DNA of 64,000 nucleotides from assembly GCA_021806045.1 (NCBI GenBank), contig JAJZDI010000016.1:1-64000 (forward strand), written 5' to 3'. This stretch comes from Actinomycetes bacterium. GTDB taxonomy: Bacteria > Actinomycetota > Acidimicrobiia > Acidimicrobiales > RAAP-2. Under the pieces are notes generated by a model. That model worked only from the letters and a program-made list of their open reading frames with translations. It had not been told where the DNA came from and made no database searches. The translations under genes were made by a program, and so were the position numbers. Shown piece by piece: positions 1-64,000 of this stretch (positions are counted from its first letter, which is position 1; every line of letters starts with the position of its first letter).

Positions 1-1343
1 GGTTCTTCGGATCTCAGCGGGGTGAGACCGTTCCGAGCAGGCTCCAGTTCGGCTTGCCGGCGTAGAGGAGCGCGCGGATCCGGTAGTTCCGGAACGACAC
101 CAGCCCGAACGCGACGCGCTTGATCCGCTTGATGAGGTTGTTCATCGACTCGGTGGGTCCGTTCGTGACCTTCGCCCGGTGCCAGGCGACGATCGCATGC
201 CGCCAGCGCATGAGCGTGCGTCCGAGGGAGCGGGCCTCGACCGGGTAGTCGGCGTCTTGGAGGTCGTCGGCGAGCTGGGTCACCCACTCGAGGGCGATGG
301 GCTCATCGGCGTGGGAGTAGATCTCCCGGACGGCCTCCTTCGCGGTGTACAGGGTGCCGACATCGCCCCTCGGATCTCCCGCCCGCAGCAACCCGGCGAG
401 CTTCTCGGCACCCTGCTCGTCGAGGCGCTCCTTCGCCTTGGTGAGGAGTCGACGGCACCGGTAGAGGGGGTCGTCCTTCCTCCCTCTGTGGCCGAGCACG
501 TCCTGCTGGGTCCGTCTGCGGCACTCGTCGAGCTTCGTGTTGGCGAGTTTCGTGACGTGAAACGGGTCGGCGACCAGGGTGGCGTGGGGTAGCTGCTCCT
601 CGGCGACCTTGCGATAGGGGCCGGAGAGGTCGATCGTGACGTAGTCGATCGCTGCACAGAACTCGTCACCCTGGGACGCCAGCCAGGCGGTCGCACCGTT
701 GGAGTCCCGACCAGGGACGACGTCGAGGAGCCGGCCAGCACGGACGTCGACGAGCTGCGTGGTGAAGCGCTGGGTCCGATACGTGCCGACGCGGACCATG
801 AGGGTCTCGTCGAGCCCGAGGGCGCTCACGGTGCCGATCCGCTCCGTGTCCGCGGACAGGAGCGCCTCCCCATAGGCGACCACGGCGTCGTTCACGGTGT
901 GCCAGTCGCAACCGAGCTCGCCGGCGACCTCTGAGACGCTCCTCCCATGCCTGCCGACCTGCTCGGTGGCCCACCGGGCCGCCCGGGAGGTGAGGACCTG
1001 GCGGGCAGCCGCGATCGCCTCGTCGCACTCGGTCCACGAGCCCCGGGGACAGTCGGGATCCGGACAGAACCAGCGACGCTTGCGCCAGACCGTCCGGGCC
1101 CGGCGTCCGAAGAGCGGGAGGTCGACGAGCGTGACGTCGTGGCGATCCTTGGACCGGGCCACGGTTCCGCAGTCTCGGCACCCCTCCCGGTCGGCCGCCG
1201 TCTCGATGACGATGACGGCTTCCCCGGCCGGTCCGTCTTCGCAGCCGAGGAAGCGGACCTCGCCGAGTCCGATCATCCACTCGATCGCGCGCGTAGGGTC
1301 TGTGATCACGGGGGTCCTCCAGTTCTGAAGTCGTCGAACAACC
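1..1343 (-). mobile_element. ISL3-family insertion sequence
   Basis: One transposase gene is bracketed by short imperfect terminal inverted repeats. The left end reads GGTTCTTCG at the first bases of the window. The right end, read inward on the other strand from 1343, gives GGTTGTTCG, so 8 of 9 positions agree. This architecture (single long ORF, short GG-starting ends) is normal for ISL3. The 8-bp target duplication typical of the family cannot be tested because the left flank lies outside the window; the right flank begins TCAGATTG. The exact left boundary is therefore an inference. Confidence 0.65.
14..1309 (-). CDS. ISL3-family transposase
   Basis: A 431-residue DDE transposase that would cut and paste its own element. 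The N-terminal 100 residues carry a zinc-binding domain with paired cysteines (CRDCG near residue 44, then CPDPDC near 82), followed by a helix-turn-helix (about 115-150) and the catalytic domain. Likely acidic residues are the Asp in ALGLDE (about 168), the Asp in VADPFH (about 247) and the Glu in GPTESMN (about 387). The C-terminal IKRVAFGLVSFRNYRIRAL segment is typical of the family. Length matches intact members and there is no frameshift, so it may be active. It lies next to the low-GC surface-glycan gene, which suggests this end of the region has been exchanged. Confidence 0.93.
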   Translation of the reverse strand: MITDPTRAIEWMIGLGEVRFLGCEDGPAGEAVIVIETAADREGCRDCGTVARSKDRHDVTLVDLPLFGRRARTVWRKRRWFCPDPDCPRGSWTECDEAIAAARQVLTSRAARWATEQVGRHGRSVSEVAGELGCDWHTVNDAVVAYGEALLSADTERIGTVSALGLDETLMVRVGTYRTQRFTTQLVDVRAGRLLDVVPGRDSNGATAWLASQGDEFCAAIDYVTIDLSGPYRKVAEEQLPHATLVADPFHVTKLANTKLDECRRRTQQDVLGHRGRKDDPLYRCRRLLTKAKERLDEQGAEKLAGLLRAGDPRGDVGTLYTAKEAVREIYSHADEPIALEWVTQLADDLQDADYPVEARSLGRTLMRWRHAIVAWHRAKVTNGPTESMNNLIKRIKRVAFGLVSFRNYRIRALLYAGKPNWSLLGTVSPR

Positions 1344-1809
1344 TCAGATTGGTGGACCCCCGCTACGCGATCGCGGATCTCCAGCTCACCGGCACACCCC
1401 GCTCAGATCCGGAGTGCCCCATATGCCCTCCTCTCCGTCCTGGCCGTTGCTCCATTCGCGATAGCCAGTTGGTGGGTGGTCGAGAAGCATGCCCTTCGCC
1501 TCAAGTCAATGCGTTGGAACCGAACACCCGTGCGTCCGACTGCTGCCCCGCCGATGACCGCGCCGTAGTGATCGCTGAGCCCACCGGTCACCACCGCCTC
1601 GCCAGGTCCCGCGAGCTCCGCGACACCCCCGGTGTCGGCTCCCGAGGGGGTACAGCCAGGGGGCAGCCAGGGACAGAGGAACCGCCGCCCGCTCCCGATG
1701 CGCCAGGCTGTTCGAAGGGCATCGCGTGGGGATCGACGACCGGTACCACCACGCCTCATCCGCCGCCAGCCAGGCCGTCAATGCCGACGTGCGCCCGCGG
1801 CTGCCGCAC
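1344..1809. other. Unassigned stretch between IS and YfhO-like gene
   Basis: This 466-bp stretch has overlapping open frames on both strands but no clear start signal, ribosome-binding site or recognisable domain. One minus-strand frame (about 1403-1700) contains a GPGEAVVTGGLSD stretch that faintly recalls the C-terminal part of class III nucleotidyl cyclases, but the match is too short to call. It is best regarded as degraded sequence beside the insertion sequence. Confidence 0.4.
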
Positions 1810-4497
1810 CTACATGACAGCGGGAGGACCTCGCGACACAGGCACGTCGGAACGGGATCCTGCTGTGACCTCCGACGACGGCGCCAGGTAGCCACCCAAC
1901 GGGTCCGGACCATGGCCTGTTCCACGTCGCGCAGGTCGCCGGCGCCGCCAGTACCACACCACGACGGAGGCTCCCAGCACGATCGACGCCGTCAAGCTCA
2001 CCATCCAACCCATCCGGAAGCTGCTCGGGTCGTATGTGAACACGACGCGGTCGGTTCCGGCATGCACGCTCACTCCGCGCAGCAGATAATCCACGCGCCG
2101 GATGGGCTCGAGCCGCCCATTGACTGTCACCTTCCATCCGGGATAGTACGTATCAGAGAGAACGAGCAGCGAATCCCGATCCGTCTGAACGCTGATCGCC
2201 ACCCGCTCAGCCGTGTAGTCGGTTATGCGAGCGCTACCGGGGATGCCGGGAACTGCCTGTGACGTCGACAACCCGGGCAACCGGTGCTCAGTGATCACTT
2301 CTCGTCGTGCATCGAATCCCGCCGCCCCCAGTGCGGTCAGCGCTTGGCCACCACTGGTCACGACTCTCTGTCCGGCCACTACCCATGCCCGCGGCAATGC
2401 ACCCGGATTGGCGTAAATAGTCGCGTCAGGACCGCTGTACACCACGGGCAGTTTCGGCTCGTTCAGCGGCTCATTCTTCTGTTCAAGGATGTCACGTACT
2501 CCGTACAAGGACAGCACCCTCATCGTGCTGGGTGACAATCCCGCTTCGATGGTGAGAGGAACCGACGGCGTGTTTTCAGGCAGAAGAGGGATCGGCGGAG
2601 ACACGTAGCGCCTCCACAGGTTGGAAAACCGGGTCACCACTGGGAGGTCGTAGCCGCGAAGATCGTACAGGCCATAGCGGAGGTTCACATCTGGCGGAAG
2701 CGGGTTCACCTTGTCGTACGGTGTCACCGCCACAAAACGGGCTGGTCGCTGCCGTTGAAGGAAACGGATCGCTCCGGTCACTGGTTGCACCGCATGAGAA
2801 GTGGGGATCGCAGGGTTATAACCCATACCCGCTTGGAAGAGATCCATCGCCACCAGAGCGAGACAAAGGAAAGCAAAAACTCCGCGTGGGATCTTTCCCC
2901 GGGAGCGGAACGCCAACAGGAGTACCGCGGCCCCCGCCACGGTGAGCCAGACGATCAAGGCGGCCAGGCGATCGATCGGTATCTCGTGTGGCGCATTGTG
3001 CAGGGGAGCGCGACCGAACAGCCAGGCGATGTCGACCGCCCGGCCGAGATAACGAAGGGACGTGCCGCTGGTAGCGGCAACGACCACGACGGGTAGGGCA
3101 AGAAGGCCCAGGGCCATCATTCCCATCTTCCGTGTCTGCCGCCGGTCTGGTCGTCGACGCAGAAGGTCGTCGAGGCCCCATCCAGCCAGGAGCGCGATAC
3201 AGAGAAGATAGATGATGGTCAGGCGGGTGAGGTAGGTCAGGTCGAGGACGGGCGTCTTACCCGCGATGCCGAAGAACGGCTGGATCCCGAGAACCACGAG
3301 CACACTCAGGATGCCAACAACTGCGACGACGATCCGCTCGACCCGACGGCGGAAGAGTGCGACGATCCCCAAGAAGAGCGGTAGAACGCCTGCATAGAAC
3401 GCGCTGACGATCACAAAACTACCGGGAAAGTAATTTGGCAAGAAGGCGGCGAATATGTACTGGGTCTGTACGTGCACTGCGGCCCGCGGACGGGCAGCAA
3501 GGTCATTTGAATGCCGGAGGAGCTCGAGGAAGGGCAGTATGGTGACCGCTGCGATTGCAGTTCCGATACTCAGGGAAATAATGAGTGCAATCACTGGTCG
3601 CGTCGCGGCGGATGTCACTGCCGTGAATCGGGTTCTCCATCCACGGCCTGCCGATCTCGCAGCAGCGACGACACCACCACCTTCACCCTGCATCAAGCGA
3701 AGGACAAAATACCCACCGACGGCTGCAATCGCGTAGACGCTCGACTCGGGCTCTCCCCCGAAGAACTGCAACGCCACGAGACTGGCCAGTGCTGCTCCCG
3801 GCAGAATACCTGGCTTGCGGACCAGCCGCTCGGTGGCCAGAAGCATCCAAGGGATGAGAGGGAATACATCGGTGAGGGGCCAGGGAATCCACGCAATCAT
3901 GAACAGCCCGAACCCAAACACGAGACCGGCAAGAAATGCACCCGCGATGCCCATCTTGAGGGCACGACCGAGCAGGTATGATCCGGTTGCTGCTACCACT
4001 ACCTTGAGTAACGCGATGACGCCCAGTGACCACCAGAATGGCAGAATGTATGCAGGGAGGTTGAATGGCGAGAAGATGGCGGACTGCATGTCGCCCAGGT
4101 AGGGCATCCCGCCCATGATGTAGGGATTCCAAAGTGGGATATGCGGCAGTTGGGATCTAGTGTATTGAAGGTAGGGCTCGAACACCGTAATGCCGTCCAC
4201 CAACTGCGGGTTGGACCCCCGCACTATTGGGGACATGCTGTAGGTCGGTACGCCATGAGGTATGGCCGTGTTCCACGGTGCCGCATTCCAAAGGTAGTCA
4301 GCCGCAGAGACAGTGTGTCCTGGGAGTAGGCCCGGCCAAAAAAAGACCACTCCGAGCAACACGTACGCCATGAAGACGGTGAGGCTTGCATGCCTCCGCA
4401 CCCACGCGAGGAGCGACGACTCCCCGCCTCTGCCACCGGTCGGGACGTCTCCGGTCGGTTCACGCGGCAGCGGCGTCGACCCGGCGTCCTGGCGCAT
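1810..4497 (-). CDS. YfhO-like polytopic membrane protein
   Basis: An 895-residue integral membrane protein resembling the YfhO family, which in Gram-positive bacteria is linked to glycosylation of cell-wall polymers or lipoteichoic acids. A cytoplasmic N-terminus of about 35 residues is followed by roughly a dozen hydrophobic helices to about residue 560. Then comes a long extracytoplasmic beta-rich domain with RFVAVTPYDKV and a YYPGWKVTVNG stretch, a signature of the family's outer domain, and a final membrane helix near 845-865 before a basic tail. Loop residues near the first helices (DYLWNAAPW) fit a GT-C-like fold. Its A/T content at third positions is clearly higher than in downstream genes, suggesting foreign origin. 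Substrate is not predictable. Confidence 0.8.
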   Translation of the reverse strand: MRQDAGSTPLPREPTGDVPTGGRGGESSLLAWVRRHASLTVFMAYVLLGVVFFWPGLLPGHTVSAADYLWNAAPWNTAIPHGVPTYSMSPIVRGSNPQLVDGITVFEPYLQYTRSQLPHIPLWNPYIMGGMPYLGDMQSAIFSPFNLPAYILPFWWSLGVIALLKVVVAATGSYLLGRALKMGIAGAFLAGLVFGFGLFMIAWIPWPLTDVFPLIPWMLLATERLVRKPGILPGAALASLVALQFFGGEPESSVYAIAAVGGYFVLRLMQGEGGGVVAAARSAGRGWRTRFTAVTSAATRPVIALIISLSIGTAIAAVTILPFLELLRHSNDLAARPRAAVHVQTQYIFAAFLPNYFPGSFVIVSAFYAGVLPLFLGIVALFRRRVERIVVAVVGILSVLVVLGIQPFFGIAGKTPVLDLTYLTRLTIIYLLCIALLAGWGLDDLLRRRPDRRQTRKMGMMALGLLALPVVVVAATSGTSLRYLGRAVDIAWLFGRAPLHNAPHEIPIDRLAALIVWLTVAGAAVLLLAFRSRGKIPRGVFAFLCLALVAMDLFQAGMGYNPAIPTSHAVQPVTGAIRFLQRQRPARFVAVTPYDKVNPLPPDVNLRYGLYDLRGYDLPVVTRFSNLWRRYVSPPIPLLPENTPSVPLTIEAGLSPSTMRVLSLYGVRDILEQKNEPLNEPKLPVVYSGPDATIYANPGALPRAWVVAGQRVVTSGGQALTALGAAGFDARREVITEHRLPGLSTSQAVPGIPGSARITDYTAERVAISVQTDRDSLLVLSDTYYPGWKVTVNGRLEPIRRVDYLLRGVSVHAGTDRVVFTYDPSSFRMGWMVSLTASIVLGASVVVWYWRRRRPARRGTGHGPDPLGGYLAPSSEVTAGSRSDVPVSRGPPAVM

Positions 4498-5208
4498 AGG
4501 CAGGTGATCTTAACCCTTCACCTCAATGCGGTCAGGGCCCGCGGGGAGTACGCGGAGGGCGGGATGCTCGACGCGGGCCGGGCGCGCGCACTCCACACAA
4601 TGCGGGCGTGCGAGGCCGCTCCGGACGGTGACGCCCGCTCCCCCGAGCGGCAGTGCCCATCCCCCCGACCGCCGGCCTCGTCGAAGAGGGGGCTTCCATG
4701 TCAGCTGCATCTGATGTGATGTCCACGCCGTCCCCCGAGCAATCCCTGTGCCCGAAGGCGTTCTGCCGGGAGCGAGCGGCACTGGTCATCGTCCAGAAGC
4801 TCACCATCGGGAATGTCGACCGGGAGCTCGCTGCCGGCCCGCCTCCGCCACGGAAACGGAAGGGTTGCCGGTCGAGGCCGCAGGCGGAGCCGCTGAGGTT
4901 CCCATCACGGCGTGCGACGCCTGCCTGACCCGCTCGGCTGACGCTTCCGACGCCGACCGGTCCGAGGCCCTGCTCGACATCTGGATGCGCAGGATCGACG
5001 CCGAGCTCGACCACGCCTACGGCAGACCCCGGATGACCGGTGAGCTGCAGGATCGGGTCGCCTGTGCCAACCATGGCCGTGGAGGCCCCCGATCCCACCA
5101 CGCCCGGGAGCTCATGCATGCGAGACGTCCGATGGTGCGGTTCGTTCGTCACGGGGCAAGGGCACGGCACGTGGCTGACGGCACCACCTGCCGCGGTACT
5201 GTCTCGCC
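4498..5208. other. 710-bp stretch with possible broken small gene
   Basis: No confident gene is seen. Plus-strand codon bias looks coding in two successive frames: one from an ATG at 4698 behind a GAGGGGG ribosome-binding site to about 4850, then another from about 4858 to 5070 that encodes a helical stretch around IWMRRIDAELDHAY. A single frameshift near 4850-4865 would join them. The end of the stretch is the leader of the methyltransferase gene. Confidence 0.35.
4698..4928 (+). CDS. Hypothetical small protein, possibly 5' part of a frameshifted gene
   Basis: A 76-residue frame with ATG at 4698, six bases after a good GAGGGGG ribosome-binding site. The first 50 residues (including a FCRERAALVIVQKL stretch) show the G/C-rich third positions of coding DNA. 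The last 25 residues are Arg/Pro-rich and look out of frame, while coding character continues in another frame to about 5070. No family is recognised. It may be a pseudogene or a sequencing frameshift; a spurious frame is also possible. Confidence 0.3.
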   Translation: MSAASDVMSTPSPEQSLCPKAFCRERAALVIVQKLTIGNVDRELAAGPPPPRKRKGCRSRPQAEPLRFPSRRATPA

Positions 5209-5958
5209 ATGGAACGCCTCGCCTATGCGGAGATGTACGAGCAGGAGGACGTCCACTGGTGGTTTCGAGGTCGGCGCGCGATCATCTGGGCGCTGCTCAA
5301 CCGCATCCAACTGCCGCCGGCACCCCACATTCTCGATGCCGGATGTGGCACCGGCCGCAACCTGGTCGAGTTCGGTGCCCTCGGCCCCGCTGCGGGTGTC
5401 GACCCCTCCGCCGATGCCGTCGCCTTCTGTCAGGCGCGAGGCTTGAGCGACGTACGCCGAGCCGGGCTCGAGATGCTCCCGTTCGACACGGGACGATTCG
5501 ACCTCGTGTTGGCCTGTGACGTTCTGGAGCATGTGGAAGATGACGCTCGAGCGCTGCAGGAGCTCCGGAGGGTAGCCGCGCCCGATGCCACGCTGGTCCT
5601 CACGGTGCCCGCATACCAATGGCTGTGGACCGACCACGACGTACAACTGCGCCACTTCCGGCGCTATACGCTCCCATCACTTCGCCGACGGGTGCTCGGG
5701 GCAGGATGGCAGCCGGTGCATGCGACGTACTTCAACTCGATCATGCTTCCCCTGGTGGCCCCGGCACGACTCGCCTCCAGGCTGTCGTCGCGCCGGCGCG
5801 GCCGCACGGATCTCGACCGGACGCCAGCGTTCTTGAACCGCATCTTGGAACAGCCCTTGCGGCTGGAGGCAAGCATCATCAGGCGAGGCGGTCGCCTGCC
5901 GGCCGGTGTGTCGGTCGGCATGGTGTGCCGCCTCGCTTCAATGGGAACTGGGAAATGA
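5209..5958 (+). CDS. SAM-dependent methyltransferase (class I)
   Basis: A 249-residue class I methyltransferase. Motif I, DAGCGTG, is at residues 43-49. An acidic strand end (GVDPS) follows near 67, and the post-motif DLVLACDVLEHVEDD near 100-115 matches the Methyltransf_11/ubiE-like fold. The N-terminal YEQEDVHWWFRGRR stretch is typical of methyltransferases found in surface-glycan and lipid-linked sugar clusters. ATG 5209 is chosen because it begins the conserved N-terminal helix directly. The 3' end overlaps the convergent membrane gene by 21 bp. The methyl acceptor is unknown; a glycan or polyprenyl-linked sugar is a reasonable guess from context. Confidence 0.88.
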   Translation: MERLAYAEMYEQEDVHWWFRGRRAIIWALLNRIQLPPAPHILDAGCGTGRNLVEFGALGPAAGVDPSADAVAFCQARGLSDVRRAGLEMLPFDTGRFDLVLACDVLEHVEDDARALQELRRVAAPDATLVLTVPAYQWLWTDHDVQLRHFRRYTLPSLRRRVLGAGWQPVHATYFNSIMLPLVAPARLASRLSSRRRGRTDLDRTPAFLNRILEQPLRLEASIIRRGGRLPAGVSVGMVCRLASMGTGK

Positions 5959-7914
5959 CGCAGCCGACACGCAGTCCGGCACCGCGTCACGCGATGGGCC
6001 CCGGAAGCGCCCAGCTGCCGTACAGCGGACGAAGTCCTGGGGGGAGATCGCCCTTCGGGCTCCAGGAGATCGCACGTCCGACCAGACCCAGGCACCGGCC
6101 CGGTACTGCGGTGGTCGGCCGACAGCGAGCGTGAAGAACCCGAGTGCCCAAGCGGTACCGGCGTCGCGGTCCGCATGCGGGACCAGCACCGCCGGATCCG
6201 GTATCACCACGTAGGTCACTCCCCAACCGCGGAGTGCGTCCCTCACGGCCACCACGTTCCTCCGCGTCGCGGGCATCAGGGTCGGGAAGGCGGAAGCCGC
6301 CGCCGTGATCACGGCCTGGCCCGCTCGCTCGCTACCCGCACGCTGGGGGATGCTCTCGGGTCCCGAGCCGGTGGCCAACGCGAAGTGGAGGGAATCCACG
6401 GCCTGCCACGTCATGGCCGAGGCTCCGGTGATCGGCGGCGGAAAGGTCAGGACCACTTGGTGGGGAGGGAGGTGCGGGCCCACCTCGATGAACCATTGAG
6501 GAAGGGTGACCGCTTCGGTGGTGAGAGGCACATTGCCAGCAATGGCCGTCGCCATCGGCACCGCCGCCACGGCGGCCACCACCAGCGCCGTCGATGCAGC
6601 CAGCACGTTGCCGACGCCGATCGCGCCTCCCCGCATCCCGGCAAGCCACCGGGCTCTGTGCGCAGCCAGGCGATCGACCCACGCCAGGACTGCGTCGCGA
6701 GTCCGATCGATCACGATCGCCAACATGACCGCGAAGCACAGCAACGTGATCGTCAGGATCCGGCCTGTCAAGACGTTCTGGACAATGGGGACGCCGACCA
6801 ACAACCGCCACGGGGTCCAATAACTCTGGACGCCGAGCGACAGGATCACCGCCACTACCCCGAGACTGCCGAAGAACCACAGCCGGCGATCGCGCCACCA
6901 GATCGAGACGCCGATCGCCAGTACCACCAGGAACCCGGGGCCGAGGTAGCTGAGCTCAGGCAGCGCCGGACCTTGGTACCCGGCGAACAGGCTCAGGGCA
7001 TGGGCATTCAGGAACGTCAGGTGCCAGAGGTCGCTCAGCGCGAGGTTCCCTGAACCCGGCCTGATCGCCGGCCAGACAAGGCCAGACAGGTGGGCCGGTC
7101 CGGCAAGGGTGAACCACAGCGGGTATCCGAGCAGAACGACCGCAACACCAGCAGCAGCCCCGAGGCCGCGCACGGCATGGGGCGCACGTCTGGCGATTTC
7201 TCGAGGGCATGTCAGTGCACAGTGGGCCACCAGCAGCACGACCCCGATCATGCCCACCAGCACCACCACCACCAACACCTCGGTGCTCACGAAGAACTGC
7301 AATGCCACAAGCAGGCCGAGGGCGACTCCCGTTGCGGCGGGTCGCCGGCGCTGGCGCACCAACAACTCGTCGAGGCACGCCACGATCAACGGCACCAGCG
7401 CCAGAAAGCCCAGCATCAGATGGGAGACCGCCAGGTTCACGATGACGAACGGGGAGAACCCGAACACCAGGCCACCGACGAACGCGGCAGGCAGCCAGTG
7501 CACCCACCGCCGGAGCAGCCAGCACATGGCCAGGGCCGACAAGGCAGGTGCGAGGGTGGACGCCACGTTCAAGGTGGCGACCGGTCCGAACAGCCAGGTG
7601 ATCGGAGCGAGGGGGACACCGATGGCGAGCACGCTCGTGTTCGCAAGAAGATTGATCCCAGCCGGGTGGAACAATGCAGTCGAGTAGAAGAGACTGTGCC
7701 CGTGGGTCAGGGCATAGGCGGGCCACTCGAGGAACCACACAAAGAGCGAGGGATCGTTACAGCCGCACATGGCGACAGAGGTCGGGTGCGTCGACCACAC
7801 ATGCCACCAAAGCAGAACCGATAGGGCGAGGTAGACGGCGAACGCCGACCCCAGAAGGGCCACGGGCGACCTCCGGAAGCGCCCCGCCTCACGCGGACCG
7901 TCGTCCTGGCTCAT
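5938..7914 (-). CDS. Polytopic membrane protein, GT-C glycosyltransferase-like (paralog 1)
   Basis: A 658-residue membrane protein with a short basic N-terminus, a first helix at about 18-38, an extracytoplasmic CGCNDPSLFVWFLEWPAYAL segment, then about ten more helices. A soluble domain of about 200 residues follows the last helix near 470. The acidic loop after helix 1 and the DUF-type TSVAMCG region resemble GT-C glycosyltransferases that use polyprenyl-phosphate sugars. The gene next door (7911-9857) is a paralog sharing most of its length. Its ATG overlaps the paralog's stop by 4 bp (7911-7914), so the two are translationally coupled. Exact donor and acceptor cannot be predicted. Confidence 0.75.
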   Translation of the reverse strand: MSQDDGPREAGRFRRSPVALLGSAFAVYLALSVLLWWHVWSTHPTSVAMCGCNDPSLFVWFLEWPAYALTHGHSLFYSTALFHPAGINLLANTSVLAIGVPLAPITWLFGPVATLNVASTLAPALSALAMCWLLRRWVHWLPAAFVGGLVFGFSPFVIVNLAVSHLMLGFLALVPLIVACLDELLVRQRRRPAATGVALGLLVALQFFVSTEVLVVVVLVGMIGVVLLVAHCALTCPREIARRAPHAVRGLGAAAGVAVVLLGYPLWFTLAGPAHLSGLVWPAIRPGSGNLALSDLWHLTFLNAHALSLFAGYQGPALPELSYLGPGFLVVLAIGVSIWWRDRRLWFFGSLGVVAVILSLGVQSYWTPWRLLVGVPIVQNVLTGRILTITLLCFAVMLAIVIDRTRDAVLAWVDRLAAHRARWLAGMRGGAIGVGNVLAASTALVVAAVAAVPMATAIAGNVPLTTEAVTLPQWFIEVGPHLPPHQVVLTFPPPITGASAMTWQAVDSLHFALATGSGPESIPQRAGSERAGQAVITAAASAFPTLMPATRRNVVAVRDALRGWGVTYVVIPDPAVLVPHADRDAGTAWALGFFTLAVGRPPQYRAGAWVWSDVRSPGARRAISPQDFVRCTAAGRFRGPSRDAVPDCVSAASFPSSH

Positions 7915-9857
7915 GCTGAACGGCGAGACGCCGCGATCACGCAGTCAGGCACCCGCAATGGGGAGGTGCGAGCGGACAGCCCTGGGAGAGTGCAGCCCGT
8001 GAAGGCCGCCGCCGAGATGGAGCGAGGTGGCGCGAGCGTGCGAACGTGCCCCCAAACCCAGGCGCCAGCGGTGTACTGCGGTCGTCGACCGACCGCGACG
8101 GTGAGCAGCCCGACCGCAGCGGCAGGGCTCGTGACGCGCTCATAACGGGGGACGAAGGCAGGGTCGGGAATGACCACGTCCGTGACGCCCCAACCTGCGA
8201 GGGCATCTCGAAGGGCACGGATGTTCGCAGCAGTCGGCATCGGTGGCCCATCGAATGAGAACGAAGCAGCACTGATCACCTGCTGACCTGCCCGCTCCCT
8301 ACCCGCTCGTTCAAGGACGCTGCCAGGCCCTGATCCGCCCACCAATGCAAACCGCATGGAATCGACGGCCTGCCAGCCCTCCGCCGACTGGTCCAAGGTG
8401 AAGGGTGCGGGAATCACCAGCACGACCTGGCCCGGCGGAAGATGAGGAGCCACGTCGGTGAACCAACCGGGGCTGGTGACGGCGGTGGTTGTGAGTGGAA
8501 CATTTCCGACAATGGCCGTCGCCATCGAACCCACTGCCAGGGCAGCGACGCCGAGCGTCGCCGGTAGGGCGGCGGCGCGCCAGGCGCTCGACTTCGCCCG
8601 GCTGTACACGCGGTCGAGAACCACGCCGAACATCGCCGCGACACAGAACGTTGTGATGGCGGCAAACCGGCCGGGTATGACGTTCTGGAGCAGCGGAACG
8701 TGTACAAGCATGCGCCACGGAGTCCAGAATGACTGCAGGCCCAAGGACAGGATGACAGCCACGACCCCGAGCGCGCCAAAGAACCACAGCCGGCGATCTC
8801 GTCGCCAGATGACGCCACCGACTGCCAACACAAGGAGTATCCCGGCGCCCACGAATTCGGGCCGGGGCAGGGCCGGCCCCTGGTAGCCGCCCGTCGCCCG
8901 CATCCAATTGGCCAGGCTTGTCATGAAGTGCAGGTCCCAGAGATCTCCGAGTGAGATGCCGCCAGATCCCGGCTCGATCGTTGGCCACACGAGCCCGGAC
9001 AGATGCGCCGGGCCGCGGAGCGCGAACCAGACCGGATAGGCGAGCAACGCCGTCGCGACGGCGGCTGCGATCCCAAGGCCACGGAGAGCATGGGAGGCCC
9101 GATCGGCGATCTCGTGGCGACGGCCGAACGCCCCGTAGGCGATCAGCAACGTCACGCCGGCGGCGCCCATGACCGTCACCATGACCAGCACCTCGGTGCT
9201 CACGAAGAACTGCAACGACACGAGCAGGCCGAGGGCGACTCCCGTTGCGGCGGGTCGCCGGCGCTGGCGCACCAACAACTCGTCGAAGCACGCCACGATC
9301 AACGGCACCAGCGCCAGAAAGCCCAGCATCAGATGGGAGCCCGCCACGTTCTCGAAGGCGAACGGGGAGAACCCGAAGACGAGGCCACCCAGGAATGCCG
9401 CTGGCATCCAGCGCACCCACCTCAGGAGCAGCCAGCACATTGCCAGGGCCGACAAGGCAGGTGCGAGGGTGGACGCCACGTTCAAGGTGGCGACCGGTCC
9501 GAACAGCCAGGTGATCGGAGCGAGGGGGACGCCGATAGCGAGCACGCTCGTGTTCGCAAGAAGATTGATGCCAGCCGGGTGGAACAACGCAGTCGAGTAG
9601 AAGAGACTGTGCCCATGGGCCAGGGCATAGGCGGGCCACTCGAGGAACCATAAGAAGAGGGACGTGTCGCCGCATCCGCACGTGGCGGTCGAGGTCGGAT
9701 GCGTCGACCAGACGTTCCACCACATGACGATCGAGATGGCCAGGTAAGCGACAAACACGACGCCGAGGGTCCGGAGGCGCGTTCTCCGTTGGGCGCCATG
9801 CTCGCTCCGTTGGGCGACACGCTCGGGTTCGCTTCGCGCGACCTCGAGGGCACTCAT
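7911..9857 (-). CDS. Polytopic membrane protein, GT-C glycosyltransferase-like (paralog 2)
   Basis: A 648-residue paralog of the downstream gene with the same layout: basic N-terminus, first helix near 32-52, conserved CGCGDTSLFLWFLEWPAYA loop, about ten further helices, and a soluble C-terminal domain with a PPGQVVLVIPAPF strand. Identity with the paralog is nearly complete at DNA level over the N-terminal third and much lower in the C-terminal domain, which points to tandem duplication plus gene conversion or selection for divergent tails. It starts 19 bp after the epimerase stop codon, so all leftward genes here probably form one transcript from about 11.5 kb. Confidence 0.75.
   Translation of the reverse strand: MSALEVARSEPERVAQRSEHGAQRRTRLRTLGVVFVAYLAISIVMWWNVWSTHPTSTATCGCGDTSLFLWFLEWPAYALAHGHSLFYSTALFHPAGINLLANTSVLAIGVPLAPITWLFGPVATLNVASTLAPALSALAMCWLLLRWVRWMPAAFLGGLVFGFSPFAFENVAGSHLMLGFLALVPLIVACFDELLVRQRRRPAATGVALGLLVSLQFFVSTEVLVMVTVMGAAGVTLLIAYGAFGRRHEIADRASHALRGLGIAAAVATALLAYPVWFALRGPAHLSGLVWPTIEPGSGGISLGDLWDLHFMTSLANWMRATGGYQGPALPRPEFVGAGILLVLAVGGVIWRRDRRLWFFGALGVVAVILSLGLQSFWTPWRMLVHVPLLQNVIPGRFAAITTFCVAAMFGVVLDRVYSRAKSSAWRAAALPATLGVAALAVGSMATAIVGNVPLTTTAVTSPGWFTDVAPHLPPGQVVLVIPAPFTLDQSAEGWQAVDSMRFALVGGSGPGSVLERAGRERAGQQVISAASFSFDGPPMPTAANIRALRDALAGWGVTDVVIPDPAFVPRYERVTSPAAAVGLLTVAVGRRPQYTAGAWVWGHVRTLAPPRSISAAAFTGCTLPGLSARTSPLRVPDCVIAASRRSA
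9185..9650. repeat. Near-identical direct repeat of 7273-7738 (duplicated coding segment)
   Basis: The segment coding the N-terminal third of the upstream membrane paralog repeats that of the downstream paralog about 1.91 kb away, with only scattered single-base differences. Long exact runs are visible, for instance around GGCGACTCCCGTTGCGGCGG in both. Outside this block the two genes have diverged strongly. The edges are estimated by eye. Confidence 0.7.
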
Positions 9858-9876
9858 CCCTGCACGCTATCCGGGC

Positions 9877-10851
9877 TCACGGCGAGAACAGCGAGCTCGC
9901 CTGCTCCATTTCCCGGCGATACCAGGCAATGGTCGGCTCCAATCCGACGGCGAGTGGGCGGAACGGCGGGAGACCCAGACGCTGGCGGGCCTTGGTGACA
10001 TCGCTGCGCATCGCCCAGATCTCGGTGGGGCGATCAGGAAGTGCGCCGAACTCAGGCTCGATGGGATTCCCCATGAGATCGAGGATCGTCTGAGCCAGTT
10101 CACGCATCGAGTACTCCTCACCGCCACCGATGTTGAACACTTCACCCTCGATGTCCGGCACCGTAGCGGCGCGGATGAACCCGTCGACGAGGTCATCTAC
10201 ATAATTGAACTCCCGGGTCTGGCGCCCCTGCGTCATCAACAGCCGCTCTTTGCGTAGCCCTTTCATAATGATCTCTGGGACGATTCGATCTGGGCTTTGA
10301 GCCGGACCGTATGCATTGAAGGGCCGCACGATCACGATGGGCCACCCGCGGCCACGCTGCAGCATGTGGCAGAACTGCTCCCCGGCATACTTGCTGACCG
10401 AGTACGGAGACAGCGGCTGCGCCGCCGCGTCCTCGGCAAACGGAACAGCGATGTCGCCGTACACCTCGCTGGTGCTCGTGTAGACGAAACGCTCGTAGTC
10501 CGTGCGAGCCAACGCTTGGAGAAGTGTCACGCTGCCGTGCACGTTCGTCTGGATGCACTCATCGATCCGGTCCCACGACTTGCCGACATGGGTGTAGGCA
10601 CCGAGGTGGAACACCACGTTGGGGCGGGCGTGTTCGACCAGCGCCTCCATGGCGCCGCTGTCGTTGAGGTTCCCCCAATGGAGGGTGATCCGGTCACGGA
10701 GATCGATCAGGCGAACCGGGTAGACCGACGAGACCGTACTGGTCAGGGCATGGACACGCGCCCCTAGGTCGATGAGCCGCCGGGTGAGATGCGATCCGAT
10801 GAAGCCAGTAGCTCCTGTGACGAGGACTCGGCGTCCGGCAAGATCGTCCAC
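9877..10851 (-). CDS. NAD(P)-dependent NDP-sugar epimerase/dehydratase
   Basis: A 324-residue extended short-chain dehydrogenase that would modify a nucleotide sugar. The Rossmann motif GATGFIG is at residues 13-19, the active-site YSVSK has Tyr150 and Lys154, and the catalytic Ser/Thr lies in TSTSEVYG. GRQTREFNYVDD is the usual nucleotide-sugar-binding element, and a KGLRKERL stretch precedes it. This pattern fits GDP-mannose dehydratase or UDP-glucose epimerase relatives. The start cannot be moved inward because the Rossmann motif begins at residue 13, so the gene overlaps the upstream nucleotidyltransferase by 88 bp. Together the two genes probably make an activated sugar for the neighbouring transferases. 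Confidence 0.9.
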   Translation of the reverse strand: MDDLAGRRVLVTGATGFIGSHLTRRLIDLGARVHALTSTVSSVYPVRLIDLRDRITLHWGNLNDSGAMEALVEHARPNVVFHLGAYTHVGKSWDRIDECIQTNVHGSVTLLQALARTDYERFVYTSTSEVYGDIAVPFAEDAAAQPLSPYSVSKYAGEQFCHMLQRGRGWPIVIVRPFNAYGPAQSPDRIVPEIIMKGLRKERLLMTQGRQTREFNYVDDLVDGFIRAATVPDIEGEVFNIGGGEEYSMRELAQTILDLMGNPIEPEFGALPDRPTEIWAMRSDVTKARQRLGLPPFRPLAVGLEPTIAWYRREMEQASSLFSP

Positions 10852-11531
10852 GGTCCATCTCCTTTCCGGCAGTAGGCGCTCAACTCGAGCGCATCCTTGT
10901 ATGTATCCATCGAGCGCCAGAATCCGCTGTGCCGGTAGGCATAGAGCTCACCGGCCGCTGCCAGTGCCGGCAGCACGTCTCGTTCGAGATCCTCGCCCTT
11001 CCAAAGGTCCAACGCCCGCTGCTCGATCACGAAGAAGCCCGCGTTGATCCAATGGTCGTGCAGCCTCGGCTTCTCTTGGAACCGCAGGACACGACCGTTG
11101 GCGTCCCACTCGAGCGTGCCGTAGGGCGACGGCAGCGGCACGGCGGTGACCGTCATTGCACCTCCGTGTGCGTGGTGAAAGGCGAGGAGCCCCTTGATGT
11201 CCACGGCGCCAAGACCATCACCATACGTGGCCATGAACGTGGAGTCGATGGAGGAGGCGCAGCCGAGCACGCGCCCGGCGGTCCCCGTGTCCGCACCGGT
11301 ATCGACCACCTCGACACTCCACGCACTCGGCAGGTCGTGGGCAAACGTGCGGATGAGATCGGCCCGATACCCCGCCGAGAGGACGAAGTCCGTGAACCCC
11401 TGACGGGCGTAGATCTCCATCACGTGACGGAGAACGGGCCGGTCACCCACGTCCAAGAGTGGTTTGGGCACCTCGAGCGTGTGCGGATAGGCCCGGGTCC
11501 CCTTGCCTCCGCAAAGGATCAGGGTTTTCAT
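10764..11531 (-). CDS. Sugar-phosphate nucleotidyltransferase (RfbF-like)
   Basis: A 255-residue nucleotidyltransferase with the N-terminal signature LCGGKGTR (residues 6-13) followed by EVPKPLLDVGDRPVLRH, which binds NTP and sugar phosphate. The GFWRSMDTYKD stretch near 205-215 is typical of glucose-1-phosphate cytidylyltransferases, so a CDP- or dTDP-sugar product is likely. The last about 28 residues extend past the usual family end and overlap the downstream epimerase by 88 bp in another frame; this tail is Ser-rich and probably non-essential. It is the first clear gene of the leftward sugar operon, with a TTGACC promoter-like element near 11570 on the minus strand. Confidence 0.87.
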   Translation of the reverse strand: MKTLILCGGKGTRAYPHTLEVPKPLLDVGDRPVLRHVMEIYARQGFTDFVLSAGYRADLIRTFAHDLPSAWSVEVVDTGADTGTAGRVLGCASSIDSTFMATYGDGLGAVDIKGLLAFHHAHGGAMTVTAVPLPSPYGTLEWDANGRVLRFQEKPRLHDHWINAGFFVIEQRALDLWKGEDLERDVLPALAAAGELYAYRHSGFWRSMDTYKDALELSAYCRKGDGPWTILPDAESSSQELLASSDRISPGGSST

Positions 11532-12240
11532 GCGATGTTGACCACTACGACCACGTTCGCTCCGTCTACCGGGGTCAACCTCGCCACTGGTCCCGACAGC
11601 GGCGCAACCCTACCCGCGGCCATCCGGGTCCGCCAGGTTCGGCCGGAACTCCGCAGTCGGCAGGTACACGGAGGTCCCAGAATGTGGCGCTGCGCTGGGC
11701 AAATGGCCGAGACAAGCCGGGGCGCTGGTACCACGGAGCGGCCTCGCGACCTGGGATTCGGCGCGGGGCTCGGGAAGGGTGACGTGCCGGACGGTGGCCG
11801 GCTCGTGCGCCTCGAGCCTGGCGCAGGCCCCCTGCCGGGCCTCGTCTGTGACGGCGCGCTTGTCGACCCGCAGTTCCCACTCGGCGGCTCGCCGGAGGAG
11901 GCGGTCAAGACCGTGCGCGATGCGCACCTCCCGCGGGCACATGCTGTCACCGCGGGCCTGCAAGCCGGTTGAAGCGGTGGATTGGTGCGCATGCAGCATC
12001 AGGAAGAGCTCGGGCGCTGTCGCGTCTCGCACCACGGGCGCTGTCGCGTCTCCCCGCGTATGCCTGCAGCTGCCGCTGCCCGGTCACACCAGGGACGGTG
12101 TCGCTCCGAACCCCCGACTATGCCCGCGCACTCCGGAACCGCCGACAGGCGGTGCCGGGATCGCATGCCCGGGCGACCAGGGACACGTCCACGACAGTGA
12201 CGCCGCCAGGTCCGGCACCGGCGCGATCAGGTCCCTTGCG
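11532..12240. other. 709-bp stretch without a confident gene
   Basis: Both strands hold open frames with coding-like third positions and none resembles a known family. The best minus-strand frame ends at 11610 with a TAEFRPNLADPDGRG tail and could start near 12035 (about 141 residues). A competing plus-strand frame covers the same DNA. A 16-bp direct repeat lies at 12012-12051. The last 80 bases before the nucleotidyltransferase contain a TTGACC element that may be a promoter. Confidence 0.4.
12012..12051. repeat. Short direct repeat, 16 bp twice
   Basis: GGGCGCTGTCGCGTCT occurs at 12012-12027 and again at 12036-12051, a 24-bp period. It lies in non-assigned DNA and may be slippage-derived. 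Confidence 0.8.
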
Positions 12241-13002
12241 TCACGACGCGGAGTGGGTGCGTTCGCCCTCGACCGGGGCAGCTGCCATGGTCTGGCGGAC
12301 ATTGCGCCGTGCCTTCGTGAGCTCTCCGAGTACTGGCAACAGGCTGTGACGAATGGAAAGCCGCGAGTCGGGTCGATTGTTCCATTCGATGCCGATCTCG
12401 GTCACCGAATAGCCCATGCGCTGCGCGATGGCAAGAGCCTCGGCGTCGAAGACCCAACCGTCGAGCTGCACCTTGCCGAAGACCGCCTGGGCGCAGTCCC
12501 CCTGCCAGAGCTTGAACCCGCAGTAGATGTCCCGGGGGAGTGTTCCGAGAACCGCCCGGGTCAGCGCGATGAAGCCAGCGCCGACGATGCGCCTGCGGAC
12601 CGGTTGCTGCCGCGTGACGTGTGCGCCGGCGCTCGATCGGGAACCGACGACGACATGAGCATCGCTGGCCATGCGCTCCATGGCGGGGAGCGAGCGCAGC
12701 GAGGCAACGCAGTCGGCATCGCACATGAGGCGCAGGTCGCCGCTTGCGTCGAGCATGCCCCTCCGGATCGAGAACCCCTTTCCCTGGTTGACCTCGTTCC
12801 TCAGCAGGCGGACTCGCCGCCCGTCGATGTAGGGCGCTGCGCGTTCAAGGGTGCGATCAGTGCTCGCGTTGTCGACAATCACGATTTCCCAGTCGCCACC
12901 CCGCTCCTCCAGGTGGGCGATCGCGCCCCCGAGGATCACGGCGATTTCGTCTTCTTCGTTCAGGACGGGTATGACGATCGACAGGGACGGGGGTTGCTGC
13001 AT
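12241..13002 (-). CDS. Family 2 glycosyltransferase (dolichyl-phosphate-sugar synthase-like)
   Basis: A 253-residue GT-A transferase. The start is the ATG at 13002, giving a protein that begins five residues before the conserved first strand SIVIPVLNEEDEI; a longer frame upstream adds unrelated sequence. VDNASTDRT near 42-50 binds the nucleotide, and CDADC near 95 is the metal-binding DXD-like motif. The QLDGWVFDAE block near 185 is typical of DPM1/Alg5-like enzymes that load a sugar onto a polyprenyl phosphate. No membrane segments are obvious, so it is probably peripheral. It would supply lipid-linked sugar to the GT-C-like membrane proteins to its left. Confidence 0.9.
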   Translation of the reverse strand: MQQPPSLSIVIPVLNEEDEIAVILGGAIAHLEERGGDWEIVIVDNASTDRTLERAAPYIDGRRVRLLRNEVNQGKGFSIRRGMLDASGDLRLMCDADCVASLRSLPAMERMASDAHVVVGSRSSAGAHVTRQQPVRRRIVGAGFIALTRAVLGTLPRDIYCGFKLWQGDCAQAVFGKVQLDGWVFDAEALAIAQRMGYSVTEIGIEWNNRPDSRLSIRHSLLPVLGELTKARRNVRQTMAAAPVEGERTHSAS

Positions 13003-13187
13003 CCGAAGAGTGTACGACAATGACCGGACCGTGCCTGCAGGATCCTGGGTGTGCACGCGGCGCTCCCCTGCGAAAGCACCGTCTCCTTCGCCCCGAGTGA
13101 CGTGGGCGGCACGTTCGAGCCTGCCGACGTCCCGGGCGCCGGAGGCGGGCGGCGGGCCGGACGGCTGCCCGCCGCCGGTGGCCACGG

Positions 13188-14024
13188 TCACACCTGCAGG
13201 TACGCCCGCAGCACGCTCGTCTTCGAGTGCGCTGGATCGCCGTTGTTCGCCTGGAGGCTGACGTCGACGACCGAGTACCCGCCCATGATGCTCGATGACA
13301 CCGAGTACTCACCCCGGCCCGACGGCGACAGCACACCCATCGGCAACATCTTCTGGGTGGCCGGGTCGAGCAGCCACACTTCGTAGAAGGACTGGGGTCC
13401 CGGTCCGGGCAGGTTGCGCGCGTCGACGGCGAGGGAACGGGTCGATCCGGAGGCGTACACGGCGACGGAGCCCGTCGCTGACGCAGGGGCCTCCAGCGGA
13501 CGCAGCGCAGCGCTCGCCACCGGTGCAGGCGCCGGGCCGTGGCGTGAGGCGACCACGCCGAGCGTCGTGCCCACGACGACGAGGATGGCGGCGGCGGCGC
13601 CCGTCGCTCCTCGCCACATCCGGCGACGGCGACGGCCGGCGGCGAGCGCCCCGTCGGCCGATCCCTCGGACCGCACGGCGTCACGCAGGGGCGGCAACCC
13701 GGCGTGGTCGGCAGGGACGTCGCCGCCCGTGCCGCCGGCGAGTGCCCGTCCTGCCGGAACCGGTCCCCCGCCCGCCCACGTCCCACCTTGCGACCGCCCG
13801 CCGAGGAGGCGGGTGACCCGCGCCGACGAGCGGAGGGCGCCGTGGGCCACGATCACGTCGATGAGCTCACCCATACAGCCGGCGCACCCGCGCAGGTGGC
13901 GGGCGGTCGCGAGCGTCTCGTCGCGGCCGAGCTCGCCGGCGACCAGTCCGGCCAGGTCCGGGGGCTCGTGGTCGTGCCCGCCCGGGTCGTGCGAGTCGTT
14001 CCCGGACATACGGTCAGCAGTCAT
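13188..14024 (-). CDS. Anti-sigma factor, RskA-like
   Basis: A 278-residue membrane-anchored anti-sigma factor. The N-terminal zinc anti-sigma domain shows H-x3-C-x2-C in ARHLRGCAGC at about 42-51, which would clamp the ECF sigma factor encoded just upstream. A single membrane helix follows near 137-157. The extracytoplasmic C-terminal half has the RskA-type core (FYEVWLLDPATQKMLPMGV) used as the sensor. Its start overlaps the sigma gene's stop by 4 bp (14021-14024), the usual arrangement for stoichiometric production. Release probably needs regulated proteolysis of the outer domain. The family assignment is firm; the signal is unknown. Confidence 0.9.
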   Translation of the reverse strand: MTADRMSGNDSHDPGGHDHEPPDLAGLVAGELGRDETLATARHLRGCAGCMGELIDVIVAHGALRSSARVTRLLGGRSQGGTWAGGGPVPAGRALAGGTGGDVPADHAGLPPLRDAVRSEGSADGALAAGRRRRRMWRGATGAAAAILVVVGTTLGVVASRHGPAPAPVASAALRPLEAPASATGSVAVYASGSTRSLAVDARNLPGPGPQSFYEVWLLDPATQKMLPMGVLSPSGRGEYSVSSSIMGGYSVVDVSLQANNGDPAHSKTSVLRAYLQV

Positions 14025-14578
14025 GCGTGTGCCCCTTCAGTTGCCAACACGTCGGCCAGTCGGCGCATGCCGCGAGCCATACGCGCCTTGACGGTGCCGA
14101 TCGGCGCGCCCAGCCGGTCGGCGATCTCGGCCTGGGTGAGGCCGACGAAATAGGACAATTCGATTGCCTCCCGTTGCTCGGCCGGCAGGCAGGACAGTCC
14201 TGCCTGCAGCTCGGCGCTCCAGGCCACCCGCTCGGCGAAGTCCTCGCCGTCCGGGCCCACCAGCTCCCGCACCGTCTCCACCGGGACGACGTCGTGGGTC
14301 CGCCGCCGCAGCTGGTCGATGGCCCGTTTGCGGGCGATCCCGAACAGCCAGCCCTCGAACGGCCTGGACGGATCGATCCGGGACCGAGACCTCCAGACCT
14401 CAAGGAAGACCGCCTGGAGCACGTCGTCCACTTCGCCGGCGGGCAGGAAGCGGCGGAGGTAGGCGCGCACTGCCGAACCGTAGGTGCGGTAGCTCTCCTC
14501 CAGCGCGCCGTGGTCGGCCTGCGAGATGCGACCCCCGAGGGAGGTCGTCTGTGCTGCGTCGATCACGGCGGCCCGCAC
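14021..14578 (-). CDS. ECF sigma factor, SigK-like
   Basis: A 185-residue ECF sigma factor with sigma-2 (about 30-95, including the VDDVLQAVFLEVW core and GWLFGIARKRAIDQLRR) and sigma-4 (about 125-180, YFVGLTQAEIADRLGAPIGTVKARM helix-turn-helix). It is co-transcribed with its anti-sigma factor and sits 25 bp after a fasciclin lipoprotein gene and an FAD oxidoreductase gene. In Mycobacterium the sigK-rskA pair lies beside a similar oxidoreductase and controls fasciclin antigens, so a SigK-type role is a good inference. Promoter recognition elements could not be identified by eye. Confidence 0.9.
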   Translation of the reverse strand: MRAAVIDAAQTTSLGGRISQADHGALEESYRTYGSAVRAYLRRFLPAGEVDDVLQAVFLEVWRSRSRIDPSRPFEGWLFGIARKRAIDQLRRRTHDVVPVETVRELVGPDGEDFAERVAWSAELQAGLSCLPAEQREAIELSYFVGLTQAEIADRLGAPIGTVKARMARGMRRLADVLATEGAHA

Positions 14579-14603
14579 CCCGGGCCGGCGGCGGACCCCC
14601 TGG

Positions 14604-15185
14604 TCACGACGCTGGCGGGAGCAGGACGCCGTTGATGACGTGGATCACGCCGTTGGAAGCGGCGATGTTGGCCTGCGTCACCTGCACGGTCCCGCCCTTG
14701 CCGTCGGTGATGTGCACCGAGCCACCGCTCGCTCCCACGGTGACGGTGGCGCCATTGACCGTCTTCACCGTCCCGGTCGGCAGGTTCGACGACGTGTAGG
14801 CGCCGGCGACCACGTGGTACGTGAGGATGGCGGCGAGCTCGGCCTTGTTGGCCGGCTGGAGGAGCGTCTGCAGCGTCCCCGCAGGTAGGGCGGCGAAGGC
14901 CTGGTTGGTGGGGGCGAAGACGGTGAAGGGGCCTGGTCCCTCCAGCGTCTGGACCAGTCCGGCCGCCTTGATCGCCGTGACCAGCGTGGACAGGTCCGGG
15001 TTCGACTCGGCCAGCTGCACGATGTTCTCGGACGCCGCCTTCGACCCCTTGGTCGTCGTCTGCTGCATGGTGTTGGTGGTCGCCATGGTCGTGGTCGGTG
15101 CGCTCGACGTGCTGCTGCTGCACGCTGTCGCCCCGACCCCACCGATCAACAGCGATGCGGCGAGTGTGACCGCCCTGGTGTTCAT
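14604..15185 (-). CDS. Fasciclin-domain lipoprotein (MPT83/MPT70-like)
   Basis: A 193-residue secreted protein. The start at ATG 15185 gives a signal peptide with a hydrophobic core (AASLLIGGVG) and a lipobox-like ATAC, so Cys22 or so would be lipidated. A Ser/Thr-rich linker follows, then one complete FAS1 domain (about 55-190) with the conserved FTVFAPTNQAFAALP and the YHVVAG and INGVLLPP blocks. FAS1 domains mediate adhesion or matrix contacts. The ATG overlaps the oxidoreductase stop codon by 4 bp, so this is translationally coupled within the sigma-factor operon and is probably part of its own regulon. Confidence 0.92.
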   Translation of the reverse strand: MNTRAVTLAASLLIGGVGATACSSSTSSAPTTTMATTNTMQQTTTKGSKAASENIVQLAESNPDLSTLVTAIKAAGLVQTLEGPGPFTVFAPTNQAFAALPAGTLQTLLQPANKAELAAILTYHVVAGAYTSSNLPTGTVKTVNGATVTVGASGGSVHITDGKGGTVQVTQANIAASNGVIHVINGVLLPPAS

Positions 15186-16606
15186 GCTCCGTCCTCCCTC
15201 GTGCTCGGTCGCGGTGTCGACCGGTTCACCGATGCATTCGTGCGGACCGGCACTCCGGTTGCATGCGATCCGGCGGGTTCGGGAGGGATGGGGAGGTCGC
15301 GGACCCCGAGGTCGTCGACAACCGCCGCGGCGGCACGCCGCCCCGACATCAGCGCCCCCTCGATGGAGGGCGTGTCCCGGTGGTCGCCGCACACGTACCG
15401 GCCGGGCCCGAAGCGAACGGCCCGGCGCAATGGCCGGCCCGGTGGCAGCGGCGGGAGCGCGTCGTCGATCTGGTGGGCGGCCACCACCTCCCAGCCGTCG
15501 GTGGGGACCCCGTAGAGCACGGCCAGCCGGTCGCGCACGGCCCGCTCGGTGGCGCCGTCCCCGCGCCGGCCGAGGACGGAGGTCGCCACCAGCGCACCTG
15601 CCCGGTCACGTCCCATCTCGGGCAGGTAGTCGGGGCTGGCGTTGCTCACCACCACGCTGTTGGCGACCAGGCGCTCCTCGCCGTCGAGCACGAGGAGGGG
15701 TGCACCGAGGGGCGGGGCCGGCGCCCGGTGCCAGAACGTGGTGACCGACCGCATGGACCCGGGGGCGACCCCGCTGCCGGGGACCAGCCGGCCGGCGGTG
15801 ACCGGGTCCGTCGCCACCACGATCGCCCGGGCATCGACGGTGCCGCCGCCCTCCAGCGCGGCCCGCCACGTGCCGGCTCGCCCGCTGTTGCCAGGACCGG
15901 CGCCCAGGGAGGTGACCCGGGTGGCCAGGCGGAGGGCGCCGGCCGGCAACCGGGCGGCCAGCTGGGCCGGGATCGCACCCATGCCCCGTGCCGGCACCGC
16001 GATCCGGCCCCGAGCGAAGCCGCGCACCAGCAGGGCGGCGAAGCGCGCCGAGGTGGCGGAGAGATCGCCGTCGAGGAGCACGCCGGAGAGGAAGGGGCGG
16101 AGGAACGACGATCCGACCGGGTCCAGGTGGAGCCGGTGCACCAGCTCGGCGACGGCGACGTCGCGGCGCGCCGTCGCCCGCAGCGCAGTGCGGACGGCAC
16201 CCTCGGGTGCGGCGGCGGCCAGCCCGGCGGCGAGGCCGAAGGCCACCTTGTCGGGCCAGCGTCCCACCGGAGCGGCCAGGGCCGTGCGCCATTGCCGCGG
16301 CCGGCGGACCGGGTTGATCACCGGGTGGAGCCGTCCGTCGCGGAAGAGCGCGGCACCGGGGGTGAACTCGCGGAGCGACAGGGCGCCGAGGTCGAGGATG
16401 CGGGCCGCTTCCCGGTAGGAGGTGTTGATGACCTGGAAACCCCGATCGACGCGGTACCCGTCGACGATGTCGGTGGCCACCCGCCCACCCACTCGGTCGG
16501 ACGCCTCCACCACGGTCACGTCGAGCCCATGGGCCGCGCACCCGAGGGCGCAGGCCAGGCCGGCCAGGCCGGCCCCGACCACGAGGACGTCGGTCTCCTC
16601 CATCAT
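15182..16606 (-). CDS. FAD-dependent amine-oxidase/desaturase-like oxidoreductase
   Basis: A 474-residue flavoprotein. The N-terminus VLVVGAGLAGLACALG is the FAD dinucleotide-binding fold, and VEASDRVGGR near 34-43 is the GG doublet motif of the phytoene desaturase/protoporphyrinogen oxidase superfamily. The C-terminal CGDHRDTPSIEGALMSGRRAA block near 400-420 closes the FAD site. It resembles the Rv0449c-type oxidoreductase that neighbours sigK in mycobacteria and related enzymes in photo-oxidative stress regulons. Two Met codons (16606, 16603) begin it and no Shine-Dalgarno is seen, so the transcript may be near-leaderless. It is the first gene of a four-gene operon with fasciclin, sigma and anti-sigma. 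Confidence 0.87.
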   Translation of the reverse strand: MMEETDVLVVGAGLAGLACALGCAAHGLDVTVVEASDRVGGRVATDIVDGYRVDRGFQVINTSYREAARILDLGALSLREFTPGAALFRDGRLHPVINPVRRPRQWRTALAAPVGRWPDKVAFGLAAGLAAAAPEGAVRTALRATARRDVAVAELVHRLHLDPVGSSFLRPFLSGVLLDGDLSATSARFAALLVRGFARGRIAVPARGMGAIPAQLAARLPAGALRLATRVTSLGAGPGNSGRAGTWRAALEGGGTVDARAIVVATDPVTAGRLVPGSGVAPGSMRSVTTFWHRAPAPPLGAPLLVLDGEERLVANSVVVSNASPDYLPEMGRDRAGALVATSVLGRRGDGATERAVRDRLAVLYGVPTDGWEVVAAHQIDDALPPLPPGRPLRRAVRFGPGRYVCGDHRDTPSIEGALMSGRRAAAAVVDDLGVRDLPIPPEPAGSHATGVPVRTNASVNRSTPRPSTREDGA

Positions 16607-16719
16607 GGGATGGGAGGTTACCGGGTTGTGACATTATTTACTACTAAATCTTCTACACTGGCGTCCGTGCGTGATCCCCACCTCCCGGTCCGGAACCACC
16701 TCGGTCGGGCGGTCCGGAC
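16607..16719. promoter_or_regulatory. AT-rich divergent promoter region
   Basis: The 113 bp between the leftward oxidoreductase and rightward SDR genes contain an abrupt A/T-rich island at 16628-16658 (TTTACTACTAAA is an imperfect palindrome) in otherwise very GC-rich DNA. A TAAATA element on the minus strand lies about 30 bases before the oxidoreductase start, suitable as a -10. An ACTAAA half resembles the operator halves at 19781 and 22418, but only weakly. Confidence 0.5.
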
Positions 16720-18180
16720 GTGAGCCGGACCGTCCTCGTCACCGGTGCCACCGGCTACGTCGGGGGGCGCCTCGTCCCAGCCCTGCTCGCCACCGGCGAC
16801 GTCACCGTGCGGTGCCTCGCCCGGACGCCGGAGAAGTTGGACGCCGCGCCGTGGCGCTCTGCGGTCGAGGTGGTGCGGGGCAGTGTCGGCGGCGACCTCA
16901 CCGACGCGCTCGACGGCGTCGACACCCTCGTCTACCTGGTCCATTCGATCGGCCAGGGGGAGGGGTGGGAGGCCCGGGAGCTCGACCACGCACGGAACGT
17001 GGCCGACCATGCACGGCGGGCCGGGGTCCGCCGCATCGTCTTCCTCGGGGGCCTCGGGCGGGACGGGGACGACCTGTCCGTCCACCTGCGCAGCCGACAC
17101 GAGGTCGGGCGGCTGCTGGCCGGCAGCGGCGTCCCGACGGTCGAGCTGCGCGCCGGCGTCATCATCGGATCGGGGTCCGCCAGCTTCGAGATGCTCCGGT
17201 ACCTGGTCGAGATGCTTTCTGTCATGGTCACCCCACGCTGGGTGTCCACCCGCTGCCAACCGATCGCCATCGCCGACGTCGTGGCCACCCTGGTCCGGGC
17301 CGTGACCCTGGCCGACGTCCCCTCCGGCGTGTACGAGATCGGCGGGCCGGACGTCGTCTCCTACGCCGAGATGATGGACGCCTACGCCCGGGCCGCCGGC
17401 CTGCCCAGGCGACGGGTGATCTCCGTCCCGTTCCTTTCCCCCGGGCTGTCGTCGCACTGGGTCGGCCTGGTCACGCCGGTCCCGGTGCCGCTGGCCCGCG
17501 AGCTGGTGGAGAGCCTGGTGAACGAGGTCGTGGTCGACGACGACCGGGCGGCACGGACCTTCGGCGTCGACGCCATGGGCCTGGGTGAGGCGATCGAGCG
17601 GGCCCTCGCCGCCGTCGAACGGGGCAACGTGCCCACCGCGTGGTCCGACGCCGACCTCGTCCACTTCGCGCCGGTGGCTACCGACCCGGCGTGGTCGGGC
17701 GGAACCATCGTCGAAGACGTGCGCCGGGCGACGACGGCGGCGTCACCCGAAGCCGTCTACCGGACCATCGCCGCCATCGGCGGCGACCGCGGCTGGTACA
17801 GCGGGGAGCTCCTGTGGCGGATCCGGGGCATCCTCGACAAGCTCATCGGCGGGCCCGGGCTGCGCACCGGCCGGAAGGCGACCATCGCCGTGGGCGACGC
17901 CATCGACTTCTGGCGGGTCGAGGAGCTGGTCTCGGACCGGAGGATCCGCCTGCGGGCCGAGATGGTGCTGCCCGGCCAGGCCTGGCTCACGTGGGACCTC
18001 GAACCGTCGGACGGTGGGACCGTGGTGACCCAGTCGGCCACCTTCCGCCCGAAGGGCCTGTGGGGCCGCGCCTACTGGTACGGGGTGGCGCCCTTCCACC
18101 GCTTCGTCTTCCCCGGCATGCTGGCCGGGATCCTGGCCGACGCTGCCGGCCGGGCGCCGTCACCTCCGGATCCGGGCTGA
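16720..18180 (+). CDS. YbjT-like NAD(P)-binding SDR protein with DUF2867 domain
   Basis: A 486-residue two-domain protein, close to the usual length of YbjT-type proteins. Residues 1-290 form an atypical SDR Rossmann domain beginning VLVTGATGYVGGR. Residues about 310-480 are DUF2867, with the RVEELVSDRRIRLRAEM and WGRAYWYGVAPFH blocks. The GTG at 16720 puts the Rossmann strand at residue 3. The biochemical reaction is not established for the family. It is divergent from the oxidoreductase/fasciclin/sigma operon and shares its 113-bp promoter region. In other bacteria such SDR proteins accompany FAD oxidoreductases and ECF sigma factors in photo-oxidative stress clusters, which supports a stress role here. 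Confidence 0.85.
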   Translation: MSRTVLVTGATGYVGGRLVPALLATGDVTVRCLARTPEKLDAAPWRSAVEVVRGSVGGDLTDALDGVDTLVYLVHSIGQGEGWEARELDHARNVADHARRAGVRRIVFLGGLGRDGDDLSVHLRSRHEVGRLLAGSGVPTVELRAGVIIGSGSASFEMLRYLVEMLSVMVTPRWVSTRCQPIAIADVVATLVRAVTLADVPSGVYEIGGPDVVSYAEMMDAYARAAGLPRRRVISVPFLSPGLSSHWVGLVTPVPVPLARELVESLVNEVVVDDDRAARTFGVDAMGLGEAIERALAAVERGNVPTAWSDADLVHFAPVATDPAWSGGTIVEDVRRATTAASPEAVYRTIAAIGGDRGWYSGELLWRIRGILDKLIGGPGLRTGRKATIAVGDAIDFWRVEELVSDRRIRLRAEMVLPGQAWLTWDLEPSDGGTVVTQSATFRPKGLWGRAYWYGVAPFHRFVFPGMLAGILADAAGRAPSPPDPG

Positions 18181-18200
18181 CGCCGGGCCGGGTGGCACCA

Positions 18201-18218
18201 GGTAGCAGTTCTGCTACC
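18201..18218. promoter_or_regulatory. Perfect palindromic operator of toxin-antitoxin pair
   Basis: GGTAGCAGTTCTGCTACC has 8-bp perfect arms around TT and ends one base before a GTG codon (18219). Autoregulatory VapB or VapBC complexes bind such inverted repeats. Binding here would cover the start point of transcription. Confidence 0.65.
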
Positions 18219-18227
18219 GTGGCAAAC

Positions 18228-18473
18228 GTGGCAGACATCCCACAGAAGGAGCTGCGAAACCGCGTGAGCGAGGTGCTCCGCCGGGCCGAGGCCGGCGAGA
18301 CCCTCACCGTGACGGTCGCCGGTCGTGCGGTCGCCGAGCTCGGCCCGACGCACCGCCGCCGCTGGGTCAGCGGTGCGGCGCTCGCAGGCATCTGGCGCGG
18401 AACGGCACCGCGGGGCCTCGATGCCGACCTGGAGCGATTCCCGGCGAGCCTCGTAGACCCATACGGACCGTGA
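18228..18473 (+). CDS. vapB: Phd/YefM-type antitoxin (VapB)
   Basis: An 81-residue antitoxin; the frame begins with a GTG at 18228 (ADIPQKELRNRVSEVLRRAE), while an in-frame GTG at 18219 would add three residues. The N-terminal 50 residues match the Phd/YefM DNA-binding fold, with the GETLTVTVAGRAVAEL strand turn. The C-terminal 30 residues are the variable toxin-neutralising tail. There is no clear Shine-Dalgarno sequence and the palindrome touches the start, so a leaderless or near-leaderless transcript is likely. The stop codon overlaps the toxin's GTG by 4 bp. It would neutralise the PIN toxin and, with it, repress this promoter. Confidence 0.85.
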   Translation: MADIPQKELRNRVSEVLRRAEAGETLTVTVAGRAVAELGPTHRRRWVSGAALAGIWRGTAPRGLDADLERFPASLVDPYGP

Positions 18474-18859
18474 GGGTCCTACTCGACACGTCGGTCCTCA
18501 TCGCAGAGGTCCCGCCGCCCGACGACGTCGAGGCCGCCATCAGTGTGGTCTCGGTGACGGAGCTGCACTTCGGTGTTCTTGTCGCCGACGACGATGACGA
18601 GCGGGCGCGTCGTACCGCCCGGCTCGCGGCTGTGGAGGCGACGTTCGACCCGCTACCGGTGACGGTCGAGGTCGCCCGCGTCTGGGGCCAACTTGCCGCC
18701 GCGGTGGCCCGACGCGGCGGCAACCCGAGACGGCGCCAGATCGATCTCGCCATCGCCGCCACCGCACACGTGGAGGGCGTGCCGCTTCTGACAGAGGACG
18801 TCGGCGACTTCCGCATCATCAACGACCTGGTCGACGCCCGCAGGCTGTCCGATCGGTAG
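18470..18859 (+). CDS. vapC: VapC-type PIN-domain ribonuclease toxin
   Basis: A 129-residue PIN-domain protein, the normal VapC size. The acidic catalytic residues are visible: Asp6 in LLDTSVLI, Glu31 in SVTELHFG, Asp92 in IDLAIAATAH and Asp110/Asp113 near the end (LLTEDVGDF). VapC toxins cut specific tRNA or rRNA sites. The GTG at 18470 overlaps the antitoxin stop, the classic coupled arrangement. It lies between a sigma-factor locus and the nitrosative-stress-like locus with no other mobile features, so it may be a resident or an old insertion. Target RNA cannot be predicted. Confidence 0.92.
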   Translation: MRVLLDTSVLIAEVPPPDDVEAAISVVSVTELHFGVLVADDDDERARRTARLAAVEATFDPLPVTVEVARVWGQLAAAVARRGGNPRRRQIDLAIAATAHVEGVPLLTEDVGDFRIINDLVDARRLSDR

Positions 18860-18999
18860 CCCGAAGCGCTACTCCGATCGCGGAGCGGTGCCGGCACCCG
18901 GTCATGGCAGGTCAGGCCCTCTGCCGGTCTCGTGGGTGACCACGCCCACCGGAGCTGAGGGGCGATGCCCCCGGCTCCTCCGCGCCCGACCGGGCCACG

Positions 19000-19095
19000 T
19001 CACGGGTGGCAGTCGACGAGCACCCGGTGGGTACCGGGCGGGCGGGGCACGTGGTCGTAGACCCGCACCACCGTCACCCCGGGCCCGGGCCGCAC
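19000..19095 (-). pseudogene. 31-residue frame, possible DUF488 fragment
   Basis: A GTG at 19095, 10 bp after the DUF59 stop, opens a 31-residue frame whose VTVVRVYDHV and RVLVD segments resemble the opening of DUF488 proteins (VYD...RVLVDRLWPRG). The frame stops exactly where the family's WPRG element should be, and the sequence downstream has some residual coding look (APQLRW) in another frame. It is either a decayed DUF488 gene at the end of this operon or a chance frame. Confidence is low. Confidence 0.33.
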
Positions 19096-19105
19096 CTCCG
19101 CGCCT

Positions 19106-19513
19106 TCAGCCCGAGGTGAACCCCAGGGCTGCGGCCGCCTCAGCCGTGATCATGGCCGGGCTCCAGGGCGGATCCCACACCAGGTCCACCCGGACGTCGG
19201 TCCCTGGCAACGCCGCTTCCACCGCCATCCGGGCCATCACCGGCAGGCTCTCGCTGGCCGGGCACCCCGGTGTGGTGAGGGTCATGGTCACCTCGACGGC
19301 GCCATTCTCGTTGTGGACGTCGTACACCAGGCCGAGTGCGACGAGGTCGAGTCCCAGCTCGGGGTCGCACACGGTTGCCAGCGCATCCCACGCCGCGGCC
19401 GCCGGCCCGCCGGCCGCCCGGCCCGGTGCCACGACCGCCGTTTCCGGGGCAGCCGCGGCACCCGACGGCGCCTGGAAGCGCTCCCGGCGGCGGATGTGCG
19501 CCAACGGGATCAC
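19106..19513 (-). CDS. MIP18/DUF59-family Fe-S assembly protein
   Basis: A 135-residue protein with an Ala-rich N-terminus of about 40 residues and then a DUF59 domain. The conserved CDPELGLDLVALGLVYDV opening, the TTPGCP active-site loop holding the key cysteine, and the VDLVWDPPWSPAMIT end are all present. Relatives include SufT and PaaD, which act in iron-sulfur cluster maturation. It overlaps the DUF2249 gene by 4 bp (19510-19513), so the two are co-translated. The linked hemerythrin and SufR-like genes support a role in rebuilding clusters after oxidative or nitrosative damage. That role is inferred from context. Confidence 0.88.
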   Translation of the reverse strand: MIPLAHIRRRERFQAPSGAAAAPETAVVAPGRAAGGPAAAAWDALATVCDPELGLDLVALGLVYDVHNENGAVEVTMTLTTPGCPASESLPVMARMAVEAALPGTDVRVDLVWDPPWSPAMITAEAAAALGFTSG

Positions 19514-19731
19514 GACTGCCTCCGGAACGTGACCTGCCAGTCGCCACCACCCAGCTCCACCGCCTCGTAGGAGAAGCCCTGCTCCGACAGGAGCCCCTCG
19601 AGCGGTACCGGCTCGAACGGGGCCAGCACGACCAGGTCCTCCTTGTCACCCAGGCCGTCGAGTGCAGTCATGATCATCCCGAACGGCTCGTCACCTGCTG
19701 CCAGGACGGGCCGTGCATCGACGGTCGCCAT
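19510..19731 (-). CDS. DUF2249 domain protein
   Basis: A 73-residue stand-alone DUF2249 domain, TusA-like in fold but without the usual Cys-Pro active site. It shows the ARPVLAAGDEPFGMIMTALD opening, the LVVLAPFEPVPLEGLL core and the closing DWQVTFRR strand. Stand-alone and hemerythrin-fused DUF2249 proteins are frequent in denitrification and nitric-oxide response clusters; the biochemical role is not established. It is the first gene of a leftward operon with DUF59, divergent from the polytopic membrane protein, with a palindrome in the shared 73-bp promoter. Confidence 0.88.
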   Translation of the reverse strand: MATVDARPVLAAGDEPFGMIMTALDGLGDKEDLVVLAPFEPVPLEGLLSEQGFSYEAVELGGGDWQVTFRRQS

Positions 19732-19780
19732 CGGACCACCTCCTCGCTCGTGGCCGGCGGGTGCCGGTCTCGATTGTTCT

Positions 19781-19796
19781 TCTACTTTTTACTAGA
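19781..19796. promoter_or_regulatory. Palindromic operator, site B (TCTACT-N4-ACTAGA)
   Basis: TCTACTTTTTACTAGA has the same 6-4-6 geometry as the perfect site at 22418-22433 with one mismatch in the left arm. It sits between the DUF2249 gene (start 19731) and the membrane protein (start 19805) in an A/T-rich block also containing TTATAT. A regulator bound here could control both directions. Confidence 0.6.
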
Positions 19797-19804
19797 GTTA
19801 TATC

Positions 19805-21247
19805 ATGCACGATCGTGGAGGTCACGACCCCGGCGGCACCACAGCAGCCACCCCGGCACCCGTCTCTCCCCCTACCCCGGCACCAGCCCCGCCACCCACA
19901 TCGGCACTGTGGGTGGGGCGCCCCCCCGGGGTCCCCGGCACCGTGCCCCCGCCGGCCGTTCCATTGGCGTTCCTCGGGGCAGCCGCCGCCGGCCTCGTCG
20001 CCTGCGGGATCACCCTGGCCTGGGCCAGCGGGGCGTCGAGCGTCGACCCGACGGCCGATCCCGTGGTTGCCGCCGCCCACTTCGGCATGTTGGCCACGCT
20101 CTCCATGGGTGTCCTCGGCGCCCTCTTCCAGTTCACGCCGGTGGTGACCCGGCGCCCGCTCCGCTCCCTCCGCCTGGCGTGGATCACGTTCGCCACGTGG
20201 CTGCCGGCGTCGTGGCTCCTCCCCCTCGGGTTCGCCACCCGCCACGAAGTACTGGTCGAAGCGGGCGGCGCCCTGGCCGCCCTGGCCGTGGCCGCCGCCG
20301 TCGCCACCTTGTCCGCGCCCCTGGCCGGAGCAGGCGGGGACGTCGTGGCTGCGGGCATCCGGGCTGCCGTGGCCGGGTTCGTGGTCACCGCCTGCTTCGG
20401 CGTCGTCTACGTCGCCGACCGGCGAGCTGCCTGGTTCGACCTGCCCGGCCACGTCGTGATGGCCCATGCCTCCGTGGGACTGCTGGCCTGGCTGGGCCTC
20501 ACCTACGTGAGCGTCGCCGAGAAGTTGTGGCCGATGTTCTTCCTCGCACACGTCCCCGGCCGGCGCCGTGCCGGTCGCATCGCGGTGACCGCGGTGCCCA
20601 CCGGCGTGGTGCTGCTCTCCCCCGGCCTGTTGACCAACACGGCCTGGCTGGCCTGGACCGGTGCCGCGGTGGTGGCCGTCGGCCTGGCAGCCCACCTCAC
20701 GTCGCTGGTCGTCACCCTCCGGCACCGGCGCCGGTCGATCGACCTCCACGCCGCCTTCGTCGTCACCGCAGCGCTCTCGCTCATGGCCGGGGTGGGGCTG
20801 GCGCTGGCCGGAGCGGTGGTCCTCCGCTCCGACCACCACGCGGGCGTCGCCCTGGTGGCCGCCTCGGTCGCCGCCGTGGGCGGCTGGCTGCTCGAGGCGC
20901 TGGTCGGCCACGTCCACAAGGTGGTCCCCTTCGTCGAGTGGTCCTCCTTGCGTGCCCGGGGCGTGTCGTATGGCCCCACGGGCCGGCAGATCATGTTCGC
21001 CGACCTCTACCGCCACAGCTGGGCCGCCGCCACCTACGTCCTGGTCACCGTTGGCATCACCACCGTGACGGCCGGGCTGGCCACCTCCGAGGCGGCCATC
21101 GTGGCCGCCGGTGGCTGGGTCCTCGCCGCCACCGGGATCGTGACCGCGGCCAACTTCTGGACGACGGCCCGCCGGCTCGGCCGGTCGGCACCGCCGGTGG
21201 GCACCGATCGGCCGGCGGCTGCGCCGGTGACGGGGCAGCCGGCCTGA
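19805..21247 (+). CDS. Polytopic membrane protein with conserved histidines (heme-copper oxidase/NnrS-like)
   Basis: A 480-residue protein with a Pro/Ala-rich N-terminal stretch of about 50 residues and about twelve membrane helices. Histidines sit within or next to helices (AAAHFGMLAT, GHVVMAHASVG, FFLAH, LVGHVHKV), as in heme-binding proteins such as NnrS or the CcoN-like subunit I superfamily, but the complete copper-site motif of true oxidases is not obvious. A nitric-oxide- or heme-related role fits the flanking hemerythrin and DUF2249 genes and is inference. ATG 19805 is 8 bp after the operator; a TTATAT element just before the ATG raises the possibility that translation starts further in, with the low-complexity N-terminus untranslated. 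Confidence 0.6.
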   Translation: MHDRGGHDPGGTTAATPAPVSPPTPAPAPPPTSALWVGRPPGVPGTVPPPAVPLAFLGAAAAGLVACGITLAWASGASSVDPTADPVVAAAHFGMLATLSMGVLGALFQFTPVVTRRPLRSLRLAWITFATWLPASWLLPLGFATRHEVLVEAGGALAALAVAAAVATLSAPLAGAGGDVVAAGIRAAVAGFVVTACFGVVYVADRRAAWFDLPGHVVMAHASVGLLAWLGLTYVSVAEKLWPMFFLAHVPGRRRAGRIAVTAVPTGVVLLSPGLLTNTAWLAWTGAAVVAVGLAAHLTSLVVTLRHRRRSIDLHAAFVVTAALSLMAGVGLALAGAVVLRSDHHAGVALVAASVAAVGGWLLEALVGHVHKVVPFVEWSSLRARGVSYGPTGRQIMFADLYRHSWAAATYVLVTVGITTVTAGLATSEAAIVAAGGWVLAATGIVTAANFWTTARRLGRSAPPVGTDRPAAAPVTGQPA

Positions 21248-21300
21248 AGGGCAGCAGCGGCACCGCCTGGCGCCCGGAGGTGCCCTCAGGCGCCCGGAGG

Positions 21301-22383
21301 TCAGACTGCGGCGGTGGCCACCGACCTGCTGATGTGCACCCGCCACTCGGTGGGGCCGGCCAGGTCGTACGACCAGGTGAAGGTGCCGGGGTGCTCGGCC
21401 TCGAGCTGGTAACGGAGCGGGCGGGGGTCGTGGTCGTTCACCAGCACGAACCCCTGACCGGGCGTCAGCGCATCGAAGGCGGCGAAGATCGTCTCATGGC
21501 GGGCCGCCGGCACCAGGGAGCGGACGTCGAGGACGAGGTCGCCCTCGCTCCGGTCGTCGCCCCCACTCCCGTCCCCGTTCTCGCTCCCGCCGTTCCGGGT
21601 CCGGAACGCCACCGGCTCAGAGGAGGCGAGGCGGACCAGCCGGTGGAGGGCGGGACCGACCCGGGCGGCCAGCTCCGGCGAGGGGGCGCGCAGCACCGAC
21701 CACGCCGCTGCCGCCAACCGGCAGGCCTGATCACCCCGGCCGGCCCGGGCCAGGTCGGTGGTCGCCTCGAGGAGGAGCCGGAGGAGTACCGGCGCCGGAT
21801 CGGACCCGGAACCGGCTGTTCCCTCGGCACGACCACCGGAACCGTCTGCTTCCCCCACGTCTTCGGCGGCGGCACTCGCCCCCCGGATCTCCTCGATCTC
21901 GTCGTGCATCGCCCCGAGCAGGGTGGCGAGCGAGGCCCCGCTGTCGGCGACCAGGGCGGGCAGCACGATCTCGTTCTCGGCTCGGACGTGGGCACGGAAC
22001 AGGTCGGCCACATCGGTGGCGGCCGCAGCGGCGCGGGGCCCGTCGGTCGCCTGGGCCAGCGAGTCGACGAGGGCCGCCAGTGTGCCGTGCTCGACGGTCA
22101 TGGCCGCCACCGTCTCCGCCAGCTCGGCGCGCTGGGCCGCCGCACGGTAGAGGGTGTGCTCCTCGGCACGGGCGTGCGGGAGCACCTCGTCGGCCACGTA
22201 CCCGACCAGGTCGGCCACGGCCACCTCCCACTGCCCGCCACGCTCCACCGCACCGGCCACCGCGCCGGCCCTGCGGGCCACCTGATCGTCGAGCTCGCGA
22301 TGGTGGGCGACGATGGCCGCCTCGGCCCGCAGCTCCTCGTCCGCTCCCTGCACCGTGCCGACCTGGGATCCGTCCGTCGTCAT
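21301..22383 (-). CDS. Hemerythrin-like domain fused to DUF2249
   Basis: A 360-residue fusion. Residues about 15-165 are an HHE hemerythrin four-helix bundle with likely di-iron ligands His28, His70, Glu74/75, His76, His99, His132 and Glu136. A variable linker follows (170-280), then a C-terminal DUF2249 domain from about 285 (LVLDVRSLVP...GFVLVNDHDPRPLRYQLE). Such proteins bind O2 or NO at the di-iron centre or help repair iron-sulfur clusters (YtfE-like); the exact role here is inferred. The gene has its own promoter carrying the perfect TCTAGT-N4-ACTAGA site at 22418, 35 bp before the start. Confidence 0.9.
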   Translation of the reverse strand: MTTDGSQVGTVQGADEELRAEAAIVAHHRELDDQVARRAGAVAGAVERGGQWEVAVADLVGYVADEVLPHARAEEHTLYRAAAQRAELAETVAAMTVEHGTLAALVDSLAQATDGPRAAAAATDVADLFRAHVRAENEIVLPALVADSGASLATLLGAMHDEIEEIRGASAAAEDVGEADGSGGRAEGTAGSGSDPAPVLLRLLLEATTDLARAGRGDQACRLAAAAWSVLRAPSPELAARVGPALHRLVRLASSEPVAFRTRNGGSENGDGSGGDDRSEGDLVLDVRSLVPAARHETIFAAFDALTPGQGFVLVNDHDPRPLRYQLEAEHPGTFTWSYDLAGPTEWRVHISRSVATAAV

Positions 22384-22417
22384 CCTGCCTCCTCACACCA
22401 CCGGTCAGTATCTTTGT

Positions 22418-22433
22418 TCTAGTGTTAACTAGA
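22418..22433. promoter_or_regulatory. Palindromic operator, site A (TCTAGT-N4-ACTAGA)
   Basis: TCTAGTGTTAACTAGA is a perfect 6-bp inverted repeat around GTTA, embedded in an A/T-rich island 35 bp upstream of the hemerythrin gene. CTAG is rare in such GC-rich DNA, so a second near-copy at 19781 in the same cluster is unlikely to be chance. Confidence 0.65.
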
Positions 22434-22596
22434 TTAATACTGCCGCACGGCGCGGTCCAGTGCCGGTGGGCGGGGACCGGGTCACGGGCCGCTTCAACCC
22501 GGCACACCCGGAGATCCACATGGGGGCCCGGCCACGGCCGCCCTGGCACCACGTGCCGGCCGGGCAGGGTAGGTCCGGGGGGACCCCCGGATCGGT

Positions 22597-23343
22597 TCAG
22601 GTCGCCGGGGTGGGACCGGCTTCCGGCACCCGGTGCACGACCAGCCGGCAGCCGGCGCGCCGGGCGTCGCGTGCGGCCAACCGGTCCACCTCGATCCCGC
22701 CCAGACCCTCGGCCATGCCTTCGGCCAGCCCGAGGTGGAGCTGGCACACGGTATCGGGGTCCACCGAGGCGACGTCGGCGAACGGGCACCGTCCGAGGAC
22801 GAAGTCGACCCGCCGACCGCGCACCATCCGTTCCGGGCGGAACCCCCGCTCGGCCAATTCGTCCTCGAGCACGTCCACCGGATCGCGCCCGTCCTCCACC
22901 GCAACCGCCCGTCGCCGGCCGTCGCGGCGCCCGACCTCCCGGGCGCCGACGCCATCGCGGACCGACTCGCTCAGCAGCCGGGCCAGCCACGCATAGGCCC
23001 CGGGCGTCCCCCAGCTTCCCGCCACCTCGGGGTGGAGGCGGTAGAGGAGGCGCGGCCGGCCCGGTCGCGACCGGACCTCGGGCTCCTCCACCACCAGCCC
23101 TGCGTCACGCAGTACGGCCAGGTGCTGGCGGACGGCGTTGTGGTTGAGCCCGACCAGGTCGGTCAGCTCCTGGACCCCCACCGGACGCCCGGCGTCCACG
23201 ATGTAGCGGAACAGGCGGTGACGGGTCGGGTCGCCGAGGGCGCGGCCCTGCTGGCGCACCTCGTCGTTCTCGGCGGTCGCCCCGCCGGCGCCCGACCGGT
23301 GTGCGGCGATCCCGTTGCTCCCATCCTGAGAAGGGGTCATCAA
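22597..23343 (-). CDS. SufR-like winged-helix regulator with candidate Fe-S ligands
   Basis: A 248-residue regulator. An ArsR/DeoR-type winged helix spans about 35-105 (LTDLVGLNHNAVRQHLAVLRDAG recognition helix, then GRPRLLYRL wing). The C-terminal half has a CPF...VC..H signature: Cys186, Cys200 and His203, then Cys232. Cyanobacterial and actinobacterial SufR proteins use three similarly spaced cysteines to hold an iron-sulfur cluster that controls DNA binding. A complete TCTAGT half-site lies 3 bp before the ATG (23346-23351), suggesting autoregulation. It is the obvious candidate to control the hemerythrin, DUF2249-DUF59 and membrane-protein promoters. Cluster binding and ligand (NO, O2 or apo state) are inferred. 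Confidence 0.82.
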   Translation of the reverse strand: MMTPSQDGSNGIAAHRSGAGGATAENDEVRQQGRALGDPTRHRLFRYIVDAGRPVGVQELTDLVGLNHNAVRQHLAVLRDAGLVVEEPEVRSRPGRPRLLYRLHPEVAGSWGTPGAYAWLARLLSESVRDGVGAREVGRRDGRRRAVAVEDGRDPVDVLEDELAERGFRPERMVRGRRVDFVLGRCPFADVASVDPDTVCQLHLGLAEGMAEGLGGIEVDRLAARDARRAGCRLVVHRVPEAGPTPAT

Positions 23344-23345
23344 CT

Positions 23346-23351
23346 TCTAGT
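23346..23351. promoter_or_regulatory. Candidate operator half-site
   Basis: TCTAGT directly upstream of the regulator start matches one arm of sites A and B; the opposite arm is only 2 of 6. Weak on its own. Confidence 0.3.
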
Positions 23352-23496
23352 CTATGGCTGAATTACGCCAGCAATGGGCACGCCGGCCACACCCGGCACC
23401 GCCTCGGAGGTGGCACGGCCATCACCCGGGGGATGGCGCACCCGCCGGTACGATCCGCTGCGGGGCGCCGTGACACCCCCTCCCTACCGTTCGGTC

Positions 23497-24153
23497 ATGA
23501 CCTACCTCCCCCTGCCCCCACTCCCCGATCACCCCGACGTCGTCCTGCGGGCCAGCTCCCGCCGGAAGAAGACAGCAGGCGCCCACTGGGACGGCGACCG
23601 GCTGGTCGTCACCTTCCCCGTGCGCCACGATCCGGCCGACCGTGCCCGGCTCGTCGACTACTTCGTCACCCGCATGTCCCGTCACCGCCCGCACCTCCAC
23701 ACCTCGGACGCCGACCTGTGGGAGCGTGCCTGCCGGCTCGGCGACCGCTACTTCGACGGCCTGCGGGCACAGAGTGTCCGGTGGTCCGACCGCCAGCACT
23801 CCCTGTGGGGCTCGTGCACGATGGTCACCCGGGAGATCCGGATCTCCTCCCGGCTGCGGGTGGCGCCCTCGTGGGTGGTCGATGCCGTGGTCGTCCACGA
23901 GCTCGCCCACCTGCTCGAAGCGGGGCACACGGCGAGGTTCCGTCAACTCGAGGAGCGCTACCCCCGCCGGCGTGAGGCCGACGTCTTCCTCGCCGGCTAC
24001 GCGCTGGGGCTCGGTTGCGACCGCACCGGCGACGGTGGCGCATCGGGGGACGAGGGCTGCGACGAGGCTGCAGCGGTCGACGCCGGCCGGGCCGGCGCCA
24101 GCCTGGCCGGCGGCACCTCGGGACGCTCCTACCCGTCGGACCTCACCCGCTGA
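23497..24153 (+). CDS. YgjP-family metal-dependent hydrolase (DUF45)
   Basis: A 218-residue protein of the YgjP/WLM zinc metallopeptidase group. The HELAH zinc motif is followed by LLEAGHTARFRQLEERYP, giving HExxH plus a third His. WSDRQHSLWGSCT upstream is the conserved family block. ATG 23497 is chosen because it precedes the first conserved strand; the longer frame adds Pro-rich sequence. YgjP-type proteins are often housekeeping hydrolases of unknown substrate. It points away from the regulator gene and toward the alpha/beta hydrolase with a shared hairpin between them. Confidence 0.85.
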   Translation: MTYLPLPPLPDHPDVVLRASSRRKKTAGAHWDGDRLVVTFPVRHDPADRARLVDYFVTRMSRHRPHLHTSDADLWERACRLGDRYFDGLRAQSVRWSDRQHSLWGSCTMVTREIRISSRLRVAPSWVVDAVVVHELAHLLEAGHTARFRQLEERYPRRREADVFLAGYALGLGCDRTGDGGASGDEGCDEAAAVDAGRAGASLAGGTSGRSYPSDLTR

Positions 24154-24179
24154 CGAGCGGACGAGGCGGTCACGGCGGA

Positions 24180-24196
24180 CCGCACGGCGCGTGCGG
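24180..24196. terminator. Hairpin between convergent genes
   Basis: CCGCACG-GCG-CGTGCGG is a 7-bp perfect stem in the 54 bp between the YgjP-type gene and the convergent hydrolase gene, where a bidirectional terminator is expected. No U-tract follows, as is common in GC-rich actinobacteria. Confidence 0.5.
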
Positions 24197-24207
24197 GGGC
24201 CTCCCCC

Positions 24208-25107
24208 TCAGTCGGCCAGGAAGGCGGTGATCGTCGCCACCGTCCACTCCGGCACCTCCAGCATGGGCACGTGCCCCACGCCCGGTGCCACCTCGAGGGT
24301 CCAGTCCGGATGGTCCCGGAGGGCCTGCCTGGCCACGGCCACCGGGACGAGGACGTCTCGCTCGCCGTGGAGGAGCAGGGTGGGGGCGGCGATGCGACCG
24401 AGAGAGCGCCGCAGCGTGGCCGGACGCACCAGGGCGGCCGTCAGCGACCGGGCCGAAGCCAGGTAGGCGGTGTCCGCCGCCGCCCGGTCGATGGAGGCCG
24501 TCAGTGCCACGTGGGCGTCGACCACCGCGGGATCCACCCGCCCTGGGTCGGAGCAGCACATCCGCAGCACGCGCCGGACGCTCTGCTCGGGCGTGGTGCG
24601 CCGGCGACGTTCGGCCAGGAACCGCTCGCCGAGCCCGGGCACCGCACATGCCACGAAGTTGGCGACGATGCGCGGGTGAGGGATGGCCGGCATGGCCGCC
24701 GGCAGCGCCGGGTCGACCAGGACCAGTCGATCGACCAGCTCGGGGCGTTCCGATGCGACCAGCGCCGCCACCAGGCCGCCCATCGAATTGCCCACCAACA
24801 TCACCGGGCCGGCACCCAGCGCGTCGAGCACGCCGGTGACCACGGCCACGTGTCCGGCCAGGTCGGGCAGGCGGCCGGCGGCCGGCGTCCGTCCGTGGCC
24901 GACCAGGTCGACCGCCACCACCCGCCCCAGCTCGGCCAGGCCGGGAGCGACCGCCAGCCAGTTCAGGTGCGAGCCGCCCAGCCCGTGGAGGCAGACGATG
25001 GTCGGCCCGTCCCTGCCCCCGGGCCCGCCCAGGTCGGCGACGTGCACGGGACCCCCGACGTCGACCATGGTCGAGGTGACCGTTGGGAGCTCTCGGCTGA
25101 TCGGCAC
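24208..25107 (-). CDS. Alpha/beta-hydrolase fold protein
   Basis: A 299-residue hydrolase. HGLGGSHLNW near 41-50 forms the oxyanion region, GNSMGG has the nucleophile Ser108, the acid is probably the Asp in HGERDVLVPV near 255, and the His is in GVGHVPMLE near 280. A cap domain sits between about 130 and 220. It belongs to the broad esterase/epoxide hydrolase/C-C hydrolase group, and the substrate cannot be read from sequence. Start GTG 25107 follows 9 bp after the upstream DUF167 stop, so it may be the last gene of a short operon with DUF167 and the exonuclease. Confidence 0.88.
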   Translation of the reverse strand: MPISRELPTVTSTMVDVGGPVHVADLGGPGGRDGPTIVCLHGLGGSHLNWLAVAPGLAELGRVVAVDLVGHGRTPAAGRLPDLAGHVAVVTGVLDALGAGPVMLVGNSMGGLVAALVASERPELVDRLVLVDPALPAAMPAIPHPRIVANFVACAVPGLGERFLAERRRRTTPEQSVRRVLRMCCSDPGRVDPAVVDAHVALTASIDRAAADTAYLASARSLTAALVRPATLRRSLGRIAAPTLLLHGERDVLVPVAVARQALRDHPDWTLEVAPGVGHVPMLEVPEWTVATITAFLAD

Positions 25108-25116
25108 GTGCCGAAC

Positions 25117-25422
25117 CTACCGGTCCTGGCCGCCCCGCACGCCGTTGCCCGGCGGCAGTGCCAGGAGCGCCAACAACCGGTCCGGATCGCCTCCCTCCAC
25201 GTCGAGGACCTTCGTACGCGCCGTGGCGCCCGAGCGCAGGGTCACCTGGGCACGGGGCACGCCGAAGGCGGCCGCCACTGCGTCCACCACCGCCCGAGTG
25301 GCCCGGCCGTCCGCAGCGGGCGCAGCAACCCGCACGGTCAGCACCGGGGGTTCGCCGTCACCGAACCTGCCGCCCACCGCGGTGGTGCGTGCCCCGGGAT
25401 GGACCCGCACCGTCACCCGCAC
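25117..25422 (-). CDS. DUF167 (YggU-family) protein
   Basis: A 101-residue YggU/DUF167 protein of about normal family length. RVTVRVHPGARTTAVGG at the N-terminus and the DGRATRAVVDAVAAAFGVP helix with VTLRSGATARTKVL strand follow the family pattern. GTG 25422 is chosen because a GGGGGAA ribosome-binding site lies about 7 bases upstream and translation begins at the conserved first strand; longer starts run into Arg-rich sequence. Function is not established. It lies between the exonuclease and hydrolase genes. Confidence 0.83.
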   Translation of the reverse strand: MRVTVRVHPGARTTAVGGRFGDGEPPVLTVRVAAPAADGRATRAVVDAVAAAFGVPRAQVTLRSGATARTKVLDVEGGDPDRLLALLALPPGNGVRGGQDR

Positions 25423-25507
25423 GATCGGTTCCCCCAGCCTCGGTGCACCGGCACGGTCCCGCGCCCCACGACCCAGATCGGCACCGCCCTCATCAGCGCA
25501 GCCCCGC

Positions 25508-26227
25508 TCAGCGTCGGCGGACGGCCACCGGTGCGCCGACCGCTCCCGGCCACACGGAGCGGCGTGCGGCGCCCAGCGCCTCGGCCACGCCGAGGACGGC
25601 ATCGCCCACCTCGACGCGCACCGCAGCGAGGAGCTCCACCGTCACCATGCAGTCGCCCAGTGCACTGTGGTGATCCCCCCACGTGAGCCCGTAGCGGTCA
25701 CAGCAGTCGGGGAGGGTGGCCCGGCCATAGAGGCTGAGGTGGTCCCTCGCCACCTGGAGGGTGTCGATGGTGACGAGGTCGGCAACCGGAACGTTGGCAC
25801 CGGCCCGAGCCGCTTCGGCGGCGAGGAAGGGCAGGTCGAATCGGACGATGTTGTGACCCACCACGACACGCCCGCTGAACAGGTGGGCCAGATAGGGATG
25901 GACGTCCGCGTACGTCGGCGCACCCGACACCATCGCCTCGGTGATCCCGTGGACGTGGGTCGGGCCCGGGTCGCGGGCCGGGTCCAGCAGGGTGGCGAAC
26001 TCGGTCTCGACGGCGCCCGAGCCGTCGACGAGGACGACTGCGACCTCGACCACCCGGTCCCGCTGCGGCGAGAACCCGGTCGTCTCCACGTCGACGACGG
26101 CGAACCCACCCCCCGTGGTCGCACCTGTGGCTGGTGCTGGCTGCCCGGTCACCTCGGGCCCGGCCGCCCCTGACTCCGCCTGTGATGGCGTCGCCTCGTC
26201 CGACATCGGAAGTGCGGTGGGGTCCAC
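25508..26227 (-). CDS. DnaQ-like 3'-5' exonuclease (DEDDh)
   Basis: A 239-residue DnaQ/PolC-type exonuclease domain. DVETTG near 48-53 carries the first Asp and Glu; VVGHNIVRFDLPFL near 118-131 holds the second; the Exo III His and Asp lie in HHSALGDCMV near 208. An Ala/Pro-rich disordered N-terminus of about 35 residues precedes the domain; the GTG at 26227 or the ATG eight codons in (26206) could be used. This family does proofreading or DNA-end processing; as a stand-alone gene it could be a repair exonuclease. It is divergent from the LLM oxidoreductase. Confidence 0.87.
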   Translation of the reverse strand: MDPTALPMSDEATPSQAESGAAGPEVTGQPAPATGATTGGGFAVVDVETTGFSPQRDRVVEVAVVLVDGSGAVETEFATLLDPARDPGPTHVHGITEAMVSGAPTYADVHPYLAHLFSGRVVVGHNIVRFDLPFLAAEAARAGANVPVADLVTIDTLQVARDHLSLYGRATLPDCCDRYGLTWGDHHSALGDCMVTVELLAAVRVEVGDAVLGVAEALGAARRSVWPGAVGAPVAVRRR

Positions 26228-26247
26228 CAGCCCACCTTACGGCGCAC

Positions 26248-26275
26248 GGCCGCAGCCCGCAGGCCGCAGCCCGCA
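26248..26275. repeat. Tandem 14-bp repeat, two copies
   Basis: GGCCGCAGCCCGCA occurs twice in tandem in the divergent promoter between the exonuclease and the LLM oxidoreductase, with a partial third copy. Probably slippage; no role is suggested. Confidence 0.7.
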
Positions 26276-26359
26276 GGCCGCGGGTCAACGCTGGCGGCAC
26301 GGCGGGCGGTCGGCCATGCTGGCGCCCGTCCCGGCACGGCCCCGACCTCGGAGGTCCAC

Positions 26360-27427
26360 GTGGCCAATTGGCTCCTCATCCACGAACTGCGGGCACCCGA
26401 CGGGACGACACCCCGCGACGACCTCTACCGGGCCGCCCTCGATATGACCGCCTGGGCCGAAGGCGCCGGCTGCCCCCGGGTGGTGCTCTCCGAGCACCAC
26501 GGCGCCGACGACGGCTACCTCCCCTCGCCGTTCGTCTTCGGCGCGGCGGTGGCGGCGCGTACCGAGCGCATCCGGATCATGATCTCGGCCCTGGTGCTGC
26601 CCCTGCGGGACCCGTTCTCGGTGGCCGAGGACGTCGCCGTCCTCGACGTGGTGAGCGGGGGCCGGGTGGAGCTCACCGTCGTGGCCGGGTACGTCCCCGA
26701 CGAGTTCGCCATGTTCGGGGTGCCGTTCGCGTCGCGGGGCACCGAACTGGAGGAACGCCTCGCCGCCCTGGTCGATGCCCTCGAGGGCCGGCCGGCCACC
26801 TTCCGGGGCCGCACCGCGGCCGTCACCCCCCGCCCCCTCCAACGCCCCCGGCCGTTCCTGGTGGTGGGTGGGCGGGCGCCCCGCCGGGCCGCCCGTTTCG
26901 GCGACGCGTTCCTCCCGCCGGTGGCCGACGAGCGCCTGGCTGACGCCTACCGGGCCGAGTGTCGACGCCTGGGAAAGGGTGACGGCATCCTGCTGTGGCC
27001 GGGCGGCCCGTCGTGGGTGTTCGTGGCTGACGATCCCGAGGCCGCATGGGCCACCCTGCGCCCCCACGTGGAGGCCGAGGCCCGTTCGTACGCGACGTGG
27101 GCCGCCGCCTCGACCGGCTCGAGCCCGTGGGAGGGCCACGCCGACGCGGCGTCGGTGCGGGCGTCGGGGCAGGTGGCGGTGGTCACGCCCGACGGGTGCG
27201 TATCCCTCGCCCGGTCACTCGGCCCGTTGGCGGCCCTCAACCTCAAGCCGCTGGTGGGCGGGCTCGACCCCGCCGTGGGCTGGCGGTCGCTGGAGCTGTT
27301 CGTGGACCGGGTGCTGCCTCACCTGGACGGCGGGGCCGGCGCTGCCACTGACGGGCCGACCGACGTGTCCGCCGGCACCGGTACGGGGATCGGTACCGCC
27401 TCCGGCGTTCCGGCCTCGTCCGACTGA
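26360..27427 (+). CDS. LLM-class flavin-dependent oxidoreductase
   Basis: A 355-residue TIM-barrel luciferase-like monooxygenase family member. Conserved elements include LSEHHGADDGYLPSPF near 42-58, ISALVLPLRDPFSVAEDVAVLDVVSGGRVELTV near 74-105 and GGRAPRRAARFGDAFLPP near 170-190. Substrate could be an alkane sulfonate, a heterocycle or an F420-dependent substrate, and this cannot be settled from sequence. GTG 26360 has a GGAGGT ribosome-binding site 5 bases upstream. The Thr/Gly-rich C-terminal tail of about 25 residues is unstructured. Confidence 0.88.
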   Translation: MANWLLIHELRAPDGTTPRDDLYRAALDMTAWAEGAGCPRVVLSEHHGADDGYLPSPFVFGAAVAARTERIRIMISALVLPLRDPFSVAEDVAVLDVVSGGRVELTVVAGYVPDEFAMFGVPFASRGTELEERLAALVDALEGRPATFRGRTAAVTPRPLQRPRPFLVVGGRAPRRAARFGDAFLPPVADERLADAYRAECRRLGKGDGILLWPGGPSWVFVADDPEAAWATLRPHVEAEARSYATWAAASTGSSPWEGHADAASVRASGQVAVVTPDGCVSLARSLGPLAALNLKPLVGGLDPAVGWRSLELFVDRVLPHLDGGAGAATDGPTDVSAGTGTGIGTASGVPASSD

Positions 27428-27436
27428 CCGGGCCCA

Positions 27437-27467
27437 GCCCGCCACCGTCCAGATGACCGGGGCGGGC
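27437..27467. terminator. Possible bidirectional hairpin
   Basis: GCCCGCC at 27437-27443 pairs with GGCGGGC at 27461-27467 across a 17-nt loop, between the convergent LLM oxidoreductase and MFS genes. Large loop; moderate support. Confidence 0.35.
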
Positions 27468-27488
27468 CGGGTGGCCGGCAGCCAGGTA

Positions 27489-29417
27489 CTACGCGTTCGC
27501 CTTCTCCAACTTGGCCAGGGCGGCCTCGACGTCGGCACGGTGCTGACGGGCGTCCTCGTGGGCCTTGCCCGGGCTCCACCGTCCCTTGGTCAGGAAGATC
27601 GTCGGGATGAAGAGGATCATGCCGCCGATGCACACCCAGAACCAGTGCTGCCACTGGTGGGGCGAGTTGTTCACGCCGTTCTGGAGGGCGACGAGCTCGC
27701 TCTGGTGGGCGGCCAGGTAGTTGAGCTCCGCCGAGTACGGGACCACCAGGGTGGTGAGCTGCTTCTGGTACTTGACCAGCTCGCCGAAGACGGTCGGGCC
27801 GAGCTGCTTCTGGGCGGCGGCGATGTTGGCCGGCGTGAGCGCCTTGGACAGCGCGCTGACCACCGGGACGTTCTGTGGCTCGTTCAGGGTCTTCAGCAGC
27901 GATGAATGGGCCACGGCGAACGCCACCGACTGCGGGTGGTCCGTCTGGAAGGCCAGCACGTTGGTGTTGGTGCCGGGGATGGTGGCGGTGGCGATCGGCT
28001 GGTTGTCCACCACCGGGTTGACGCTGGAGATCACCATCGGCAGGAAGATGAACGAGATGCCCACCACCAGGCGGAGCAGCCATCCCCACAGGGCGAGGCC
28101 CGTGGCTACCAGCGCCGGGTTCTTCTCCTCCACCGTCTCGGTGTAGGCGGCCATCCACGGTGCGTAGGTGAAGGAAAGGAACGCGGCCAGGAAGATCCCG
28201 ATCACCACCAGCGTGTAGTAGCCGGTGTGCGAGTGGCTGGCCTGGGCCAGGAACACGATCAGCATCGCGATGGAACCGAGTGCGCCGAGGAACATGAACG
28301 GCTTGCGCACCCGGAGCTTGTCGGAGAGGTAGCCGCCGATGACCAGCGCCACCGCGTCCGCCCCCCAGAACCAGGTGTTGAGGCCGTTGGCCTGTGCCAC
28401 GGAGAAGTACGAATGGTCGGCGTTCTGGAACGTCGTCGACCAGTAGATGGTGAAGAAGCCCGAGGCGGCGTAGTAGATGAGCAGGAACACGGCGATGCCG
28501 AGGGCCGAGAAGATGAGGTCGGGCTTGGCGATCTGGCGCCAGGGCTTGGCCGTGGCCTCGGCCAGCTCCTTCTCGGTGATGCCCCGGGCTCGGGCCTCGA
28601 TGAGGGCCTGGTCACGGGCGGAGACCATCAGCTGGTCCCGCAGGCGGGACGACAGGTCCTTCATGAACAGGAGGGCCAGGACGAACAGGCCGATCGACGA
28701 CAGACCGGAGATGACGAACTGGCTCTGCCAGCCGCTGCCGTCGGGGTGGATGAAGTGGCTGAGCGTGTGGTTGGCCACGATGCTGGTGATGAGGCTGCCC
28801 GCCACCGGTCCGATGGTCCAGAACCCCATGGCCGAGGCTCTACCCAGCTGGGGACTGAAGTCCCGAACCAGTGCCGGTGTCGCCACCAGAATGGCCCCCT
28901 CCACCAGGCCGATGGCGGAGATGACGATGGCGAAGCCCCACTTGGTCGACACGTTGGGCACCCCGATCGCCACCAGGAGCCCCACGATGAGCAGGCCGTA
29001 GATGACGACGTTGGCACGTCCCAACCGGTCGGTCTGGCTGGCCGGGAGCGAGGCGAAGGCGCCGATCAGGTTGGAGATGATGACGATCCACACGTAGAAG
29101 CTGAACGACATGTGGAACGACCGCAGGATGTTCGGCGTGACACCGGTCTGCGTGTAGTACGTGTAGTAGAGGACGATGGTGGCCGCCACGGCGAGCGCCA
29201 GGTACCCGGTGCGCTTGCCGGTCGACGGGTACTCGTCGATCTCGTGCTGGAAGAGGAAGCGGAACAGCGGGCTTCGTTCCCGCTTGCCGGTGGTGGTCGG
29301 CGCCTTGGCTCGCGGCGTGCTCGCCTTCTCGCCATTGCCGCCCTCGTCACCGGCCGACGGAGCGTCCGCTGCGCTCTTCTCGTCCGCGTCTCCGGTCGGC
29401 TTGTCGTCGGAACTCAT
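27489..29417 (-). CDS. MFS transporter with large extracytoplasmic insertion
   Basis: A 642-residue major-facilitator carrier. A charged N-terminal tail of about 65 residues is followed by twelve predicted helices, with the MFS loop 2-3 motif in the form SLPASQTDRLGRANVV. Unusually, about 140 residues separate the last two helices (VNPVVDNQPIATATI... to SPHQWQHWFWV), a mostly helical, non-membrane, outward-facing insertion rich in Gln and Ala. The protein ends in a basic, Ala-rich coiled tail. Start ATG 29417 is preceded by GGGGGGA. Substrate is unknown. Locally it is convergent with the LLM oxidoreductase and adjacent to the acyl-CoA locus, so import of a catabolic acid is possible but unproven. 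Confidence 0.82.
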   Translation of the reverse strand: MSSDDKPTGDADEKSAADAPSAGDEGGNGEKASTPRAKAPTTTGKRERSPLFRFLFQHEIDEYPSTGKRTGYLALAVAATIVLYYTYYTQTGVTPNILRSFHMSFSFYVWIVIISNLIGAFASLPASQTDRLGRANVVIYGLLIVGLLVAIGVPNVSTKWGFAIVISAIGLVEGAILVATPALVRDFSPQLGRASAMGFWTIGPVAGSLITSIVANHTLSHFIHPDGSGWQSQFVISGLSSIGLFVLALLFMKDLSSRLRDQLMVSARDQALIEARARGITEKELAEATAKPWRQIAKPDLIFSALGIAVFLLIYYAASGFFTIYWSTTFQNADHSYFSVAQANGLNTWFWGADAVALVIGGYLSDKLRVRKPFMFLGALGSIAMLIVFLAQASHSHTGYYTLVVIGIFLAAFLSFTYAPWMAAYTETVEEKNPALVATGLALWGWLLRLVVGISFIFLPMVISSVNPVVDNQPIATATIPGTNTNVLAFQTDHPQSVAFAVAHSSLLKTLNEPQNVPVVSALSKALTPANIAAAQKQLGPTVFGELVKYQKQLTTLVVPYSAELNYLAAHQSELVALQNGVNNSPHQWQHWFWVCIGGMILFIPTIFLTKGRWSPGKAHEDARQHRADVEAALAKLEKANA

Positions 29418-29558
29418 GCGTCCCCCCAGCGTGGTCGTGTCGGACAGGTACCTGCCCCGGGGTGTGACCGTAGTGCAACCGCAGGACCTGCGTGGGGAAC
29501 GCCACCGTGTCGGACGCGTCCGAGCGTGGAGTGGGCCAGTGACGAGCGCTCCGGGCGC

Positions 29559-29632
29559 GCCGCCCAGCCCGTCAGCCGCCCAGCCCGTCAGCCGCCCAGC
29601 CCGTCAGCCGCCCAGCCCGTCAGCCGCCCAGC
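29559..29632. repeat. 16-bp tandem repeat, about 4.6 copies
   Basis: GCCGCCCAGCCCGTCA repeats at 29559, 29575, 29591 and 29607, with a partial fifth copy. Each unit contains the complement of a Gly-Gly-stop sequence, so the last copies form the 3' end and stop codon of the acyl-CoA dehydrogenase gene and the rest are duplicated stop regions. Confidence 0.95.
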
Positions 29633-30750
29633 ACCGCGACCGCCACCCGCTCCTCGCAGGCCCGCGTGTCCCACCACGACAGTTGGAGCGCCTTGGCCCG
29701 CCGGAAGTAGAGCTGGATGTCGAATTCGAGGGTGAAGCCGATGCCGCCGAAGATCTGCTGGGCGGTCGCCGTCACGTCGCGGAACGTCTGGCAGGCGAAC
29801 ATCTTGGCCATGGGGGCCAGCTTCGCCACGTCGTGGCCGGCCGCCCGGGCCCACGCAGCCTCGTGCACGAGGACCTCGGCGCCGTCGACGGCGGTGGCCG
29901 CATCGGCCAGGTAGTGGGCCAGGGCCTGGAAGGCTCCCAGCGGCTTGTCGAACTGCCGGCGGTCCTTCGCGTACTGGACGGTGATCTCGAGCGCGTACCG
30001 GGCGCCGCCCACCGCCTGGGCCGCGGCCAGGATGGCCCCGTCGGCCATCACCGCCTCCCATGTCGCCCACCCCGTGCCGGCATCACCGATCCGGGCCGAG
30101 GCGTCGACCCGCACGTCGTCCAGCACCACCTCGTACTGGGTGTCCGAGGCGACGGAGAACTGCTGGGTGAGGGTGACCCCCGGCGCCGCCGGGTCGACCA
30201 GGAACAGGTCGACGGCCCCGGGCGCGTCGCCCGTGCGGGCCAACACCACCAGGCGGGTGGCGGCGCCGGCGAAGGGCACATGGCGCTTGGTCCCCGACAG
30301 CACGAACCCGTCCCCGTCGGCGGTCGCCGTCACCGTCACGCCCATCGGTGAGTACCCCCCCTCGGGCTCCAGCCACGCCGGGGTGAGGATGGCCTCACCC
30401 GAGCTGATGCGGGGCAGCCACGCCGCACGCTGGTCGTCGCTGCCCGAGCGGGCCAGGGCACCGGCGGCCAGCACGCAGCTGGCGAAGTGCGGTGTCGGCA
30501 CGAGGGCACGGCCCAGCTCCTCGTAGAGGACGACGCCCTCGAGGGCGGTCATCCCCGACCCCCCGTGCTCCTCGGGAACGAGGAGGCCGAGCAGGTCGAG
30601 CTCGGCCAGCTGCTTCCACAGGTCGACCGGGTAGCCCACCGGATCGTCCTCCAGGTCGCGCACGACCGAGAGGGGCGCGCTGGAGGCGAACAGGGACCGC
30701 ACCGTGTCACGCAGCATCTCCTGCTCGGGTCCGAATTCGAGGTCCAGCAT
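29620..30750 (-). CDS. Acyl-CoA dehydrogenase, short form
   Basis: A 376-residue FAD-dependent acyl-CoA dehydrogenase. LEFGPEQEMLRDTVRSLF at the N-terminus and the PEEHGGSGM, FVLSGTKRHVPFA, and QQIFGGIGFTLEFDIQLYFRRAK blocks define the family. The start is ATG 30750; an upstream frame adds unrelated Gly/Pro-rich sequence. It is shorter than the dehydrogenase at 33153 and more diverged at the C-terminus. In actinobacterial side-chain degradation such genes often pair with a second dehydrogenase to form a heterotetramer, and both lie in this operon. The stop codon falls in the 16-bp tandem repeats. It follows the MaoC gene by 79 bp. Confidence 0.9.
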   Translation of the reverse strand: MLDLEFGPEQEMLRDTVRSLFASSAPLSVVRDLEDDPVGYPVDLWKQLAELDLLGLLVPEEHGGSGMTALEGVVLYEELGRALVPTPHFASCVLAAGALARSGSDDQRAAWLPRISSGEAILTPAWLEPEGGYSPMGVTVTATADGDGFVLSGTKRHVPFAGAATRLVVLARTGDAPGAVDLFLVDPAAPGVTLTQQFSVASDTQYEVVLDDVRVDASARIGDAGTGWATWEAVMADGAILAAAQAVGGARYALEITVQYAKDRRQFDKPLGAFQALAHYLADAATAVDGAEVLVHEAAWARAAGHDVAKLAPMAKMFACQTFRDVTATAQQIFGGIGFTLEFDIQLYFRRAKALQLSWWDTRACEERVAVAVLGG

Positions 30751-30829
30751 GGTCAGTGCTCCAGTCGGTGGTCGGGGGCCGATCGGGCCGTCATTGCAAG
30801 GCGGGCCGTAAGGGCTGTGCGGGCTGGCG

Positions 30830-31321
30830 TCACGGTTGCCACCGGTCGCCACGGCGCTCCCACGGGTTGTCGTCAGGTGTCGCCGGCACCGCCACCCGGA
30901 CCCGGCACCCGGTCTTCAGGTCGCCGTCGACGGACAGGGTGACCTCGAGGGTGACCCAGCCGCATCCGGCGTCGTCCGTCGCCACGTCGACCACGTCACC
31001 CCGGAACACCATGGTGTCGCCTGGGAAGATCGATCCCTTCATGGTGAACGTCATCCGCCCCAACCGCCCGAGGGGACCGGTCCAGTCCGTGACGAACCGC
31101 TCGAACCAGGCGGCCTGATTGGGGGTGTTGAGGAAGATGTCGCGCACGCCGTTGCGCTGCTGGGCGAAGTCCCGGTCGTGGTGCATGGGACGCCAGTCCC
31201 GGGTGGCCAGGCTGCCCAGCACCACGGTGGTGGCGGTGACGTCGACGGCCAGCTCCGACAGGTGGTCGCCGGCCCGCACGTCGCCGAGGAGGCGGGGGGG
31301 CGCCGGTGCGGTCGCGCTCAT
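30830..31321 (-). CDS. MaoC-like hotdog dehydratase
   Basis: A 163-residue hotdog-fold hydratase subunit. The HHDRDFAQQRNGVRDIFLNTPNQAAWFERF block near 48-78 is the MaoC helix and active-site region; DWRPMHHD includes the aspartate/histidine pair of this hydratase class. ATG 31321 overlaps the previous gene's stop (31318) by 4 bp, so it is co-translated with a second hydratase-like subunit, as in the MaoC pairs of steroid side-chain degradation where a heteromer acts on long CoA esters. It would hydrate an enoyl-CoA made by the linked dehydrogenases. Substrate not predictable. Confidence 0.87.
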   Translation of the reverse strand: MSATAPAPPRLLGDVRAGDHLSELAVDVTATTVVLGSLATRDWRPMHHDRDFAQQRNGVRDIFLNTPNQAAWFERFVTDWTGPLGRLGRMTFTMKGSIFPGDTMVFRGDVVDVATDDAGCGWVTLEVTLSVDGDLKTGCRVRVAVPATPDDNPWERRGDRWQP

Positions 31322-31893
31322 CGTGCACCCCCTGCCATCTCGGCGCGGGCAGGCACACCGTCGCCCGCGGCACCACCGTCCGCCTCCGGCCGCCGGTAGC
31401 CGAAACCGGTGTAGCTCTCCACCCCGACGAGGTCGCCGTGCTGGTTGCGGTATTCGACGTCGATGACCCAGAACCGCCCCGTGCCGAGCTTGGTCGTCTT
31501 CGGCCCGCTGACCGAGCGCAGCACCTGGCAGGTGGTCAACCGGTCCCCGGGGCGCACCGGCTCGTGGAAGACGATGGTGTTCTCGCTCATGATCGCCTCG
31601 GGGAGCCCGAGGCCCTCCTTCAGGTCGAAGTGGACCTGGAGGGGCAGAGCCTGGGTGGTGCGTCCCGGCGCCCAGTGGTGGGGGCGGAACCACACCGAGA
31701 TCATGGTGGGGGGCGCGATGGGCCCGCCGGTGACCGCCTCGGCCACCTCGTCGTCCCAGAACAGGGGGTTGCCGTTCTCCACCGACGCGCACGATGTCCA
31801 GATGTAGCCGCGCTCGACGGGGAACTCCCCTTCCTCCTCGTAGCAGCGGACGCCGATCCGGCTCTCGATGTCGGCCTCGGTGATGGCGCTCAC
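31318..31893 (-). CDS. FAS1-like/MaoC N-terminal hydratase subunit
   Basis: A 191-residue hotdog protein of the FAS1-type dehydratase N-terminal class (ENGNPLFWDDEVAEA near 38-52, IAPPTMISVWFR near 58-70). Such subunits pair with the MaoC-type protein encoded next to it, the paired halves forming the active hydratase. GTG 31893 overlaps the CaiB stop by 4 bp, so three genes in a row are translationally coupled. The LGTGRFWVIDVEYRNQHGDLV stretch is the usual second half of the hotdog sheet. Confidence 0.87.
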   Translation of the reverse strand: MSAITEADIESRIGVRCYEEEGEFPVERGYIWTSCASVENGNPLFWDDEVAEAVTGGPIAPPTMISVWFRPHHWAPGRTTQALPLQVHFDLKEGLGLPEAIMSENTIVFHEPVRPGDRLTTCQVLRSVSGPKTTKLGTGRFWVIDVEYRNQHGDLVGVESYTGFGYRRPEADGGAAGDGVPARAEMAGGAR

Positions 31894-33140
31894 GACACCA
31901 CTCCTTCCTCGAGCAGGGCGGCGATGCGCCCCTCGTCCAACCCGGCTCCGGCCAGTAGCGCCGTCGCGTCGGTGACCGACGCGTCGCGCACGGCGACAGT
32001 GCCCTCCGGCCGTGCCATGCCGGCCAGGACCGGCCCCACCTGCCGGAACGACGGGCCGGGCCGACCCGTGCCGTCGTCGACCACCGCCGCGTCCACGAAC
32101 GCCCCCCGGGCGGCCAGGTGCTCGTCGCCCGCCAGCTCGGCCACCCGCAGGACGGGGGCCACGCAGGTGTCCTCGCCCGAGAGCAGGGCGACCCAGTCGT
32201 CGCGCCCCCGGGTTGCGAAGGCGGCGGCCACATCGGCCCGGATGGCGGCCTGGGCGTCGTCATCGAACTGGTGGTCGGCCCACTGCGGGCACCCGAGCAG
32301 GCGGCACAGGTTGGCGAAGAACTTCGGCTCGATGGCCCCCACGGCCAGCCAGCCGCCGTCGGCCGCCCGGTAGGTGTCGTAGCAGGCGTAGCGACCGGTC
32401 AACAGGTCGTGGCCCGGGCCGGGCTCCGTGCCGGTGGCCAGGTGCTCGTCTATGGCCAGCGACTCCAGCCACAGCACGCCGTCGGCGATGGCCACGTCGA
32501 GGTGGGTGCCCCGGCCGGTCGACGCCCGTCCCACCAGCGCGGTCACGACGGCCAGGGCCGCGTGCATCCCGCCGGCGGCAGCATCGGCCACCGTGGCCCC
32601 GGGGAGCGGCGGGCCACCGTCGGCCCGGGGCGTGCTGGTGGCCAGGTACCCGCCGACGGCCAGGTAGTCGATGTCGTGCCCGGCCCAGCCGGCCCGGGGA
32701 CCGTGCTGGCCGAACCCGGTGGTGGAGCACAGGATCACCCGGGAGTTGATCGCGACGAGGGCCTCGTAGTCGAGGCCGAGGCGGGCCATCACGCCCGGCC
32801 GGAAGCTTTCGATGACCACGTCCGCGCCCGCCACCAGTGCCAGGAAGGCGTCGCGGCCCCCGTCCGACCTGAGGTCGATGTTGATCCGCCGGAGGTGGCG
32901 GTGCCCGCTGTACGCGTAGGCCGGCGGGACGATGCCCCCGGCCACGCCGGCCGGGGCCCCCACCTTCACCACGGTGGCGCCGTAGTCGGCCAGCAGGCGC
33001 GTGCACCGGGCGGCCGGCCCCACCGCGGCGAGGTCGAGGACGGTCACGCCGTTCAGCGGTCCGGGCGGCAACGGGGGTGCCGGCGGGTGGGCCGGCGACG
33101 GGGCGGCGGTTCCGGCGGCGGTGGCCGGGGTGGGCGGCAC
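31890..33140 (-). CDS. CaiB/BaiF family CoA-transferase
   Basis: A 416-residue family III CoA-transferase. After an Ala/Pro-rich N-terminus of about 30 residues, GVTVLDLAAVGPAARCTRLLADYGATVVKV is the nucleotide-binding opening; the ATVADAAAGGMHAALAVV block near 180 contains the catalytic aspartate region; INSRVILCSTTGFGQHGP near 138 is typical. It would charge or exchange CoA on a carboxylic substrate. The start is GTG 33140; a later start is possible because the N-terminal extension is low-complexity. It is 12 bp after the long acyl-CoA dehydrogenase and overlaps the hydratase downstream. Confidence 0.9.
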   Translation of the reverse strand: MPPTPATAAGTAAPSPAHPPAPPLPPGPLNGVTVLDLAAVGPAARCTRLLADYGATVVKVGAPAGVAGGIVPPAYAYSGHRHLRRINIDLRSDGGRDAFLALVAGADVVIESFRPGVMARLGLDYEALVAINSRVILCSTTGFGQHGPRAGWAGHDIDYLAVGGYLATSTPRADGGPPLPGATVADAAAGGMHAALAVVTALVGRASTGRGTHLDVAIADGVLWLESLAIDEHLATGTEPGPGHDLLTGRYACYDTYRAADGGWLAVGAIEPKFFANLCRLLGCPQWADHQFDDDAQAAIRADVAAAFATRGRDDWVALLSGEDTCVAPVLRVAELAGDEHLAARGAFVDAAVVDDGTGRPGPSFRQVGPVLAGMARPEGTVAVRDASVTDATALLAGAGLDEGRIAALLEEGVVS

Positions 33141-33152
33141 GGGACGGGAGCC

Positions 33153-34334
33153 TCAGAAGTTCTTGGGGAGGCCGAGGCCGCGCCTGGCGATGATGTTCTT
33201 CTGGATCTCGGAGGCGCCGCCGCCGATGGTGTCGATCACCGTGTAGCGGTAGGTCGACTCGGCCCGCCCGGCCATGGGTGCGTCTTCCGTGCGCACCCGG
33301 AGCTGGCTGCCCGGGCCGGCCAGGTCCATCGACGCGTCAGCAAGCCGGCGGGAGAACTCGGTGGTGTAGAGCTTGTACTCCGACGCCTGCGTGGTGGGGG
33401 GAGCGCCGCCCGTGGACGAGTCGAAGACGAACTTGAGGCCGAGGACACGGGCCACCTCGGCCTGGGTGTGGAGCTGGGCGATCCGCTGGCGGACGACCGG
33501 GTCTGCGGCCAACGGCTGGCCGTCGCGCCGGGCGGTGCGCACGTACTCGGTGAGGAGCTCGAGGCGCTGGGCCACCGGCGAGTAGGTGAACAGGGTGAAG
33601 CGCTCGAGGTCGAGCGCTTCGGAGATGTACTGGAAGCCCTTGTTGATCTCGCCCACCACGTAGTCGTCGGGGACCCACACGTCGTCCAGGTAGACCTCGT
33701 TGGTCCGCTCGTCGCCCATCGTCCAGATGGGCTTGACCGTGATCCCGGGGTGGTCCATCGGCACGAGGAACAGGGAGATGCCGAAGTGCTTGGGCGCTTC
33801 GGGATCGGTCCGGGCGCCGACCCAGTACCAGTCGGCGAAGTGGGCCGACGTGGTCCACGTCTTCTGACCGTTCAGCATCCACCCGTCGCCGTCACGAACC
33901 GCCTTCAGTTGCATGGAGGCTGCGTCGGACCCGGCGTTGGGCTCGGAGTAGCCCACCGCGAACTCCACCTCGTTGCGGAGGATCTTGGGGAGGAACTCGG
34001 CCTTCAACTTCTCGCTGCCGTGGGCGATGATCGTCTTGCCGATGATGCCCACGCCCTTGCCGATCTGGGGGCCGCCCCGGGCGGCCAGCGCCTCGTTCAG
34101 GAGGTACTCGTAGAGGCCCTCCCCCTCGCTCCCCCCGTGCTCCTTGGGCCAGGTGATGCCCAGCCAGCCACGGGCGCCCACCTCGGCCATGAACTCCCGG
34201 CGCTTGGGGGTGTCGACGATCTGGGCCATGTTCTCCCGGGTCAGGTCGAAGATCTCGGGGTCGTCGTGCTCGTCCAGGAACCGTTCCACCTCGGCCACGA
34301 AGTCGAGCTGTTCGGGGGTGAACTCGAAGTCCAT
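33153..34334 (-). CDS. Acyl-CoA dehydrogenase, long form
   Basis: A 393-residue acyl-CoA dehydrogenase, first gene of the leftward operon. The MDFEFTPEQLDFVAEVERFL start, AVGYSEPNAGSDAASMQLKA near 140-160 (flavin and substrate contact) and DGWMLNGQKTWTTSAHFADWY near 165-187 are conserved. It ends with EIQKNIIARRGLGLPKNF, typical of FadE-type enzymes. ATG 34334 is the natural start. A TATAGT -10 at 34419-34424 and a palindromic operator just downstream of the expected start point of transcription lie immediately upstream. Paired with the 376-residue dehydrogenase it may form a heterotetramer. Confidence 0.93.
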   Translation of the reverse strand: MDFEFTPEQLDFVAEVERFLDEHDDPEIFDLTRENMAQIVDTPKRREFMAEVGARGWLGITWPKEHGGSEGEGLYEYLLNEALAARGGPQIGKGVGIIGKTIIAHGSEKLKAEFLPKILRNEVEFAVGYSEPNAGSDAASMQLKAVRDGDGWMLNGQKTWTTSAHFADWYWVGARTDPEAPKHFGISLFLVPMDHPGITVKPIWTMGDERTNEVYLDDVWVPDDYVVGEINKGFQYISEALDLERFTLFTYSPVAQRLELLTEYVRTARRDGQPLAADPVVRQRIAQLHTQAEVARVLGLKFVFDSSTGGAPPTTQASEYKLYTTEFSRRLADASMDLAGPGSQLRVRTEDAPMAGRAESTYRYTVIDTIGGGASEIQKNIIARRGLGLPKNF

Positions 34335-34389
34335 CGGTGGGCCTCCCTGCGCCAGCCGTGGCCGGTCTCGCCGAGCGTGTCGCGGTCAA

Positions 34390-34409
34390 TTCCTGACAGT
34401 CCGTCAGAT
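34390..34409. promoter_or_regulatory. Operator copy 1 (TetR-type palindrome)
   Basis: TTCCTGACAGTCCGTCAGAT, with inverted arms CTGAC and GTCAG around five bases. It lies 9 bp past a leftward TATAGT -10 element, over the expected transcription start of the dehydrogenase operon, so a bound protein would repress. Its 20 bases are identical to the copy at 34751. Confidence 0.75.
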
Positions 34410-34750
34410 CGTGTGGCCACTATAGGGCACGGCGCCGCCACCGGGCACCGCCACCGGGCGCACCGCCACTACATCCCCATCCACCAGGACCGCCGCCGGG
34501 ACCCGTCCGATCGTCCCCTGCCTGACGTTCCGCCTCCCGGTGACTCGTTCGGGTCCCCACCGCCCCGGAACCGACGGTGCGTCAGCAGGTTGGGCCGGTT
34601 CCAGCCTGCGCTCGCCGGACCAGGCTGCCGCCAACGGCTCGGGCCGGACCGTTCCCGGCCATCGAGGCCACCGCGTCCCACACCCGCCCCCGGGCCTTCT
34701 CCGCCGACCGCCGTGCCGCCGTGCCGGCGGCCACCCGCCGCCGGGGTTCT

Positions 34751-34770
34751 TTCCTGACAGTCCGTCAGAT
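34751..34770. promoter_or_regulatory. Operator copy 2 (TetR-type palindrome)
   Basis: The same 20 bases TTCCTGACAGTCCGTCAGAT, 152 bp upstream of the thiolase-fold/DUF35 gene. The site overlaps a TAAGGT element suitable as a rightward -10. The regulator that binds it is not in this window. Confidence 0.75.
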
Positions 34771-34922
34771 AAGGTGTGCCCCGTACGATGACCGCTGGAA
34801 CGGAGCGGCCGCCTGCCGTGTGCCCACCCGTCCCCGTCGTCGGGGTGAGGGGCACCCGGCGAGGGTCACCGTCTGCATACCGGCGGACCGAACCCCACGG
34901 ATCGAAGGGACCGTCTGAGAGC

Positions 34923-36344
34923 ATGCGAGGGATCGTCAGCATCGCCGGCTACGTGCCTCGTCACCGGTTGGAGCGCGCCGAGGTGGCCGCCTTCCTCGGG
35001 TCCGGCGGCGGTTCCGGCACCCGTGCGGTGGCCGCCCACGACGAGGACACCACCACCATGGGGGTCGAGTCGGCCCGCCTGGCCCTGCGATCGGTCCCCG
35101 GCGTGCGGCCGTCGACGCTGTGGTTCGCCACCGCCACCCCCGCCTACCTGGACAAGACCAACGCGGCGACGGTCCACGCCGCCCTCGGGCTGCCCGCCAC
35201 CACCGGCGCCTACGACTTCGGCGGCGCCCTCCGGTCGGCCACCGGCGCCCTGGCAGCCGCCCTCGACGGCGGCGGGACGGTGGCGGTGGTGGCAGCCGAC
35301 GTGCGCGACGGGCTCCCGTCGTCTGCCGACGAGGCGGGCGGGGGGGACGGAGCCGCCACCGTGGTGGTGGGAGACGGCAGCGACGGCGCTCCCGTGGTGG
35401 CCGCGCTGATCGGCCGGGCGTCGGTGACCGACGAGTTCGTCGACCGCTGGCGGACGCCGGGCGACCGGCGGTCGCGCACGTGGGAGGAGCGGTTCGGCGA
35501 GACCCGCTACGTGCCCCTCGGGGCCGAGGCGTTCACCACCGCCCTGGGCTCGGCCGGCCTCGAGGCGGGCGACGTCACCCGGGTGGCGGTGACGGGGATG
35601 CACGCACGCGCCGCACGCGCCCTCGGCCGCCGGCTCGGGGTGGGCGAGGCGGCGATGGCGGACGACCTTGCCCGGACGGTCGGCCAGGCGGGCACTGCCC
35701 ACCCCCTCCTCGTGCTGGCCGCCCAGGTGGAGGAGGCGCAGCCGGGTGACGTGATCGCCGTCGTCCATCTGGCCGACGGAGCCGACGCCTTCGTCTTCCG
35801 GGTCACCGATGCCCGGACCGGATGGCGGCCCGACCGGCCCGTCGCCGACCAGGTCGCCGCTGGTGCTCCCCTCCCTTACGGCCGCTTCCTCGCCTGGCGG
35901 GGGATGCTGACGCCGGAGCCGCCCCGGCGCCCGGAGCCCGCCCGGGTGTCGGCCAGCGCGGCGTGGCGCTCCGAGGCGTGGAAGTTCCGCTTCGTCGGCT
36001 CCGAGGACCGCGCCAGCGGCGCCATCCACCTGCCGCCGGCCCGGGTGTCGATGGAGGGGGGCGCCGTCGACGACATGGTCCCCGTCGAGCGATCCGACAC
36101 CCTGGCCACCGTGGCCACCTACACGGTCGACCGGCTGGCCTACTCGCCCAGCCCCCCCATCGTCTTCGCCGTCCTCGACTTCGACGGCGGAGGCCGGTTC
36201 CCGGTGGAGCTGACCGACGTGGACGCCGACGCGGTGCGGATCGGCGACCGGGTGGAGATGACGTTCCGGCGGCTGTTCACCGCCGACGGGATCCACGACT
36301 ACTTCTGGAAGGCGACGCCCGTGCGAGCGCGGGCGGCCGGCTGA
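34923..36344 (+). CDS. Thiolase-fold (KAS III/HMG-CoA synthase-like) protein fused to DUF35 OB domain
   Basis: A 473-residue fusion. Residues about 1-310 are a thiolase-superfamily domain of KAS III/HMG-CoA synthase type. Residues about 330-470 are a DUF35-like OB-fold domain (TYTVDRLAY..., DVDADAVRIGDRVEMTFRR, DYFWKA). Two key features are altered: in the YDFGGAL segment at 97-103 Leu103 occupies the position where HMG-CoA synthases have catalytic Cys, and the DUF35 zinc ribbon has no cysteines (GSEDRASGAIHLPPARV). A thiolase gene follows 44 bp later. DUF35 proteins link thiolase-fold partners, as in archaeal thiolase/HMG-CoA synthase complexes and steroid-side-chain aldolases. ATG 34923 gives a clean N-terminus. 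An aldolase or scaffold role is inferred. Confidence 0.8.
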   Translation: MRGIVSIAGYVPRHRLERAEVAAFLGSGGGSGTRAVAAHDEDTTTMGVESARLALRSVPGVRPSTLWFATATPAYLDKTNAATVHAALGLPATTGAYDFGGALRSATGALAAALDGGGTVAVVAADVRDGLPSSADEAGGGDGAATVVVGDGSDGAPVVAALIGRASVTDEFVDRWRTPGDRRSRTWEERFGETRYVPLGAEAFTTALGSAGLEAGDVTRVAVTGMHARAARALGRRLGVGEAAMADDLARTVGQAGTAHPLLVLAAQVEEAQPGDVIAVVHLADGADAFVFRVTDARTGWRPDRPVADQVAAGAPLPYGRFLAWRGMLTPEPPRRPEPARVSASAAWRSEAWKFRFVGSEDRASGAIHLPPARVSMEGGAVDDMVPVERSDTLATVATYTVDRLAYSPSPPIVFAVLDFDGGGRFPVELTDVDADAVRIGDRVEMTFRRLFTADGIHDYFWKATPVRARAAG

Positions 36345-36388
36345 GCTGAACCCCGGCCACGGGACGAGGGATCGAGGAGAACGCACTG

Positions 36389-37579
36389 ATGGCATCGCAC
36401 GGGATCAAGGACAAGGTGGCGATCGTCGGCATGGGGTGCACCCGGTTCGCCGAGCACTGGGACAAGGGGCTCGACGACCTGATCGTCGACGCCGCCACCG
36501 AGACCTTCGCGTCGGCCGGCGTCACCAAGGACGACGTCGACGCCTACTGGTTCGGCACCGCCCAGTCGGGCATGAGCGGGATCACCCTGGCCCGCCCCCT
36601 CCAGCTCCAGGGCAAGCCGGTGACCCGGGTGGAGAACTACTGCACCACCGGGTCCGAGGCGCTGCGGGCCGCCGCCTACGCGGTGGCGTCGGGTGCCTAC
36701 GACGTGGCCATGGCCGTCGGCGCCGAGAAGGTGAAGGACTCCGGTTACCAGGGGCTGAACGCCTTCCCCATCCCCAACGACGGCACGGCGCGCACCCTCA
36801 CCGCGGCGGCGATGTTCTCGATGGTGGCCCCCGCGTACGCGGCCAAGTACGGCATCGACGAGGACGAGTTGGCCCAGGTGCTGGCCCGGATCTCGTGGAA
36901 GAACCACCAGAACGGATCGAAGAACCCGAGGGCGCAGTTCACCAAGCCCGTCAGCATGGAGACCATCTGCGCCTCACCCCGGGTGGCGGGGAAGCTCGGG
37001 GTGTTCGACTGTGCGGGCGTGGCCGACGGCGCCGCCGCCGCCATCGTGGTGCGGGCCGAGGACGCCCACCGCTACACGGACCGCCCCCTCTACATCAAGG
37101 CGCTGTCGTTCGCCGCGGGGAGCGGTTCGGGCCTCATCGACCCGGGCTACGACTACACGCACTTCCCCGAGTGCGCAACAGCCGCGGCCGACGCCTATGC
37201 CCAGGCCGGCGTGACCGACCCGCTCCACGAACTGGCGATGGCCGAGGTGCACGACTGCTTCACCCCGACCGAGCTGGTGCTCATGGAGGACCTCGGGTTC
37301 GCCGAACGGGGGACCGCCTACAAGGAGGTGGCCGCCGGCACGTTCGACCTCGACGGCACCCTGCCCGTCAACCCCGACGGTGGCCTGAAGAGCTTCGGCC
37401 ACCCGGTTGGCGCGTCGGGACTGCGCATGCTGTTCGAGGCGTGGCTGCAGCTCCGGGGCGAGGCCACGCCCGAGCGTCAGATCAGCTCGACGTCGAGGCT
37501 GGCCCTCACCCACAACCTCGGCGGCTACCCGGGCGAGATGGTCTCGTTCGTGTCGATCGTGGGTACCGAGCTCGGCTGA
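36389..37579 (+). CDS. Thiolase (acetyl-CoA acetyltransferase/SCP2-type)
   Basis: A 396-residue thiolase of the SCP2-like class. Catalytic elements seen are YCTTGSEA near 88-95 (nucleophile Cys), EVHDCF near 284 and GHPVGASG near 334 with the general-base His. The usual second cysteine near the C-terminus is absent, the region reading HNLGGYPGEMVSF, as in SCP2-type enzymes. It starts with ATG 36389 after GGAG. With the upstream DUF35-fused partner it likely forms a complex for the last retro-Claisen step of the acyl-CoA pathway or for condensation. Confidence 0.9.
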   Translation: MASHGIKDKVAIVGMGCTRFAEHWDKGLDDLIVDAATETFASAGVTKDDVDAYWFGTAQSGMSGITLARPLQLQGKPVTRVENYCTTGSEALRAAAYAVASGAYDVAMAVGAEKVKDSGYQGLNAFPIPNDGTARTLTAAAMFSMVAPAYAAKYGIDEDELAQVLARISWKNHQNGSKNPRAQFTKPVSMETICASPRVAGKLGVFDCAGVADGAAAAIVVRAEDAHRYTDRPLYIKALSFAAGSGSGLIDPGYDYTHFPECATAAADAYAQAGVTDPLHELAMAEVHDCFTPTELVLMEDLGFAERGTAYKEVAAGTFDLDGTLPVNPDGGLKSFGHPVGASGLRMLFEAWLQLRGEATPERQISSTSRLALTHNLGGYPGEMVSFVSIVGTELG

Positions 37580-37584
37580 CCCAC

Positions 37585-37600
37585 CGGGGGCCGGTCCCCG
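37585..37600. terminator. Short hairpin between convergent genes
   Basis: CGGGG at 37585-37589 pairs with CCCCG at 37596-37600 around a 6-nt loop just after the thiolase stop codon and before the end of the convergent gene. Five base pairs only. Confidence 0.35.
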
Positions 37601-37639
37601 CCCCGCCCCGCCGGGCGTCGGGAGTCGGGAACGGCGCGA

Positions 37640-39910
37640 TCAGCCGAAGCCGATGCCGCCCTCGAGCGGGACCACGGTCATGGTGGGCAGGTCCGCTTCA
37701 GGGAACGTGATCGTGTCGACCACAAACCGGCCGTAGTCACGTTCCGGTCCGAGTGCCTCCTCCAGCGCGTCCTGGATGGCACCGTCGTGGAGCAGCGCGT
37801 CGCACACCGCGCATCCGTTCGCCCACACGCCCTGGGTGCTGCCGGCCGCGGCGTCCTCGGGCGACATGCGGTAGGTGATGGCCCCGGCACCCACCAACCG
37901 GTACCAGTCGGGCGAGAGGACGGCGGAGAGGCGCATGGCCACGAAGTGCAGCGGGATGTAGCGCCAGCGGGGCTCGTCCTCCTGGCGGCGCCGGCGCCGG
38001 CGCCCCTCGTCGGACCGCTCGATCCCGATCCCACAGATGACGGTGGTCTCCTCGCCGCAGCGGTAGCAGCGCTTCCGCATGCCGATCACCGCCACCGGTA
38101 CACGCGGGCCGGGCGAGGCCTCGGGCCGGGCCACCGGCTGGGCGGTGGGCGGATAGTCCAGGTGACGTGCGGTGTGCGCCAGCGAGTCGTCCCAGTCCTC
38201 GTCGTCCGGCGTGATCCCCTGGCCGAACGGGTTGAACTCCTCGGACGTGACCCGCTGCACGTCGCCCTCGATGGGCGGCACCGGCGGTGGAGGTGCAGTG
38301 GCAGCCTCGTCCACCGGAGGCGGGGTCGGTGCGGCCGGCGCGATCGGCGTGGCCGAGTACGCCGGCTCGGGCATGGGGGCCGCCGGTGGTGGTGGCGGCG
38401 GGGCTGCCGCCGGCTCGGTCTGGGCGGCCGGCTCGGGCTGGGCCGGCATGAGTGGCGGCTCGTCCAGGGGCGGCGCCGGGGGCGGAGGTGGCACTGCTGC
38501 TGGCTCGGCAGCGGCCGGTGTCGCCGGGGGGGGCGGCCCTGGGTCGGACACCGGAACCTCCGCCTGCGATGTGGCCGGCTCGGGTGGCACCGGGGGCGGG
38601 GGAACGGCGCCCAGCTGGGCTGCCTGTGGCTCCGGGGCAACCTCGACGGGCGGGGGGAGCGGCTCGGATGCCGGCTCCGGGCTGGCTGCGACCACCGGCT
38701 CGGTCTCCGTCACCGGTGCCGCCTCGGGGATCACGGCCTGGGCTGCCTCGGGTGCCACCTCGGGGGTCGGCGCAGGTGACTCGCTGCCGGCCACCCCGAC
38801 CTCGTCCACCACCGGCACGAGTGGCGGCTCCGGCTCGAGGTCGAGCTCCGGTTCAGCGAACAGGTCCTCGTCGGCCATGCCGAGGATGGCGAGCTCGTTG
38901 AGCGACCGGGGCATGTCGTCCAGGTCGTCGTCGAGGTCATCGAAGTCGAAGCCCATTGCTGCCTCGTCGCCGGCTGGCGTGAGGTCAGGGGCATCCGGCG
39001 CCGCAATTGCCTCAGGCTCGGCAATCACAGCCACTGCCTCCGGCGGAGCGACCACGGCCTCCGGCGGGGCGGCTGCGGGAGCAGCCGTCGCGTCATGGAC
39101 GGGCACGTCAGGCGCAACCGGCGGGGCGACGTTCGCGGGCGCCGCTTCTACCGGCGCGGGCGGAACCTCGACGACTTGCGACGGTGCGACTGCAGGCGGG
39201 GGTGCGACCGGCGCAGCGCTCGCGGGCGGGGAGATGGGTGCGGGCGCCGGGGCTGCGGGCGCCGGGGCGGTAGGCGCCGCAGCGGCGGGCGCCGGGGCGG
39301 ACACAGGGGCCGGTGGCGCGACAGGGGTGGAAGCCGCTGCCGGCGGGGAGATGGGGGTGGGCGCCGCAGTGCCGGGTGCCGGGGGGGCGGGCGCCGTGGG
39401 GGACACAGGTGCAGGAGTCGGCGTGGCAACAACGGGAGCGGGATCGACGACCGGCGCCAGGCCTTGGGATGCCGGCGCCTGGGCGAGTGGGGACGACGGA
39501 TCGGTGAAGCGCTCGCGGTCCTCGCCACCCACGACCGGCGGCTTGCCCGGGACGAAGGTGGGCAGGTCGGCGAACGCCTCCTCCGGGAAGCGCCACCTCC
39601 CACCGTGGGGCTCAGCCGTCTCCGTCCCCAACTTCATGGTCGTCTCGGGTGGTGGGCCGGTCACCAGATCGACCGGCTCGGGCGGTGGCGTCGTCCGGTT
39701 CGGCTCCTCTGGTGCGGCGTCCGCACCGCTGTCCGCCACCGACGGTGCCGGAGCGGGCGGCGTGGCGACCACCCAACGGCTGAACCGATCGAGGGACTCC
39801 CCGGCAGGGACGCACCAGGCCCCAGAGGCGTCGTCCCAGATCCCCCCCAACGCTTTGACCAGGGGGTACTCCGCTTCGGGTACAGCCAGGAACGTCAGGT
39901 CAGTCGGCAT
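37640..39910 (-). CDS. DUF5710 domain, Pro/Ala-rich linker and C-terminal zinc-ribbon protein
   Basis: A 756-residue protein of unknown function in three parts. The N-terminal 50 residues resemble DUF5710 (FLAVPEAEYPLVKALGGIWDDASGAWCVPAG). Residues about 60-590 are a low-complexity linker dominated by Pro, Ala and Val, with acidic patches near 310-345 (DFDDLDDDLDDM). The C-terminal 140 residues carry two paired cysteines (RCYRCGEET near 618 and GCAVCDALL near 702), probably a zinc-binding module, around an Arg-rich loop and a conserved helix (WYRLVGAGAITYRMSPED). There is no signal peptide. DUF5710 domains are often seen with DNA-processing or mobile-element proteins, so a nucleic-acid role is possible but unproven. 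Confidence 0.7.
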   Translation of the reverse strand: MPTDLTFLAVPEAEYPLVKALGGIWDDASGAWCVPAGESLDRFSRWVVATPPAPAPSVADSGADAAPEEPNRTTPPPEPVDLVTGPPPETTMKLGTETAEPHGGRWRFPEEAFADLPTFVPGKPPVVGGEDRERFTDPSSPLAQAPASQGLAPVVDPAPVVATPTPAPVSPTAPAPPAPGTAAPTPISPPAAASTPVAPPAPVSAPAPAAAAPTAPAPAAPAPAPISPPASAAPVAPPPAVAPSQVVEVPPAPVEAAPANVAPPVAPDVPVHDATAAPAAAPPEAVVAPPEAVAVIAEPEAIAAPDAPDLTPAGDEAAMGFDFDDLDDDLDDMPRSLNELAILGMADEDLFAEPELDLEPEPPLVPVVDEVGVAGSESPAPTPEVAPEAAQAVIPEAAPVTETEPVVAASPEPASEPLPPPVEVAPEPQAAQLGAVPPPPVPPEPATSQAEVPVSDPGPPPPATPAAAEPAAVPPPPPAPPLDEPPLMPAQPEPAAQTEPAAAPPPPPPAAPMPEPAYSATPIAPAAPTPPPVDEAATAPPPPVPPIEGDVQRVTSEEFNPFGQGITPDDEDWDDSLAHTARHLDYPPTAQPVARPEASPGPRVPVAVIGMRKRCYRCGEETTVICGIGIERSDEGRRRRRRQEDEPRWRYIPLHFVAMRLSAVLSPDWYRLVGAGAITYRMSPEDAAAGSTQGVWANGCAVCDALLHDGAIQDALEEALGPERDYGRFVVDTITFPEADLPTMTVVPLEGGIGFG

Positions 39911-40065
39911 GGTCAGTCATCACCCCGGTCAAGGCTACGCCTGGCACCCGATCGTGACAAGCACAGCGAGTGGTAGCTCGGTCACGCAGACTGCGCAACG
40001 CCCGTTCGACCGGCTGGCGCCGGGCGAGGGACGGCCTGGTGTGCGACGCGGTCATCGGTCGCCGG

Positions 40066-40752
40066 TCACCCTGCGTCCCCGAGGCGCCTGGCCAGTCCGT
40101 CGATCGACGCCTGGAGGCGTTGCTGGAGCACCGTGGTGGTCACGTCCGAGCGGCTGCGCTCGAGCACGGCCCGCAGGGCGTCGGTCGCTCGCCGCAACCC
40201 GCCGGTGACGGCATCGGGGAAGTCGATGGTCACGAGCACGTCGTAGCAGTCGCCCATGGCTTCCACCAGGGCGACTGCCTCATCGGTCCTCCCCACGCGC
40301 AACTGGTCGAGAAGGTGGCGCCGGAGCTCGGATGCGGCTTCGGCCATACCGTTCAGCCATGCTGCCACCGACACATCCAGGTCATCAGGGCCGGGAACGG
40401 CGCCGCCGGCGACCAGTGACGCCGTCAGGTGCGCCTCCGCGTACTCCTTCTCGGCGTCGTGCAAGAAGCCGGCCGCGGCCAGCCGGGGGAACGGCGCCAT
40501 CGCCGCCTGCGCCGCTCGCAGCGCCTTTCCGGCCTCGTCCCGGAGCCGGGACGCACCGGCAGGGTCGTGGCGGTGCACGGCACGGATGGCCGAGCCGCAC
40601 GTACGGATGACCTCACGGCACGCCCGCAGGGCCGCCTCTCGTCCCTCGTGCGCGGCGGCCAGATGACCGCGGGCCGACGCCCCGAGCTCGTCAAGCTGCT
40701 GAGCCAACACCGACGGGGCCGGCGCGTGCTGGACGTCTCCCCCGTCGGCCAT
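40066..40752 (-). CDS. Translin-like family protein
   Basis: A 228-residue, all-helical protein that matches the translin/TRAX fold seen in some archaea and bacteria. Shared features are the AIRAVHRHDPAGASRLRDEAGKAL helix near 50-70 and the acidic LHDAEKEYAEAHL pattern near 92-104, which in translins contains conserved Glu residues, followed by an LRRHLLDQLR helix. Eukaryotic relatives form rings that bind RNA, with nuclease activity in TRAX. The start is ATG 40752, 14 bp after the upstream stop. Bacterial homologs are sometimes labelled haloacid dehalogenase, which is not supported here. No membrane segment. Confidence 0.6.
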   Translation of the reverse strand: MADGGDVQHAPAPSVLAQQLDELGASARGHLAAAHEGREAALRACREVIRTCGSAIRAVHRHDPAGASRLRDEAGKALRAAQAAMAPFPRLAAAGFLHDAEKEYAEAHLTASLVAGGAVPGPDDLDVSVAAWLNGMAEAASELRRHLLDQLRVGRTDEAVALVEAMGDCYDVLVTIDFPDAVTGGLRRATDALRAVLERSRSDVTTTVLQQRLQASIDGLARRLGDAG

Positions 40753-40766
40753 CGGTCCGGCGCCGC

Positions 40767-41615
40767 TCAGCGAGCGGCCCGGGCCGGGTGGGAGAGGCGC
40801 GACGCCCACAGCTCGCCGACGTCGACGCCGTCATAGCCCACGGCGATCTCGTCGTCGCCGGACTCGTCCCACTCGCTGCAGTCGGTGGCGACACGCCTGG
40901 TACGGGCACGCTCGTCGTTGTACCCGTACCCGGCGACCTGCGGCCCGTACCGGTCGGCACCGTGCTCCAGGTAGCGGAGCTTGCGCTCCCGCTCGTCCGC
41001 CCGGGCATGCAGGTTGACCAGCATCCAGACGTAGGCGACGGCCGACAGCCCGGCGACCAGTGCCAGGATCCACGCACCGCCGAGGCCCAGGGCGCCGGCG
41101 ATCATCGAAAGGACCGTCACGACCAGGAGGATGGCCAGCGTGTCGCGCCGGCGCTGGCGGACAAGCCGGCGCACCTCGTGCTCACGCCTCGGCTGCTGCC
41201 GGTGCTCGGCCGGCACTGGCCGGGCGTCCTCCAGGCCGTGGCCGGGCAGGCCGTGACCCTCCAGGACGTGGTCGGGCCCGGCGACACGGTCGTCCTCCCT
41301 ACCCGCCGGCCGGTTGCCCGGGTCCTTGCCGAGGAAGGCCAGCGCCGGCGCCGGCAACGGCTCACCGTTCACCAACTGGAGCACGGGCTTCGCCCGCAGC
41401 GCCGGAGCGGAGGGCGCGGAGTTGGCACTGCCCCGCAGCCGGTAGGCGGGGGGGACGAGCGGCGGGGACGCGTGCTCGAGGATACGGAGCTCGCGGTGGA
41501 AGGTCCCGACCGACTCGACCTCGGTCTCGCGCCGGTCCCGCACCCGTCGCAGCACGCTGGGCCCCAGGACCACCAGCCAGACGACCACGAGGAACAGCAG
41601 AACCACCGGCGTCAA
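40767..41615 (-). CDS. Conserved hypothetical membrane protein
   Basis: A 282-residue protein. One hydrophobic helix at the N-terminus (about 4-20), a basic stretch, an extended Ala/Pro-rich region with VESVGTFHRELRILE near 34-48 (a motif recurring in actinobacterial membrane proteins), then two close helices near 165-205 (LAILLVVTVLSMIAGALGLG, then ILALVAGLSAVAYVWMLVNL) and an acidic, Tyr-containing tail. No enzymatic motif is seen. It appears to start at TTG 41615 behind GAGGAG. Probably part of the cell envelope or division apparatus; function unassigned. Confidence 0.6.
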   Translation of the reverse strand: MTPVVLLFLVVVWLVVLGPSVLRRVRDRRETEVESVGTFHRELRILEHASPPLVPPAYRLRGSANSAPSAPALRAKPVLQLVNGEPLPAPALAFLGKDPGNRPAGREDDRVAGPDHVLEGHGLPGHGLEDARPVPAEHRQQPRREHEVRRLVRQRRRDTLAILLVVTVLSMIAGALGLGGAWILALVAGLSAVAYVWMLVNLHARADERERKLRYLEHGADRYGPQVAGYGYNDERARTRRVATDCSEWDESGDDEIAVGYDGVDVGELWASRLSHPARAAR

Positions 41616-41895
41616 CTCCTCGACCTACCTTCCTTGCCGGAGAACCCTAACGACGGGAAATTCGGACATGGTGGATGGTCGGGGAACGAAGCGCCGACAC
41701 CGATCGCGGGTACGACCGCAACGACGCTCCCCTGCTCGTGTGCACGACGTTGTACACGCCCCGGCCAGCCCGATCAACTGGCGGGCGTCGCCCCAGGCAG
41801 CAGTGCCGCCCACGGGCCGGAACTGCACGGGCCGGAGCCGTTCAGCGCCGGGTGGACGGGGTCCGGCCCGTGCGCGGCCCGGCCGGCGGGGCCCG

Positions 41896-42729
41896 TCACC
41901 GGCGGGTGGCCCGGGCCCACCAACGACCCCCGGCCCGGCCGACCTCGACGGCGAGCCCGAAGCACTCGCTCATCGGCCCGGCCTCGAGGACCTCGCCGGC
42001 GTCGCCGGCGGCGACAATCCGCCCGCCGCGGACCAGGGCGGCATGGGTGATGCCCGGGGGGATCTCCTCCGCGTGGTGGGTGACGAGCACCATGGGCGGG
42101 ACCGACGGATCGGCCGCCAGGTCGTCCAGGTGCGCCACCAGCCGTTCGCGCGCTCCGAGGTCCAGCCCGGCGGCCGGCTCGTCGAACAGCAGCAGGTCGG
42201 CCCGCCCCATGCGGGCACGGGCGATGAGGACCTGCTGGCGCTCGCCCTCGGAGAGGAGCCCGAACGGCCGGTCTCTCAGCGCGCCCGCACCTGCCGCCTC
42301 CAGGAGGGCGGTCGCCTCCGCCACGTCGGTGTCGTCGTACTCGTGCCACCAGGTCTCGAGGGCGGCGTGCCGGCCGGTCAGGACGACGTCGAGGGCGCCG
42401 AGGGTGGGCCGGATGGCCCGGCTCACCGACGCGCTGACCAGACCGATCCGCTCCCGCAGCGCCCGCAGGTCGACGGTGCCGAGGCGGTGGCCCAGCACGT
42501 CGACGGCGCCGCTGGTCGGCCACAATGCGGCACCGGCCACCCGCAGCAGGGTCGTCTTGCCCGATCCGTTGGGACCGAGGACGGCCCACCGCTCGCCGGG
42601 ACCGACCTCGAGGTCGCACCGGTCGAGCAGCACGTTCCCGTCGCGCACGACCGAGACGCCGGCCAGCCGGACGGCGGGCGAGGTCCCGCGGCTGCCGGCG
42701 AGCGGCCGGGGATCGTCCGGTGGGCTCAT
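41896..42729 (-). CDS. ABC transporter ATP-binding protein
   Basis: A 277-residue ABC ATPase. Walker A is LGPNGSGKTT near 55-64, the Q-loop follows IGLVSASVS near 95, the signature is LLSEGERQQV near 165-174, Walker B LLLFDEPAAGLD near 185-196, and the switch His is in VTHHAEE near 224. No membrane domain or solute-binding gene is adjacent, so it may be an ATPase working with other partners, as with Znu- or ModF-type proteins. ATG 42729 overlaps the YchF stop by 4 bp, so the two are translationally linked. Confidence 0.9.
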   Translation of the reverse strand: MSPPDDPRPLAGSRGTSPAVRLAGVSVVRDGNVLLDRCDLEVGPGERWAVLGPNGSGKTTLLRVAGAALWPTSGAVDVLGHRLGTVDLRALRERIGLVSASVSRAIRPTLGALDVVLTGRHAALETWWHEYDDTDVAEATALLEAAGAGALRDRPFGLLSEGERQQVLIARARMGRADLLLFDEPAAGLDLGARERLVAHLDDLAADPSVPPMVLVTHHAEEIPPGITHAALVRGGRIVAAGDAGEVLEAGPMSECFGLAVEVGRAGGRWWARATRR

Positions 42730-43811
42730 ACGTTGAAGCGGAACTCGACGACATCGCCGTCCCGCATCACGTAGTCGCGGCCCTCGATGCGCGCCTTGCC
42801 CGCGGCCCGCACGGCAGCGATCGAGCCGGCGGCCACCAGATCGTCGTAGGAGACCACTTCGGCCTTCACGAACCCCCGCTCGAAGTCGGTGTGGATCGTT
42901 CCCGCCGCCCGCGGCGCGGTGTCGCCGGCGTGGATGGTCCACGCCCGTGCCTCCTTCGGACCGGCGGTGAGGAACGTCTGGAGGCCGAGGACGGCGAACC
43001 CGACCCGGACCAGTTGGGCGAGCCCCGACTCGGTCTGGCCGTAACCGGCCAGCAGCTCGGTCGCGTCAGCCGGGTCCATGCCTGCCAGCTCCGCCTCGAT
43101 CTGGGCGCACAGCACGATCGCCGGAGCCGGTACGACCGACGCGACCAGCTCGGCCCGCCTCGCCTCGTCGACCAGCCCGGCCTCGTCGACGTTGAAGACG
43201 TAGATGAACGGCTTGGCGCTGAGCAGGTGGAGGTCGGCCAGGAGCTCGGCGTCGAGCTCACCGGCGGCCACCGCCTCGGCGACGGTCCGGCCGGCGTCGA
43301 GGACCTCCCGGGCCTGGTGGGTCATGGCCAGGCGGGGAGCCAGCGACGGATCACGCTTGGCCTCCTTCGCCAGGCGCTCCAGGCGGTGGTCGACCGTCTG
43401 CAGGTCGGCCAGGATCAGTTCGGTGTTCACGGTGGCGATGTCGCCGACGGGGTCGACACGGCCGTCGACATGGATCACGTCACCATCGTCGAAGGCCCGT
43501 ACCACCTGGCAGATGGCGTCGCTCTCACGGATGGCCGCCAGGAACTTGTTGCCCAGCCCCTCACCGGTGGAGGCACCGCGCACGATCCCGGCGATGTCGA
43601 CGAACGTGACCGTGGCCGGCACGATCTCCTTGCTGTCGAACAGCTGGCCCAGGCGGTCGAGCCGGGGATCGGGCACGGGGACCACCCCGACGTTGGGGTC
43701 GATGGTGGCGAAGGGGTAGTTGGCCGCCAGGACCTCGTTCGCGGTCAGGGCGTTGAACAGCGTCGACTTCCCCACGTTCGGGAGGCCGACGATGCCGATG
43801 GAGAGACCCAC
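42726..43811 (-). CDS. ychF: Ribosome-associated GTPase/ATPase YchF
   Basis: A 361-residue Obg-family protein. [15 protein letters not shown] near 8-22 is the P-loop, followed by [13 protein letters not shown] near 38, [11 protein letters not shown] near 71-81, and the C-terminal TGS-like domain ending in [17 protein letters not shown]. YchF normally prefers ATP over GTP and binds the ribosome. Length matches the family. It precedes the ABC ATPase gene in a coupled pair. No unusual features. Confidence 0.97.
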
Positions 43812-43958
43812 GTGCGGCTCCTCGTCGATCCGTCGGTTCGGGTAGCGCCGGCGACCCGGCGGTCCGCACCGATCGTAGGTGGTGGGCCGGGCCCAGCCGG
43901 CACAGCACCGGTGCCGAGAGCCGGCTCGTGGCCACCTGGGCCGCGGCGGGCCAGCTCC

Positions 43959-44291
43959 CTAGCGCACGGCCAGCAGGCGCCGCCCCACCCGTCCGGCCAG
44001 CTCGCCGGCGAAGGTTGACCAGCTCTGCGACCCGCTCAGCCACTCGCCGACCGACCGGCCCGACGCGATCACCAGCTCGACGAAGTCCTCACGGCTGCAC
44101 CCGAGCGGCTCCAGTGCCGGGCGCCACTGCGCCCACAGCCACACGCCGACGCAGGTGCCGTCGCCCAATCCCTCCCGCCAGTCGGCGCCGGAGGCCAACG
44201 CGTCGCGCATGGCGACCCGCAGGTCCACCGGTTCGTGCGGGATCTCGAGGAACATGCCGCCGGGGAGCTCCACCGCCTCCACCCGGGTCAT
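43959..44291 (-). CDS. Small conserved hypothetical protein
   Basis: A 110-residue hydrophilic protein. TRVEAVELPGGMFLEIPHEPVDLRVAMRDAL opens it, and a WLWAQWRPALEPLGCSREDFVELVIASGRSVGEWL core follows. No domain is recognised. The longer frame upstream of ATG 44291 includes a Gly/His/Ala repeat that may be artefactual. It is 134 bp after cysH on the same strand and may be co-transcribed with it. Function unknown. Confidence 0.6.
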   Translation of the reverse strand: MTRVEAVELPGGMFLEIPHEPVDLRVAMRDALASGADWREGLGDGTCVGVWLWAQWRPALEPLGCSREDFVELVIASGRSVGEWLSGSQSWSTFAGELAGRVGRRLLAVR

Positions 44292-44342
44292 GGTACCGGC
44301 GGGCCGCGACGCGGAGACGCCGGTTGGGCGTCCGGTGTGTTG

Positions 44343-44392
44343 CCCGGCACCGGCGTGCCCAGGACCTGCATACCCGGCACCGGCGTGCCCAG
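44343..44392. repeat. 20-bp direct repeat
   Basis: CCCGGCACCGGCGTGCCCAG occurs at 44343-44362 and 44373-44392 (period 30) in the leader between cysH and the small hypothetical gene; a related shorter copy is nearby. If translated on the minus strand it gives Gly-His-Ala-Gly repeats. Confidence 0.8.
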
Positions 44393-44425
44393 CCGCGGCG
44401 TGGCCGCCAGCGCCCGACGGCCGCG

Positions 44426-45163
44426 TCACGATGCGTGCAGGCCGCACTCCGTCTTGTCGGAACCGGCCCATCGACCGGCGCGCGGATCCTCACCGGGTGC
44501 CGTCGGCCTGGTGGTCGGTGCGCAGCCGATCGAACGGTAGCCCCGGTCGAAGAGGGGGTGGCGAGGCAGCCCGTGGTCGAGCTCGTAGCAGGCGATGTCG
44601 TCGTCGGTCCACGTCGCCAGGGGGTTCACCTTCACGAGCCCCCAGGCAGCATCGAACGACACCACCGGGGCCAGTGCCCGCGTGGGGGCGTCGACCCGCT
44701 TGAGCCCGGTGAGCCAGGCCGACCGGCCCGCAAGCGCGCCACGGAGGGGCGCCACCTTGCGGAGCTCGCAGCAGCGCTCGGTCCCGCACGGCCACGCATC
44801 GGCGTCCGGACCCGGGGTCGTCACCGTGAGCTGGAGCCCGTAGCGGTCCCGGACCGCCTCCACGTAGGCCAGCGTCTCGTCGAAGTGGGCACCCGTGTCG
44901 AGGAAGACGACCTCTATGCCGGGGGCCACCTGCACGGCGAGGTCGATGACCACCGCGTCCTGGAATGAGCACGCCAGGGCGACGTCGCCCCTGAAGCGTT
45001 GCCATGCCCAGGCGATGACCTCGGTCGGCGACGCCGTCTCCAGTCGTGCCGCCGCGTCGGCCAGCTCGGCGGCATCGGGTCCGGAATCGGGACGGGCGTC
45101 GGGTCCGGGTCCGCCCCCAGGGCGTCCGGGGGCGGTCGGTTGAGTGGTGGATCGATCGGTCAT
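44426..45163 (-). CDS. cysH: Assimilatory APS/PAPS reductase CysH
   Basis: A 245-residue reductase that makes sulfite from activated sulfate. SFQDAVVIDL (about 68) is the substrate-binding strand, and the C-terminal ECGLH carries the active cysteine. A paired-Cys motif, CCELRKVAPL, indicates the Fe-S (APS-type) subgroup, but the second Cys pair is altered: the sequence reads CAPTT where APS reductases have Cys-x-x-Cys. The nucleotide sequence supports Thr directly (codon ACC). The start at ATG 45163 gives a Pro/Gly-rich N-terminal region of about 40 residues. It is divergent from cysD-cysN, which make APS. Confidence 0.9.
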   Translation of the reverse strand: MTDRSTTQPTAPGRPGGGPGPDARPDSGPDAAELADAAARLETASPTEVIAWAWQRFRGDVALACSFQDAVVIDLAVQVAPGIEVVFLDTGAHFDETLAYVEAVRDRYGLQLTVTTPGPDADAWPCGTERCCELRKVAPLRGALAGRSAWLTGLKRVDAPTRALAPVVSFDAAWGLVKVNPLATWTDDDIACYELDHGLPRHPLFDRGYRSIGCAPTTRPTAPGEDPRAGRWAGSDKTECGLHAS

Positions 45164-45420
45164 CGTGCTCCTCGGCGCTCGGGAACCGTGCCCCGTGCCT
45201 TGCGGACCGTGGCACCCGGGACTATACATGACTAAATCGATCATATTTTGTGACAATCTGGGTGCGAGGGCGCCTGACGGCCGCCGTGACGGGCCGGCGC
45301 CCGCTCGGAACCGTCCGACCAGCCACCAACCGACCAGACCATGACGAACCGACGCCGCCCCGCACCCGATGGCCTCTGGCCCAGGGCAGCAGCGGCGAGG
45401 AGATGAGAGGAAACCCACGG
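45164..45420. promoter_or_regulatory. Divergent cysH / cysD promoter region
   Basis: 257 bp with an A/T-rich island at 45222-45256 (ATGACTAAATCGATCAT, an imperfect palindrome with arms ATGA and TCAT) that is unusual for this DNA. A possible operator for sulfur control; the regulator is not in the window. GAGAGGAAA at 45405-45413 is the cysD ribosome-binding site. Confidence 0.5.
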
Positions 45421-46374
45421 ATGACGTCGACACTCGACCGCACCGACTCGGACCCGGCCGGGTCGGTCGCTGAGGCCGGAACCGTCGAGCACCTCGACCT
45501 GCTCGAGGCCCATGCAGTCTTTGTCATGCGTGAGGTGGCGGCCGAGTGCGAGCGACCCGCCCTGCTCTTCTCCGGCGGCAAGGATTCGGCCGTCCTCCTC
45601 CGCCTGGCTGAGAAGGCGTTCCGGCCCGGTCGGTTCCCGTTCCCGATCGTCCACATCGACACGGGCCACAACTTCCCCGAGGTGCTCGAGTTCCGCGACC
45701 GGCGCGTGGCCGAGCTGGGTGAGCGCCTCGAGGTCGCATCGGTGCAGGCCGCCATCGACGCCGGCCTGGTGGCCGACCCCGGGCCGGGGGGATCACGCAA
45801 CCGCCTCCAGACGACCGCCCTGCTCGAGGCGATCCGGGGCCACCGCTTCGACGCCTGCATCGGCGGGGCACGCCGCGACGAGGACAAGGCTCGGGCGAAG
45901 GAGCGGATCCTCTCGTTCCGGGACACCTTCGGCCAGTGGGACCCCAAGCGCCAGCGCCCCGAGCTCTGGCAGCTCTACTCGGGAACGGTGGCCGACGGCG
46001 AGCACCTGCGAGCCTTCCCCCTCTCGGACTGGACCGAGCTCGATGTGTGGCAGTACATCGCCCGTGAGCGGATCGAGCTCCCGTCCATCTACTACGCCCA
46101 CCGACGTGCGGTGGTCGAGCGCGACGGCATGCTCCTCGCCGTCTCCGACTGGGTCCGCCCCACCGAAGGCGAGGCCGTCACCGACCAGACCGTCCGGTTC
46201 CGGACCGTCGGTGACGCCACCTGCACCGGCGCCGTCCGCTCCACGGCCACGACGGTGGAGCAGATCGTGGCCGAGGTCGCCGCGTCTCGGGTCTCGGAGC
46301 GGGGAGCGACGAGAGCCGACGACCGCTTCTCCGAGACGGCCATGGAGGATCGCAAGCGGGAGGGGTACTTCTGA
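45421..46374 (+). CDS. cysD: Sulfate adenylyltransferase subunit CysD
   Basis: A 317-residue ATP sulfurylase small subunit. The PP-loop SGGKDS at about 51-56 binds ATP; IVHIDTGHNFPEVLEFRD near 78-95 and GGARRDEDKARAKERILSFRD near 148-168 are hallmark blocks; the C-terminal DRFSETAMEDRKREGYF is the conserved end. ATG 45421 is preferred over the upstream in-frame ATG at 45403 because GAGAGGAAA lies just before it. The stop overlaps cysN by 1 nt (TGATG). Confidence 0.97.
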   Translation: MTSTLDRTDSDPAGSVAEAGTVEHLDLLEAHAVFVMREVAAECERPALLFSGGKDSAVLLRLAEKAFRPGRFPFPIVHIDTGHNFPEVLEFRDRRVAELGERLEVASVQAAIDAGLVADPGPGGSRNRLQTTALLEAIRGHRFDACIGGARRDEDKARAKERILSFRDTFGQWDPKRQRPELWQLYSGTVADGEHLRAFPLSDWTELDVWQYIARERIELPSIYYAHRRAVVERDGMLLAVSDWVRPTEGEAVTDQTVRFRTVGDATCTGAVRSTATTVEQIVAEVAASRVSERGATRADDRFSETAMEDRKREGYF

Positions 46375-47696
46375 TGACCACCCTGGCCACGACGGCGCAG
46401 AGCGCGCCGGGCGCCGCCTCGATGGACCTGCTCCGGTTCGCCGCGGTCGGATCGGTGGACGACGGCAAGTCGACCCTGATCGGCCGCCTCCTGCACGACA
46501 CCAAGCAGCTCTTCGACGACCAGCTCGCCGCCATCAACGCCGCCTCCGAGCGGCGCGGCGTGGGCGGCGTTGACCTCTCGTTCGTCACCGACGGTCTCCG
46601 TGCCGAACGTGAGCAGGGCATCACCATCGACGTCGCCTACCGCTACGCGGCCACGCCGGCCCGCAAGTTCATCATCGCCGACTGCCCCGGGCACGTGCAG
46701 TACACGCGCAACATGGCGACCGGCGCCTCGACCGCCGACCTCGCCCTGGTGGTGATCGACGCCAGCCAGGGGCTGCGGGAGCAGACCAGGCGTCACGTCT
46801 GCATCGCCGCACTGCTCGGCGTGCGCCAACTGGTGGTGACGGCCAACAAGATGGACCTGACCGACTGGGACACCGGCGCGTTCGCCCGCGTCGAGGCCGA
46901 GATCCGGGCGCTGGCCCGACGCCTCCTCGTCCCCGCGTGCACGGTGATCCCCGTGTCCGCCCTGCACGGCGACAACGTAGCCACCCGCTCGGCCGCGGCA
47001 CCCTGGTACGACGGCCCCACCGTCCTCGAGGCCCTCGAGCAGGCACCGGCCGGCGGGTGGGCCGGCGCCAACGGTGCGCACGAGGGGTCCGGCGCCCGCC
47101 TCCCCGTCCAGTGGATCCTCCGCCAGCCCGGTGGCGGTCGCACCTACGCGGGCATGGTCAACGGCGGCTCCCTGCGCAACGGGGACGAGGTGGTGATCGT
47201 CCCCTCCGGTCGCCGGACGAGGATCACCTCGCTGTCCACGCCGGATGGCGCCCGGACCGACGCGCCCGTCGGCCTGTCCGTCTCCATCGGCCTGGCTGAC
47301 GACATCGACGTCAGCAGGGGCGACCTGATCGCAGCCGCCGACGACGTGCCCGAGGTGGCGACCGAGCTCGACGCCACCGTGTGCTGGTTCGCCGAGCGCC
47401 CGCTCGAGCACGGATCGCGCCTACGGGTCAAGCACACCACCCGGGTCACCCCCGGGCAGGTCGCAGCGGTCACCGGTCGGCTCGACGTGAACGACCTCAC
47501 CGTGTCGGCGACGGAGACGCTCGGGGAGAACGACATCGGCACGGTCCGCCTGTCCACGGCCGCGCCGCTGGCCGTCGACCCCTACCGCCGGAACCGGATC
47601 ACCGGGAGCTTCATCCTGATCGATCCGGTCACCCACGCCACGGTGGCCGCGGGCATGGTCGGTCTCCCCCACCTCGCCCCCGACGAGGACCGGTAG
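46374..47696 (+). CDS. cysN: Sulfate adenylyltransferase GTPase subunit CysN
   Basis: A 440-residue translation-factor-like GTPase that drives APS synthesis. VGSVDDGKSTLIGRLLHDT is the P-loop (about 23-41), DCPGH near 103 is G3 and NKMDL near 158 is G4; the EF-Tu-like beta-barrel domains follow. The APS kinase domain found fused in many CysNC proteins is absent. Together with an APS-type CysH this implies direct APS reduction. Normal length for unfused CysN. Confidence 0.97.
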   Translation: MTTLATTAQSAPGAASMDLLRFAAVGSVDDGKSTLIGRLLHDTKQLFDDQLAAINAASERRGVGGVDLSFVTDGLRAEREQGITIDVAYRYAATPARKFIIADCPGHVQYTRNMATGASTADLALVVIDASQGLREQTRRHVCIAALLGVRQLVVTANKMDLTDWDTGAFARVEAEIRALARRLLVPACTVIPVSALHGDNVATRSAAAPWYDGPTVLEALEQAPAGGWAGANGAHEGSGARLPVQWILRQPGGGRTYAGMVNGGSLRNGDEVVIVPSGRRTRITSLSTPDGARTDAPVGLSVSIGLADDIDVSRGDLIAAADDVPEVATELDATVCWFAERPLEHGSRLRVKHTTRVTPGQVAAVTGRLDVNDLTVSATETLGENDIGTVRLSTAAPLAVDPYRRNRITGSFILIDPVTHATVAAGMVGLPHLAPDEDR

Positions 47697-47702
47697 GCGG
47701 GA

Positions 47703-48341
47703 GTGGACGCCGGCACGTCCCTCTACCCCGTCGCTCTCTCCGTCGACGGGGTGCGCTGCCTGGTCGTGGGCGGTGGACGGATCGCCGCCCGCAAGGTCGC
47801 CGGCCTCCGGGCCTGTGGGGCGGACGTCGTCGTCGTCGCCCCGGAGGTCGTCCCCGAGCTGGCCCGGACCGACGATCCCGGCGTGACCGTCCTCCGCCGG
47901 CCCTACCGGGCCGGCGAGGCAGCCGGTTATCGACTGGTGATCACCGCCACCGGCGATCGCGACGTCGACGGGGCCGTATCGTCCGACGCACAGGCCGCCG
48001 GGACCTGGGTCAACAGCGCCGACGACATCGGCAACTGCACCTTCATCCTGCCGGCCGTCCACCGCGACGGGCCGGTGACGGTGGCCGTGTCCACGTCCGG
48101 CACCAGCCCGGCGCTCGCCGGCTGGCTGCGAGACCAGGTGGCCGCCGCGCTGACGCCCGCGCTCGGCTCGCTGTCGCGGCTCCTCGCCGAGGCACGGTCC
48201 GAGCTGCACGCCGTCGGCACGTCGACGGAGGCGGTCAACTGGCGCACCATCCTCGACGGGCCCGTCCCGGAGCTGGTCGCCGCAGGCGACACCGACGCCG
48301 CCCGGGAACGGCTCCGACGCGACCTGGGGCTGGCCGGCTGA
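47703..48341 (+). CDS. Precorrin-2 dehydrogenase (siroheme synthase N-terminal type)
   Basis: A 212-residue CysG-N/Met8-like protein that oxidises precorrin-2 to sirohydrochlorin and may insert iron, making the siroheme used by sulfite reductase. CLVVGGGRIAARKVAGL near 19-35 is the NAD-binding loop; TFILPAVHRDGPVTVAVSTSGTSPALAGWLRDQ near 114-145 is the catalytic region with the conserved Ser-Pro stretch. No methyltransferase domain is fused. It follows cysN by 6 bp and starts at GTG 47703. The sulfite reductase itself is not in the window. Confidence 0.92.
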   Translation: MDAGTSLYPVALSVDGVRCLVVGGGRIAARKVAGLRACGADVVVVAPEVVPELARTDDPGVTVLRRPYRAGEAAGYRLVITATGDRDVDGAVSSDAQAAGTWVNSADDIGNCTFILPAVHRDGPVTVAVSTSGTSPALAGWLRDQVAAALTPALGSLSRLLAEARSELHAVGTSTEAVNWRTILDGPVPELVAAGDTDAARERLRRDLGLAG

Positions 48342-48344
48342 CCA

Positions 48345-48358
48345 CCGGGCCGGCCCGG
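48345..48358. terminator. Perfect GC palindrome after siroheme gene
   Basis: CCGGGCCGGCCCGG directly after the siroheme gene stop codon, followed by a second small hairpin (AGCGG/CCGCT) up to the convergent membrane gene. Likely bidirectional termination. Confidence 0.45.
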
Positions 48359-48379
48359 CGACTCAGCGGGCCCGGCCGC

Positions 48380-48943
48380 TCAGGGCTTGGCCACCATCAG
48401 CACCGCGGCGGCGACCACCAGCACGATGACCGTCACTGACGCCACCGTGACCCGGAGGGCCGGACCCCGTCGGTCCCCGCCCGGTGCCCCGTCGCCCGGA
48501 TCGCCGGCCGCACCGGTCCCATCGGCACCACTCCCGCCTGCGGCCGCCACCAAGCTCGCCAGCGCGGCCTCGCCCGGCCACAGGATCGCCTCGCCGATGC
48601 CGACGGCCGCCACCCACATCGCCACCCCGGCCACCACCCACGCGTCCGAGAACGACCACACCCCGTGGCTCATGGCGACGAGGACGACGCCGAGGACCGG
48701 AACCCCGTAGAGGGTACGGCCGGCCAGGTCGGGGCCCGCCCTGAAGTACCGGGCTGCGTCCACGGGAAGGGGCCCGGGCAGCCGGACGCGCCACGCCGCC
48801 ACCCCGGAGGCCGCTGTCGCACCCGTCCCCACCAGCGCGCACAGGACGTGGGCGAGGAGGAGCAGGTCGTAGGCGGCGCTCCGGTTGAAGGACGCCCCCA
48901 CCGCCGAGCCGAGCACGTGGGCGGTGCGGGCGACGTGGGTCAT
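48380..48943 (-). CDS. Small four-helix membrane protein (DUF2269-like)
   Basis: A 187-residue membrane protein with four predicted helices: about 25-48, 75-98, 100-120 and 160-182. The first helix carries YDLLLLAHVLCALVGTGATAASG with an intramembrane His, a feature of DUF2269/CopD-like small membrane proteins. A Gly/Ala-rich acidic stretch before the last helix is low complexity. ATG 48943 is chosen as it leaves a short basic N-terminus. Function unknown; it is convergent with the sulfur operon. Confidence 0.65.
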   Translation of the reverse strand: MTHVARTAHVLGSAVGASFNRSAAYDLLLLAHVLCALVGTGATAASGVAAWRVRLPGPLPVDAARYFRAGPDLAGRTLYGVPVLGVVLVAMSHGVWSFSDAWVVAGVAMWVAAVGIGEAILWPGEAALASLVAAAGGSGADGTGAAGDPGDGAPGGDRRGPALRVTVASVTVIVLVVAAAVLMVAKP

Positions 48944-49284
48944 CCGGGGGTCCGGCCGGCCGGGCCGGGCCCATGGGCCGGGCTGGGACACCGGGCCGGT
49001 GCCGGACGACGGGGGCAGGTCGCCAGGGACCCGGGACGAGCGGTGGGCGGCGCGGTCCGTGCGATGGCCGACACCGTACCCGCAGCCGGATCGCTCCTGT
49101 TCGCGGGGGTGATCACCCACGTTGCGCAGTATTGCTACCTTGGAGTAACCACAACGGTGCGGCCGGTGGCCCGGCACACGGCGGACCCGCCCCTTCAGGA
49201 ACCGGCCGGTGCAGGTCGATGAGAGAGAAGAGAAGGGTCGCCGGGATCGGAGCCGGCGCAGCCGAAGGAGCAGACGGACCGCAC
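48944..49284. other. 341-bp divergent leader upstream of galT
   Basis: No gene is supported. The block 49117-49150 (TTGCGCAGTATTGC and TTGGAGTAACC) is locally A/T-richer and is the probable promoter for galT. An in-frame ATG at 49219 behind a purine-rich run could extend GalT by 22 residues. Confidence 0.5.
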
Positions 49285-50277
49285 ATGAACCAGTTGCGCC
49301 TCGATCCGATGACCGGACGGTGGGTGGTGGTCAGCACCGACCGGGCGCAGCGACCGCGGGCGTTCACGCCGCGGACCGCCCCCATCCAGGCCGACACCGA
49401 CCGACCCTGCCCGTTCTGTCCCGGTCACGAGGAGGCCACACCGCCGGCCCTCGAGACCTACGGCCCCGAAGGCCACTGGCTCGTGCGGGTGGTGCCGAAC
49501 CTGTACCCCGCCTTCGAGGGCGACGACCCCTTCGTCGTCGAGAACCGCGGTCCCGTCTTCACCCAGGCCACCGCGGGCGGCATCCACGAGGTGCTCGTCC
49601 TCTCGCCGGACCACACCGACTCGTGGTCGATGCTCAGTGAGGACCAGACCTCCCTCGTCATGGCGGCCATCCGGGACCGGATCGAGGAGCACGCCAGCGT
49701 GACGGGGCTGCGCTACACCCAGGTCATCGTGAACGCGGGACGGGAGGCGGGCGCCTCCCTCGAGCACCCGCACGCCCAGCTCCTCGGGATGTCCTTCGTC
49801 CCCCGCGAACTGGTCGAGGAGCAGGCCGGCTTCGCCCGCTTCGCCGGGAGGTGCCTGTTGTGCACCACCGTCGACGCCGAGGAGGACGTCGACCACCGGG
49901 TCGTCTACGCCGACGAGCGGGTGCTCGTCATCAACCCGTTCTGGAGCGGCGCCCCGTACGAAATGCTCGTCATCCCCCGCGACCACAACCCCCACCTCCA
50001 CCGCAGCCCCGAAGCCGACCTCAGCGCGGTGGGCAAGGCGATCCGCCACGCGCTTGGCCGCCTGCGCGACGTGGTGGGCGACGTCGCCTACAACCTGGTC
50101 ATCCACTCCGCCCCCTACCGGGCACCCGAGCCCTACCACTGGCACGTCCACCTCATCCCCAAGCTGACGACGGTGGCCGGCTTCGAGCTCGGCACCGGGG
50201 TGCTGATCAACATCGTCAACCCCGAGCAGGCCACCGAGGAGCTCCGCCAACGGGTGCCGGCGACCGCCGAGCACTGA
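49285..50277 (+). CDS. galT: Galactose-1-phosphate uridylyltransferase
   Basis: A 330-residue HIT-superfamily transferase exchanging UDP between glucose and galactose phosphates. CPFCPGHEEATPP near 33-45 and CLLC near 192 are zinc-binding cysteines; LEHPHAQLL near 161-169 carries the catalytic His-Pro-His; YHWHVHLIPKL near 285-295 is the C-terminal HIT element. The SGAPYEMLVIPRDHNPHLH block is typical of this class. ATG 49285 or the in-frame ATG 49219 could start translation. No galK or galE is adjacent, so the pathway is split elsewhere. Confidence 0.92.
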   Translation: MNQLRLDPMTGRWVVVSTDRAQRPRAFTPRTAPIQADTDRPCPFCPGHEEATPPALETYGPEGHWLVRVVPNLYPAFEGDDPFVVENRGPVFTQATAGGIHEVLVLSPDHTDSWSMLSEDQTSLVMAAIRDRIEEHASVTGLRYTQVIVNAGREAGASLEHPHAQLLGMSFVPRELVEEQAGFARFAGRCLLCTTVDAEEDVDHRVVYADERVLVINPFWSGAPYEMLVIPRDHNPHLHRSPEADLSAVGKAIRHALGRLRDVVGDVAYNLVIHSAPYRAPEPYHWHVHLIPKLTTVAGFELGTGVLINIVNPEQATEELRQRVPATAEH

Positions 50278-50294
50278 CCGCTGCGCTCCCTGAA

Positions 50295-50313
50295 CTGCCC
50301 GGGGCCCGGGCAG
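50295..50313. terminator. Strong hairpin between galT and pfk
   Basis: CTGCCCGG-GGC-CCGGGCAG is an 8-bp perfect stem in the 66 bp between the convergent galT and phosphofructokinase genes. Confidence 0.6.
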
Positions 50314-50343
50314 CCGGGCTCCCCGGGCCGACGACCCTCGCCC

Positions 50344-51396
50344 TCAGCCCAGGTAGGCGGCGGCGACGTCGTCCAGCAGGTGCCGGTCCACCGTCTTCGG
50401 CGTGCCCCTCGCCTCGGACAGCGGCAGCCGCTCGATCTGGCCGGCGACCAACGCCACCATCACGCCCGAGTCGCCGTCGTGCAGGGCGGCGAGAGCCTCG
50501 GCGCCGAACCGGGTGGCGAGCACGCGGTCGTACGCGGTGGGCGTGCCGCCGCGCTGGATGTGCCCGAGGACGGTCGCCCTCGTCTCGAACCCGGTGCGAC
50601 GCTCGATCTCGAAGGCCAGGAAGTTGCCGATCCCGCCCAGGCGGGCATGGCCGAACTGGTCGGTGCCGGCGGCCGGCGAGCGGGCGGCCTGGGCGGCCAC
50701 CAGGTCCTCGCCGTCCTCGGGAAGCGCACCCTCGGCCACCACGACGGTGGAGAAGTACCGGCCACGCTGGTGCCGGCGCCGTAGGCGCTCGCACACCTCG
50801 TCGATGGAGAAGGGGACCTCGGGCACCAGGATCTCCGCGGCGCCACCGGCGATCCCGGCGTGGGTGGCGATGTGGCCCACGTTGCGTCCCATCACCTCGC
50901 ACACCATGACCCGGTGGTGGGACTCGGCGGTGGTCTGCAGGCGGTCGATGGCGTCGGTCACGATCTGCACCGCGGTGTCGAAGCCGAAGGTGACCTCGGT
51001 ACCCGGCAGGTCGTTGTCGATCGTCTTCGGTACCCCCACCACGGCGAGACCCCGGTCGGCCAGCCCGGCGGCCACCCCCAGGGTGTCGTCGCCACCGATG
51101 GCCACCACCGCGTCGAGGGAGAGGTCCTCGATGGTGGCCATCACCCGGTCAGGACCGTCGGGGGTGGCGAACGGGTTGGTCCGCGACGACCCGAGGATGG
51201 TCCCGCCCCTCGACAAGATGCCCCGGCACCGGTCGGGGTCGAGCTCGATCGTGCGCCCCTCGATGGCGCCCAGCCAGCCGTCGAGGAAGCCGACGCAACG
51301 GTCGCCGTAGCGGACGTCGCCCGCCACCACCACCGCCCGGATCACCGCGTTCAGCCCGGGGCAATCGCCACCACCGGTGAGCAGTCCGATCCGCAC
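50344..51396 (-). CDS. 6-phosphofructokinase, pyrophosphate-type signature
   Basis: A 350-residue PFK-A family enzyme that phosphorylates fructose 6-phosphate. GGGDCPGLNAVIR near 8-20 and GGTILGSSRTNPF near 64-76 are substrate and donor sites. The donor-specificity positions read GGDDTLG with Asp104 and VPKTIDND with Lys124. In characterised members Gly at both gives ATP use, while Asp104 and Lys124 mark the pyrophosphate-dependent subgroup; sequence alone cannot prove it. Asp127 is the catalytic acid of TIDND. Length fits the PPi group. The neighbour on the other side of the hairpin is galT, not glycolytic genes. Confidence 0.92.
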   Translation of the reverse strand: MRIGLLTGGGDCPGLNAVIRAVVVAGDVRYGDRCVGFLDGWLGAIEGRTIELDPDRCRGILSRGGTILGSSRTNPFATPDGPDRVMATIEDLSLDAVVAIGGDDTLGVAAGLADRGLAVVGVPKTIDNDLPGTEVTFGFDTAVQIVTDAIDRLQTTAESHHRVMVCEVMGRNVGHIATHAGIAGGAAEILVPEVPFSIDEVCERLRRRHQRGRYFSTVVVAEGALPEDGEDLVAAQAARSPAAGTDQFGHARLGGIGNFLAFEIERRTGFETRATVLGHIQRGGTPTAYDRVLATRFGAEALAALHDGDSGVMVALVAGQIERLPLSEARGTPKTVDRHLLDDVAAAYLG

Positions 51397-51560
51397 CTGG
51401 TTGATCGTACCGGCCGACGGGCCGGCGCGGGCAGGGCCGACTGTCCCTCATCGCTCCGGGACCGAGCCACCGGCCGGCGGCAGGGCGGCACAGGGGGTGT
51501 GCCGGTCAGCCCCGCCTGGACAGCGCCCGGGCCGTGCTCAGCTCCGCCCCCGCTCCGCCG

Positions 51561-53012
51561 TCAGGCGTGCAGTGCCCGCTTGGCCGCAGTGCGCTCGAGC
51601 TCGAAGGCGGCGGCCAGGTTGCGTGCCAGGCCCCGTGCCGGGGGGACCAGCCCGCGGATCCCCGGCGTCGCCAGGTAGCCCGAGAGGAAGGCCCGCCGGT
51701 TGCGCACCTCCCACAGGCGGGCGAGCGAGGCCAGCCCCAGCCGCCCGGTCGGGTCCCGCTCCGCCGCCGCCGTGTCGGCCACGTGGCGGAACGACCACAG
51801 CATGTCGGCTACGTCGGCCAGGGGCGACCGGTAGACGGGTCCGGCCGCGTCCGCGCCCGCCCGCAGCCCGGGCGGTACCGTTCCCGCACCGAACACCGGC
51901 GTGCCCCCCGGCGAGAAGTCGAAGACGAACCAGCCCAGGTCGGTGCGCTCGACCCGGCCCAGGTGGAAGTCGCCATGGGTGCGGATGGCCGGGCAGGGCA
52001 CCGCCACCGACCGCAATGTGGTCAGCAGGTCCGCCACCTCCGGGTCCCCGAGCAGCTCCGGGGCCACCGGCGCCACCGACCGCTCCACCGCGTCCACCCA
52101 GGCGGCCACGTCACCCGACCGGCGCCCGAACGCGGCGTCGAGGCCGAGGTGCAGGCGGGCCGTCATCCGGCCCAACCGCCGGGCCTCCGGCCCGAAGTCA
52201 GCGCCCGCACGTTCCGGTGGTCCCCCCGACGCGTACAGGTCGCGCAGCGAGGTCAGGGCCAGGGCCCACCCACCGGCCGCACCCGGCTCGTACTCGTGGA
52301 CCACGCCGAGGTCCCACTGGCCCCGACGCCACCGGGCGATGGGTGCGGCCACGTGGTTGAAGCCCGCCTCGTCCAGGGCCAGGTACATCTCGAGCCCCGG
52401 GTGGGGGGCCGGCTCGGGGGGAAGGCGCCCGTAGACGGCGAGGGCGACACGGTCGTCGTAGGCGATGGCCGTCGACTCGTCGCTCATCCACGCCCGCCGG
52501 ACCCGGTCGATGTCGCCGTCCTCGCCGAGCAACGCGCCGAGCAACGCCTGGCACAGCTGGGCGTCGGTCAGCGCGTCGGACACGACGGCCAGCCCGTCGT
52601 CCAGGTCGAGGATGCCCACCGGTGCCTCGTCCGCGTCGGGCAGGGGGAACGTCTCGGCCCCTGGCGGCCGCAGCCCCAGCACGGCGTGGACCGTCCTCCC
52701 CCTGACGGTGGCGACGACGCTGACGACGCCGGGCCGGCCCGGCACCACGACGTCGGCGGCCCGCACCGTCACGTCGCCGGCCAGGACGGTGGAGCCCGCG
52801 CCGAGGGCCATGACCGGCTCGTTCACCGTCCCCGGGGCGGCAGCCAGGTCGATGGGCGGCACGGTCGGCGGCACCGGCACGCCGCCGGGCAGCACCGGGA
52901 GGAGCCACTCCGGATGCCGGGCCGCCAACGTGGCCAGCGCCTCGGCGAGCGCCGGGTAGGCGCCCTCCGGCAACGCATGGCCCGACGTCTCCACCGTCCG
53001 CACCGGGCTCAC
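51561..53012 (-). CDS. Maltokinase-like (Pep2-type) kinase
   Basis: A 483-residue aminoglycoside-phosphotransferase-fold kinase that would make maltose 1-phosphate from maltose. HGDFHLGRVERTDLGWFVFDFSPGG near 360-385 holds the catalytic His/Asp region and metal-binding Asp; YRSPLADVADMLWSFRHVA near 402-420 follows as in maltokinases. An N-terminal cap-like region of about 150 residues precedes it. GTG 53012 overlaps the treS stop by 4 bp, so TreS and this kinase are co-translated, the arrangement known from trehalose-to-glucan pathways where separate or fused TreS-Pep2 feeds GlgE. GlgE is absent in the window. Confidence 0.87.
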   Translation of the reverse strand: MSPVRTVETSGHALPEGAYPALAEALATLAARHPEWLLPVLPGGVPVPPTVPPIDLAAAPGTVNEPVMALGAGSTVLAGDVTVRAADVVVPGRPGVVSVVATVRGRTVHAVLGLRPPGAETFPLPDADEAPVGILDLDDGLAVVSDALTDAQLCQALLGALLGEDGDIDRVRRAWMSDESTAIAYDDRVALAVYGRLPPEPAPHPGLEMYLALDEAGFNHVAAPIARWRRGQWDLGVVHEYEPGAAGGWALALTSLRDLYASGGPPERAGADFGPEARRLGRMTARLHLGLDAAFGRRSGDVAAWVDAVERSVAPVAPELLGDPEVADLLTTLRSVAVPCPAIRTHGDFHLGRVERTDLGWFVFDFSPGGTPVFGAGTVPPGLRAGADAAGPVYRSPLADVADMLWSFRHVADTAAAERDPTGRLGLASLARLWEVRNRRAFLSGYLATPGIRGLVPPARGLARNLAAAFELERTAAKRALHA

Positions 53013-54844
53013 GCCGACCCCCCGTCCGCCGGCGCCGGCGTGACCGCCGGCGGTGCCCCGTCCGCCAGCACCGCTGCGACCGCCGGCGGTGTGTCCGCCA
53101 GCAGGGGTGCCGGCTCGGTCAGCTCGAACCACCAGAACCCGTAGGGGGCCAGGGTCACCGGGTACGGGTCGCTCCCCACGAGGGGAAACGGTACCCGCCC
53201 AAGCAGCTCGACCGGCTGTCGAGCCGTCCACGGGCCCAGGTAGAGGTCGGCGGGTTGCCCGAACCGGGACAGGTTGTGGACGCAGAGCATCGACGTCCCG
53301 TCCGGCTCGGCTCCGGTGCGCACGTAGGCCAGGACCGACGGGTTGGAGCACGGCACCACCTCGAAGGCGCCCGTGCCGAACACGGGGAACTGTCGGCGGA
53401 GGTGGAGCATGCGGCGGAGCCAGTGGAGGAACGAGCTCGGGTTGCGCTGCTGGGCCTCGACGTTCACCGCCGCGAAGCCATAGACGGGGTCCATCAGCGG
53501 CGGCAGGTACAGGCTGGCGAAGTCGGCCCGGGAGAAGCCCCCGTTGCGGTCCGGCGTCCACTGCATCGGCGTGCGGACCGAGTCCCGGTCCCCCAGGTAC
53601 AGGTTGTCGCCCATCTGCACCTCGTCGCCGTAGTAGAGGACGGGGCTCCCGGGCAGGGACAGCAGGAGCGAGTACAACAGCTCGGTCAGGCGCCGGTCCC
53701 GGTCGAGCAGCGGGGCCAGGCGCCGGCCGATCCCCATGTGGCGCTTCATCCGCGGGTCCTTGGCGTACTCGGCGAAGAGGTAGTCGCGCTCCTCCTCGGT
53801 CACCATCTCGAGGGTGAGCTCGTCGTGGTTGCGGAGGAAGATGGCCCACTGCGCCCCCTCGGGGGCGTCGGGCGTCTGGGCCAGGATCTCGGTGATGGGG
53901 TAGCGCTGCTCGCGGCGGACGGCCATGAAGAGCCGGGGCATCAGCGGGAAGTGGAAGCACAGGTGGCACTCGTCGCCGTCGCCGAAGTAGTCGGCCACGT
54001 CTGCCGGCCAGCCGTTCGCCTCGGCCAGCAGGATCCGGCCCGGGTAGTCGGCGTCGATCACCGACCGAAGCCTGCGGATGAACGCGTGGGTCTCGGGGAG
54101 GTTCTCGCCGCTCGTGCCGTCCCGTTGGTAGAGGAAGGGCACCGCGTCGAGCCGGAAGCCGTCGAGGCCCAGGTCGAGCCAGTAGCGGACCACCTCGAGC
54201 ATGGCCTCGACCACCTCGGGGTTGTCGTAGTTGAGGTCGGGCTGGTGGGCGTAGAAGCGGTGCCAGTAGTACTGCTCCCGCTGGGGATCGAAGGCCCAGT
54301 TGGACTTCTCGGTGTCGACGAAGACGACACGTGCCTCGGGCCAGCGCTGGTCGTCGTCGTTCCACACGTACCAGTCGGCCTTCGGGTTGTCACGGCTCTG
54401 GCGCGACTCGACGAACCACGGGTGGGCGTCGCTGGTGTGGTTGATGACGAGGTCGGCGATGACCCGGATGCCGCGCCGGTGGGCCTCGCCCAGCAGCTGG
54501 CGCAGGTCGTCGACCGACCCGTAGTCGGGATGGACCTCCCGGTAGTCGGCGATGTCGTAGCCGCCGTCTCGCATGGGTGACGGGTAGAAGGGCAGGAGCC
54601 AGAGACAGTCGACACCCAGCCACTGCAGGTAGTCGAGCTTGGCCGTGAGCCCCCGCAGGTCGCCGATCCCGTCGTCGTCCGAGTCGAAGAAGCCCCGGAC
54701 GAACACCTCGTAGAAGACGGCCCGCTGGAACCAGCCCGGATCGTCCTCGGCCGGCGGCAGGGGCACGCCCACCGGCGTGGGGGACGCCGCCGGCGCGGGG
54801 ACGCCTGGCGACTGGAGGAGCGAGGGCTCGCCGGTCGACGTCAT
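53009..54844 (-). CDS. treS: Trehalose synthase (GH13, TreS)
   Basis: A 611-residue GH13 enzyme interconverting maltose and trehalose. After about 35 variable residues, WFQRAVFYEVFVRGFFDSDDDGIGDLRG is the TreS start block. DGFRLDAVPFLY carries the nucleophile Asp, LLAEANGWPADV the acid/base Glu, and RNHDELTLEM the third catalytic Asp, all as expected. The C-terminal beta domain ends the enzyme; there is no fused kinase. ATG 54844 is chosen because the upstream extension is Gly/Arg-rich. Coupled to the maltokinase downstream. Confidence 0.93.
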   Translation of the reverse strand: MTSTGEPSLLQSPGVPAPAASPTPVGVPLPPAEDDPGWFQRAVFYEVFVRGFFDSDDDGIGDLRGLTAKLDYLQWLGVDCLWLLPFYPSPMRDGGYDIADYREVHPDYGSVDDLRQLLGEAHRRGIRVIADLVINHTSDAHPWFVESRQSRDNPKADWYVWNDDDQRWPEARVVFVDTEKSNWAFDPQREQYYWHRFYAHQPDLNYDNPEVVEAMLEVVRYWLDLGLDGFRLDAVPFLYQRDGTSGENLPETHAFIRRLRSVIDADYPGRILLAEANGWPADVADYFGDGDECHLCFHFPLMPRLFMAVRREQRYPITEILAQTPDAPEGAQWAIFLRNHDELTLEMVTEEERDYLFAEYAKDPRMKRHMGIGRRLAPLLDRDRRLTELLYSLLLSLPGSPVLYYGDEVQMGDNLYLGDRDSVRTPMQWTPDRNGGFSRADFASLYLPPLMDPVYGFAAVNVEAQQRNPSSFLHWLRRMLHLRRQFPVFGTGAFEVVPCSNPSVLAYVRTGAEPDGTSMLCVHNLSRFGQPADLYLGPWTARQPVELLGRVPFPLVGSDPYPVTLAPYGFWWFELTEPAPLLADTPPAVAAVLADGAPPAVTPAPADGGSA

Positions 54845-55003
54845 CGTGCGCTCAGGCGCCCGGGCCCGTTCTGCTCCATGCCTGGAAAGGTACCCGACGC
54901 CGCCGGCCCCGCCGCACCCGTGGCACCCGTCGGGAGGCCGGACGCCACGAAGCACCCGGATCGCCGTCACAGGTCGGGAGGACCCGACCGGACCAGCGGT
55001 AGG

Positions 55004-56050
55004 TCAGCCGCCGTCTCCCGCCCCACTCCCGGCAGGCGGCGGGGCGGGCGGCTCCAGACCGGCCAGCAGGCTGTCGGCCGCCTCGTAGGGGTCGATGTCG
55101 TGTGAGGCCAGCTTGGCGGCGATGTGCGCGTACCCGTCCCGGCGCTGCAGCTCCCCCACCCGGTCGGCGACCCGGGCGGCCAGGATCCGGTCGAACTCCC
55201 GCTCCAGGCGCTCACGGCGCAAGGCGGCCAGGAGCCCCTTCGAGCGCAGATGGTCGCGGTGGGCGCCGATGGCCTCCCACAGGTCGGCCACCCCCGCCCC
55301 GGTGGCCGCCACCGTATCGACGATCGGCGGCCGCCAGTCGCCCAGGGACGTGAGGTCGAGCATCAGCTCGAGGTCCCGGCGGGTCTCGCGCGCTCCGGGC
55401 CGGTCCGACTTGTTGATGACGAAGAGGTCGGCGATCTCGAGCAGGCCGGCCTTGTTGGCCTGGATGCCGTCCCCCCAGCCCGGGTTCACGACCACCACGG
55501 TGGTGTCGGTGGCCGAGGCCACCTCGACCTCGACCTGGCCCACACCGACCGTCTCCACCAGCACCAGGGGCAGTCCGGCCGCGGCCAGGACCCGGACCGC
55601 ATCGGGCACGGCGAGCGTCAGCCCGCCCAGGTGGCCCCGGGTGGCCATCGATCGGATGAACACCCCCTCGTCCAGGGCGTGGCTCTGCATGCGCACCCGG
55701 TCGCCCAGGATGGCGCCACCGGTGAAGGGCGACGACGGGTCGACCGCCAGCACGGCCACCGATGCCGCTGCGTCAGGCGAGACGTCGGTGCCGGCCGCCT
55801 CCGGCACCCACGGGTGGGAACGGGCCTCGGCGATCAGACGGTCCGTCAGGGTGGACTTGCCGGCACCCGGCGCACCGGTGATGCCGACGGTGTAGGCCTC
55901 CGATCCCGAGCGGTAGGCGATCCCGGCCACCGTCCGTGCCTGGGGACCGCCCCGCTCCACCAGCGAGAGCAGGCGGGCCAGCGCCACCCGGTCACCGGAC
56001 CTGGCCGCGGCGAAGAGCTCGTCGGGCGCGGCGTTCCGGGAGCGGGACAT
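55004..56050 (-). CDS. meaB: MeaB/ArgK-type G3E GTPase for B12 mutases
   Basis: A 348-residue GTPase that protects and reloads methylmalonyl-CoA mutase-type enzymes. [15 protein letters not shown] near 56-70 is the P-loop, [24 protein letters not shown] near 97-120 is the switch, and NKSDRPGA near 218 is G4. The [14 protein letters not shown] segment is diagnostic of MeaB. No mutase gene is adjacent in this window. The C-terminal 20 residues are Pro/Gly-rich and variable. Confidence 0.92.
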
Positions 56051-56076
56051 CGGACGGAGAGCGTAGTGCGGACGGC

Positions 56077-57399
56077 TCAGGCGGTCCGACGGACGGCGGC
56101 ACCCAGTGCGGCCAGGCGCTCGGCAAACCCCTCGTAGCCGCGATCGACGTGGGCGGCACCGGCCACCACCGTCTCGCCGTCGGCCACCAGGCCGGCCAGC
56201 ACGAGGGCGGCACCGGCCCGGATGTCCGGGGCCCGGACGGGCGCACCCGAGAGGTGCGGGACCCCACGCACGACGGCGTGGTGCCCCTCGGTGCGGATGT
56301 CCGCGCCCATCCGTCGGAGCTCGTCGACGTAGCGGAACCGGCCGCTGAAGAGGTTCTCGGTCACGATCCCGACCCCGTCGGCCACGGTGAGCAGGGTGAC
56401 CAGGAGCGGCTTGTAGTCGGTGGCCACCCCCGGGTAGGGCAAGGTGGCTACGTCGACAGCCGCCGGGCGGGCGCCCGGGTCGCGGGCGGCCCGCAGGCCG
56501 TCGGGCACGAGCTCCACCGACAGTCCGGTGGACGCCAGCTTGGTCACCAGCATCTCCATGTGGTCCGGACGGGCGTCCTCCACCACCACCTCGCCACCGG
56601 CCAGCCCGGCGGCGACCAGATAGGTGGCGGCCACCACCCGGTCGGGGATGACAACGTGGTCGGCCGGGTGGAGGGCCTCGACACCTTCGATCTCGATGGT
56701 GGCGGTCCCCGCCCCCCGGATGCGTGCACCCATGGCGCACAGGAAGTCGGCCAGGTCCCGCACCTCGGGCTCCCGTGCCGCGTTCTCCACCACGGTGGTG
56801 CCCTTGGCCAACACCGCTGCCATGAGGACGTTGTCCGTGGCCGTGTGGCTGGGATAGTCGAGGACGACCCTCGTCCCCACCAGCCGGGGCCGTCCGGCGA
56901 CGGTGGGCACCACCGTGCCCTCCACGTCGCCGTGGGCGGCGGTGAACGTCGCCCCCATGGCGCCCAACGCGCCCAGGTGCATGTCGATGGGCCGGTGGCC
57001 GAAGTCGTCGCCCCCGGGCATCGACACCGTCGCCCGGCCCATCCGGGCCAGGAGCGGCCCGAGCACGACGATCGACGCCCGCATCTTCTCCACCAGGGCG
57101 TAGGGGGCTTCGGGCACGAGATCGGCGGGCGTGTCGATCACCAGCTGGTGGCGTCCCCGGCGCTCGACGGTCACGCCCATGGCCCGGAGCACCTCGGCCA
57201 TGATGGCCACGTCGGTGATGTCGGGGACGTTCGAGAGCACGAACCTCCCTTCGGCCAGCAGGCAGGCGGCCATCAGCTTCAGCACCGAGTTCTTCGCCCC
57301 CCCGGCCCGCACCGTGCCCGACAACGGGGGCCCCGGGGACACGACGAAAGCGGCACCGTCCGGGCCGGCGACCGGAGGCGTGGGGGGGGCAGGCTCCAC
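56077..57399 (-). CDS. murA: UDP-N-acetylglucosamine 1-carboxyvinyltransferase MurA, Asp variant
   Basis: A 440-residue EPT-family enzyme starting peptidoglycan synthesis. [19 protein letters not shown] carries Lys36 and Asn37 for UDP-GlcNAc. The active loop reads [15 protein letters not shown] with Asp131 where fosfomycin-sensitive enzymes have Cys (E. coli Cys115). Such Asp variants, as in Mycobacterium, are naturally fosfomycin-resistant. The repeated EPSP-like domains are intact. GTG 57399 starts the protein about 20 residues before the conserved region; the longer frame is Arg-rich. It is divergent from glpX. Confidence 0.93.
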
Positions 57400-57570
57400 C
57401 GGACCAGTATGGACCGCTGCCGGGACCCACCCGCACACAATTCCCGACTGCGGGCCGGCACCGGCACGGCCGGGCCGGTGAGCTGCACGGCGGCCCGAGT
57501 CGGCGCGCCTCCCGCCACACATGGTGGCCGCCACCGGCCCACGGCGTTGCGACCAACTATCGTCACCACG

Positions 57571-58566
57571 GTGAGCACGACGTCACAGGCACCCGACCGC
57601 AACCTGGCCATGGAGCTCGTCAGAGTGACCGAGGCAGCCGCCCTGGCCGCGTCCCGTTGGGTCGGGCGCGGCGACAAGGAGGGGGCGGACGGGGCCGCCG
57701 TCGAGGCCATGCGGGTCGTCCTCGCATCCGTGGCGATGGACGGCGTGGTCGTCATCGGCGAGGGCGAGAAGGACCACGCTCCCATGCTCTTCAACGGCGA
57801 GCGCATCGGGGACGGCACGCCGCCCGAGACCGACATTGCCGTGGACCCGATCGACGGCACCACCCCGACGGCCATGGGCCGGGGAGGGGCGCTGGCCGTG
57901 ATCGCCGTCTCCGAGCGGGGCACCATGTTCAACCCGGGGCCGTGCGTCTACATGGAGAAGCTGGCCGTGGGGCCGGCTGCCGCCGGGTCGATCGACATCC
58001 GCCAGTCGGTGACCGACAACCTGCTGGCGGTGGCCAAGGCCAAGGGCACCTCCGTGCGTGACGTCACCGCCACCGTTCTCGACCGCCCCCGCCATGCCGA
58101 GACCATCGCCGAGATCCGCGACACGGGGGCCCGTATCCGCCTCATCACCGACGGCGACGTTGCCGCCGCCATCGCCACCGCGTGGCCCGACTCCGGCGTC
58201 GACATCCTCTTCGGCGTGGGCGGCACGCCCGAGGGCGTCATCGCCGCCGCCGCGCTGAAGGCCATGGGAGGCGAGATCCAGGGGCGCCTGTGGCCACGTG
58301 ACGACGCCGAGCGGCAGGCCGCGTTGGACGCGGGTTACGACCTCGATGCCGTCCTCACCACCAACGACCTGGTTGCCGGGGACAACAGCTTCTTCGCCGC
58401 AACCGGTGTCACCGACGGCGAGCTCCTCCACGGTGTGCGCTACGACCAGTTCGGTGCGTCGACCCAGTCGCTGGTGATGCGCTCCCGCTCGGGCACGGTG
58501 CGCCTGGTCGACGCCCACCACAAGCTGGAGAAGCTGGCCGAGTTCAGCTCGATCTCGTTCAGCTGA
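57571..58566 (+). CDS. glpX: Class II fructose-1,6-bisphosphatase GlpX
   Basis: A 331-residue class II FBPase for gluconeogenesis. [19 protein letters not shown] near 53-71 and [25 protein letters not shown] near 87-112 carry the metal and phosphate ligands; [20 protein letters not shown] near 210-230 and [13 protein letters not shown] near 278 complete the fold. GTG 57571 follows a short leader after the divergent murA. In this genome it works opposite the apparently reversible pyrophosphate-type PFK. The C-terminal SISFS and stop are duplicated just downstream. Confidence 0.95.
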
Positions 58567-58585
58567 GCTCGATCCCGTTCTGCTG
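58546..58585. repeat. 20-bp imperfect tandem duplication of glpX 3' end
   Basis: Copies at 58546-58565 and 58566-58585 match at 18 of 20 positions. The first copy spans the end and stop codon of glpX, so the second is a duplicated non-coding tail. Confidence 0.8.
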
Positions 58586-58586
58586 A

Positions 58587-58607
58587 CCCGGGTCCCCCCG
58601 ATCCGGG
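58587..58607. terminator. Weak hairpin between glpX and atpC
   Basis: CCCGG at 58587 pairs with CCGGG at 58603 around an 11-nt loop, in the 99 bp between the convergent glpX and atpC genes. Confidence 0.35.
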
Positions 58608-58665
58608 ATGGACCGCACTGCGCCCGCGGCGGACCTCGCCGGCCGGCGTACAGCCCCGGCCGGTC

Positions 58666-59139
58666 TCAGTCGCTGACGCCGGCCACGTCGAGGCGGACCC
58701 GGGCCCGCTCGACGGCCGCCTGGGCCTCGACCAGCTCGGGGTCGACCGTGCCCTCGCCCTCGGCGCCGTGCGGTGCGGCCGGCGTGCCGCCCAGCTCGGC
58801 CACCCGGGCTTCGGCTGCGGCCAGCGCCGCCTGGGCCCGGGCCACGTCGATCTCGTCTGCCGGCTCGGCCACCGGCGACAGGATCGTCACCCGGGTCCCC
58901 TCCTCGGCGTCCTTCTCCACCTGGACAAAGCCGCCGTGGACGGCGAACGTGCGCTCGACGCCCTCGTCGTCGGTGATGCGCACCGCGCCGGGGACGGTGG
59001 CGCCCACCAGGGGCGTGTGGCCGTCGAGGAAGGTGGCGTCGCCCTCGGCGGTGCGCAGCACGACCTGGGTGGCCTGGCCCTCGACCAGGACCCGCTCGGG
59101 CGTGACCAGCGCGACCGCGTAGCCGGTACCGTCAGCCAC
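58666..59139 (-). CDS. atpC: ATP synthase epsilon subunit
   Basis: A 157-residue F1 epsilon subunit. The N-terminal beta-barrel (VALVTPERVLVEGQATQVVLRTAEGDATFLDGHTPLV, then FAVHGGFVQVE) is intact; the C-terminal helices are Ala/Glu-rich and carry an acidic, variable tail (ERARVRLDVAGVSD). Last gene of the leftward atp operon. Start ATG 59139 is 45 bp after atpD stop. Confidence 0.95.
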   Translation of the reverse strand: MADGTGYAVALVTPERVLVEGQATQVVLRTAEGDATFLDGHTPLVGATVPGAVRITDDEGVERTFAVHGGFVQVEKDAEEGTRVTILSPVAEPADEIDVARAQAALAAAEARVAELGGTPAAPHGAEGEGTVDPELVEAQAAVERARVRLDVAGVSD

Positions 59140-59184
59140 GTCCGGTCACCTCCCCGAGCGCCGTCGGCGCCGGACGACGCCCGC

Positions 59185-60759
<1,575 letters not shown>

Positions 60760-61719
60760 TCAGGCCTCGAGGGCGATGGCCAGGCCGGCGTTCTCGCCGG
60801 CGGACGCGGCCCGCAGCGCCTCGGCACCGCCGACGATCTCCATGATCTCGGTGGTGATGGTGTCCTGGCGGGCCCGGTTCATGATCCGCGAGTACTTCTT
60901 GATGAGCTCCTCGGCGTTGTCGGTGGCCGCGGCCATGGCCCGCTGGCGGGCCGTCACCTCGGAGGCGGAGGCCTCGAGGAGGGCGCCGAAGATCTCCGTC
61001 TCGGCGGCCACCGGGGCCAGGGTCTCGAGCAGGGTGGCGGCGTCGGGCTCGAACTCGGTGAACCCGGCCCGGGCCTCCTCCGGCGCGCCGGCCGCCCCCT
61101 CGCCCTGGTCGCCGTCGTGGCCGGCACGGGGATCGACGAGGGGTAGGAGCTGGCGGACCTCGACCACCTGGGAGCCGGCCGACACGAACCGGGTCGATAC
61201 CAGGCGGACCCGGTCCACCTCGCCGGCCACGAACGGCGTGACCGCCGCGGCGGCGACGGTACGGGCGTCGGCGAACGTCGGCCGCTCGCTGAATCCCATG
61301 AACGAGCGCTCCACCGCCTGGCGGCGGAAGTTGAAGTAGCTCTGGGCCTTCTTCCCCACGGCCACCAGGCGCTGCTCCACCCCGGTGGCACGGCCTTCGG
61401 CCAGCAGTCGCTCGGCTGCGCGCAGCACCGACGTGTTGTAGCCGCCGCACAGGCCGCGGTCGGCCACGATCACGACCAGCAGCTCCCGGGTGACCTCGTC
61501 GGGCTCGCCCAGCAGGCGGCCGGCCGCGGTGGGGTCGCCGATGGCCGTCTCGAGGACGACGCGGGCCATGCCCGCCCGGTACGGGCGCGAGGCGGCGATG
61601 CGGCCCTGGGCCTTGACGATCTGCGACGCGGCGATGAGCTCCATCGCCTTCGTGATCTTCTTCGTCGACTGGATGCTCCGGATCCTGCGGCGGAGCAGCC
61701 GTTCCTTGCCGCCTGCCAT
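60760..61719 (-). CDS. atpG: ATP synthase gamma subunit
   Basis: A 319-residue central-stalk subunit. RRRIRSIQSTKKITKAMELIAASQI at the N-terminus and the C-terminal helix with NAEELIKKYSRIMNRARQDTITTEIMEIVGGAEAL are typical. A Gly/Asp/Glu-rich insertion (GHDGDQGEGAAGAPEEA near 210) is longer than in Gram-negative subunits, as often in actinobacteria. Its start is 3 bp after the atpA stop. Confidence 0.97.
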   Translation of the reverse strand: MAGGKERLLRRRIRSIQSTKKITKAMELIAASQIVKAQGRIAASRPYRAGMARVVLETAIGDPTAAGRLLGEPDEVTRELLVVIVADRGLCGGYNTSVLRAAERLLAEGRATGVEQRLVAVGKKAQSYFNFRRQAVERSFMGFSERPTFADARTVAAAAVTPFVAGEVDRVRLVSTRFVSAGSQVVEVRQLLPLVDPRAGHDGDQGEGAAGAPEEARAGFTEFEPDAATLLETLAPVAAETEIFGALLEASASEVTARQRAMAAATDNAEELIKKYSRIMNRARQDTITTEIMEIVGGAEALRAASAGENAGLAIALEA

Positions 61720-61722
61720 GGG

Positions 61723-63242
<1,520 letters not shown>

Positions 63243-63243
<1 letters not shown>

Positions 63244-64000
63244 CAGTCCTCTTCCCTTTCGTGCGGGACGAACGTCGACGCCTGGGTGGCGAGGACGTGC
63301 TCTCTCAGCTCTTCGATGCGATGACGGGCGCTCCCGTCGATGAACAGGTCGCCGATCTCGACGACCACGCCGGCCAGCAGCGACGGCTCGGAGGTCACCT
63401 GCAGCTCGACCGGAGCGCCGGCCAGGCGGGTGAGGGCGTCGACCAGCGCCGTCCGGCGGGCGTCGTCGATGCCGTCGGCCGAGCGCACCCGGGCCACCCG
63501 CCAGCCACGGGCCCGGGCCACCTCCTCGACCAGCATGTCGAGGGTGCCCACGATGTCCCTGGCCCGCCCGCCCCGGACCGTGTAGCGGACCAGGCGGCCG
63601 GTGGCGGTGCTGCTCCTGCCACCCAGCAGGTCGTCGACCACGCCCAGTCGGACGCCGACCGGCAGGTCCCGGTCGCCCAGTGCGACGCGCAGGTCGCGGT
63701 GGGACTCGACGGTGCGGGCGAAGCGGAAGAGCTCGTCCTCGATCTCGGACAGTTCGTCGGTGGACACCTCGGCCAGCACGGCGGCCGCGTACCCGGCGAC
63801 CCGGTGCCGTGAGGCCATGAGCCCGAGGACCTCCTCGGCCACGGGATGGGCCGCCTGCTCGGCACCGTGCTCGGCCACCAGCCGGAGCTGGGTGGCCAGC
63901 CAGTGCAGGGCGGTGGTCAGCTCGGCCGCCGGCAGCACGGCCGACGCCCTGGTGACGAGGTCGGCCACCTCGGGGCGGACCTTGCCGGCCAGCAGGTCGG
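63243..64000 (-). CDS. atpH: ATP synthase delta subunit (5' end outside window)
   Basis: At least 252 residues are visible; the frame continues through the window edge ([15 protein letters not shown] lies before the first Met at 63968), so the N-terminus is cut. The visible part holds two copies of the delta-type helical region, one ending in LAGKVRPEV and a second ([22 protein letters not shown]...LLGG), then the C-terminal beta-fold [33 protein letters not shown]. Doubling of the N-terminal domain gives the long delta subunit seen in many actinobacteria. Stop overlaps atpA by 1 nt. Confidence 0.93.

Follow-up and report, generated by a model that had tools for sequence, protein, structure and literature searches.

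The locus described here, from an uncultured actinobacterium, lies in a window comprising the whole stretch of 64,000 nucleotides analyzed. A gene for a DUF59 Fe-S assembly-type protein (19106–19513, minus strand; PF01883, 5.6e-20) adjoins one for a single-domain DUF2249 protein of 73 aa (19510–19731, minus strand; PF10006, 1.3e-15), followed by a membrane-protein gene, MEM (19805–21247, plus strand), a 360-aa hemerythrin (HHE)-DUF2249 fusion (21301–22383, minus strand; PF01814, 1.4e-15; PF10006, 1.5e-28) and a regulator gene, REG (22597–23343, minus strand). REG starts with ATG at 23340 or alternatively TTG at 23343, and combines an ArsR/HTH_20 winged helix with a C-terminal C-X13-C-X2-H...C sensor domain. 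The DUF59 and DUF2249 genes are probably co-transcribed, as the DUF59 frame and the DUF2249 stop share 4 bases. Pfam recognized the DUF59, DUF2249 (in two genes) and hemerythrin domains named in the original prediction, and a helix-turn-helix in the regulator. MEM alone had no Pfam match, and the DUF59 protein reached 85.4 bits against SUF_assoc, under the cut-off of 143.4.

Two palindromes had been reported at 22418 and 19781, and both are in the window sequence as described (TCTAGTGTTAACTAGA, 22418–22433, and TCTACTTTTTACTAGA, 19781–19796). Operator 1 (TTCTACTTTTTACTAGAG, 19780–19797) is positioned between the divergent DUF2249 and MEM genes with a profile (PWM) score of 35.1, and Operator 2 (TTCTAGTGTTAACTAGAT, 22417–22434), in the hemerythrin-DUF2249 promoter region, has the top score in the window, 37.4. 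The supposed half-site by the regulator start is a real site, but it is full-length with one degenerate arm (Operator 3, TTCTAGTCTATGGCTGAA, 23345–23362; none of the three is assigned a strand). It has the third-best score in the window and its position suggests autoregulation; in the sister species the copy is somewhat better preserved (TTCTGCCATAGACTAGAA, read on the gene strand). With a profile built without the genus itself, the top three ranks in the window were exactly 22417, 19780 and 23345, and under such a profile Operator 3 scored 16.0 as against a maximum of 9.5 for random Markov windows. The palindrome may be written TTnTTCTAGTnTAnACTAGAAnAA; in the window, REG, hemerythrin-DUF2249, MEM and DUF2249-DUF59 each begin 10–57 bp from its centre. 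At three mismatches or fewer there were four matches in the window (two sites on both strands) compared with 0.40 expected by chance, and none of 100 shuffles of the window reached four. The claimed rarity of CTAG holds: the 64 kb, at 71.5% GC, contain just 7 copies, of which four lie within the palindromic sites and the half-site. A sigma-70 promoter scan of the region found no promoter.

The window has no more than two strong sites, and promoters rich in A/T resemble one another against a GC-rich background, so that the palindromes could be chance products of A/T-rich promoter spacers. Against this, the whole 3.1-Mb genome, searched because random occurrence would have undone the idea of an operator, held TCTANTNNNNANTAGA only at the two window sites, with no match to a control pattern, and the 18-letter palindrome has been kept across dozens of related species. 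A profile scan of 1.38 Mb of relatives, in loci that for this lineage come almost all from uncultured bacteria (locus L179 is from a cultured relative, Acidiferrimicrobium sp. IK), gave 240 matches with the operator and 0 with the reversed profile. In relatives the element (TTCTAGTnnnnACTAGAA, flanked by A/T) is found again before regulator, hemerythrin-DUF2249, membrane-protein and DUF2249 genes. It was found upstream of REG at three mismatches or fewer in 64 of 80 loci (about 0.1% for shuffled upstream sequence), and equivalent sites precede 43 hemerythrin-DUF2249 genes in 42 loci, 40 MEM genes and 27 DUF2249 genes. With at most one mismatch, the palindrome was present in 13/15 relatives with MEM and 0/15 without. 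Given this conservation at orthologous promoters the chance explanation is in effect refuted, and we give it almost no weight. That the genes form one regulon under a shared, conserved operator, as had been proposed, is well supported.

The regulon is not self-contained as originally suggested. In relatives the operator stands upstream of narG (genome G014 and loci L194 and L225), before a sufBCD operon whose first gene is a hemerythrin (HHE)-DUF2249 homolog (locus L106), and before genes for a 1-Cys peroxiredoxin (7 loci), CMD/AhpD-like proteins (3 loci) and a flavin reductase, while hmp was not seen among the targets. Bona fide narG occurred in 6/15 genomes with MEM and 0/15 others; five of these six genes had no clear operator directly before narG. 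In the genome under study two further contigs carry strong candidates, found by pattern searches in which sites with more than three mismatches were detectable in selected regions only. There was no clear site around sufB of its suf operon. A candidate before ctaE-qcrCAB (contig C33, 82184, TTCTAGTTTTTAGCCGA) would have been attractive as marking an NO-inhibited oxidase, but its profile score was just 2.5 and it is taken as chance.

From its sequence REG looks like an Fe-S-cluster repressor. The N-terminal winged helix is of ArsR/MarR type (Pfam HTH_20, 3.7e-10; HTH_5, 5.1e-6), and the three cysteines singled out in the original prediction are present, as C186/200/232 if counted from the upstream TTG or C185, C199 and C231 from the ATG at 23340; together with H202 they are invariant in 16 orthologs. 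The same prediction called the regulator SufR-like, which stands as far as the type of repressor goes but not as to its closer kind. SufR, as in Rv1460 of M. tuberculosis (PMC6034842) and in cyanobacteria, has a winged helix, three C-terminal cysteines and autoregulation as REG does, and targets Fe-S biogenesis as the REG regulon may do in some relatives, but the spacing in Rv1460 is C-X12-C-X27-C (PMC6034842) rather than the C-X13-C of REG and its family. REG as SufR proper can be ruled out on this spacing, the conserved His and a score of 20.6 bits against the curated cyanobacterial SufR model TIGR02702, below its cut-off of 178.8. A relative, G024, has a separate SufR-type gene adjoining sufBCD, whose product has C-X12-C spacing and lacks the corresponding His.

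Rather, the cysteine spacing and conserved His group REG with the ArnR-type kind. ArnR of Corynebacterium glutamicum binds a [4Fe-4S] cluster, responds to NO and represses narKGHJI and hmp; it loses DNA upon nitrosylation and has C179/C193/C223 and a conserved His (PMC12343034). By published residue positions, ArnR and REG share a MarR/ArsR-type winged helix, three conserved cysteines with C-X13-C and a His near the cluster. They are also similar in length and actinobacterial, and REG, like ArnR, may neighbor or control nitrate reductase, in its case in relatives. They differ in the last cysteine gap, X29 in ArnR and X31 in REG, and in their targets, which for REG are hemerythrin-DUF2249, DUF59, DUF2249 and MEM, plus sufBCD in relatives, with no nar in its own genome. 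We found nothing useful in the literature on this regulon in Acidimicrobiaceae or on COG2345 regulators.

It is likely that REG binds the palindrome. In a phylum-wide sample the operator accompanied six of seven REG homologs above 200 bits and, marginally, one of 22 below 140 bits, a pattern that favors REG as binder. An alternative explanation is that some other regulator binds the palindrome, with REG just one gene under its control, as might be read from G051, which has MEM and a good site with no REG ortholog detected, and from the reverse case of G434, which has a REG homolog and no site. This is quite improbable, since across families and classes the site goes together with the REG clade and with the promoter of REG itself, and a regulator gene with a site just upstream is the usual arrangement of autoregulation.

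MEM is a protein of 480 aa with 12 helices and a fold like that of heme-copper oxidase subunit I. The nearest folds to its AlphaFold model (pLDDT 74.9) were cbb3 CcoN (3mk7), with Z 27.0 over 379 residues, and the NO reductase NorB, with Z 25.9. Among 46 MEM proteins His 92, 249, 297 and 369 were invariant and H371 was 85% conserved. MEM shares with CcoN and NorB the fold and the His in TM2 and TM10, but in the 46 proteins it lacks the conserved TM7 His pair of the CuB/FeB site (TM7 being assigned by helix order and sequence), making a canonical NO reductase unlikely. The solved members of that group have no sequence match to MEM. Neither hhalign against CtaD of the same genome nor profile searching of the PDB sequences returned a match. 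NnrS is a less likely identity: there was no Pfam match to it in 16 MEM proteins, and the fold search led to oxidase subunit I. MEM is probably a heme protein binding or consuming NO or O2.

Taken together, we consider the locus to be probably the core of a regulon that deals with NO or Fe-S damage under an ArnR-type Fe-S repressor, and we infer that NO is the signal. A REG dimer would carry a [4Fe-4S] cluster held by the three cysteines and a fourth ligand, for which His202 is a candidate, and in that state would bind the palindrome and repress hemerythrin-DUF2249, MEM, DUF2249-DUF59 and itself. NO or other attack on the cluster would release REG from DNA, and the derepressed products would handle NO and repair damage: hemerythrin-DUF2249 through di-iron NO/O2 chemistry and Fe-S repair, DUF59 in Fe-S maturation, DUF2249 as a small partner and MEM by binding or consuming NO or O2. 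In relatives the operator would bring in nitrate reductase, SufBCD, peroxiredoxin and flavin reductase. In keeping with this reading, multicopper-oxidase or nirK-like genes adjoin the REG homologs in two other genomes, G049 and G039. No narG, nirK or norB was found in the genome under study, and ctaD is its sole COX1-family gene above the Pfam cut-off; given the absence of narG, nirK and a further COX1-family gene, NO would have to be supplied externally or arise from acid nitrite.

The finding of no NO-producing enzyme in this genome also fits a general Fe-S or oxidative-stress regulon, in which the same repressor and operator would respond, as with SufR, when O2, peroxide or a lack of iron costs the repressor its cluster, NO being one insult among several. 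The DUF59 gene in the core, the sufBCD operon of L106 and the sites at peroxiredoxin and CMD/AhpD-like genes are consistent with this. We regard it as rather unlikely, because narG is found under the operator and true narG is confined to genomes with the system, the sensor is of ArnR and not SufR type, with G024 keeping its separate SufR-type gene beside sufBCD, and haloarchaea induce DUF2249 genes during denitrification (PMC11218638). The same work gives an earlier link between DUF2249 and heme-copper oxidases (PMC11218638). DUF2249 proteins are likewise tied to nitrate respiration in Thermus, as DrpA/DrpB (PMC6282519), although those have no hemerythrin fusion and another gene neighborhood, and no such palindrome is mentioned (PMC6282519).

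Returning to the ArnR-type reading, the conserved operator and Fe-S-type repressor, with narG and sufBCD in relatives, lead to the testable proposal that DUF2249 and the MEM family, neither of which has a known function to our knowledge, serve in NO defence and in the repair of Fe-S clusters. More tentatively, this could be an undescribed actinobacterial NO/Fe-S-damage regulon. Its ArnR-type repressor would act through the 18-bp operator on a new protein that has the heme-copper-oxidase fold but no normal CuB site. That protein, perhaps sensing or scavenging NO through heme or acting as a partial reductase, would work alongside DUF2249 and hemerythrin-DUF2249; if so, DUF2249 would gain a role in dealing with NO or mending Fe-S clusters. 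The analysis further yields a defined operator candidate for a regulator of ArnR type from outside Corynebacterium.

The shared palindromic operator almost certainly marks a real regulon. Both palindromes of the original prediction are present in the window, at 19780–19797 and 22417–22434, and a pattern search of the organism's own genome (3.10 Mb, 43 contigs, 97.5% complete) confined TCTANTNNNNANTAGA to these two places, with 0 matches to a control pattern; allowing 3 mismatches added sites that were for the most part poor. In a window scan with a 30-bp symmetrised operator profile built from relatives, own genus excluded, the top three 30-bp matches began at 22411 (score 37.4), 19774 (35.1) and 23339 (16.0). 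Because the fourth-ranked score was 5.3 and the maximum over 60 Markov-random windows 9.5, the half-site proposed next to the regulator is a genuine if degenerate operator (23345–23362), for which the sister species carries a better version. Another short palindrome, of a different kind (TTTACTACTAAA core, operator-profile score only 5), lies between genes at 16626–16655, ahead of the SDR/DUF2867 gene at 16720; the sister species retains a similar element (L056 near 5544).

The predicted domains were borne out by Pfam on the minus strand, i.e. DUF59 (PF01883; 19106–19513), DUF2249 (PF10006; 19510–19731), hemerythrin-DUF2249 (21301–22383) and an ArsR/HTH_20 regulator (22597–23343); the membrane protein (19805–21247, plus strand) alone had no Pfam match. 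The DUF2249 and DUF59 genes overlap by four bases, and the operator at 19780–19797 is common to this pair and the divergent membrane-protein gene. The window also holds a PIN-domain VapC-type gene (18470–18859, plus strand) with an apparent short VapB/Phd-like antitoxin reading frame upstream (window about 17987–18859).

The regulator, originally called SufR-like, has C185, C199, H202 and C231 invariant in 16/16 orthologs, and C-X13-C-X2-H with the last cysteine is retained in 32 of 33 wider family members, the exception being a fragmentary row. Corynebacterium glutamicum ArnR has Cys179, 193 and 223 (X13, X29) and a conserved His (PMC12343034), whereas the ligands of Mycobacterium tuberculosis SufR are C203, C216 and C244 (X12, X27) (PMC6034842) and in one compared genome (G024) the SufR-type protein encoded beside sufBCD shows C-X12-C spacing, with Glu where the regulator has His. 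Since it shares C-X13-C and His with ArnR, the regulator is ArnR-like in its putative ligand pattern, a likeness of residue spacing rather than of whole-sequence comparison. ArnR is a [4Fe-4S] protein that represses narKGHJI and hmp and no longer binds promoters once nitrosylated (PMC12343034). We predict, with good confidence, a repressor with an Fe-S cluster, and the regulator is very probably the operator's binder, since the two appear co-inherited: in a phylum-wide sample the operator accompanied 6/7 homologs above 200 bits vs 1/22 weaker ones, that one marginal.

When 84,980 species genomes were searched with the regulator alignment, 80 loci were retained, most of them from MAGs labelled Acidimicrobiaceae, Acidimicrobiales or Actinomycetes, with Acidiferrimicrobium sp. 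IK the single named isolate record. The 18-mer (≤3 mismatches) lay upstream of the regulator at 64 of these, compared with about 0.1% for shuffled upstream sequence. The profile from relatives, TTnTTCTAGTnTAnACTAGAAnAA, has conserved A/T flanks and centre, though neither served in site selection, and gave 240 matches scoring at least 14 in 1.38 Mb, against 0 when reversed. Strong relatives of the membrane protein occurred in 15/61 genomes, own genome counted (one further match was weak), most of their loci having the same gene set; the palindrome (≤1 mismatch) was found in 13/15 of these genomes vs 0/15 without the protein. One ortholog with an operator site, from another family of the phylum outside the class (L268), outscores the window's own regulator against the alignment, reflecting either horizontal transfer or genome misplacement. 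In another lineage of the phylum a distant homolog (84 bits; L288, 2187–3568) adjoins DUF2249 and membrane-protein genes in a stretch where, as far as it was covered, the palindrome was not found. Several other distant homologs have DUF59 genes as neighbours, and these partnerships may thus predate the operator.

Operator-adjacent families by Pfam were the regulator (62), hemerythrin-DUF2249 (43), the membrane protein (40), DUF2249 (27), 1-Cys peroxiredoxin (7), a small protein (7), FAD/NAD(P)H reductase (6), a small membrane protein (about 6 rows), narG (4 rows, three independent loci, L061 and L155 being the same place) and a CMD/AhpD-like protein (3), counts that are not all independent, as some loci come from one genome sampled twice. 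In G003 the operator lies ahead of a hemerythrin-DUF2249 gene, the first in a run that continues with sufB, with which it overlaps, sufC and sufD; in G021 a fragment of the fusion stands ahead of the same three suf genes. The own genome has two further strong sites, one ahead of an NHL-repeat gene that neighbours an AlkA-type glycosylase (contig C28, 47462; L053 6457–6486; profile 28.6) and one before a CMD/AhpD-like gene (C36, 138463; L054 4457–4486; 26.7), a type also met in relatives. With these sites and the wider targets in relatives, the locus is therefore not self-contained as had been supposed.

NO is rather likely to be the main signal, consistent with the ArnR-type sensor, the operator directly ahead of narG at three loci, narHJI adjoining regulator orthologs in G003 and G014, and bona fide narG in 6/15 genomes with the membrane protein vs 0/15 others, related genomes whose counts are not independent. 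Multicopper-oxidase/nirK-like genes, with nirK scores below the model cut-off, adjoin regulator homologs in G049 and G039, and DUF2249 genes are induced in haloarchaeal denitrification and tied to Thermus nitrate respiration (PMC11218638, PMC6282519). The main alternative, a response to general Fe-S damage, is favored by the own genome, where narG and nirK were not found and ctaD was the only COX1-family member above cut-off. If NO is the signal, our guess is that it comes from outside or forms chemically from nitrite in acid. Contigs C4, C13 and C43 encode several molybdopterin oxidoreductases of about 900–1070 aa, distantly NarG-like (about 80–90 bits) and below the model cut-off for nitrate reductase.

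The AlphaFold model of the membrane protein has 12 helices (pLDDT 74.9, pTM 0.76); its closest solved structure is cbb3 CcoN (Z 27.0, 379 residues, 3.6 Å), NO reductase NorB also matches (Z 25.9 and 23.8), and the COX1 Pfam model matches two relatives weakly (best 3.3e-4). Among 46 such proteins His92 (TM2), His249, His297 (TM8) and His369 (TM10) are invariant and His216 (96%) and His371 (85%) less strict; the TM7 His pair of the CuB site of heme-copper oxidases, by contrast, has no conserved counterpart. Judged by helix order rather than superposition, the protein may retain some heme ligands without a normal CuB site. Residue 108 is His in 44 of the 46 proteins and Phe in the window's genus.
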